In this document: positions 1-30,631 of the stretch, piece after piece | Position numbering within the stretch: the first letter of the stretch is position 1 | Layout: each line of letters opens with the position of its first letter | Origin: a virus | Direction: 5' to 3' (one strand) | DNA length: 30,631 bases | IMG/VR virus record: IMGVR_UViG_3300029922_000233 | Location: 1-30,631 of that record | The notes under the pieces: generated by a model | What the model was told of the DNA's origin: nothing | Seen by the model: the letters and a program-made list of their open reading frames with translations, nothing else | Databases searched by the model: none | Made by a program: the position numbers and the translations under genes

Positions 1-163
1 CTAAATTAAACTCATCGTCCTCTATTTCGGCAGGCATCCAACACTCATATAATGTTTCGTCGCAAGCGTGAAATAGGCACATATCATCATCTAAATACAT
101 GAAATTTTTATACGGAAAGCTTTCGCCCCGCTCATAATCTCGACATTTTGCGTATGCTGTCAT
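1..163 (-). CDS. Hypothetical small acidic protein, C-terminus outside window
   Basis: The minus-strand frame starting at the ATG at 163 is open to the window edge, giving 54 residues with no stop, so the gene is cut by the window. It begins MTAYAKCRDYERGES and is rich in Asp, Glu, Cys and aromatic residues. Its ATG overlaps the TGA of the upstream minus-strand gene (ATGA at 163-160), which points to translational coupling within one early minus-strand operon. I do not recognise the family. Confidence 0.6.
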   Translation of the reverse strand, partial: MTAYAKCRDYERGESFPYKNFMYLDDDMCLFHACDETLYECWMPAEIEDDEFNL

Positions 164-441
164 TCTTGCACCTCTCCGAAAATTTCTATGTATTTGTCGG
201 CAGTTAAATGACGCTCTATCCACTCGCGCGCTTCATTGTCTGTTAAAGGTAAGCAATCTTCGCCCCCGTTATACAAAGTAAGTCCGCCCCCATTTCCATG
301 CAAAAAGAACTCTCCACTGTCTTTTCGGTATATATCTTCCTCCAATCGTGAAAAATCGCCCATTAATTTCCCGTTTCTGCGCGTCCCTAGATAAGTCGCT
401 GTCTCTGTATTGTACAGCTTGCCATTGATTATTTTTTTCAT
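160..441 (-). CDS. Small conserved hypothetical protein (MKKIINGKLYNTETA type)
   Basis: A 93-residue soluble protein. It opens MKKIINGKLYNTETATYLG and has a central RKDSGEFFLHGNGGG segment and a tail with EAREWIERHLTADKYIEIFG. From memory this layout matches a family of small uncharacterised proteins common in Firmicutes genomes and mobile elements; no function is known to me. An AGAGGAA Shine-Dalgarno lies about 8 bases before the ATG. Its stop overlaps the start of the next minus-strand gene. A hairpin at 463-485 lies just upstream and may partly separate it from the gene at 547-741. Confidence 0.8.
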   Translation of the reverse strand: MKKIINGKLYNTETATYLGTRRNGKLMGDFSRLEEDIYRKDSGEFFLHGNGGGLTLYNGGEDCLPLTDNEAREWIERHLTADKYIEIFGEVQE

Positions 442-462
442 CTCATATTTCCTCTTTAAAAT

Positions 463-485
463 GCCCTAGCCGTTAAGACTAGGGC
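463..485 (-). terminator. Perfect 7-bp hairpin between two minus-strand genes
   Basis: GCCCTAG (463-469) pairs perfectly with CTAGGGC (479-485) across a 9-base loop. Read on the minus strand it is followed by ATTTT, which resembles a weak intrinsic terminator or attenuator sitting just before the ribosome binding site of the gene at 160-441. The U-tract is short, so partial read-through is likely. Confidence 0.55.
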
Positions 486-491
486 GGTTTG

Positions 492-557
492 TTATTCAAC
501 GTTACTATCTGTTAAAGGGTTTTTCTCTAAAAATTCCGCCACAATTCTATAAATCCG
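492..557 (-). other. Protein-like out-of-frame tail after the 547-741 gene
   Basis: Just past the stop of the 547-741 gene, the +1 frame is open from a TAG at 558-560 down to a TAA at 492-494. It encodes RIVAEFLEKNPLTDSNVE, which looks like a natural protein C-terminus. Either the upstream gene has suffered a frameshift near its end, or this is a chance frame. A GTG (542-540) lies in it but has no ribosome binding site. Confidence 0.3.
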
Positions 558-741
558 CTACCAAGTAAACGTTATCACGAAGCAAGCAAGAATCCGCCCC
601 GAAAAGCTTATCCGCACAATCGTCCACAAATTCAATATAATAGTAACTAAAATCTTCGTTATACTCTAAATTGAACGCTTCGACTTCACTTTGATTTTGT
701 ACTAGCGCAAAGTTTTCCCCTTGCATATCCTTAACCTTCAT
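547..741 (-). CDS. Hypothetical small acidic protein
   Basis: I place the start at the ATG at 741, not the one at 771, because a TAAGGG Shine-Dalgarno sits about 5 bases before 741 and none precedes 771. This gives 64 residues starting MKVKDMQGENFALVQNQSEV. The protein is acidic and aromatic-rich (DFSYYYIEFVDDCADKLF). It is the promoter-proximal gene of the minus-strand operon. The out-of-frame segment at 492-557 suggests that the C-terminus may once have been longer. Family unknown. Confidence 0.6.
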   Translation of the reverse strand: MKVKDMQGENFALVQNQSEVEAFNLEYNEDFSYYYIEFVDDCADKLFGADSCLLRDNVYLVADL

Positions 742-777
742 ATTTTCCCTTATGGTTTTAGTTCTTACCATTGTTTG

Positions 778-798
778 AGTAGCTATTTAGTCGCTACT
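778..798. promoter_or_regulatory. Inverted repeat in the divergent intergenic region
   Basis: AGTAGC (778-783) and GCTACT (793-798) form a 6-bp inverted repeat around a 9-base centre. It lies between the minus-strand operon (start 741) and the plus-strand gene at 919, where a shared operator would be expected. It could equally be a small hairpin in the minus-strand leader. Confidence 0.4.
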
Positions 799-853
799 GT
801 TTCGTCATGCATACTACTATACGACAATACCACATTACTTGCAACACCTAATC

Positions 854-882
854 TTTACTTTAATTGCTAATACTGCTATAAG
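854..882 (+). promoter_or_regulatory. Candidate sigma70 promoter for the gene at 919
   Basis: TTTACT (854-859) and TATAAG (877-882) are spaced 17 bp, matching the -35/-10 consensus at 4 of 6 and 5 of 6 positions. The predicted start would be about 30 bases before the ATG at 919. Read on the minus strand the same place contains AAGTAAA, a word also seen before the genes at 2188, 13729 and 30211. Confidence 0.45.
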
Positions 883-918
883 AAAGATATAAACACCTAA
901 CAATAAAGGGGTTACGAT

Positions 919-1323
919 ATGAAAAAATATGAAGACTACACACACAAAGAGAAATGTATAGCACTAAAAGATGATGAACAATTCAGACGCTGGATTCACA
1001 AAAAACTCTTACAGCATCTTAGAGAAGGCTTTAGCTTTGAAAGTTTGGGTATTGTTGCTAGCAGCGTACTAAAAGAGTATATCAAAAAGTACCCGGACGA
1101 TTTCGACTTGCTGGAAATAGAAATGGCATGTAATGAGGGGCAAGATATGTGGGAAAGGCTAGGGCATGCACAGTCGAACGGCAAGAATTTAGGCAACTCA
1201 AGGACGTGGTTCTATAACATGGCTAATAGATATAACTGGTCTGAACGCTCAAAGCAAGAGATAGATCATAAACAAGCTGTCACAGTCTCAGTCGTTAGCT
1301 ATGCAGACATGTCGACACACTAG
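919..1323 (+). CDS. terS: Probable terminase small subunit (DNA-packaging recognition)
   Basis: A 134-residue protein with a helical body and the tail segment SRTWFYNMANRYNWSERSKQEIDH (residues about 94-117), ending VSVVSYADMSTH. The pattern W-[IF]-x-x-x-N-R-[YF]-x-W-x-[DE]-x-[KQ]-x-E-[IV]-x-H is what I know from small terminase subunits of P22/T7-like phages, where this part lies near the C-terminus. The role would be to recognise phage DNA and load it onto the large subunit. AAAGGGG precedes the ATG. The odd point is position: the large subunit gene starts 9.5 kb further on. Not certain without a profile search. Confidence 0.7.
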   Translation: MKKYEDYTHKEKCIALKDDEQFRRWIHKKLLQHLREGFSFESLGIVASSVLKEYIKKYPDDFDLLEIEMACNEGQDMWERLGHAQSNGKNLGNSRTWFYNMANRYNWSERSKQEIDHKQAVTVSVVSYADMSTH

Positions 1324-1337
1324 CATAGGCAATAGTA

Positions 1338-1360
1338 TCACATATCATTAAGTTATGTGA
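1338..1360. repeat. Perfect 7-bp inverted repeat after the terS gene
   Basis: TCACATA (1338-1344) and TATGTGA (1354-1360) form a perfect inverted repeat with a 9-base loop, 15 bases after the stop at 1323. There is no T-run after it, so it is more likely an RNA stem or a protein site than a complete terminator. Confidence 0.4.
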
Positions 1361-1491
1361 CGCAATAAGCATATAATAAAGAGTTTAGTTAACATAAAGA
1401 TTAAAGTTGAAAGTTGTCAGCCACAAGACCCCCTTGCCCCCTATAGGAGATGATGCCGTATATGTCAGGAGCACCCTGAAAATTTTTCCAG

Positions 1492-1550
1492 TTTACGGAC
1501 TTTTTGGAAATCGTTGCCCTAAGTGAATTTTGTGTATTTACGGACTTTTT
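1492..1550. repeat. Two copies of TTTACGGACTTTTT
   Basis: The 14-mer TTTACGGACTTTTT occurs at 1492-1505 and again at 1537-1550, 45 bp apart. The sequence before each copy is also loosely alike (a CCCT followed by GAA-TTTT), so it may be a degenerate tandem repeat. No coding frame covers it. Confidence 0.55.
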
Positions 1551-1555
1551 TTTAA

Positions 1556-1593
1556 GATTCACAAAGGTATGATGCTTTTGTGAATTCTTTTTT
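1556..1593 (+). terminator. Rho-independent terminator
   Basis: TTCACAAAG (1558-1566) pairs with CTTTTGTGAA (1575-1584) with one bulged base, and is followed directly by TTCTTTTTT. This is a good intrinsic terminator on the plus strand. It would end the terS transcript and insulate it from the strong promoter at 1644-1672. Confidence 0.65.
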
Positions 1594-1613
1594 CTGCCCT
1601 GTGTGTAGAATTA

Positions 1614-1657
1614 TTAAGATTGTGTTAAGATTAAATTTTTTTCTTGACAGATCTTAA
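1614..1657. promoter_or_regulatory. Phased TTAAGATT boxes around the promoter
   Basis: TTAAGATT occurs at 1614-1621 and 1625-1632, spaced 11 bp (about one helical turn), just upstream of the -35 hexamer. The reverse complement ATCTTAA lies at 1651-1657, inside the -35/-10 spacer. A further TTAAGATT is at 1552-1559. The arrangement is what one expects of a regulator binding array over a promoter; the regulator is not identified. Confidence 0.45.
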
Positions 1658-1672
1658 AAAGCGCGATATAAA
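1644..1672 (+). promoter_or_regulatory. Near-consensus sigma70 promoter
   Basis: TTGACA (1644-1649) is a perfect -35 and TATAAA (1667-1672) is a 5 of 6 match to -10, with a 17-bp spacer. It is the best promoter match I see in the window. Transcription would start near 1679 and run through the folded segment at 1733-1956 and, absent a terminator, into the gene at 2188, leaving a roughly 500-base leader. Confidence 0.75.
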
Positions 1673-1732
1673 GCGTAAAGGAATGGAGCGCAGCCGAAGG
1701 GTCAGAGCATGGAGAGACAATCTTCGTCAGCA

Positions 1733-1956
1733 CTCGAGGTTGCACCGAGACTTACGTAATGGGCGACTTGCCTTTCACACAAACTGAGTAAGAAGAAAGA
1801 TATATATAACTCTTCTTCTTCTTCAGGTGTTGTGGGAATGTTTGTGTAGGCGGTCAGACAAGTGTTGACGGCGAGGTTTGCGAGCCGTATAGAGTAAAGG
1901 CAAGATGTTTATAGATCGTTCATAAGGGTGAGACAAGTTACGCTTTATGAACGATC
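1733..1956 (+). ncRNA. Candidate structured RNA or structured leader
   Basis: Nested complementary segments are visible. An outer stem of 9 perfect pairs joins CTTGCCTTT (1767-1775) to AAAGGCAAG (1896-1904). Directly inside it ACACAAAC (1777-1784) pairs with GTTTGTGT (1840-1847), capped by AAGAAGAAAGA/TCTTCTTCTT (1790-1800 with 1811-1820). Smaller stems GTCA/TGAC (1853-1869) and CGGC/GCCG (1869-1887) follow. A separate 12-bp perfect stem, GATCGTTCATAA with TTATGAACGATC (1914-1925, 1945-1956), lies downstream, and a short hairpin lies at 1733-1749. No credible coding frame covers the area. The strong promoter at 1644 would transcribe it. Function and RNA family are unknown. Confidence 0.5.
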
Positions 1957-2050
1957 CTGAAGGCGAAGGGGAGTTATCGACGAGATATTTGCAAAGTTAT
2001 GAACACGGCTTGAGTTCACAGCGAAGCGATCGAGGTGTACCGAGACTTAG
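1734..2050 (+). repeat. Direct repeat flanking the structured segment
   Basis: CGAGGTTGCACCGAGACTTA (1734-1753) and CGAGGTGTACCGAGACTTA (2031-2049) are almost the same sequence about 300 bp apart. They bracket the candidate structured RNA. Each copy can form a small hairpin through GGT/ACC. They might be remnants of a duplication or insertion, or repeated RNA modules. Confidence 0.5.
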
Positions 2051-2187
2051 AAAGAGGAAAGGATAGCTATGTCTACGCATATGGGGGAGCTATTATACTA
2101 CAGTTGTGTGGTTTAAGTCAAGTAAAGATTTTAGTTTGCTATATACACTTTATTTTGTTAGGTTGGGATTTTACATTGGAGGTGCGT

Positions 2188-2433
2188 ATGGAAAATCTGA
2201 TTCGTAAGATAAAAGAAATAAAGAGTCTTGTGGATAGGATGCAAGATCTAAAAGTTAAGGAAGAAGAGAATTATAAATTTATACAGCAGGAAAAATACGA
2301 TGCCCAAAAAGATGCGGCTAAGATGTTTCCCGATTTAGGTTTAGAGCGTTTTTACTTTGACCAGATAAAGAGTCGTGTAGAAGATCTTTTACAAGGATCT
2401 AGAGCAGAGTTGTCCAAGTTGAGGGGTGATTAA
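2188..2433 (+). CDS. Small coiled-coil protein of unknown function
   Basis: The start is set at the ATG at 2188, which has a perfect GGAGGT Shine-Dalgarno 4 bases upstream; the longer frame beginning at GTG 2035 runs through repeat/structured sequence and is not protein-like. The result is 81 residues, MENLIRKIKEIKSLVDRMQD onward, almost wholly charged helix with heptad-like spacing (residues 1-35) and a second helix near FDQIKSRVEDLL. First gene of the plus-strand run of small genes. An AAGTAAA word lies at 2120-2126. Family unknown. Confidence 0.7.
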   Translation: MENLIRKIKEIKSLVDRMQDLKVKEEENYKFIQQEKYDAQKDAAKMFPDLGLERFYFDQIKSRVEDLLQGSRAELSKLRGD

Positions 2434-2434
2434 C

Positions 2435-2695
2435 ATGACAAAAAGCATGGCAGGCCAGACAATGGAGGCTTATGCTTTTTTCCCTGGGCGACGAAAGGCG
2501 ACGATAAAGATAACGGAGTACCTGGAGAATCTTGCAAAGGTCGGTGAAGAGGAGTTGAATGAGACGGCGAAGAGTGTGTTAGACCGCTTATACTTTGAAG
2601 GCAACAATGACAAAAGAGGCGTGTTCACTATAGGCGATGACGACGAAGTGAGAGTGTATAAGACTGTTAAGCATGGATTTCGGAGGGTAGCATGA
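2435..2695 (+). CDS. Hypothetical small protein
   Basis: Eighty-six residues from the ATG at 2435, which has GAGGGG at 2421-2426 at suitable distance; a GTG at 2426 is possible but lies inside that site. The protein has a lysine-rich middle and an acidic turn IGDDDEVRVYKTVKHGFRRVA. Its TGA overlaps the ATG of the next small gene. Function unknown. Confidence 0.65.
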   Translation: MTKSMAGQTMEAYAFFPGRRKATIKITEYLENLAKVGEEELNETAKSVLDRLYFEGNNDKRGVFTIGDDDEVRVYKTVKHGFRRVA

Positions 2696-2862
2696 TAGAA
2701 AGGAGCATATATGTGGTTATTATTTTCTTGTGTATATTTTTTGGGTGTACTATATATATTTGCAAGTACTTCCAAGTAACTAAACATTACAAAGATATGG
2801 GTTTTGTTGAGTACATGTTTCTAAAGGACAACTTAGTCATTACTCCTGATAGAGGTGAATAA
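2692..2862 (+). CDS. Small single-pass membrane protein
   Basis: A 56-residue gene starting MIERSIYVVIIFLCIFFGCT. Residues 6-24 are strongly hydrophobic and make one membrane segment; the rest is a soluble tail ending LVITPDRGE. The ATG overlaps the stop of the preceding gene (ATGA), with CGGAGGG 5 bases upstream, and the TAA overlaps the ATG of the next gene (TAATG). The tight coupling on both sides supports it as a real gene. No family recognised. Confidence 0.7.
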   Translation: MIERSIYVVIIFLCIFFGCTIYICKYFQVTKHYKDMGFVEYMFLKDNLVITPDRGE

Positions 2863-3137
2863 TGAGCGGCGAGTGTGATGTATGCGGCGAACATTGTATG
2901 GATTGTAAGTGCGATCTCGGAAAGAAAAGGCGCGCAATATACTGGGCTTTAGAGAGGATGCGGAATTATGTAAGAAATCTTGATACGGATTCCTTACAAA
3001 GAGTATGTGAAGGCCAGCCAGTCTTTACGCAAGAGATGATGGACGACTGGAGCTTAACAGAGTCAAAATATCCGTCTCCATATCATAGGCCGTTTTTAAG
3101 ATTACAGTTAAGAGTAGGGTGTAATGGGCGAGCTTAG
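2862..3137 (+). CDS. Small cysteine-cluster protein
   Basis: Ninety-one residues. The N-terminus MSGECDVCGEHCMDCKCDLG has five cysteines and a histidine in 14 residues (C5, C8, H11, C12, C15, C17), consistent with a zinc-binding knuckle. The rest is helical and basic. GAGGTGAATA precedes the ATG. Overlaps the next gene by 14 bases. Function unknown. Confidence 0.65.
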   Translation: MSGECDVCGEHCMDCKCDLGKKRRAIYWALERMRNYVRNLDTDSLQRVCEGQPVFTQEMMDDWSLTESKYPSPYHRPFLRLQLRVGCNGRA

Positions 3138-3489
3138 CGACTTAGTATTTATAGTGCTGGGGAAACTTGGCAGATGGATGAATGTTAAGGGTAAAAGGAT
3201 CTGCTTCGTTATGTGGGCCGTCTGTCTAGTGTACTGGATGGCAAGGAACTGGGGCATGGACTTATGGGTGCAAACTGGTGGCTGTTTGGTGTCACTTTGC
3301 TTCCACATCTATGGCTACTATAACTGGAGTAAGAATGGAATCGGAGAAAAACCAACAGCAGCGAAAGCAAAAACAGCCAGCGCAGCGAGGGGACAGTCTA
3401 CTCAAAGCGGAGGCGTGGTTAAATGGGGAAGAGAAGAACGATGCAGCGGTAGAGTGCCATGTGAATACGATAATGACCTGGAAGTCTAA
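3124..3489 (+). CDS. PnuC-like mini membrane protein
   Basis: Of 121 residues, the first 75 form the recognisable part: a short amphipathic start, a basic loop NVKGKR, a membrane segment around 26-42 (ICFVMWAVCLVYWMARNW) and a second around 48-67, ending HIYGYYNWSK. This pattern, including the closing Y-x-W-x-K, resembles short phage relatives of the nicotinamide riboside transporter PnuC. The C-terminal 50 residues are low-complexity and lie in dual-coding DNA with the next gene, so they may be under little selection. AGGG precedes the ATG. Transport activity is not shown by so short a protein. Confidence 0.6.
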   Translation: MGELSDLVFIVLGKLGRWMNVKGKRICFVMWAVCLVYWMARNWGMDLWVQTGGCLVSLCFHIYGYYNWSKNGIGEKPTAAKAKTASAARGQSTQSGGVVKWGREERCSGRVPCEYDNDLEV

Positions 3490-3646
3490 GCGGCCACCGA
3501 TTTATGTTTGGGATAAGGATTTGTGGTATAATGAGTTTGATGGTAAGACCTATACGGCAGATGTGATTAAGGCTGTATGGAGATGCGGCGAGGAGTTGAT
3601 ACCTTTTCCGCCGAAGTGTAAGATCATGAAAAAAAGAACTAGATAG
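3335..3646 (+). CDS. Hypothetical basic protein
   Basis: Start placed at the ATG at 3335 with GGAG 5 bases upstream, rather than at 3278 where no site is seen. The 103 residues begin MESEKNQQQRKQKQPAQRG (polar, disordered) and end in a globular-looking part with VWDKDLWYNEFDGKTYTADV. It shares 155 bases with the preceding gene in another frame. No family recognised. Confidence 0.6.
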   Translation: MESEKNQQQRKQKQPAQRGDSLLKAEAWLNGEEKNDAAVECHVNTIMTWKSKRPPIYVWDKDLWYNEFDGKTYTADVIKAVWRCGEELIPFPPKCKIMKKRTR

Positions 3647-3682
3647 ATATGTTGCAACTAAACTATATTCAAAAGGAAAAAT

Positions 3683-4003
3683 ATGTACGAATTCAACAAG
3701 GTAAGATTGAGAGAGCCAGAAGGACACACAGCAGAGAGCTTATTAGCCAAGTTATACGATCTGCTTGAAGAGGCTAGCGACGAAGGAATTGATAACGCAG
3801 AAGAGATTAAGTTTGCTCTACAGTGCGCTGATTTCGAGCCTAAGCTGACTAAGTTTATCGTTGATAGCAAAATAAGTCAAAGGGTGTGTATTGCGGTCCT
3901 CAGTGCGACGGTTGCAGGACAGATTAAGAAAACTCCACATCCTTATTCTGCACAGAAACAGGTATTTGATGCGATGAGCAAGATTATTAACACAAGGGAT
4001 TAA
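3683..4003 (+). CDS. Hypothetical helical protein
   Basis: A 106-residue, mostly helical soluble protein (MYEFNKVRLREPEGHTAESL) with AAAAGGAAAA upstream of the ATG. It ends one base before the rtcB start, so it is probably co-transcribed with the RNA-repair genes. No family recognised. Confidence 0.65.
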   Translation: MYEFNKVRLREPEGHTAESLLAKLYDLLEEASDEGIDNAEEIKFALQCADFEPKLTKFIVDSKISQRVCIAVLSATVAGQIKKTPHPYSAQKQVFDAMSKIINTRD

Positions 4004-4004
4004 G

Positions 4005-5201
4005 ATGCGTAGAGAAGGCAAGATTACCATTTTTGGAGACGATCACGAGCCTGAATGTTTAGATCAAATGAGAAGGATATGTGAGGATGATGATGTATAT
4101 GGTGCGGTGCTTTGCGGCGATGCTCATTTTGGTTATTCTGTACCCGTTGGCGGTGTTGTTGCGTACAGGGATAAAATTAATGTTAATGGCGTGGGCTTTG
4201 ACATTGCGTGTGGAAATGAGGCTGTACGAGTCAATGCAGATGCCACCGAAGTCCGAAAAGACATCTACAGAACCATGAACGAAATACAAAAACACATATC
4301 TTTTGGCATTGGCAGAAAGAATAATGAAAGGGTAGAACATGAGCTTTTCGACGATCCTGTGTGGGACATTTTGCCTTTTCTGGCTTTACTCAAGGACAAG
4401 GCGCGTTCACAGCTTGGCACAGTCGGCAGCGGTAATCATTATGTTGACTTGTTTGTGGACGAGAGGGACAACGTCTGGATTGGCGTTCATTTTGGGAGTA
4501 GAGGTTTGGGGTATACTATTGCGAGTGAGTTCATCAAAGCAGGAGGAGGCGTAGATGGAATTAATGCAAAACCAGTGTTATTTGATGTCAATTCAGACCT
4601 CGGACAGCAATATCTTATGTGCATGGAATTGGCTGGTAGATACGCTTATGCAGGACGGAGCTGGGTATGTGAAAGAGTTGCACAAATACTCAGGGCCGAT
4701 ATTTTGGAAGAAGTTCACAACCATCACAATTTTGCCTGGAATGAAAGACACAAAGATTCCAATGGTCAGGATCAAGATTTATGGGTCGTCCGAAAGGGAT
4801 CAACTCCTGCATTTCCTGGTCAAAAGGGGTTTGTTGGAAGCTCTATGGGAGAAGTATCTGTCATTATTGAAGGGGCCGAGCGAGACAAATGGCCTAACGA
4901 TGTCTTCTACTCTACGGTGCATGGAGCAGGCCGTGTCATGGGTCGCACAGCCGCCGTTGGAAAGACAAAGAATGGACGAGTTGTTAAAGAAGGGCGTGTT
5001 AAAAGAGATGAACATGAGGCTTGGATGCAGCGAGCAGGAGTCGAAGTGCGAGGTGGTGGACTTGACGAATCACCTTACTGCTACAAACGACTGCCCGATG
5101 TGTTAAAAGCGCATGGAAATAGTATAAAAGTGCTGCATTGGTTAGTGCCGATAGGGGTATGTATGGCCGATGCGCGAGAAAGAGACCCATATAAGGATTA
5201 G
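4005..5201 (+). CDS. rtcB: RtcB-type 3'-phosphate RNA ligase
   Basis: RtcB joins RNA 2',3'-cyclic phosphate or 3'-phosphate ends to 5'-OH ends using GTP and divalent metal. The 398-residue protein carries the family signatures: GVGFDIACG (62-70, metal ligands D66 and C69), GSGNHYVD (141-148, H145), VHFGSRG (161-167, H162), HNHHNFA (238-244), RKGSTPA (263-269), and STVHGAGR (303-310) with H306 the expected guanylylated histidine. All core residues I know are present, so it should be active. Length fits the shorter bacterial/phage RtcB class. AAGGGATTAAG lies upstream of the ATG. No archease gene is visible next to it. It opens the RNA-repair island. Confidence 0.93.
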   Translation: MRREGKITIFGDDHEPECLDQMRRICEDDDVYGAVLCGDAHFGYSVPVGGVVAYRDKINVNGVGFDIACGNEAVRVNADATEVRKDIYRTMNEIQKHISFGIGRKNNERVEHELFDDPVWDILPFLALLKDKARSQLGTVGSGNHYVDLFVDERDNVWIGVHFGSRGLGYTIASEFIKAGGGVDGINAKPVLFDVNSDLGQQYLMCMELAGRYAYAGRSWVCERVAQILRADILEEVHNHHNFAWNERHKDSNGQDQDLWVVRKGSTPAFPGQKGFVGSSMGEVSVIIEGAERDKWPNDVFYSTVHGAGRVMGRTAAVGKTKNGRVVKEGRVKRDEHEAWMQRAGVEVRGGGLDESPYCYKRLPDVLKAHGNSIKVLHWLVPIGVCMADARERDPYKD

Positions 5202-5205
5202 GAAC

Positions 5206-5514
5206 ATGGAAGTAATACTAGATGCCGAGTCAGGGACAGAAAAACTCAATGACAAGGCGCATGATTTAGTTCAAAAGGCAATAAATGGCATACTTGGTGC
5301 TCTAACAAAGACATTAAGCGGCAGAAGTGATGAATTAGGCACAAGTGCGGATAGTTTAGCTTTAAATATACTGGTTGGCTCACTCTTTGGTATTGTTCAG
5401 GGTAATATTCCACAACAATATCAAGAGGAATTTGTTCAATTGGTCGCTAATGCCCTAAGAAACAACTTTGCACACTATAACGAATGGATTAAGACCAATG
5501 GCGATAAAGATTGA
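5206..5514 (+). CDS. Hypothetical helical protein in the RNA-repair island
   Basis: The ATG at 5206, just after the rtcB stop and behind AGGATTAGGA, is preferred to 5170, which lies inside rtcB. It yields 102 residues, MEVILDAESGTEKLNDKAHD onward, helical, with a moderately hydrophobic middle (SLALNILVGSLFGIVQGNI) that is too interrupted to be a clear membrane helix. It overlaps the next gene's start by 17 bases. Not recognised; by position it could assist RtcB or the phosphoesterase, but nothing in the sequence shows it. Confidence 0.65.
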   Translation: MEVILDAESGTEKLNDKAHDLVQKAINGILGALTKTLSGRSDELGTSADSLALNILVGSLFGIVQGNIPQQYQEEFVQLVANALRNNFAHYNEWIKTNGDKD

Positions 5515-6184
5515 TTGCGTTTCTGATTTGCATGGGGCTTATCCTGTGTTGTACGGTGGTGATCTGCTTATTGTGGCTGGGGACTTAACGGCGTGCGATA
5601 GATTAGACCAATACGCGCAGTTTTTTATATGGTTAGCAAGACAGCAATACAGGAAAAAGGTAGTTATAGGTGGCAATCACGACGGGTTCTTTACAGGGGT
5701 CAATCCGAAAGAAGCGGCTAAGGAACTTGTTGGGATGGGTGGCTATGACTTCGAGTATCTATGTGATTCAGCTTGTGAGTTTGAGGGCTATAAGATCTGG
5801 GGCGCGCCTTGGACACCGATCTTTTACGACTGGCACTTCATGCTTAATAGGCAAGATATCGCTAAGAAATGGGCACTCATACCAGAAGACACAGACATAC
5901 TTATCACACATGGGCCTCCTTTTGGTACGCTAGATACGGTTAGTCCGCGCAGAACACATAGATGCGGCTGTGAAGAATTAGCGTCCAGATTAGAGCAACT
6001 GCAAGACTTAAAGCTGCATGTATTTGGTCACATTCATGGAAGTGGGTTGAGTTATATCAAGAAAGGTGATACAGTTTTTGTAAACGCCTCAATTTTAGAC
6101 GAAGATTATAGGCCCAAAGAAGGATACGTTCGATGCAATTGCCTAGATTCCTTATTTATGCCCTCCTTAATCCAGACACGCTAG
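5498..6184 (+). CDS. Calcineurin-like metallophosphoesterase (MPPED-like)
   Basis: Start at ATG 5498 gives 228 residues beginning MAIKIDCVSDLHG. The complete metal-binding set is present: SDLHG (D10, H12), GDL (D29), GGNHD (N60, H61, D62), ITHGPP (H138) and FGHIHG (H178, H180). The HGPPFGTLD and FGHIHG context resembles the MPPED/239AB branch of metallophosphoesterases. In this location a plausible job is removal of 2',3'-cyclic or 3'-terminal phosphates from RNA, but the substrate cannot be read from sequence. The C-terminus is abnormal: after NASILDEDYRP (196-206) the usual ending is lost and replaced by residues read from the start of the homing endonuclease gene. Confidence 0.88.
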   Translation: MAIKIDCVSDLHGAYPVLYGGDLLIVAGDLTACDRLDQYAQFFIWLARQQYRKKVVIGGNHDGFFTGVNPKEAAKELVGMGGYDFEYLCDSACEFEGYKIWGAPWTPIFYDWHFMLNRQDIAKKWALIPEDTDILITHGPPFGTLDTVSPRRTHRCGCEELASRLEQLQDLKLHVFGHIHGSGLSYIKKGDTVFVNASILDEDYRPKEGYVRCNCLDSLFMPSLIQTR

Positions 6185-6876
6185 AAGTGAAATACATAGG
6201 ACAAAGCACTAATGGAATAGGAAGATACACATCACACTTTCATCCGAATCAACTGAAACTAAAAACACCCAAATCTGATTGGATAAATGGGCTTCTGGTA
6301 TCAGGGAAATACCCAGCATTCGTAGTTTTGGAAACTTGTTTATGGGATCAACTGAATGAACGAGAAATGTTTTGGATAGACTATTATGGAACGCAACTTG
6401 TGAATACAGCCAAGGGAGGTAAAGGCGGAAATACGGGAGGTGGCCAATCTAGACGTTGTCCCATTTATGCCATTAATCTGGAAACCAACCAAAGACTTGA
6501 TTTTGAACATATATGGCAAACGCAAGAAGCTGGATTTATTCCATCAAAAGTTGTTGCTGTGTGTAAGAAAAAAAGACTTTCTCATAAAGGGCATGTTTTT
6601 TTCTATCAAGAGGATCAACAAGATATTATCCATAGACGCTACTCGTGCAACAAGTCCTCAAAAATGATTCAAGCTACATGTAGAAGTACTGGACAACAAC
6701 ATATATTTAATTCCATTGAGCAGGCTTCAAACATCCTAAATATCTCTCGAGAGTCAATCTCTAATCACGTAAACGGGAAATGCACTAATAGAAAATATAA
6801 ATTATCTGTTTACAACGCTGCGCACATGGACGAAGACTACAACCCAGTAAACCCACCAATAACCATCGTAATGTAA
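6133..6876 (+). CDS. GIY-YIG homing endonuclease with NUMOD-type repeats
   Basis: A 247-residue protein. The N-terminal part has LIYALLNPDTLEVKYIGQS (7-25), the GIY-YIG nuclease core, then IGRYTSH (R31) and NEREMFWIDYYGT (76-87, catalytic-type Glu). The C-terminal half has segments such as FNSIEQASNILNISRESISNH typical of NUMOD1 DNA-binding repeats. AAGAAGGA precedes the ATG. The gene overlaps the phosphoesterase by 52 bases, and its last residues, NAAHMDEDYNPVNPPITIVM, look like the missing end of that phosphoesterase. This argues that the element inserted into the 3' end of the phosphoesterase gene. Confidence 0.85.
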   Translation: MQLPRFLIYALLNPDTLEVKYIGQSTNGIGRYTSHFHPNQLKLKTPKSDWINGLLVSGKYPAFVVLETCLWDQLNEREMFWIDYYGTQLVNTAKGGKGGNTGGGQSRRCPIYAINLETNQRLDFEHIWQTQEAGFIPSKVVAVCKKKRLSHKGHVFFYQEDQQDIIHRRYSCNKSSKMIQATCRSTGQQHIFNSIEQASNILNISRESISNHVNGKCTNRKYKLSVYNAAHMDEDYNPVNPPITIVM

Positions 6877-6888
6877 AACTGCTTTACA
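6872..6888. promoter_or_regulatory. TGTAAA/TTTACA inverted repeat
   Basis: TGTAAA (6872-6877) and TTTACA (6883-6888) are separated by ACTGC, at the 3' end of the endonuclease gene. No T-run follows, so a terminator is unlikely. The same half-sites recur near 13668-13695 and 30166-30182, suggesting an operator or promoter element. Confidence 0.35.
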
Positions 6889-6899
6889 ACACACAAGAC

Positions 6900-6928
6900 T
6901 TTACACTAAAAACTTTAATTGATATATC
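6900..6928 (+). promoter_or_regulatory. Candidate promoter for the first RNA ligase gene
   Basis: TTTACA (6900-6905) and TATATC (6923-6928) are 17 bp apart, matching 5 of 6 and 4 of 6 consensus positions. It lies in the 79-base gap between the homing endonuclease and the RNA ligase at 6956, the only gap of any size in this part of the island. Confidence 0.4.
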
Positions 6929-6955
6929 TAGCCTTTTGACAACATGGGGTGAGTC

Positions 6956-7897
6956 ATGGCTGGGATGGTATTTGTTGGTAGAGTTATTAGTTTAGATAAG
7001 ATTGAGGGTGCGGATCTCATTTGCTGTGCTACTGTAGTCTGTGGGCAAGGTGGCAAGTGGAGAGGAGTCGTACGCAAAGCAGAATTCGACATAGGGACAA
7101 TGTGCGATGTGTTCCTTCCTGATGCGCTAATTCCCGAAAATCTACATAGCGAGTTTGCGTTCCTAGAGTCCACCCGATTCATTGTAAAGATGCGTCGATT
7201 CAAAGGCTCACCATCCGAAGTAGTCATCTTGCCACAGCAGTCACATGGCGAGATAGGCGACGACGTTTCACACTATTATGGCGTTACCAAGTTTGAAAAG
7301 CCCATCCCTGGAAACCTAGCTGGATACGCGGCTGGAAACTTCCCTCCATTCATTCCTAAGACAGACGAACCTAATTGGCAGAGAAGCGGCGATGTGATAG
7401 AAGCATGGAACGAGCCTGCAATCATTACGCTAAAGTGCGACGGCAGCTCAACAACGGCATTCAAATTAGACGGAGAGTTAAGGATATGTTCGCGAAACCT
7501 AGAACTTCAACACAGCAAATCAAACGGATATTGGGCTATGGCTATAAAGCACGACTTAGCCGCAAATTTACCAGAAGGGACAGCTTTGCAATGGGAGACT
7601 TGTGGGCCAGGTATCCAAAAGAATCCGATGGGGCTAACGGAAGTCTCAGCTTTTTGCTTTGGAGGCTACAATATTACAGAGCGCAGGTACATGACATATA
7701 CTGAATTGACAGAGCTATGCGAAAAAATTAATTTCCCTATGGCTCCTTTCATTAAGCGTTTAGACACCCTACAAGGCGTTGACATCGAAAGCCTAGGTAG
7801 ACTCAACTATAGCAATGGAAAGCCAGCAGAAGGCATTGTAATAAGAAATGAGAGCTATTCCAAACACATGAAGGTAATTAACTTGGATTTCAAATGA
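6956..7897 (+). CDS. ATP-dependent RNA ligase, Rnl5/DraRnl-like
   Basis: A 313-residue nucleotidyltransferase that should seal 3'-OH/5'-phosphate RNA nicks through a lysyl-AMP intermediate. Motif I is TLKCDGSS with K160 as the adenylated lysine. IPKTDEPNWQ (133-142), RICSRNLELQ (176-185), ALQWETCGPGIQKN (210-223, motif III Glu214), EGIVIR (292-297, motif IV) and HMKVINLDFK (304-313, motif V) follow in order. About 130 residues precede the ligase core, as in the Deinococcus radiodurans RNA ligase (DraRnl), whose N-terminal domain is an OB fold; this order is unlike Rnl1 or Rnl2. GGGG lies before the ATG. The next gene starts within its stop codon. Confidence 0.85.
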   Translation: MAGMVFVGRVISLDKIEGADLICCATVVCGQGGKWRGVVRKAEFDIGTMCDVFLPDALIPENLHSEFAFLESTRFIVKMRRFKGSPSEVVILPQQSHGEIGDDVSHYYGVTKFEKPIPGNLAGYAAGNFPPFIPKTDEPNWQRSGDVIEAWNEPAIITLKCDGSSTTAFKLDGELRICSRNLELQHSKSNGYWAMAIKHDLAANLPEGTALQWETCGPGIQKNPMGLTEVSAFCFGGYNITERRYMTYTELTELCEKINFPMAPFIKRLDTLQGVDIESLGRLNYSNGKPAEGIVIRNESYSKHMKVINLDFK

Positions 7898-8091
7898 GTA
7901 GATCGTACAGAAAGCCTTACGCCACACAGCAAGGTAAGGCCAAGAAGTTTTTTAAGCAGAATTTCAATCAAGACATACGCAAAGAAGACGACATACCAGA
8001 TGGAAACGCATACCGTAAGATGAGGAATTCATACGACATATCGGACTACAGATGGCTATGCGAAGACGATCCAAAGCTGAGACGGAAATGA
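7894..8091 (+). CDS. Small basic hypothetical protein
   Basis: Sixty-five residues, MSRSYRKPYATQQGKAKKFF onward, with many Lys/Arg in the first half and an aromatic-acidic end (YDISDYRWLCEDD). Small phage proteins beginning MSRSYRK and ending with a similar DIxDYxW segment are familiar to me, but without known function. The start overlaps the ligase stop (ATGA) and the end overlaps the next start (ATGA). Confidence 0.7.
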   Translation: MSRSYRKPYATQQGKAKKFFKQNFNQDIRKEDDIPDGNAYRKMRNSYDISDYRWLCEDDPKLRRK

Positions 8092-8270
8092 ACGAGATAA
8101 CAGTACAGCCTCAATACGAATATGCTGAGGTAGAGTTTAGAGAGGTCACGATAAAGGAGAGAACGGCATTAATCGAGGAGGCTTATCAATGGAAACTGAA
8201 AATTAAGCGAATCGAGGAAGAGAATGAACCGAAGCTACGAGTACAATGTCCTTCAAGGGGGCGGCAATAA
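8088..8270 (+). CDS. Small hypothetical protein
   Basis: Taking the ATG at 8088, coupled to the preceding stop, gives 60 residues (MNEITVQPQYEYAEVEFREV). An earlier ATG at 8052 would overlap the previous gene heavily. The protein is a charged helix in its second half (KERTALIEEAYQWKLKIKRI). Overlaps the next gene by 47 bases. Function unknown. Confidence 0.55.
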   Translation: MNEITVQPQYEYAEVEFREVTIKERTALIEEAYQWKLKIKRIEEENEPKLRVQCPSRGRQ

Positions 8271-8595
8271 CTGGAGCTACAGAGAGAGAGACAACGGCGA
8301 AGACTGGGAAGAAGAGAGCATCCGATTACTGCATAAGTACAAAAGGGGCACTCTAGGCATTAAGTTTGGCGGCGTACTCACAGAAGACCAAATGGAGACC
8401 TATAGAGCGGCTTTTGAGATGAAGGGATGGAAGAAGATCACAGACGACAACGAAAGGCTGTCATGGGTCAATCCTGAGAATACATGGTGCAGTAGCGTTA
8501 ACAAGAAGACTGGACAGTGGTTAGAGATAGATAGTCAATGGGTTAGAAACTTAAACATGACGAGGGCAAATGGCGACAAAACCGATCTTGGGTAA
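8224..8595 (+). CDS. Hypothetical protein
   Basis: A 123-residue soluble protein with an aromatic, acidic N-terminus (MNRSYEYNVLQGGGNNWSYR) and several tryptophans. GAGGAAGAGA lies just before the ATG. Its 3' end overlaps the second RNA ligase gene by 26 bases, so the two are probably translated together. No family recognised. Confidence 0.65.
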   Translation: MNRSYEYNVLQGGGNNWSYRERDNGEDWEEESIRLLHKYKRGTLGIKFGGVLTEDQMETYRAAFEMKGWKKITDDNERLSWVNPENTWCSSVNKKTGQWLEIDSQWVRNLNMTRANGDKTDLG

Positions 8596-9298
8596 ATGCT
8601 ACGGTTCAATAGGTCACTTACCAGGCAGCAAGACAGGACCAGGTGATCACGTAATGACAGGCGGACAAGTCAAGATTCTCACCGAAAAAGCCAGGGATAA
8701 GCACGACGAAATCATAGTGCAGGAGAAACTCGACGGCTCTTGTGTCGGCGTATTGATGAAAGAAGGCCAGATTATCCCAATAATCCGAGCAGGCTATACG
8801 GCGGCATATGCAAGGCGCAAACAGCATAGATACTTCAATAGATGGGCTTATGGGAACTATTGGCTGTTTGATTGGCTACCAGAAGGCTGGCGTGTTGTAG
8901 GGGAATGGCTGCTTCAAATTCACTCGATCTCTTATGACATCGCGCACCGTAGCCCATTCGTCGCGTTTGATATCTTCGACAATGACAATAAAAGAATTTG
9001 TTATAGCGAATTTTGCATGTTGTGTGATAAACATGGAATAGAGGCAGCTCCTTTACTACACAGAGGCGGCCCATGCAGTATAGAGAAGGCGGAAAAAGAG
9101 CTTGGAGTATATGGGTATTACGACGCTAGACTGCCTGCTGAGGGTATGGTTTGGCGTGTGGAAAGAAAGGGACAGGTAGACTTCCTTGGCAAATATGTGC
9201 GTAAAGGCTTCGATACTGGCGGAAGGCTAGAAGAAGAGATTTACAACATAGACCCAGAGAAGATTATGCCTAAAAGTAGTATGGAAATGGTGAGTTAA
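8570..9298 (+). CDS. ATP-dependent RNA ligase, Rnl2-like family
   Basis: A 242-residue ligase-fold protein, compact and lacking the N-terminal domain of the ligase at 6956. Motif I is EKLDGS (52-57, K53 adenylated). Also present are RAGYTAAYA (73-81), VVGEWLL (109-115, E112), PFVAFDIFD (129-137, motif IIIa), AEGMVWR (190-196, motif IV) and GKYVRKG (207-213, motif V lysines K208 and K212). It fits the broad Rnl2/PF09414-type group. Its presence beside an RtcB and a DraRnl-like ligase means three chemically or structurally distinct sealing enzymes in 5.3 kb. GAGGG precedes the ATG closely. Confidence 0.85.
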   Translation: MATKPILGKCYGSIGHLPGSKTGPGDHVMTGGQVKILTEKARDKHDEIIVQEKLDGSCVGVLMKEGQIIPIIRAGYTAAYARRKQHRYFNRWAYGNYWLFDWLPEGWRVVGEWLLQIHSISYDIAHRSPFVAFDIFDNDNKRICYSEFCMLCDKHGIEAAPLLHRGGPCSIEKAEKELGVYGYYDARLPAEGMVWRVERKGQVDFLGKYVRKGFDTGGRLEEEIYNIDPEKIMPKSSMEMVS

Positions 9299-9577
9299 AT
9301 GAGATTATGTCCTTATTGCGAAATTGAAAGACAGGAAATTGAGTTTTATGCAAATGCTTCTACAGATTGCAAACTTTCGACTTATTGTAAAAGATGTGTA
9401 GGAAAGTTAGCTAATCCACCTAGAGGAGACAGAGAAGAATTTTTAAAGCTTACAATAACTCTTGCGCCTGAACTTTATTATGCGCTAAAGAAAATGTCGT
9501 TAAATAAAAGGTGCGAAGGAAAAAAAGATTCTGGAACTTCTGAACTTATAAGAGAGGCGATCGGAAGATTTATTTAA
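9299..9577 (+). CDS. Zinc-ribbon plus ribbon-helix-helix-like protein
   Basis: Ninety-two residues. C4-P-Y-C7 and C30-K-R-C33 form a zinc ribbon like those found at the front of many phage nucleases and DNA-binding proteins. The second half, LKLTITLAPELYYALKKMS ... SGTSELIREAIGRFI (49-92), has the strand-helix-helix spacing of ribbon-helix-helix DNA-binding domains. It may be a small regulator. It begins right after the ligase stop and ends 4 bases before tRNA-His. Confidence 0.65.
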   Translation: MRLCPYCEIERQEIEFYANASTDCKLSTYCKRCVGKLANPPRGDREEFLKLTITLAPELYYALKKMSLNKRCEGKKDSGTSELIREAIGRFI

Positions 9578-9581
9578 TATG

Positions 9582-9652
9582 GTGACGATAGCTTAACGGT
9601 AAAGCAATGGATTGTGGTTCCATAGATTAGGGTTCAATTCCCCATCGTCACA
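9582..9652 (+). tRNA. tRNA-His (anticodon GTG)
   Basis: The cloverleaf reads clearly: acceptor GTGACGA (9582-9588) with TCGTCAC (9645-9651), D arm GCTT/AAGC (9591-9605), anticodon arm ATGGA/TCCAT (9607-9623) with loop TTGTGGT giving anticodon GTG, 4-base variable loop, and T arm with loop TTCAATT (9633-9639). One T-stem pair is A-C mismatched. A G at 9581 could supply the G-1 typical of tRNA-His; the base after the acceptor is A and CCA is not encoded. Confidence 0.88.
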
Positions 9653-9930
9653 ATGATAGAAGCCCAAGTGCGAGGCAACCAGATAGTGGATCGCCCAGGA
9701 AATAACACAAGAATACCTGGCAATTGGAGAGATAAAACGTCCTCCCTATCGTACCTATCGGTGGTTCAATTCCATCAAGGAGTACAACTTGGCAGTAGGG
9801 TGGGTAAACTGCACGAGAAACAGTTCCATAGGGCGGCTGTTAACGCGTAATAGCTCTAAGGTTTACGGTATCCCTTAACCCGTACGAGAGTGTGGTGCGA
9901 GGACTCGTTAAAATCTAGTAACACACACAT
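9653..9930 (+). other. RNA-like spacer between the two tRNA genes
   Basis: This 278-base gap has no convincing gene; the 65-residue frame starting at 9653 has no ribosome binding site and an unnatural composition. It contains a tRNA-like T arm (GGTGG, loop TTCAATT, CCATC; 9760-9776) with no matching 5' tRNA half, and several short hairpins: CCAGG/CCTGG (9695-9720), GCAGT/ACTGC (9792-9812), TACGG/CCGTA (9864-9884) and GTGTG/CACAC (from 9890). It could be degenerate tRNA genes or an undescribed small RNA. Confidence 0.4.
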
Positions 9931-10001
9931 GCCACAATAGTTTAGCGGTAAAACCACTGCCTTCCAAGCAGAAGTCGTCAGTTCAATTCTGTCTTGTGGT
10001 T
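9931..10001 (+). tRNA. tRNA-Gly (anticodon TCC)
   Basis: Acceptor GCCACAA (9931-9937) pairs with TTGTGGT (9994-10000) with one G-U, D arm GTTT/AAAC (9940-9954), anticodon arm 9956-9972 with loop CTTCCAA giving anticodon TCC, T loop TTCAATT (9982-9988). Discriminator U fits glycine. One mismatch occurs in the anticodon stem and one in the T stem. CCA is not encoded. Confidence 0.85.
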
Positions 10002-10015
10002 AAAATTGGAGTAAA

Positions 10016-10060
10016 ATGAGTACAAGAGAAAGCGACTTACAAGGAGAGAAAAATGATTAA
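10016..10060 (+). CDS. Possible 14-residue leader peptide
   Basis: ATG at 10016 with GGAG 4 bases upstream opens a 14-codon frame (MSTRESDLQGEKND) that ends at 10060, inside the start of the next gene. It covers the next gene's AAGGAG site, so its translation could influence the gene at 10053. It may also be chance. Confidence 0.25.
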   Translation: MSTRESDLQGEKND

Positions 10061-10361
10061 GTTTATTGAAAGATGGATGAAAAGCGATGAAGATAAAGCC
10101 GTTGAAGAAGATGGCGCGCTTAACACATGGATGGACCCAAAAGACGGACTCCCTTCGACAGATAGAGAAGTGTGCGTATTGGTACTGACAGAAGAGCGTG
10201 ATAGCAATGGTAATTATGGCCTGCAACGCCGATATCGCCAAGCTCGGTTTAATCCTTCTATCGGCTGGTCAATGGATGGCCCTAGAGCTGCCGTTGTGTT
10301 CTGGCGTGATGAAGACCCAGTAATCGCACAGTCCGTTAAACAGTTGATTGAGAGAGTGTAA
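10053..10361 (+). CDS. DUF551-like protein
   Basis: A 102-residue protein with TWMDPKDGLPSTDREVCVLVL (25-45) and a later GWSMDGPRAAVVFWRDEDP. The pattern W-x(4-6)-LP-x-x-x-x-x-V-x-V-L with a closing W resembles DUF551, a small family frequent in phages, of unknown function. AAGGAG lies 7-8 bases before the ATG. Confidence 0.65.
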   Translation: MIKFIERWMKSDEDKAVEEDGALNTWMDPKDGLPSTDREVCVLVLTEERDSNGNYGLQRRYRQARFNPSIGWSMDGPRAAVVFWRDEDPVIAQSVKQLIERV

Positions 10362-10362
10362 T

Positions 10363-10497
10363 ATGCAAAAGAAAGTCGGGGAATTCTACGATATTTTAGA
10401 AGACATGTTAAATATGTACGTCGATAAATCGGAAGAGGAAAAGATGTTAGTTGTAATGGATGTCATAAGTCATTTTACTTCAATCTTTGGTAAATAA
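10363..10497 (+). CDS. Very small hypothetical protein
   Basis: A 44-residue acidic helical protein, MQKKVGEFYDILEDMLNMYV onward, ending ISHFTSIFGK. GAGAGAG precedes the ATG, which is one base after the preceding stop; its own TAA directly abuts the next ATG. The tight packing supports a real gene. No family recognised. Confidence 0.65.
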   Translation: MQKKVGEFYDILEDMLNMYVDKSEEEKMLVVMDVISHFTSIFGK

Positions 10498-10803
10498 ATG
10501 AAGCGATATCTCAAGGTAAACACTAACAACCTAGTCAAGCTTGCCCATTGTTTTACAGATGCGGCAGAGCTAAATAAGACCGTAGAGGAAGTGTTAGATA
10601 TTGCCGACGAGATAAAGTTTCTTACCGAATATAATAGACGCATAGTAGACAAAAAGCTGCAAAGCATGAACAGTGCCAAGATAATCTTTATTTTGGCACT
10701 TTTCTTTAGAGACCACCTAGAGTTAAGTCGTGAGCTGATTAAAAAGCTAGAGTTCGACGTAACAGAAGATCCCCCAAAACTCAAAGATTCAAAAAAAGAG
10801 TAG
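10498..10803 (+). CDS. Hypothetical helical protein
   Basis: A 101-residue helix-rich protein beginning MKRYLKVNTNNLVKLAHCFT, with a hydrophobic patch IIFILALFF (62-70) too short for a membrane segment, and a Lys/Asp-rich end. No strong ribosome binding site; it probably depends on translation of the abutting gene upstream. Not recognised. Confidence 0.6.
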   Translation: MKRYLKVNTNNLVKLAHCFTDAAELNKTVEEVLDIADEIKFLTEYNRRIVDKKLQSMNSAKIIFILALFFRDHLELSRELIKKLEFDVTEDPPKLKDSKKE

Positions 10804-10858
10804 TCAAATAATTTCTTTAATTCTAGTCTAAGGATATACACACAGACATAGGATTATT

Positions 10859-12193
10859 TTGGCTAACATCACACTCCCTTACGGCTATTCGCCTCGCCCC
10901 TATCAAATAAATGTTTTAAACGCGCTAGACTCTGGCAAGAAGAATATATGCTGGGTTGTCCATCGGCGTGGTGGCAAAGACACGACTATGTGGAACTATA
11001 TGATTAAGCGAGCATTCCTAGAGCCTGGGATTTACTACTACTTCCTGCCCACCTTCGCACAAGCAAAACGAGTTATTTGGGACGGCATGATTAACGACGG
11101 TAAACGGATGTTGGACTACATACCAAAAGCGATCATTGATGGTAATGTGAACAACACTGAAATGAAGGTATGGATTAATGGGGCGAAGGGTCAGAGCCTT
11201 ATCCAGTTGGTCGGCGCAGAAAATTATGATAACATTATGGGTACGAATCCAAGAGGTGTAGTGTTTAGCGAATGGAGCTTGATGGACCCAATGGCCTACG
11301 AGTTTATAAAGCCAATACTTGCGGCGAATAAGGGATGGTGCGCGTTTATCTTTACTCCGAGGGGCAAAAATCATGGATGGGACTTGTATCAGATCGCAAA
11401 AAATAATCCTGATGACTGGTTTTGTGAGGTTCTGACTGTTGAGGACACGAAAATTGTGATGACCCCAGCGGATATAGAAACGGAGCGGCGAAAAGGGATG
11501 CCCGAAGATCTTATTCAGCAGGAGTTTTATTGCAACTTTAACAGGGGACAAGAGGGAGCTTACTATGGACGACAAATGGAAGAATTGGCAAGAAAGGGAC
11601 ATATCACTCACGTTCCTTATGATCCTGCTGTGCCCGTCAGAACTTATTGGGATTTAGGCATAGGAGACTCTACAGCTATATGGTGGGCACAATTTGTTCA
11701 CAAAGAGATCCACCTGGTAAACTACTATGAGAATTCAGGAGAAGGACTAGCTCACTATATACGCGTCCTGGATGATTATCGTCGAGAAACAGGATGCGTT
11801 TATGATTTGCACGTGGCTCCGCATGACATATCAGCCAGGGAGTTGACAACGGGCAAGTCTCGTCTGGAAACAGCTCGCCGCCTTGGGATATCCTTTCGCG
11901 TAGCACCAAAGTTAAGTCTCGAATCAGGGATAGAAGCTGTACGCATGACACTTCCTCGCTGCTGGTTTGACAAGAAAGCATGTGAACACGGTGTGAAATG
12001 TCTCGAAGGCTATAGGAAGACTTACAATGAGAAATTTCGGGTTTACGGGGAGAAGCCTTTTCATGATTGGTCGTCTCACGGGGCGGATGCTTTTCGGATG
12101 ATGGCGATAACGGAGAATGACTTTCGGCCTGATTCTGGGGTGAGTGACAACGATTATGACAACATGAAAGCGCGATGGGGTTGGCAAGCTTAG
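10859..12193 (+). CDS. terL: Terminase large subunit (packaging ATPase/nuclease)
   Basis: The 444-residue packaging motor cuts the DNA concatemer and pumps DNA through the portal. ATPase part: Walker A HRRGGKDT (35-42), Walker B VVFSEW (134-139) and coupling segment FIFTPRGK (163-170). RNaseH-like nuclease part: YWDLGIGD (263-270, D265), APHDISA (320-326, D323) and DWSSHGADAF (403-412, D403/D410). Start is a TTG at 10859 with AGGA about 5 bases upstream; no ATG fits the N-terminus. Both catalytic sites look intact. A minus-strand gene overlaps its 3' end antisense. Confidence 0.95.
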   Translation: MANITLPYGYSPRPYQINVLNALDSGKKNICWVVHRRGGKDTTMWNYMIKRAFLEPGIYYYFLPTFAQAKRVIWDGMINDGKRMLDYIPKAIIDGNVNNTEMKVWINGAKGQSLIQLVGAENYDNIMGTNPRGVVFSEWSLMDPMAYEFIKPILAANKGWCAFIFTPRGKNHGWDLYQIAKNNPDDWFCEVLTVEDTKIVMTPADIETERRKGMPEDLIQQEFYCNFNRGQEGAYYGRQMEELARKGHITHVPYDPAVPVRTYWDLGIGDSTAIWWAQFVHKEIHLVNYYENSGEGLAHYIRVLDDYRRETGCVYDLHVAPHDISARELTTGKSRLETARRLGISFRVAPKLSLESGIEAVRMTLPRCWFDKKACEHGVKCLEGYRKTYNEKFRVYGEKPFHDWSSHGADAFRMMAITENDFRPDSGVSDNDYDNMKARWGWQA

Positions 12194-12452
12194 CAAAAGC
12201 ATAGCATTCAGCCTTAGTCTTAAATATGGGTCTTATGTCGTTTTCCCTGGATTCTGTTAAGTCCCATTCATAAAAACTAAATCTACTAGCAGCCTCATCT
12301 AATTCTTCGTCATAAAACCCATAAACTTCCACTATAAAGCTTTTTCTATCTATGTTAAAACTTCCATGATGGGTAGCGCAGCAGCAGTGTTGAAATGCTT
12401 TAGCCTCACGAGTGTTCAAAACATGCATGTCAATTTGTTGTTGTAAGCTCAT
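11676..12452 (-). CDS. Hypothetical protein whose tail runs antisense into terL
   Basis: The first 86 codons (12452 down to 12194) encode a natural-looking protein starting MSLQQQIDMHVLNTREAKAF with acidic-aromatic segments (VEVYGFYDEELDEAASRFSFYEWDL). Beyond that, the frame stays open for 173 more codons antisense to the terL 3' end, where the translation turns into His/Ser/Cys-rich shadow sequence. The likeliest reading is a small gene that lost its own stop when its 3' end was joined to terL. Its ATG overlaps the TGA of the upstream replication gene. Confidence 0.5.
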   Translation of the reverse strand: MSLQQQIDMHVLNTREAKAFQHCCCATHHGSFNIDRKSFIVEVYGFYDEELDEAASRFSFYEWDLTESRENDIRPIFKTKAECYAFAKLANPIALSCCHNRCHSPQNQAESHSPLSPSSEKHPPRETTNHEKASPRKPEISHCKSSYSLRDISHRVHMLSCQTSSEEVSCVQLLSLIRDLTLVLRERISQGGELFPDETCPLSTPWLICHAEPRANHKRILFLDDNHPGRVYSELVLLLNSHSSLPGGSLCEQIVPTI

Positions 12453-13393
12453 GGTTTCAACTTATATTTTTTTATGGCGTTGGTGGCTTTTTCATTGAAT
12501 TCGTTATCGTCATAGGCAACAAAAATACAATTTGCGCCTGTTGAGGAGATTACTTCAATGCCGTCTTTTCCTGCAATAAAATCATGTAGTCCGCGGCTTT
12601 CTCTGTCGTTTTGCAGCTTTTTTGATTTAAGGCGGTTTTCTTCGGTTTTGACGGGCTTTGGGGTCTTAGGGGTGATATTGTTCGAGTAGGCCCAAGTTAG
12701 CGCAGCAGGAAGGCCATCTGTGAATTTGCGACCAGGTGTGGTAACATAGTCTATTGCATTAGCCAGTTTTGCTAAATCAGTGCTGTTTTTCTTATGGTAT
12801 CTAACTTGACTTGGTGGAAGCCCTGGAATTTGCTCTAGCTTCCGATAAACCTCCTCTTTGAATTTCTGTTCTAAATCCTCTGAATGAAATGAAGCAGCAA
12901 CAGCCGAGCGCAGCGGAACAGCGAGCGCAGCGTCTGTTGTTGTTTTAGTATATGGTTTATCATCTGGTATTGTATCTGGTATAGGTGTTGGCTCTTGCTC
13001 ATTTGGAATTTGGCTTGGGCTTTCATCCAATTTGGCTTGCGCCAACACAATAAACATTTCTTCATTAGCGAAAGCATACCAGGTAGTCCGATCAAAAGGT
13101 GTCTTGTTATAGTTCCCTTTAATCAACACAGGCTCAAAATCCAACTCTGTCTTTTTGCTTCTACGCCCCTTGCCTAAACAAAGCCTTTCCAGAATTTCAA
13201 AGATTGTGGACTTGCTTAGATATGGAAAGTGTGCCGCGATTTCATCTAATGTTTGATAAGACCAAGTTCGTCCGTCATGCAGGTTGCGCTTTAGTCTTTT
13301 GTTTACAGATATCCAATGTTGAAAGTGGTGTATTAGGATTGCTTCGTGAACGCCGTAGATAGCAGCATGATTTACGTCAAAGGAGTGGTGCAT
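12449..13393 (-). CDS. Replication initiator-like winged-helix protein
   Basis: A 314-residue protein. Residues 1-120, from MHHSFDVNHAAIYGVHEAIL, include WSYQTLDEIAAHFPYLSKSTIFEILERL (44-71), a winged-helix segment typical of phage replication initiators/replisome organisers. Residues about 122-170 are a Pro/Ala/Thr-rich linker, followed by a C-terminal helical domain ending KYKLKP. The layout resembles lambda O-type initiators. Its DNA contains short direct repeats in the linker part, as expected if the origin lies inside the gene. It sits on the opposite strand inside the late region. Confidence 0.65.
   Translation of the reverse strand: MHHSFDVNHAAIYGVHEAILIHHFQHWISVNKRLKRNLHDGRTWSYQTLDEIAAHFPYLSKSTIFEILERLCLGKGRRSKKTELDFEPVLIKGNYNKTPFDRTTWYAFANEEMFIVLAQAKLDESPSQIPNEQEPTPIPDTIPDDKPYTKTTTDAALAVPLRSAVAASFHSEDLEQKFKEEVYRKLEQIPGLPPSQVRYHKKNSTDLAKLANAIDYVTTPGRKFTDGLPAALTWAYSNNITPKTPKPVKTEENRLKSKKLQNDRESRGLHDFIAGKDGIEVISSTGANCIFVAYDDNEFNEKATNAIKKYKLKP
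12905..12982. repeat. Short direct repeats in the initiator linker; possible origin
   Basis: CGAGCGCAGCG occurs at 12905-12915 and 12922-12932 (17-bp period), and ATCTGGTAT at 12962-12970 and 12974-12982 (12-bp period). Both lie in the part of the initiator gene that codes for its linker, the place where lambda-type phages carry origin iterons. Only two copies of each are seen, so this is a suggestion. Confidence 0.35.
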
Positions 13394-13425
13394 ATGAGGA
13401 CCTGTGTTAAAATTATTATGCCGTC

Positions 13426-13455
13426 TTGATTTAAATACTACGCGTAGTGCATAAT
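13426..13455 (+). promoter_or_regulatory. Candidate promoter with operator in its spacer
   Basis: TTGATT (13426-13431) and CATAAT (13450-13455) are 18 bp apart (4 of 6 and 5 of 6 consensus matches). The perfect palindrome at 13437-13448 lies between them, so a bound protein would block it. It would drive a short transcript ending at the terminator at 13570-13600. Confidence 0.4.
13437..13448. promoter_or_regulatory. Perfect 12-bp palindrome ACTACGCGTAGT
   Basis: ACTACGCGTAGT reads the same on both strands and lies 44 bases upstream of the minus-strand initiator start. It is a good operator candidate for autoregulation of the initiator operon and of the divergent short transcript. Confidence 0.5.
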
Positions 13456-13495
13456 CACAGGTAGTACATAGACGGAATGCCTGCCTGTGGATTAT
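13451..13495. repeat. Imperfect 14/15-bp inverted repeat
   Basis: ATAATCACAGGTAG (13451-13464) is nearly the reverse complement of CTGCCTGTGGATTAT (13481-13495), with one mismatch and one extra base. It could be a large hairpin at the start of the short transcript or a second protein-binding site. Confidence 0.45.
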
Positions 13496-13600
13496 GGCGG
13501 ATACGTTGTTCTAGGACTCTGACTATGTTTGGGGACGCGATCAGGTTCTAACTTACTTATTATGTCTATCGGCTCACTTCTTCGAGGTGGGCCGTTTTTA
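13462..13600 (+). ncRNA. Possible small RNA in the divergent region
   Basis: The strong plus-strand terminator at 13570-13600 has no gene in front of it on that strand; the region upstream (13394-13570) codes for nothing convincing apart from a 24-codon frame at 13478 without a good ribosome site. With the candidate promoter at 13426-13455 this predicts a transcript of about 140 bases. Because it starts near the initiator promoter, a regulatory role for replication is possible. No known RNA family is recognised. Confidence 0.35.
13570..13600 (+). terminator. Strong rho-independent terminator
   Basis: CGGCTCACTTC (13570-13580) pairs with GAGGTGGGCCG (13584-13594) over 11 positions, with two G-U pairs and a 3-base TTC loop, and is followed by TTTTTATTTAT. 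It separates whatever is transcribed upstream on the plus strand from the portal operon. Confidence 0.8.
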
Positions 13601-13667
13601 TTTATATACATCACCCTACCCTAAGTTAAAAAAAAATTCAATGTAACAAAATATTTTAAAAAAAGTG

Positions 13668-13700
13668 TTTACATTCTCATGCTTTGTTGTGTAAAGTAAA
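13668..13700 (+). promoter_or_regulatory. Candidate virion-operon promoter
   Basis: TTTACA (13668-13673) followed 18 bp later by TAAAGT (13692-13697) may be a weak sigma70-type promoter in a very AT-rich stretch. The word TGTAAAGTAAA (13690-13700) is repeated exactly before the tail fibre gene at 30177-30187. TTTACA and TGTAAA here also form an inverted pair. It could be a phage-specific late promoter or activator site. Confidence 0.45.
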
Positions 13701-13728
13701 ATTTTAAGTATACAACACAGGGTATTGA

Positions 13729-15705
13729 GTGCCAACGGATTACGACATTGTTTCGGATTTTACGCAAGATTACGAACGCGCCTACATGCTTTTAAACACT
13801 TATTATGCAGAGGCTTATAGGGATGTGGGATTCTACCTTGGCAACCAGTGGAGTTTAGAACAGCTTAGATACCTGGACCAAGAGCGGCGTAATGCGTTTA
13901 CCTATAACAAAGTACGCAAGATCATCAACATGGTCAGCGGATACCAGAAGGCGCACGCAAACGCAAGTATAGTCGTTCCATTCGAGGGAAGTTCAGAAGA
14001 CACAGCCAACCAATTAACGGAGCTTCTACGCCATGTAATGCAGCCTAATGGGTATAGATTAATTTCTAAAGCGTTTCATGGGAGTCTTGTGAGCGGACTT
14101 TCGTGGCTTTCGCCGTGGATAGATTATAGAAAAGATTATGTGAATGGAAAAATCGACTTTCACTTAGACAACTGGAATGATGTAATTTTTGACCCCTTCA
14201 CTACGCGCGCAGACCTTGAAGACTGCACCTTTATGGCTAGGCGTAAGTATCTGAGCAAAGACCAGATTAAATCACTTGTGCCTGGTAATGAGCGCGAAAT
14301 TGACAGTATGGGCTATGGCAACCGCGACGAAAAATTTACTTATGAACCTTACGCACGTCAATGGGGGCTTCAAGAATTGCTCGCCTATAACGAATACTGG
14401 AAACAGAGATACGTTAAAGGCCAGATTTTACTCGACCTGGTAACTGGTGAACAGAGACCGTGGAAAGGAGATGCGCGCCGATTAGATATGTATAAGCGCA
14501 TGTTCCCGAATGTCGCCGTTATCGAGGGCTACTACAAGACCGTAGAATATAATGTGATTGTAGAAAATAGGTTACTTTACAGCGGCGAAGATCCCTGGGG
14601 AATAGGCGAATACCCATTTGTCCCATTCTTCACAGTGTTTGATAGCTCCTACGACCTGTTTCAGTGGAAGATACAGGGCTTAGTCCGTATTCTCAGAGAT
14701 CCGCAAGAGGAGTATAACAAGCGTAAGTCCAAACTCTTAGACATTGTTGACTCTCAAATTGGCTCTGGCTGGAAGGCTAAATCAGGGGCCGTTTCAAACC
14801 CTAAGTCGCTATTCCAGACGGGACAAGGCAAAGTTATTTATTTCAATCCTGGGTTCGAACTAACGGACGCAGAACGTATTGATCCACCAACTATACCTGA
14901 ATCTCTCTTTGTGATGCAAGAGCAATTTGACAAAGACATGACTGACACGGTGGATATCTCTAACCTGCAACAAGATGACACTGACCGCATGAGTTCGGTG
15001 TTATTCCAGATGAAGCAGGCGATGGGAATGATGGGCTTAGGCGGAATTTTCGACAACTTGCGTGAGAGCCAATACTTACTCACCAAGAAGGTCTTAAAGA
15101 TGATTCAGAAGTACACCCCAGAGAAGGTGGAAAGAATTATCAAAGAAGAACCCACACCAGAACTACGTAACATGACTTTCTTGGATTACGACGTAGATGT
15201 GGTCGAAGCTGTAATGACAGACACGCAAAAACAATGGGCGTTCTTACAAGCTTGGACGATGAAACTGGGTGGGGCAGCAGTACCAGACGAGATGCTGTGG
15301 GAGTTGTCGCCTTTCCCGATTCAGAAGAAGTTCATGCAGAAGATTGCCGCCGACGCAGAAGCACAGAAGGCACAGGAGCAACAGGAACTCGAAGACAAGC
15401 AAATGGTCAACAAGCTACTGGAGGCGAAGGCATATGGAGACGTGGCACTGGGAGAAGAAAGACTATCAAGGATCAAGTACGACGCTGCGCTTAGTGAAGA
15501 ACGACTTGCTGCGGCACAGGAAGAACGAGCCAGAAGTGTTTTGGATATTGTCAGAGCAGGAAAAGAGTTTCAAGAGATGGACATTAATAACGCTGCTCGA
15601 ATCCTGGACATCATTAAAGGCATTGAAGAAGAACAAAGATTTAAGGCGGCTGAGACGGTTGTAGAGCAGCCAGCCGTGAAAAAACCTACCAAAGTTGGAG
15701 AATAG
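13729..15705 (+). CDS. Portal protein, P22 type
   Basis: A 658-residue portal, the dodecameric ring at the tail vertex through which DNA passes. The opening (YYAEAYRDVGFYLGNQWS, then RRNAFTYNKVRKIINMVSGYQ at about 53-73) and the long helical tail (about 530-640, Glu/Gln/Ala-rich) match the P22-like portal family with its C-terminal barrel. GTG start at 13729 with AGGG upstream; no better ATG. First gene of the virion operon. Length is close to that of P22 gp1 (725). Confidence 0.88.
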   Translation: MPTDYDIVSDFTQDYERAYMLLNTYYAEAYRDVGFYLGNQWSLEQLRYLDQERRNAFTYNKVRKIINMVSGYQKAHANASIVVPFEGSSEDTANQLTELLRHVMQPNGYRLISKAFHGSLVSGLSWLSPWIDYRKDYVNGKIDFHLDNWNDVIFDPFTTRADLEDCTFMARRKYLSKDQIKSLVPGNEREIDSMGYGNRDEKFTYEPYARQWGLQELLAYNEYWKQRYVKGQILLDLVTGEQRPWKGDARRLDMYKRMFPNVAVIEGYYKTVEYNVIVENRLLYSGEDPWGIGEYPFVPFFTVFDSSYDLFQWKIQGLVRILRDPQEEYNKRKSKLLDIVDSQIGSGWKAKSGAVSNPKSLFQTGQGKVIYFNPGFELTDAERIDPPTIPESLFVMQEQFDKDMTDTVDISNLQQDDTDRMSSVLFQMKQAMGMMGLGGIFDNLRESQYLLTKKVLKMIQKYTPEKVERIIKEEPTPELRNMTFLDYDVDVVEAVMTDTQKQWAFLQAWTMKLGGAAVPDEMLWELSPFPIQKKFMQKIAADAEAQKAQEQQELEDKQMVNKLLEAKAYGDVALGEERLSRIKYDAALSEERLAAAQEERARSVLDIVRAGKEFQEMDINNAARILDIIKGIEEEQRFKAAETVVEQPAVKKPTKVGE

Positions 15706-15891
15706 ATGGACCCGTTAGGAGTTATGGAAATGAGTTACTGCCAGGAGCTTGATGTAAAAGGTATGCAGCCACACTCGCGCGAATATCAAGAATATGAAGT
15801 TATGGCCGAGAGAAGCCGATTTAAAGCCGCTAAAGACCCACGAATCCCCCCAATGGAACGCACTAAACATGAGCCTAGAGTTGATAATTAG
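15706..15891 (+). CDS. Small hypothetical protein after portal
   Basis: Sixty-one residues, MDPLGVMEMSYCQELDVKGM onward, charged and helical. TTGGAGAATAG places a ribosome site just before the ATG, which directly follows the portal stop. First of a series of six or seven small genes between portal and scaffold. Function unknown. Confidence 0.6.
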   Translation: MDPLGVMEMSYCQELDVKGMQPHSREYQEYEVMAERSRFKAAKDPRIPPMERTKHEPRVDN

Positions 15892-16118
15892 TGGCGTATT
15901 GGAACAGGTCTCGCGGAACAATGACGAGAGCCGAAGCCTACATGTGGGAAATGCGACTAATGATGGAGGGCGATAATGAGCTTTCAACCCTTTCTCGATA
16001 CGCAAATACCCAGAAAGGACAAGCGGCGCGTTATGCAGCATGGTTCGCCCCAATTGAACAAGCAGAATACTATACGACAAGAGCCTATGAGCGACCTACA
16101 AGCCATGTTAGCCGATGA
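15891..16118 (+). CDS. Small hypothetical protein (GTG start, dual-coding 3' half)
   Basis: The GTG at 15891 overlaps the stop of the previous gene; an ATG at 15921 is an alternative start. The 75 residues contain AEAYMWEMRLMMEGDNE and KGQAARYAAWFAPIEQAEYY, which look protein-like. From 15976 on, the same DNA also encodes the next gene in another frame, so 143 bases appear to be used twice. Either could be real; both are reported. Confidence 0.4.
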   Translation: MAYWNRSRGTMTRAEAYMWEMRLMMEGDNELSTLSRYANTQKGQAARYAAWFAPIEQAEYYTTRAYERPTSHVSR

Positions 16119-16167
16119 GAAGAAAAGACACATGGACACCTACATATATGAGAATGGACACAACTAA
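15976..16167 (+). CDS. Small basic hypothetical protein
   Basis: Sixty-three residues beginning MSFQPFLDTQIPRKDKRRVM, with GGAGGG 6 bases before the ATG, a stronger start than the overlapping gene has. Its SDLQAMLADEKKRHMDTYIY segment resembles the SLTELQQAIAAEKRQIDESM segment of the next gene, suggesting two related proteins side by side. Function unknown. Confidence 0.55.
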   Translation: MSFQPFLDTQIPRKDKRRVMQHGSPQLNKQNTIRQEPMSDLQAMLADEKKRHMDTYIYENGHN

Positions 16168-16481
16168 TGACGAAACAAGACGGAGATCCGAACGCTTTTT
16201 TGCAACCTCAGCCTGGACAAGGTGCATTAGACAAGAGGAAGTTTCATCCGCTACCAGGGACATGGGCCAAGGATCAGATCGAAGGCCGCAATACGACCTC
16301 TACGCGTACACCGAAAAAAGCCAAATCACTCACAGAATTACAGCAAGCCATCGCAGCAGAGAAGAGACAGATCGACGAGTCCATGAGGCAACAAGGCATT
16401 ATACCAGGGAAAGCAACTTATGAAAACCCGACCCAAAACCAAAACGTCCTCCTCCCCACGGTCAAGTATGCGAGCGGCTAA
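16167..16481 (+). CDS. Hypothetical protein related to its upstream neighbour
   Basis: A 104-residue protein with a Pro/Gln-rich N-terminus (MTKQDGDPNAFLQPQPGQGA), a basic linker and a charged helix (SLTELQQAIAAEKRQIDESM), then a polar tail. The ATG overlaps the previous stop (TAATG). The helix is alike in its neighbour at 15976. Probably a small structural or assembly factor by location, but nothing proves it. Confidence 0.55.
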   Translation: MTKQDGDPNAFLQPQPGQGALDKRKFHPLPGTWAKDQIEGRNTTSTRTPKKAKSLTELQQAIAAEKRQIDESMRQQGIIPGKATYENPTQNQNVLLPTVKYASG

Positions 16482-16593
16482 GGACGACAAAAATGCACTA
16501 GAGAAAGCAAGAAGTGCCCTCAAGAAAACGGAAGGTGCTCATACGCCTAACAGCATTAAGAGGAAACTAATGACAAAAAAAGGAAAGAAATAA
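16420..16593 (+). CDS. Small, very basic protein
   Basis: Fifty-seven residues, starting MKTRPKTKTSSSPRSSMRAA and ending LMTKKGKK, with about a third Lys/Arg and many Ser/Thr in the first part. The ATG has AGGGA at a rather long distance. Its TAA overlaps the next ATG (TAATG), which favours a real gene. Such a composition suits nucleic-acid binding or a disordered peptide packed into the head; neither is shown. Confidence 0.5.
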   Translation: MKTRPKTKTSSSPRSSMRAAKDDKNALEKARSALKKTEGAHTPNSIKRKLMTKKGKK

Positions 16594-16826
16594 TGAGAGA
16601 AATGGGAGAAAGCGGATTCGAGTCAATGGAGCACGACAATCAACGTGGTGGATTTCAGACCGAACAGAGCAAGACAACTCCAGAATCAGTAGCTAATGAC
16701 TGGAACGGAGTGATGATGATGAAAAACGAAGCTATGGATGAGGCTTATGGAATGTGCGGAAAGCGCGGAGCCGAAGAATCTATCCGTAAGGCTAAGAGTC
16801 AATTCCTAGACTATAACTGGGCTTAA
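16593..16826 (+). CDS. Small acidic hypothetical protein
   Basis: Seventy-seven residues, MREMGESGFESMEHDNQRGG onward, rich in Met, Glu and Gly, with AAAAGGAAAG before the ATG. Ends in a helix (EESIRKAKSQFLDYNWA). In the portal-to-scaffold cluster; no family recognised. Confidence 0.6.
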   Translation: MREMGESGFESMEHDNQRGGFQTEQSKTTPESVANDWNGVMMMKNEAMDEAYGMCGKRGAEESIRKAKSQFLDYNWA

Positions 16827-16829
16827 TCT

Positions 16830-17201
16830 ATGTCACAGGAAATGGGCGAGACGAGAGAACCTATGGCGGCAGACTGTGTACAAGACGCACTCCGCATAGC
16901 TAACCTCTATGAGCACGTAGGTAAAGACTTCTGGATCATGTTCGCATCCAAAGCCCACCAACAACGCAAGAATGCCTTTGTAAACGGTTGGGAAGTAGTC
17001 TGGTCACGGCCGCAAGTACCTATACCTGGAATCTTAGTCTGGCATGTCAGTCAGAGAACTAAGCAAATGACACTAGATAGCAAGCTGAGTCTCCCTTACG
17101 ACATTCCTCTCGACGGCGTTAGGTTGTCAGAGAAGAGTAAGGACTTATGCCCAGAGCTTGCACAAACCGCACAGAAGTCAGGATCAATACTTCTTGCGTA
17201 A
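16830..17201 (+). CDS. Hypothetical protein before scaffold
   Basis: A 123-residue protein with a helical N-terminal half (ADCVQDALRIANLYEHVGKD) and a beta-like second half (IPGILVWHVSQRTKQMTLDS). No strong ribosome site is visible before the ATG. After it come 141 bases without a gene (17202-17342), AT-rich with T-runs but no clear hairpin terminator. Function unknown. Confidence 0.6.
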   Translation: MSQEMGETREPMAADCVQDALRIANLYEHVGKDFWIMFASKAHQQRKNAFVNGWEVVWSRPQVPIPGILVWHVSQRTKQMTLDSKLSLPYDIPLDGVRLSEKSKDLCPELAQTAQKSGSILLA

Positions 17202-17342
17202 TAGCCGATCTGCCATGTGTAGAAACGGTACGGGGTGCGTGTACAAAGCGTAACCCTCTTCCTAAAAAATTTTTGCTCAAAGTGACAAGAATTTTTTTTA
17301 ACGGGCGCAAACAATGACTGTCGCCGAGTCACAAAGGAAACA

Positions 17343-18083
17343 ATGGATAATAACGATTTAGACCTCTCTGCAACTTCGCTAGAGCTTTTCCCCGAACTAG
17401 CCAGGCCAAGTCAGCAGCACCAGGGCGTAAGACTCGATTCTGTCGCCGAGAATCAAACACAGGCCGTAAGGGAATTCGCCGACCCACAACCAGTTTCTTC
17501 GCAGGAACTTAATTTTAAAGCGTTACGTGACGAAGTAAGCAAAGCAATCCAAGAACGAGAGTATTGGAGAGGAAAGGCCGAGCAGACGCAATTAGCCAAG
17601 CCACCAGAGCCTCCAAAGCACGACCCCTTATCCGACATCGACTCAGAAGATTGGGCGAAAGGAAAGGCCGTTAAAGAAGCCGTATTAGATCTACGCGAAG
17701 AGAACAAAAAACTCAGAGCAGAGATGGCAGACCAACTCGCTGCAATGCAAGTACGGTCTCAATACTCCGACTGGAAAGACATGGTCACTAAGCACGTACC
17801 CGAATTAACAAGCACCAATCCGATATTTGCCGAAATGATTGATCGCTCTAGCAACCCTTATGAAGCGGCATACCTACTAGCTAAGTTAAACGCAGGTGGA
17901 CAAGCGCAGCCTCAACAGCCAGCAATGAACCCTAACGCACAAAGAGCCTTAGCCAACTCACAGAAGCCTGGATCTCCAAGCACTGTAGGCGGACAAGCAA
18001 ACCTTAGTGCAGCAGATTATTACGCTAGCATGTCTGACGACGACTTTATGAAGATGGCGATGAAGAACATGGCAGGTATCTAA
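17343..18083 (+). CDS. Probable scaffolding protein
   Basis: A 246-residue acidic, helix-rich protein directly before the major capsid gene, the usual place for the scaffold. It has a disordered N-terminus, a coiled-coil region around 58-142 (including LDLREENKKLRAEMADQLAA) and a Gln/Ala/Pro-rich segment followed by a C-terminal helical tail (DDDFMKMAMKNMAGI), the kind of end that contacts coat protein. AAAGGAAACA precedes the ATG. Assigned by position and composition more than by motif. Confidence 0.75.
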   Translation: MDNNDLDLSATSLELFPELARPSQQHQGVRLDSVAENQTQAVREFADPQPVSSQELNFKALRDEVSKAIQEREYWRGKAEQTQLAKPPEPPKHDPLSDIDSEDWAKGKAVKEAVLDLREENKKLRAEMADQLAAMQVRSQYSDWKDMVTKHVPELTSTNPIFAEMIDRSSNPYEAAYLLAKLNAGGQAQPQQPAMNPNAQRALANSQKPGSPSTVGGQANLSAADYYASMSDDDFMKMAMKNMAGI

Positions 18084-18099
18084 ACCCTAACAGGTAGAT

Positions 18100-19044
18100 A
18101 TGCCAATTACAACGACCTCACAAGTCCCTCCCGAAGTGAGAACATACTTCGACAGGCTCTTGCTTACTCTAGCGAGACCTTATTACATTTACGACATGTT
18201 TGCCCAAAAGCGAACAATCCCTCTGAACAGTGGTGACCAGATGATTTTCCGTCGTTATGCCACTCTCAGCGCAGCCACAGTGCCTATTACCGATGGAACA
18301 ACCCCTCCAGGCGATACCTTGGCCGTTACAGACTTCTCCACTCAAATTCGCTGGTACGGAAACTTTGTCACTATTACAGACCAAGTTCAGTTCACAGTAC
18401 AGGATAGAGTGCTTAATGAGGCCACAAGGGTGCTCTCACTACAGCTAGGATTGACAATTGACACTTTAATCAGAAATATGATGGTGGCAACAGCAAGTTC
18501 TATCTCTTGTAGTGCAGGTGTGAACGGGAATACACCAACAGAGATAACAACTCAAGACATTAAAGTTGCCGTCAGAGCACTACGTCTGGGCAATGCTCGA
18601 TTAATGACCAAGCCTATAATGGGTGAGAACAGGTTCGCCACCTCTCCAGTGCGTTCTAGCTACTGGGGCTTTATGGATGTGACTCTACAGGCCGACTTAG
18701 AGGCATGTGCTGACTTCTTGAGTGCTGCTAACTACCCGAACCCAATGGATGCACTTGAGGCTGAATGGGGTTCTACCAATAACGTGAGATGGCTTTTGTC
18801 AACTAACGGATACAACAATGGAGCTTCAACGCCTGTATGGAACAACATTATACTCGGACAAGAAGCATACGGTGTAGTCAAGCTTGGAAGTAAAGAGGCC
18901 GAATTTATCGTTAAGCCATTAGGTTCTAGCGGCACATCTGACCCCTTAAACCAAAGAGGCTCAGTAGGTTACAAGTATCCATTCGCTACACGTATCCTCA
19001 ACGACAACTGGATCACTCGCCTACTCGCAACCCAAAGACTATAA
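18100..19044 (+). CDS. Major capsid protein, N4-gp56 type
   Basis: A 314-residue protein beginning MPITTTSQVPPEVRTYFDRL. The pattern of an early F-x-R-x-L-L-x-x-A-[RK], then KRTIPLNSGDQMIFRRYATL (36-55) and the conserved central VTITDQVQFTVQDRVLNEA (92-110) matches the N4-gp56 family of HK97-fold coat proteins as I know it. AGGTAGAT lies just before the ATG. Forms the icosahedral shell. Confidence 0.88.
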   Translation: MPITTTSQVPPEVRTYFDRLLLTLARPYYIYDMFAQKRTIPLNSGDQMIFRRYATLSAATVPITDGTTPPGDTLAVTDFSTQIRWYGNFVTITDQVQFTVQDRVLNEATRVLSLQLGLTIDTLIRNMMVATASSISCSAGVNGNTPTEITTQDIKVAVRALRLGNARLMTKPIMGENRFATSPVRSSYWGFMDVTLQADLEACADFLSAANYPNPMDALEAEWGSTNNVRWLLSTNGYNNGASTPVWNNIILGQEAYGVVKLGSKEAEFIVKPLGSSGTSDPLNQRGSVGYKYPFATRILNDNWITRLLATQRL

Positions 19045-19053
19045 GGAGTTTAC

Positions 19054-19743
19054 ATGTCACAATATAGAAATGGACGCGTAATTAGCACGGCTGCGGCTTT
19101 CTCGCTGAGCCTTGGCTTTGTCCCAGATCGTTTTACGGTCTTAAACTACACAAAAACCTCCGCTCAATCGGGTGTCGGTTTCTCAGAATGGGTTAATAAC
19201 GTTGTCCCCTCAGCCAACGCACTAATTAGCACATACACAGCAGGCGTACCAACAGTCTCTCTTCTGACTTCTAACGGGTTTACTCCTGTTATGTTGGGTG
19301 GAGATTGGGTCGCTGAACAGGCAGTTATCTCTGGGGCAACCGCGGCTAATCCCGTCGTTATCACAGCTACTGCACACGGATTTAACAACGGCGACACAGT
19401 GACTATCTCTGGTGTTGTCGGAATGATCCAGCTTAACCAAAACCGATACATTGTGGCGAACAAGTCTACTAACGCGTTCTCCCTCTATGACCTCTTTGGC
19501 AACCCTGTTAACGGGACAGCTTTTGGGACATATGTATCTGGTGGTGTCGCTAACAGAATCTCTACGCCCCCTCTTGCTCCAGTGCTTAACGCATCTACAG
19601 GGCAAGTCATTACTCCTGGTTTACCTCCTGGAGACTTTTACGACATTGGATATGAAGGAATCACTCTGGGAACAGGTGTGGTTGGATCTAGCAATGACTC
19701 TCTTTACTGGGAAGCATTCCTTAGCACGCCTACTGGCTGGTAA
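19054..19743 (+). CDS. Virion protein with FCCH-like beta domain, possible head decoration
   Basis: A 229-residue beta-rich protein. Residues about 94-170 contain VITATAHGFNNGDTVTISGV followed by QLNQNRYIVANKSTNAFSLY, a pattern known from the ubiquitin-E1 FCCH-like fold found in many phage structural proteins. Located immediately after the coat gene with AAGGAG upstream, where decoration or head-completion proteins are common. Exact role uncertain. Confidence 0.65.
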   Translation: MSQYRNGRVISTAAAFSLSLGFVPDRFTVLNYTKTSAQSGVGFSEWVNNVVPSANALISTYTAGVPTVSLLTSNGFTPVMLGGDWVAEQAVISGATAANPVVITATAHGFNNGDTVTISGVVGMIQLNQNRYIVANKSTNAFSLYDLFGNPVNGTAFGTYVSGGVANRISTPPLAPVLNASTGQVITPGLPPGDFYDIGYEGITLGTGVVGSSNDSLYWEAFLSTPTGW

Positions 19744-19811
19744 TTAAAAACATGATAGGGGAGGCGGTTGTCGTAAGAGTCCCGATCCCCTTGCCTTTAC
19801 ATGGAGAACAC

Positions 19812-20228
19812 ATGGTAACAGCAATTAAAAAACGCACAAGGAAAGTCGCGCCTAAGACCAAAGAGCAGATTGAGAAACTCCAAGAGACTCACCTGACGGG
19901 ACCAGCAGACGAAACCATTCATGAAGTAATAAAAGGCTTGCAGATGGATCAAATAGTGGTCGTCAAAGAAGTTGTGGAATTTGAAGATATCGTTTTTCGC
20001 AATCAAAGAGATCCGAGCTATCCCTTAGACTTTCATTACGCTAGCAAAACGCACCCATTCAAGGTCTACAAGCTTATCGACGGACATAGATACACATTGC
20101 CGCGTGAAGTCATTAAGAACCTAGAGCAGTGCAAAGAATCAATCCACAAATACAGAAAGAATGCAGATGGCAACCCAGAGATTTATGAGGCTGGCTATCG
20201 TCAACACTTTGTATGTGAGAGGGCATAA
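19812..20228 (+). CDS. Hypothetical head/connector-region protein
   Basis: The ATG at 19812 is chosen because GGAG stands 5 bases ahead of it; the upstream ATG at 19752 lacks a site, and the extra DNA (19740-19800) has GGGGA/TCCCC complementarity suggestive of an RNA stem. The 138 residues start with a basic patch (MVTAIKKRTRKVAPKTKEQI) and contain a globular C-terminal half (FHYASKTHPFKVYKLIDGHR). Possibly a capsid-associated protein; no family recognised. Confidence 0.6.
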   Translation: MVTAIKKRTRKVAPKTKEQIEKLQETHLTGPADETIHEVIKGLQMDQIVVVKEVVEFEDIVFRNQRDPSYPLDFHYASKTHPFKVYKLIDGHRYTLPREVIKNLEQCKESIHKYRKNADGNPEIYEAGYRQHFVCERA

Positions 20229-21124
20229 TGGCGGATTTTGTCGGCGTAACTTGGGATCTAGAAAACATTATCGGGCTAGTTAGAAGTACAACTGGACGGC
20301 CTGACCCTTCACAACTATCGGATCAAGATATAGTCGATCATATTAACCATTACTATCAATTTGTATTACCGAAGGAGCTTAAAATCTTCTTTGGTTATAC
20401 TTATTATAATTTCCTTACCATTCCTAATATAGCAGAGTACACCCCACCAGCGAATTTCCAGACAGTTAACCCCGTAGTATATTCGGATGGTTGGCAGATG
20501 GATTGGTATCTCAGTCCTGACCTATTTTTCCAAGACTACCCGATTGAGATTAATAAGGAAGTAAATGCGACAGGCGACGGAATTACGACTAACTATAATT
20601 TTGTCACCTCGGCTTTTCCAATCTTACAAGGAACGTATTATGTCACCGATGGAATACAAACTGCGACAGGAACCACCTCAACCAGCTCAATTGGCACTTT
20701 TACTGGCGACGCTACTGGTACTATTAATTATCTTACTGGCTCCGTAAACATCACATGGAATACGCCGCCTGCAGCCAATAGTAATATCACATCTAGCTAT
20801 CAGACCTATATCCCTGCGCGTCCTCAAGGGTTCCTGTATTACAATAATGTTTTTACACTTCGCAATGTGCCAGATACCGTTTATCAGATAAAAATGGAAG
20901 GTATAAACATTCCTTTACCTCTTCTGAACTTAACGGACGTGCCATTTAGACCAGACTTAGGACCATTAATAGCTTATGGGGCGAGCTTGGCTATCTACTG
21001 GGAGAACAACCAAACAGAGCAATATGACGAGCTTATGCAACGGGAATACACGCGATATAAAGACGTTAGCATGGCCGACACATACGAAGAATATCTATAT
21101 CAACGAAGTACCCCGACATTCTAG
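20228..21124 (+). CDS. Probable connector / tail adaptor protein with inserted beta domain
   Basis: A 298-residue protein. Residues 1-110 and 194-298 look like one helical-beta fold seen in short-tailed phage adaptor proteins next to the portal (LSDQDIVDHINHYYQFVLPK; RPDLGPLIAYGASLAIYWEN). In between, at about 112-193, sits a separate Gly/Thr-rich beta module (ATGDGITTNY ... GTINYLTGSVNITWNTPPAA) similar to two modules in the protein at 21709. Function as adaptor is inferred from location and the helical ends. Confidence 0.6.
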   Translation: MADFVGVTWDLENIIGLVRSTTGRPDPSQLSDQDIVDHINHYYQFVLPKELKIFFGYTYYNFLTIPNIAEYTPPANFQTVNPVVYSDGWQMDWYLSPDLFFQDYPIEINKEVNATGDGITTNYNFVTSAFPILQGTYYVTDGIQTATGTTSTSSIGTFTGDATGTINYLTGSVNITWNTPPAANSNITSSYQTYIPARPQGFLYYNNVFTLRNVPDTVYQIKMEGINIPLPLLNLTDVPFRPDLGPLIAYGASLAIYWENNQTEQYDELMQREYTRYKDVSMADTYEEYLYQRSTPTF

Positions 21125-21130
21125 GAGATC

Positions 21131-21709
21131 ATGCCTTATACAAATAATACTCCGCAAGCAACGCAGACAATAGCCTCTTCACAGCCGCAGGTACAAGACA
21201 ATTTTGAGTTCATACAAACGGACATGCAAGTAGAGCACATCTTCAATGCTAACGCTCCCTTTGGCGCACAGGCAGAGGGAACACACGTACAATGTTCTAT
21301 GCCGAATCAAAGTCCAGAAGTCAGCTTTTTGCCCAGCGGAACAGGAGGGGTCTATTACGTAGCCAGCAGCAAGCCCAAGTTTTACGACGGCACAAGCCAC
21401 TACTTCTTATCACAGGCATCCATTAGTCAATTTCTGCTTACTGGGACTGCAACACTTAACGGGACCCCTTCCACTGTGGTAACTCTTCCTGCTAACTCGG
21501 TGGGAACTTACTATCTCATTCAGACTACAGGTGCGCCCGTTGCTTGCGCTATGGGTCAGTTCGTTACAGGTTCAGGTGCTATTGCGATTGGGGCAGTTTC
21601 CGATCCAAACATATCTGTGCAGGGAAGCGGACTTAACTTTCAGGCTGAGACAACAAGTGGAACATATAACGGCACCTATAAATACGTCATACAATACTAC
21701 ACGCCATAA
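21131..21709 (+). CDS. Tail-associated virion protein
   Basis: A 192-residue protein opening MPYTNNTPQATQTIASSQPQ and VQDNFEFIQ, an N-terminus I know from many phage tail and baseplate proteins (TPQA-QTI-x-x-x-QP-x-x-x-NF). The rest is beta-rich with Gly/Ser/Thr segments. CTAGGAG precedes the ATG and its stop overlaps the next start (TAATG). Specific role unknown. Confidence 0.65.
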   Translation: MPYTNNTPQATQTIASSQPQVQDNFEFIQTDMQVEHIFNANAPFGAQAEGTHVQCSMPNQSPEVSFLPSGTGGVYYVASSKPKFYDGTSHYFLSQASISQFLLTGTATLNGTPSTVVTLPANSVGTYYLIQTTGAPVACAMGQFVTGSGAIAIGAVSDPNISVQGSGLNFQAETTSGTYNGTYKYVIQYYTP

Positions 21710-24027
21710 TGACATATCAACCATTCCCTATCTCTAATTTTCGCACTGGTTTCGATCAAGCGGTAGAGCCTTGGTTGCTGCCGAGAGATGGATTTCAGTT
21801 AATGCAAAACGCGCACCTTTATAGAGGCGTTGTTGAGACTATTCCTGGCTATAATGTCTTTGCTTATATGAGCTATCGAAGACAAGTAGCATTAACAGGG
21901 ACAATAGATGGAGCTAATAAGACTTTTACTGGCAATCTCGCCGCGGCTCCTTCTACTAATAACTTCTATATTCAGGCGACAATAAACTCTGGCGCAACAA
22001 CTGTGGAGAGCTTTAGAGATGATGGAACTGGGACTCTTACTGGCTCAAATGGGGGAACTGGCACTGTCAGCTATACAACTCCTTTTGCCGTGTCTGTTAT
22101 TTTTGGGACTGATGCTCCTGTCGTGCTTCCTTCTGGTGGCTCTAACATCTACAACACCGTAATCTTAGAATATGACACATTAGCAAGTGAAGTCTCGCCG
22201 TTAGCAATTATGGGAATTAAACCCTACTACGGAATCTCTGGCACACAAAACATTCTTATATTCGATCAACATAGAATGGGTGTTATTGTAGAGCTGATGA
22301 ACAGTATGGCCGTGCTGCAGCAAAAGAATTACGGCATATCAGAAGTTCCGCATCAAGTTCAAGCGCAGACAATCAGCCATAGCCCTGCTTTTAACGGTTC
22401 TGCTACTACCTTTACTGGGACTCTTGCCTCGACTAACTTAGTGCCAGGGCAAGTTGTTTTCACTATGTATGTCTCTAGTGCAAGTACCGCTGCTTTGATC
22501 GCCACAATAACAGACAATGGAGCAGGACTATTAACAGGCACATATCCAACTAATAGCTCACCTATGCCAGTAACAGGATTCATTAACTACACAACAGGCG
22601 CATGGACTCTTACCTTTACCACAGCTCCAGCAAGCGGCAATACAATCAATTCCTCTGTAGGCGTGTTCGGCGACTTCTTTACTGGCTCTATATCTAATTT
22701 CTTTGTTGTGGATAATTTTGGTGGGAATGCCTTTATCACCAACAACAAAGACCCAATAATGTATTACAACGGAAGTCAATTACTTTATTTAAACACAAAC
22801 TTAACTAGCAAGCCTAATACAATTGCACCTTATGATATCTCTATATGCCTTCATTTGGTCATGCACAGAGATCGACTTCTTCTTCTCGCGCCTATCGTAC
22901 TCGGAATACCGGCACTTAATGCAATCTTCTGGTCAACTGCTCTTAACCCCTTGCTCTGGACAAACGACGAACGATCGCTTGCGCCCACATCTGAATATAT
23001 TAAAGCCTTCTCGATTATTAATTATGATCTTATCGTCAGGTTTATAAACTCGGAATATGTCTTTAGGTATACGTCTGATGCCTTTCTTCCATTCCGCTGG
23101 GACAAAACGAACTCTTTATGGAGGTGTGATGCGCCCTATAGCTCTATTAATTACGACTCTTATTTCACTTCTATTGGTCTACCTGGCATCGTAGCTTCTG
23201 ACGGCGTAAATATTATTAGAATCGACGAAAACATACCAGATTTCACACTTAATAATAGAATAGCCGATCAAGCTCCAATAATTACTATAGACGAGACAAG
23301 TATAATACAATGCTATGGAGAAAGGTTCGATGACTTTAAAGAAGGATGGTTATGCTATAAAGGGTCAGATCAAACACAGACAAATGTAGTACAAAAAAGT
23401 GACGCTGTTCTTGCATATAACTATCAGGACGAAACTTATTCTATCTATACATTTCCCTTCTCTTGCCTTGGCTTTGGGCGAATCATAGACCAGATAGTGT
23501 GGGGAAATAACTTCGATCTGTGGGGTGACGCAGATTACGCATGGAACTCCTTTAGCCAGAATAACAATGCGCTTATAGATCTCGCAGGTGGATTTGCAGG
23601 CGAAGTCTTTGAGTTAGGCGAATCATACACTTTAGGCGACGTAGACTTAGACGACCTTAATCCCGTACAGATAGAGATAATAAGCAAAAACTTCAATCCA
23701 TTTATAGAAGATGGTCAGTTAGCTCGCTTTGGTTGGGTAGACTTTCTTGTCAGCAATAGTCCATCTACAAATGTCCGCGTTCAGTTCTATAATAACGACT
23801 TAATGGATGCTAACTTTGATTCTTATTACTCAGAGCAGACACTTAACCTTAATGGGAATGGACAAAGTAAAGTATGGAAAAGACTCTACACAGGCGCAGT
23901 TGGCAAATCACACACATTACGCATCTATCAGAACATTAATGATTTTACAGAAGACACTTTAGATCAGCCAGTCAGAATTCATGCAATGGTCTTATATTTC
24001 AAACCTGCAGGAAGGATTTACAGCTAA
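21709..24027 (+). CDS. Large tail hub / DNA-stabilisation-like protein
   Basis: A 772-residue beta-rich protein. The N-terminus FRTGFDQAVEPWLLPRDGFQ followed by NAHLYRGVVETIPGY (34-48) resembles large tail-hub proteins of short-tailed phages (P22 gp10 or T7 gp12-like position), many predicted as beta-propellers. Two inserted modules at about 60-140 and 226-320 share a pattern (TFTG-LA; DDG-TGTLTG; G-INYTTG) with the module in the 20228 gene. By location it closes the connector and binds fibres. Specific homology needs structure comparison. Confidence 0.65.
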   Translation: MTYQPFPISNFRTGFDQAVEPWLLPRDGFQLMQNAHLYRGVVETIPGYNVFAYMSYRRQVALTGTIDGANKTFTGNLAAAPSTNNFYIQATINSGATTVESFRDDGTGTLTGSNGGTGTVSYTTPFAVSVIFGTDAPVVLPSGGSNIYNTVILEYDTLASEVSPLAIMGIKPYYGISGTQNILIFDQHRMGVIVELMNSMAVLQQKNYGISEVPHQVQAQTISHSPAFNGSATTFTGTLASTNLVPGQVVFTMYVSSASTAALIATITDNGAGLLTGTYPTNSSPMPVTGFINYTTGAWTLTFTTAPASGNTINSSVGVFGDFFTGSISNFFVVDNFGGNAFITNNKDPIMYYNGSQLLYLNTNLTSKPNTIAPYDISICLHLVMHRDRLLLLAPIVLGIPALNAIFWSTALNPLLWTNDERSLAPTSEYIKAFSIINYDLIVRFINSEYVFRYTSDAFLPFRWDKTNSLWRCDAPYSSINYDSYFTSIGLPGIVASDGVNIIRIDENIPDFTLNNRIADQAPIITIDETSIIQCYGERFDDFKEGWLCYKGSDQTQTNVVQKSDAVLAYNYQDETYSIYTFPFSCLGFGRIIDQIVWGNNFDLWGDADYAWNSFSQNNNALIDLAGGFAGEVFELGESYTLGDVDLDDLNPVQIEIISKNFNPFIEDGQLARFGWVDFLVSNSPSTNVRVQFYNNDLMDANFDSYYSEQTLNLNGNGQSKVWKRLYTGAVGKSHTLRIYQNINDFTEDTLDQPVRIHAMVLYFKPAGRIYS

Positions 24028-24503
24028 TGACAAAAGTACAGCCGAATTTCAGTTTCCAGAGTTTTCAAGAAGATAACGACGCATCAAAAAAGCAATTCAT
24101 CTATCAGCTGCAGACTCAGTTCACTAACGCCGCCAACGCAATCAACGCCACTATCGACGACATATCATACTGGTCACAGGAACGCGCAACGGGAGAGACT
24201 TGGATAGATGGTACACAAATATACGAAATCACAGTACAGGGCGTTTTAAGTGGGTCTGGCGCAAATACAGCAAATCATGGCGTTTCAATCAATCAGCTCG
24301 TAAGCGTAGAAGGTGTCGCCGTTAACACAGTTCCTTTATCTTCTGCAGCTCTTGTCTTGCCTTATCTTGATCCTGGAACCTTAGCAAACAGTCTCGGATT
24401 ATATGTCACTAATACGCAAATAGTTATCAATGCTGGCAATACAAACTGGAACGGTTACACATATTACGTAACAATAAAATATACAAAGGTGAAAAATGCC
24501 TAA
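24027..24503 (+). CDS. Tail protein with WIDG-IYE motif
   Basis: A 158-residue protein: a helical N-terminal part (QFIYQLQTQFTNAANAINAT) and a beta part beginning ATGETWIDGTQIYEITVQG (54-72), a motif common in phage tail and fibre proteins (E-x-x-T-G-x-x-W-x-D-G-x-x-I-Y). Could be a short trimeric tail attachment protein. Starts in the stop of the hub gene (TAATG). Confidence 0.65.
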   Translation: MTKVQPNFSFQSFQEDNDASKKQFIYQLQTQFTNAANAINATIDDISYWSQERATGETWIDGTQIYEITVQGVLSGSGANTANHGVSINQLVSVEGVAVNTVPLSSAALVLPYLDPGTLANSLGLYVTNTQIVINAGNTNWNGYTYYVTIKYTKVKNA

Positions 24504-25047
24504 ACTAAAAGAATACTTATTTGGCAAGAAAAGTAAGGTCAAAACACAAGACCTTAGAACAGATGAACAGAAGATGCTGCAGGAGTTAATTAATGAGGGG
24601 TTGACTAAAGGCACAGGACCATTCGCCGATATCTTTGGTGAGTTTGACGAGAACGCCTTCCAAGAGGGTGTAGCCAATCCAGCCTTAAAGAACTTCCAAG
24701 AAAACATATTGCCGCAGATTCAAGAGAAGTTCATATCAGCTAACTCCGCGCAAAGTTCAGGCCTACAACGCGCTCAGGTAAAAGGGGCAACAGACCTGCA
24801 ATCCAAGCTAGCAGAGTTAATGTATGGCGCACAGCAGCAACAAAAGCAGAACCAACTAAGCGGACTTGGACTAATAAATAACGCACAAGGAAAGCAGTCC
24901 TACGTTAAAGAAGGAAGCAAGGGATTGTTTAACTCGGCTATTGAAGGATTATCAGGAGCAGCAGGAAAAGGCATAGGAAAAGGAGTCTCTAACTTATTCT
25001 CTGGTGATTCAGTACCAAAACCAGGCCCAGCAACGCAAGTAGGTTAA
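24496..25047 (+). CDS. Probable internal virion / DNA-ejection protein (P22 gp7-like)
   Basis: A 183-residue helical protein with Gln/Ala-rich middle (NILPQIQEKFISANSAQSSG ... LQSKLAELMYGAQQQQ) and a Gly/Ser-rich C-terminal part (ALSGAAGKGIGKGV-like) that could insert in membranes. The Q-x-K-F-x-(S)-x-x-x-x-x-S-S-G-L pattern is typical of small ejection proteins in this class of phage. The start overlaps the preceding gene by 8 bases. First of three consecutive internal-protein candidates. Confidence 0.6.
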   Translation: MPKLKEYLFGKKSKVKTQDLRTDEQKMLQELINEGLTKGTGPFADIFGEFDENAFQEGVANPALKNFQENILPQIQEKFISANSAQSSGLQRAQVKGATDLQSKLAELMYGAQQQQKQNQLSGLGLINNAQGKQSYVKEGSKGLFNSAIEGLSGAAGKGIGKGVSNLFSGDSVPKPGPATQVG

Positions 25048-25048
25048 C

Positions 25049-26500
25049 ATGTCATTTACAGTAAGAAACATAAACAACTTAGACCAAGCAGGCAAGAACT
25101 TCGGCGAGGGTTTAGGCGAAGGTTACATGCAGGGTTCAGACGACAGAGCTATACGTAAGGCTGTAGAGTCACTGCCTCCTAATGCTAGCTATAGAGATAT
25201 CCTTAATGCAGTAAGCGGCGTAAATACCTTCAATCCAAAGTCTAAACAGAAAGCCGTTGAGAATCTTATCAAATCACATGACTTAGAGCTAAAAGAAAAA
25301 GCCTTAGTATCTAAAGAGAACAGTGCCAATGCAAAGCTAGCCCAAGGTGACGAAGCCAATGCAATCCGTAGAGAAGGTAATGCTATAAAGAAAGGTAAAG
25401 CTGAACTTGATGCAGAACTAAAGCGTGAAGAGCATGGTGTTAAGCTTCAAGGGTATGCGTCTGCTGAGAAGAGATCCGAAAACACATATCAAGCCAAAAT
25501 AGCAGAACTAGACACAAGAAAGGCAACGGCGGAAACAAATGCTAAGATTGCAGATTCGAGACTAAAGCAAGCAGAACAAGAATTGCAGCTAAAGCAACTA
25601 GACTTCGGGCTTAAAGAAAAGAAACTAGACTTCGACATAGAAAAAGCAAATCTTAACCACGAACTAAACAATCAAAAGCTGCAGACATTAATAGCAAAGA
25701 ACGCCTCAGATAAAGAAATAAGAGATGAGCAAAATAGAATAAACGAAGAATACAAAAATGCGATGGTAGAGATAGTCAAGCAGAAAAATGAACTGATAGG
25801 CGAAAAGAACACAGTCACCCAACAAAACGAAGTGACAAGACTAGAGAATGAGGCTGAGAGAATACGTCTCGCCGCTGAAGCAAATGAAATACGCCGAGAA
25901 GAGTTAGATCTGAAGAGAGAGACAGCCGAAGCAAACATAGAGCAAAGAGAGAGAGAGTTACAGCTAAAAGAACAGAAGCAAAATGGCCTTAGCGATCAAG
26001 ACAAGAAAGAGGTTGAGTTTCTAAAGAGTATTAAGGGAAAGAACTTATCGCCGTTAGAATCCTATATAGCAGGAAGAGAATTTGGGCTTAATGAGAAACA
26101 GGGCGGCAGAGTTTTCGACATACACACAAAGCAGGGGCAACAGGACAGATTATCTAAAGACGCTATATCTAAAGTGTATGATTACGAGATTAAGAGACTA
26201 GACAAAGAGATTAAAGAGACAGCTTTACCGTCAATGAAAAAGCCTTTAGAGCAGAAGCGTGCAGAAATTGAGAGCATGAGAAAGAAAGACTTAGGCAGGT
26301 TTGAAAAAGGACAGAGGAACTTTAGACTTGAGATTGAAGGAGAAGCAGAGCCAGAAGACGAAGTGCCGTTAATTGAAGAGCAGAAGCCTAAATTCGACAA
26401 CACCAATCCTGAGCACCGAGCCAAAGCCACAGCATTATACGAGCAGTTAGGCGACAGAGAAAAGGTCCGTAAAGCTCTAAGGAAGGAGTTCGAGATCTAA
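25049..26500 (+). CDS. Long coiled-coil internal virion protein candidate
   Basis: A 483-residue, highly charged protein. Residues 15-25 (AGKNFGEGLGEGYMQG) form a Gly-rich start; residues about 70-310 are nearly continuous coiled coil of Lys/Glu/Ala/Leu, and the end (EHRAKATALYEQLGDREKVR) forms a helical domain. Position between two other candidates suggests an ejection protein such as P22 gp20, but the coiled coil gives no proof. Confidence 0.55.
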   Translation: MSFTVRNINNLDQAGKNFGEGLGEGYMQGSDDRAIRKAVESLPPNASYRDILNAVSGVNTFNPKSKQKAVENLIKSHDLELKEKALVSKENSANAKLAQGDEANAIRREGNAIKKGKAELDAELKREEHGVKLQGYASAEKRSENTYQAKIAELDTRKATAETNAKIADSRLKQAEQELQLKQLDFGLKEKKLDFDIEKANLNHELNNQKLQTLIAKNASDKEIRDEQNRINEEYKNAMVEIVKQKNELIGEKNTVTQQNEVTRLENEAERIRLAAEANEIRREELDLKRETAEANIEQRERELQLKEQKQNGLSDQDKKEVEFLKSIKGKNLSPLESYIAGREFGLNEKQGGRVFDIHTKQGQQDRLSKDAISKVYDYEIKRLDKEIKETALPSMKKPLEQKRAEIESMRKKDLGRFEKGQRNFRLEIEGEAEPEDEVPLIEEQKPKFDNTNPEHRAKATALYEQLGDREKVRKALRKEFEI

Positions 26501-29500
26501 TGGATGACGACTTGGACTTTCTTGACAGTACAGACCAGTTAGACTTCCTTGAAACGCCGCAAGCAGATGAACTCGACTTTTTAGATCAGCCAGCTCCATT
26601 AGACCAAGCGCAAGAAAGACCAGCGCAACCAGGCGAGACAATAGGCGACCAGGCAGAAGCAGAGGAAGACACATATTGGAATCGGGCAAAGAGATATTTC
26701 CGTGAAGGCAAGTTCGGCGAAGCTAACGTATTGGCAATGAAGAGCGGCGGTTTTGCGGGAGCACCAGCACCAAGTCCAGAGTCAGCAGCAGAGGCGGCAA
26801 CAGAAGCGGCCACGATCTTTGCAGTAGAAGCCGCATTCATCCCAGCTATTGGCCGTGCAGCAGCGTCAACAGTAGCACCGCGCGTATTAGAGTCTATAGT
26901 CCGTTTAACTCAAGCAGCCGCAACAGGAGAAGCCACAACGACAACACAAAGCTTACTAAAGACTGGAGAATTGCCGTCACAAGAAGATTTAGTAAAGAAC
27001 GGACTACAATGGGCAGCAGTAGACGCAATATTACAGACGTTACATTTAGGTGGAGTACTTACATATGACTTCGGGCGTGCCGTTAACAATATAGCAGAGA
27101 AAGAAGGCGTACCAGCGACTAAGGTATTAAGTGAGCTGTGGGATGCGACTAAAGGATATGTGAGAGAGAAGTTTGGCCGAGACATTAAAGTGCCGCGAGA
27201 TATAAGAGCTGAGGATGTAGAGATCTTAGTAGACGGCGCAAGAGAGCTAGAGAAAGACCTTAAGCGTGTAGAGCATGATATTGATGTTACGCCTAAGCCA
27301 GAAGAGCCGATATTAAAAGATGTGGAAGGTAAAAATAAGACTGTAAGCACAATATCTGAAGAAGCGCAAGTTACAGCGAAGCCTAAAGAGCTATCCGTTA
27401 AGGAGCCACCCAAACCCAAGAAGCCTAAAGAGCCGCCTAAGCCAATCACTGTAGAACGCAAGCCCGAAGACAAAGGTAAGACCAGTTCACAAGTTGTAGG
27501 GTCGCGTTTTCAGACAGAGCCGCATAAGCCTAAAAGTGAGCTGTCAGTTAAGAAAGTAGCAAGTTTTTTAGAGAAAAAGCTATACAACAGATTCGCTCCG
27601 CTCAAGCAGTTAGGTGTGGGTGCAGAGTCATTTCTACAGCGACCTAGAGAGATGGCAGAATTAGTCCGAGGTTACAGATCCACAGCCGAGTCAGTCCTTA
27701 GATATGCCCAATACGATGCTGCTACGATGCTTGCTAACGGGCCTGGGTTTATGCAGATATTTAACCCTGATAGACTTAAGACATTGACAGGCAAGAACAA
27801 GCTGGATAAGACAGAGTTAGATAAGTACTTAGGAGCCAAGGCCAGTTTAGAGAGGCAGCAGTTAGGCCAAGCAAATCCATTACCCACAGAAGATGCCAAA
27901 GAGTTTATCAAAGACAACGAAGCCAAGTACGAACCAATAGCTAAGGACCTTTACAAGTTTGGCCGTAACAATATGCGTAATCTGAACAAAGAAGGCATGT
28001 TATCGACTAAAGGCATGGAAGCTATGTTTGGGATGTATAAGGCGCACGTTCCTTTATACAGACTTATGCCAGAAGAGTTAAGTGTAGGCCAAGAGTTAAG
28101 AGCTGGTTTAGGAATGGAAGCAGAGGGAGACAAGACAAAGCTGGGTGCAAATAGTCTTCATGTAGCACAGCCAGTAAAGAGAGCTAGAGGTAATGCCGAC
28201 CTAAAGATATTGTCGCCGTTAGAGAGCATGGTGAAAAATACTATCTTCTTTGAAAACGCTATGGCTAAAAACAGAGCAATGAAGGCTGTAGGTAAAGGAC
28301 TTGAGAAAGCTGGTTATGAAGTGAAGCAAGTTGGCAGAGCGAAGGAGAGATTGCCAGAAGAGTTAGAAGAGATGATGGAGGACTTAGAGGAAGATACATT
28401 AGACGACTTAAGAGCTATAGCCGAGATAGTAAATGATACGCAACCTAAAGGCACAGTGCGCTGGATGGAAGAAGGCAATCTATGGGAAGCAAAAGCACCT
28501 AAAGAAATTGTTGAAGCAGTAGCAGGTTTGTCACCACAGCAGACTAATATGGCAATGAAGGCTTTAGGTGCATGGAAAAACACGTTCTCAGCAGGGATAG
28601 TCTTAAGGCCAGATACAGCAACAAGACTAGGGTTAATGGACTTTATTGTTTCTACTTTACAGAGCAAGCACAGAAACCTTAATCCTTTGTTAGAGATACC
28701 TTCACGTTTGTTATATGAATACCCTCGCATGTTTTTAGAGACTATTAACAAAGGGCCATTATTCCAAGAGTATATGAGGTCTGGAGCTGCACAGGTGTCT
28801 TTACGCGGACTGGACAGAGACATGCTAAACTCTATGACGCAGGATCTTGTTTATGCCGAGAAGACCAAAGACCCGTTACTCAAAGCTTCGTTAAAAGGTG
28901 TAAGAGATGCAGCCGTCATGGGATTTCAGTTTCTCAAGTACTATTCGGATCTACTTTCAAACGCGCCTAGAATGCTGGAGTATGAGCGATCGGTACAGAA
29001 GAGTTTGCGTGAAGGCTTAAGTAACAAAGAGGCAATGGCTAAGGGTGCATTTGAGGCTTTTGAGGTGTCAAATCCATACGGCAGGAAGGGATCTAGCAAC
29101 ACACTTAACTTCTTCTACGGATTTTTACCCTTTGTTAACACAATAGTAAACTCTGGCGTGAGCATGGTGAAAGCTTTAGATCCGCGCAATCCTATGTTTT
29201 TAAGTACAGTAGCCACAGCCACAATATACCTAACAGCACCAACAGTTGCAGAATACTTAAAGAACAGAAACGATCCTAGATATCAAGCATTACCACAGCA
29301 AGATAAGGACATGTACGTTTACCACTACAAAACCAACGATCCTGCCGAAGAGCCGTTTAAAATGCGTAAGATGTGGCAATACGGTTACTTGTTTCAAACC
29401 TTACCAGAGCACCTAACAGAGTTCATGATACAGAGAGATCCTAAAGCATTTGATGGACTGATGCGTTCTTTTGAGTATGAGTTTAGCCCAATCACAATAT

Positions 29501-30156
29501 TTAGTTTCTCCAATGCCGTAAGCTCAGAAGGGTTCGATCCAAGCAAGTTAATGGAAGCGCGTCACTCTGTTATACCCGAAAAGCAAAAGAGAATAGACGC
29601 AGAGCTACAGGCCACATCCAGCACTACAGAGACAGCCAAAGTTCTAGCTAAGTGGTTTAAGATCAGTCCAATATATATAGATCACCTTGTGGGAATGACA
29701 GGGGGAGGATTAGGCAAAGATGTAATCAGGCTAGTAGATGAAGCAATATATTTTACTGGTAATGCGGTAGACAGAAGACCTCATGGACAGACAGCAGACA
29801 GTATATTCTATGGTACGTGGTGGGGAAGAGGCCCAACTAAGCGGAATGAATATGTCAATAAATTCTATGAGTTCGTTGATAAGATGGAAAACAAAAAAAA
29901 TACGGCTAATCAATTACTGAATGAAGGACGAAGTGAAGAAGCCGATAAGAAGATGCGCGGTTATGTAGACATGTCAGAAATGCGAAAAGATATGGCTAAA
30001 TTCTATAAACAGATTGAGGCTATACGAAATGAACACCCTGATGATCTAGACGGAGTGAAGAAACGTAAAGATCTAACATCCATATATATAGAGATGACTG
30101 AGCTGGCTAAACAGTTCGTAAAAGGCCTTGAAGAAGAAGCCGAATTAAATAGATAA
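26500..30156 (+). CDS. Very large internal virion / ejection-type protein
   Basis: A 1218-residue protein. Residues 1-35 carry a repeated LDFL(D/E) motif (DLDFLDS, QLDFLET, ELDFLDQ). Residues about 82-112 are Ala-rich and could cross a membrane. A Pro/Lys linker (about 265-330) leads to a helical body, with hydrophobic stretches near FFYGFLPFVNTIVNSGVSMV (around 870-890) and STVATATIYLTAPTVAEYL. Size and place fit the largest ejection protein of short-tailed phages; the C-terminal half recalls large polyvalent-protein associated domains. No peptidoglycan-hydrolase motif is evident. TAATG coupling to the preceding gene. Confidence 0.6.
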   Translation: MDDDLDFLDSTDQLDFLETPQADELDFLDQPAPLDQAQERPAQPGETIGDQAEAEEDTYWNRAKRYFREGKFGEANVLAMKSGGFAGAPAPSPESAAEAATEAATIFAVEAAFIPAIGRAAASTVAPRVLESIVRLTQAAATGEATTTTQSLLKTGELPSQEDLVKNGLQWAAVDAILQTLHLGGVLTYDFGRAVNNIAEKEGVPATKVLSELWDATKGYVREKFGRDIKVPRDIRAEDVEILVDGARELEKDLKRVEHDIDVTPKPEEPILKDVEGKNKTVSTISEEAQVTAKPKELSVKEPPKPKKPKEPPKPITVERKPEDKGKTSSQVVGSRFQTEPHKPKSELSVKKVASFLEKKLYNRFAPLKQLGVGAESFLQRPREMAELVRGYRSTAESVLRYAQYDAATMLANGPGFMQIFNPDRLKTLTGKNKLDKTELDKYLGAKASLERQQLGQANPLPTEDAKEFIKDNEAKYEPIAKDLYKFGRNNMRNLNKEGMLSTKGMEAMFGMYKAHVPLYRLMPEELSVGQELRAGLGMEAEGDKTKLGANSLHVAQPVKRARGNADLKILSPLESMVKNTIFFENAMAKNRAMKAVGKGLEKAGYEVKQVGRAKERLPEELEEMMEDLEEDTLDDLRAIAEIVNDTQPKGTVRWMEEGNLWEAKAPKEIVEAVAGLSPQQTNMAMKALGAWKNTFSAGIVLRPDTATRLGLMDFIVSTLQSKHRNLNPLLEIPSRLLYEYPRMFLETINKGPLFQEYMRSGAAQVSLRGLDRDMLNSMTQDLVYAEKTKDPLLKASLKGVRDAAVMGFQFLKYYSDLLSNAPRMLEYERSVQKSLREGLSNKEAMAKGAFEAFEVSNPYGRKGSSNTLNFFYGFLPFVNTIVNSGVSMVKALDPRNPMFLSTVATATIYLTAPTVAEYLKNRNDPRYQALPQQDKDMYVYHYKTNDPAEEPFKMRKMWQYGYLFQTLPEHLTEFMIQRDPKAFDGLMRSFEYEFSPITIFSFSNAVSSEGFDPSKLMEARHSVIPEKQKRIDAELQATSSTTETAKVLAKWFKISPIYIDHLVGMTGGGLGKDVIRLVDEAIYFTGNAVDRRPHGQTADSIFYGTWWGRGPTKRNEYVNKFYEFVDKMENKKNTANQLLNEGRSEEADKKMRGYVDMSEMRKDMAKFYKQIEAIRNEHPDDLDGVKKRKDLTSIYIEMTELAKQFVKGLEEEAELNR

Positions 30157-30165
30157 ACAATTTTT

Positions 30166-30187
30166 TTTACCGTATATGTAAAGTAAA
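30166..30187 (+). promoter_or_regulatory. TTTAC/GTAAA repeat with TGTAAAGTAAA word before the fibre gene
   Basis: TTTAC (30166-30170) and GTAAA (30178-30182) form an inverted repeat, and TGTAAAGTAAA (30177-30187) repeats exactly the word at 13690-13700 before the portal gene. Distance to the start codon is similar (30 versus 35 bases from the AAGTAAA core). Candidate shared promoter or activator site. Confidence 0.45.
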
Positions 30188-30210
30188 TATTTGAAACAAG
30201 GAGAGCACAC

Positions 30211-30631
30211 ATGCCACTAAATTTTCCACCAATCGGATACACGGGCGAGTACATTAAAAATACGAATGAAGCCCAAACAAAACCAGGAATCGTGCGAGCG
30301 GCCACAGCAGCAGAGGCGGCAGCAGGAACACTAACAGACGTATTTATCGCACCAGCAACAATCCCAGGCTTTACAGTGCCAGTGACAGTGCCAGGTGGAG
30401 GAACAGGTCTTACCACAGCAACAGCCCACGGAGTTTTAATCGGAGAAGGTACAAGCGCAATGGCCGTATCTGCCGCTGGAACGAACGGACAAGCCTTCTT
30501 AGGATCAACAGGCGCAGATCCCGTATTCGCGACCCTAACTACTAGCACAGGCGTTGGCTTTACTACAGGCGCAGGAACTTTGGCTGTCGATCTCAAACAA
30601 GGCGGATTCAAGATTAACGCGGCCTCAACAG
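30211..30631 (+). CDS. Tail fibre or spike protein, 5' part only
   Basis: The frame from ATG 30211, behind AAGGAGAG, stays open for 140 codons to the window edge. It begins MPLNFPPIGYTGEYIKNTNE and has an Ala/Thr-rich section containing VPGGGTGLTTATAHGVLIGE and later Gly/Thr-rich repeats (TLTTSTGVGFTTGAGT), which are typical of the N-terminal and shaft regions of phage tail fibres/spikes. Receptor-binding function is inferred; the tip lies outside the window. Confidence 0.75.
   Translation, partial: MPLNFPPIGYTGEYIKNTNEAQTKPGIVRAATAAEAAAGTLTDVFIAPATIPGFTVPVTVPGGGTGLTTATAHGVLIGEGTSAMAVSAAGTNGQAFLGSTGADPVFATLTTSTGVGFTTGAGTLAVDLKQGGFKINAAST

Follow-up and report, generated by a model that had tools for sequence, protein, structure and literature searches.

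Gene content of the island

The window (the whole stretch of DNA analyzed, 30.6 kb) is a viral contig from IMG/VR, derived from a small uncultured phage whose relatives have genomes of ~40 kb. As the window is shorter than these genomes, the absence of any gene from it is not final. Within 6 kb, on a single strand, it encodes RtcB, a metallophosphoesterase (MPE), an Rnl5-type ligase, a compact PF09414 ligase, tRNA-His and tRNA-Gly (Table 1), and this island is probably the RNA-repair portion of the accessory region in a ~40-kb podovirus-like phage. An earlier note on this DNA had placed the same genes at the same positions, which profile and tRNA scores confirmed; its inventory was incomplete, as a GIY-YIG/NUMOD ORF that overlaps the MPE gene at its 3' end had been overlooked.

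Table 1. Features of the repair island, with positions in the window and the matches on which each assignment rests.
Feature	Position	Strand	Matches	Remarks
RtcB, 3'-phosphate or 2',3'-cyclic-phosphate/5'-OH RNA ligase, 398 aa	4005..5201	+	PF01139 (203 bits; curated cut-off 27), phrog_1075 (8e-69)	
Small ORF, 114 aa, no assigned function	5170..5514	+		Sits between RtcB and MPE
MPE, calcineurin-type, MPPED/class III phosphodiesterase-like	5498..6184	+	PF00149 (48 bits), MPPED2 (5e-36 by sequence; 5e-18 by fold, best fold match), PADLOC candidate-defence family PDC-S10 (6e-65)	C-terminus changed by homing-endonuclease insertion
GIY-YIG/NUMOD homing-endonuclease ORF	6133..6876	+		Overlaps MPE 3' end; outside the repair function
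Rnl5 (DraRnl/NgrRnl, DRB0094-like) ATP-type RNA ligase, N-terminal OB region, 313 aa	6956..7897	+	PF09414 (70 bits), PHA02142 (OB region, 26.5 bits, slightly short of the 27-bit cut-off), phrog_968 (1e-31), NgrRnl (E=7e-27, residues 16-260)	
Compact nucleotidyltransferase RNA ligase, 242 aa	8570..9298	+	PF09414 (79 bits), phrog_38169 (3e-53)	
tRNA-His (GTG)	9582..9652	+	66 bits	CCA not encoded
tRNA-Gly (TCC)	9931..10001	+	60 bits	CCA not encoded

The comparison sample consisted of 46 near-complete relatives of ~40 kb each, among which no homologue of the 114-aa ORF was found. Promoter and terminator scans gave signals no better than chance. The tRNA-His acceptor (GTGACGAT/ATCGTCAC) fits G-1:C73, and between the two tRNA genes no Rfam family scored over threshold and no folding signal was detected (z=0.79). 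To identify the host, relatives of the MCP were sought in bacterial genome contigs; none was found. The RtcB of Tunturiibacter phage Tunturi_5 hints tentatively at Acidobacteriota.

The original C-terminus of the MPE has been displaced and is now encoded by the last ~20 codons of the GIY-YIG ORF (NAAHMDEDYNPVNPPITIVM). A group I intron carrying this ORF was considered and rejected, as Rfam gave no match. Among the relatives, TerL and MCP genes are often interrupted and homing endonucleases are frequent. With one such endonuclease inside the island itself, the ligases might be thought to serve the phage's own RNA (mRNA upkeep, or processing tied to mobile introns and homing endonucleases) rather than counter-defence. 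We consider this very improbable: neither group I introns nor inteins require a ligase for splicing, the island holds no group I intron match, and the association of ligases with tRNA genes described below points to tRNA.

Conservation of the repair enzymes

In an alignment with RtcB from P. horikoshii, the phage RtcB retained 6/6 of the metal ligands and guanylylated histidine (D95, C98, H203, H234, H329, H404), and the phage residues D66, C69, H145, H162, H241 and H306 were invariant across nine phage homologues. In the RtcB tree, the phage RtcB fell in a separate, phage-specific clade. A bacterial source of the gene cluster was rejected, 80 bacterial RtcB loci being without MPE or Rnl5 nearby. 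RtcB carries its own cyclic-phosphodiesterase step, and can therefore do without the MPE.

The MPE has the class III/MPPED motifs (D-x-H, GD, GNH[D/E], H and GHxH) together with the matching fold (structure model pLDDT 93), and its metal ligands D10, H12, D29, N60, H61, H138, H178 and H180 were invariant or almost so in 41 homologues. The closest structures were MPPED2, GpdQ and Rv0805, which are cyclic-nucleotide or glycerophosphodiester phosphodiesterases. These neighbors, the strong PDC-S10 match and the frequent occurrence of the MPE without ligases would also suit a phosphodiesterase with an anti-signalling (or defence) role, one that breaks down the cyclic nucleotides used as immune signals, with RNA repair left to the ligases only. 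We regard this as a serious possibility, though we lean slightly against it. The MPE was enriched alongside both ligases (21/29 Rnl5 genomes and 17/29 RtcB genomes vs. 7/28 genomes with neither), and a preference for 2',3'-cyclic nucleotides is known from class III enzymes, Rv0805 and SpdA among them; for Rv0805, a ~150-fold preference for 2',3'-cNMPs is cited in PMC4222275. The substrate of a metallophosphodiesterase is not predictable from sequence (PMC4222275). Within the short surroundings of bacterial PDC-S10 relatives, no ligase was found. The phage MPE probably clears cyclic phosphates.

Motif I of Rnl5 reads KCDGS, with the lysine present, and K160, D162, G163 and the motif IV/V residues E292, G293 and K306 were invariant. 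The best solved structure was the Naegleria gruberi RNA ligase (NgrRnl), to which the family profile matched at 8e-47. Like Deinococcus DraRnl (DRB0094) and NgrRnl, Rnl5 has an N-terminal OB region plus a nucleotidyltransferase domain and a KxDGS motif I, but it missed the TIGR02306 equivalog cut-off (75.8 vs. 151 bits); by sequence, it is a distant relative of these enzymes and no equivalog. In the compact ligase, motif I is KLDGS, again with the lysine present. Its homologues adjoin Rnl5 in two genomes (G080, G083), and its best PDB match, a weak one, was the archaeal ligase Pab1020. Neither sequence nor profile comparison related it to the T4 Rnl2 chain, with which it has the PF09414 domain alone in common, and its structure model (pLDDT 44, from a three-sequence alignment) is too poor for subfamily placement.

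No member of the 5'-OH polynucleotide kinase family PF13671 was present in the 46 near-complete relatives; the sole weak match, in G011, was to a ParA-like protein and was a false match. When the window was scanned for Walker A motifs, no protein of at least 80 aa was returned.

Both ligation chemistries are represented, as the earlier note had proposed, and the lack of a visible 5'-kinase agrees with the PF13671 search. Mutated active sites, which it had named as counter-evidence, were not seen, the catalytic residues of the enzymes being kept. Its DraRnl-like class for the first ligase stands on the NgrRnl match, whereas 'Rnl2-like' for the compact ligase is not supported by these comparisons; the protein belongs to phrog_38169.

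Distribution in related phages

Association tests were made on an unbiased subset of 39 genomes retrieved via MCP/TerL, RtcB not being a selection criterion. All pairwise associations were positive (Fisher; RtcB-MPE, p=0.008; RtcB-Rnl5, p=0.004; MPE-Rnl5, p=0.009). When 225 ORF families were compared unsupervised, and small clade-linked families set aside, RtcB was strongly associated with nothing other than MPE, Rnl5 and antisense or alternative-frame ORFs of these same genes. The MPE was present in 9/9 genomes having RtcB and Rnl5, and all three genes occurred together in at least five portal-tree lineages. The neighbors vary by genome: MPE and RtcB overlap in G012, Rnl5 and MPE overlap in G040, and in G043 a gap of 5 bp separates RtcB from Rnl5. 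These two genes share a strand in 8/8 cases, and another phage group, unrelated to this one, likewise has Rnl5 and RtcB side by side. At least two tRNA genes were carried by 10/19 ligase-bearing genomes vs. 3/28 others (p=0.002).

Most relatives miss at least one of RtcB, MPE and Rnl5. RtcB occurs alone in G036, G037 and G058, Rnl5 alone in G002 and G004, and MPE alone in seven genomes; an obligate trio was rejected on the many single-gene genomes in wider scans. RtcB was found in 0/16 further ~40-kb Rnl5-bearing genomes, and a whole subgroup has a lone RtcB beside TerL (L248-L250, L257, L258, L262, L266, L270). A phylogeny-corrected pairs test was not significant, its 5-8 independent pairs being too few to reach significance. 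All of this would be expected if each gene were retained separately, as independent cargo in a hot accessory zone by the terminase gene, and the island were accidental. That explanation is unlikely in our judgment, given the positive associations in the unbiased sample, the constant presence of the MPE where both RtcB and Rnl5 occur, the tight adjacency on one strand, though partners change, and its repetition in the unrelated phage group. The survey thus divides the expectation of the earlier note, for which single genes at unrelated loci would argue against a system: RtcB, MPE and Rnl5 recur jointly above expectation and are often adjacent, and they are also often single.

Proposed function

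We favor, with some reserve, the reading of the island as a modular, kinase-free RNA/tRNA repair toolkit and not an obligate pathway. Because parts of the set recur in many related phages, the toolkit probably mends tRNAs cut by bacterial defences. Both tRNA repair and the role of the MPE are what we infer from the genes. After anti-phage ribonucleases have cut host tRNAs, and perhaps other RNAs, the pieces would be mended according to end type. RtcB would guanylylate and seal 2',3'-cyclic-phosphate or 3'-phosphate to 5'-OH ends, such as would come from ribotoxins and from anticodon nucleases that act without metal. The ATP-type ligases would seal 3'-OH/5'-phosphate ends. Metal-dependent nucleases of the Toprim type (PARIS) and the PIN type (VapC) make such ends directly, so that a 5'-kinase would not be needed. 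PARIS AriB produces 3'-OH/5'-P ends (PMC12409363). The MPE (MPPED/Rv0805-type) would probably open or remove cyclic phosphates, either at the ends of RNA or on 2',3'-cyclic nucleotides that are free, and the phage tRNA-His and tRNA-Gly would stand in for destroyed host tRNAs.

A kinase-free, two-chemistry module, in which RtcB takes cP/5'-OH breaks, Rnl5 and the phrog_38169 ligase take Toprim/PIN 3'-OH/5'-P breaks, and 2',3'-cyclic phosphates or the resulting signals are cleared by the MPPED-like enzyme, is conceivable but on the doubtful side. The joint tRNA-rescue system of the earlier note holds in part: intact enzymes, co-occurrence and the more numerous tRNA genes in ligase-bearing genomes speak for it, and the single genes, the 16 Rnl5 genomes lacking RtcB and the underpowered phylogeny-corrected test speak against it.

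Relation to known repair systems

The island shares with T4 Pnkp-Rnl1 the phage ligase(s), the tRNA genes and the presumed target, tRNA cut by host nucleases; unlike T4, neither a Pnkp kinase/phosphatase nor Rnl1 was found in it, and RtcB is extra. Pnkp has a metallophosphoesterase-type phosphatase and is paired with an RNA ligase. This pairing of enzyme types is common to the island and bacterial Pnkp-Hen1/Pnkp1-Rnl-Hen1 (PMC4411300), but the island has no kinase or Hen1 methyltransferase domain and its MPE is MPPED-like. With the RtcB-RtcA operon of E. coli (RtcR-regulated, PMC7790460) it has the RtcB ligase in common, whereas its proteins gave no RtcA, RtcR or archease match and the phage RtcB falls in a separate phage clade. 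Jumbo-phage sets, such as RtcB + Rnl1 + Rnl2 in Burkholderia phages BcepSaruman and BcepSauron (PMC7824862), likewise bring RtcB, ATP-type ligases, tRNAs and phosphoesterases together in one phage and are read as counter-defence. A broad phage ligase set is accordingly not without precedent. The present island differs from the jumbo-phage sets in lying in a ~40-kb phage group, in spanning 6 kb, in its DraRnl-type and compact ligases, in the kinase family not being found, and in its MPPED-like MPE. The type of function is already known in phages; the combination is new and unusually compact.

To our knowledge, no phage repair set directed at metal-dependent tRNases (e.g. PARIS) has been demonstrated so far. 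Bacterial defences are increasingly recognized as tRNA cutters that leave two end types, of which T4 mends one by kinase plus ligase. The family phrog_38169, listed without function, gains a likely RNA ligase role. The genes of the island offer compact subjects for tests, and a small phage with sealing enzymes for both end types and no kinase leads to the prediction that the ATP-type ligases alone would rescue phages from tRNases that depend on metal (e.g. PARIS) and, in parallel, that RtcB alone would rescue them from PrrC-type cuts.

Gene content of the island

The window, a viral contig from IMG/VR, spans 30,631 bases. The genes named in the earlier note, RtcB, a calcineurin-type metallophosphoesterase (MPE), two RNA ligases and two tRNAs, were recovered by domain, PHROG and tRNA searches on the + strand upstream of the terminase, with domain scores of the enzymes far exceeding chance; a GIY-YIG/NUMOD ORF had been overlooked. 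The compact ligase has a PF09414 domain and falls in phrog_38169 (family listed as unknown function), and the label 'Rnl2-like' was dropped because sequence and profile searches gave no connection to T4 Rnl2. Its homologues in G080 and G083 lie near the Rnl5 (DraRnl-type) gene, the arrangement seen in the window; others adjoin MPE and RtcB in G042 (L024) or occur in G073; compact PF09414 ligases are carried instead of Rnl5 by the RtcB genomes G071, G073, G074 and G076.

Features of the window and of an unrelated phage group
Feature	Position	Strand	Remark
RtcB	4005-5201	+	upstream of terminase
MPE	5498-6184	+	upstream of terminase; PADLOC match PDC-S10
GIY-YIG/NUMOD homing endonuclease ORF	6133-6876		overlaps MPE 3' end
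Rnl5-type ligase	6956-7897	+	upstream of terminase
Compact ligase	8570-9298	+	PF09414, phrog_38169
tRNA-His, then tRNA-Gly		+	after compact ligase, upstream of terminase
Terminase large subunit (TerL)	10859-12193		PHROG match
Portal	13729-15705		PHROG match
Major head protein (MCP)	18100-19044		PHROG match
Rnl5-type ligase + E. coli-like RtcB	L352 3346-5660; L355 200-2517		unrelated phage group

Judged from their sequences, the island enzymes are real and intact. The window RtcB keeps 6/6 catalytic residues of P. horikoshii RtcB in alignment, and the MPE catalytic residues are conserved across 41 phage homologues. The MPE core is intact despite the homing-endonuclease ORF at the 3' end of its gene. 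The family usually ends in NASHVNERYKPVNKPVRIEL or similar; the window MPE departs from it after NASILDEDYRP, and the homing-endonuclease ORF terminates in NAAHMDEDYNPVNPPITIVM, the displaced original terminus; a partial duplication here (window 6060-6876) keeps the original C-terminal codons in frame with the GIY-YIG ORF. In the MPE homologue of L188 (genome G034, 4116-4805), GCLHG replaces SDLHG and, given the lost metal-ligand aspartate, the protein is possibly inactive. TerL is enlarged in several relatives (834 aa in G059 and G060; ~500 aa in G035, G040, G041, G043, G047, G049 and G054) and the MCP gene is split in G003, G023, G030, G037 and G040; such frequent enlargement or splitting suggests inteins, introns or homing endonucleases.

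Beside the tRNAs, a small protein (window 9299-9577; relatives in G036, G050 and G061) combines CxxC pairs with a C-terminal part that resembles a ribbon-helix-helix. The 278 bases between the tRNA genes (9653-9930) hold no convincing gene and include a T-arm-like stretch, GGTGGTTCAATTCCATC; an Rfam search of them gave no above-threshold match, and a folding signal was absent.

Co-occurrence among related phages

Relatives were gathered by terminase, MCP and RtcB scans, and near-complete sequences of 46 were searched with our own profiles. Besides the window, the full trio of RtcB, MPE and Rnl5 was found in 7 genomes (G005, G012, G020, G039, G040, G041, G043), RtcB + MPE in 4, MPE + Rnl5 in 2, and RtcB + Rnl5 without MPE in none of the 46; single genes were carried by others (RtcB 3, MPE 7, Rnl5 2). 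One MPE + Rnl5 genome, G011 (L157), has a C-terminal RtcB remnant of 58-77 aa around 3848-4012, probably reflecting loss. All three pairs were associated across the 39 genomes not picked via RtcB (P = 0.008, 0.004 and 0.009). An open scan covered 225 ORF families; small clade-linked families set aside, strong association with RtcB was confined to MPE, Rnl5 and ORFs in alternative frames of these genes. The full trio appears at 5 separate places on the portal tree; a phylogenetically independent pairs test was consistent in direction and non-significant, significance being unreachable with just 5-8 pairs.

RtcB and Rnl5 profile scans supplied 30 further genomes of ~40 kb. MPE was present in 5 and Rnl5 in 1 of the 14 RtcB genomes, and MPE in 10 and RtcB in 0 of the 16 Rnl5 genomes. 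In the pooled data, which have mixed ascertainment and ignore phylogeny, MPE occurred in 21/29 Rnl5 genomes (P = 0.0005) and 17/29 RtcB genomes (P = 0.016) vs. 7/28 with neither ligase, and RtcB in 9/29 Rnl5 genomes (RtcB given Rnl5, P = 0.018; Rnl5 given RtcB, P = 0.07). The MPE-ligase link is therefore firmer than the RtcB-Rnl5 pairing, which is a tendency in part of the phage group. Of the proposal that the genes form one system, the recurring association stands and a fixed set does not, given the many single-gene genomes and the RtcB-free new Rnl5 genomes.

When together, RtcB and Rnl5 were always on the same strand and at most 4 kb apart (~0.6 kb or less in 6/8); the overlapping or nearly touching pair varied (MPE-RtcB in G012, Rnl5-MPE in G040, RtcB-Rnl5 in G043). 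At least two tRNA genes were found in 10/19 genomes with RtcB or Rnl5 vs. 3/28 others (P = 0.002), this cut-off being one of several tried (P = 0.07 at at least one tRNA). In the unrelated phage group, which also encodes a single-strand-binding protein, the Rnl5 gene lies ~165 bases from the RtcB gene.

In the RtcB tree, genes of the window's phage group form one clade apart from bacterial RtcBs, so RtcB has long resided in these phages. L372 (PLEQ01000006.1, 'Deltaproteobacteria' bog MAG), an 8.3-kb contig whose RtcB nests within the phage clade, probably comes from a phage and ended up in a bacterial bin.

The absence of a visible 5'-kinase, already noticed for the island's gene set (the window may miss about 10 kb of the phage genome), extended to 46/46 relatives in a search confined to the polynucleotide-kinase family PF13671. 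A single weak PF13671 match was rejected as a ParA-like ATPase.

A proposed role in RNA repair

T4 requires its kinase because its challenger leaves cyclic-phosphate/3'-phosphate and 5'-OH ends. RtcB joins 3'-phosphate or 2',3'-cyclic-phosphate to 5'-OH ends, and ATP-type ligases require 3'-OH and 5'-P ends (reviewed in PMC7824862). The Toprim nuclease AriB of PARIS cuts to leave 3'-OH/5'-P ends (PMC12409363); such ends could be sealed by an ATP-type ligase with no need of a kinase. Phage tRNAs restore translation after tRNA-cutting defence (PMC11555353; PMC10264068).

Closest to the MPE is MPPED2, then GpdQ and Rv0805; the last prefers 2',3'-cyclic nucleotides, and specificity is not predicted by sequence (PMC4222275). 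In PADLOC, the MPE also has a match (6e-65) to PDC-S10, a candidate defence family for which no published mechanism was found. RNA repair is thus a reading that we infer from the enzymes, their company and the tRNA association. The evidence supports a gene association that is recurring but loose, and such an island is unusual in a phage of small size. The island, with its several types of ligase, extends a known kind of phage function, since repair of RNA by multiple ligase types has already been described in jumbo phages.
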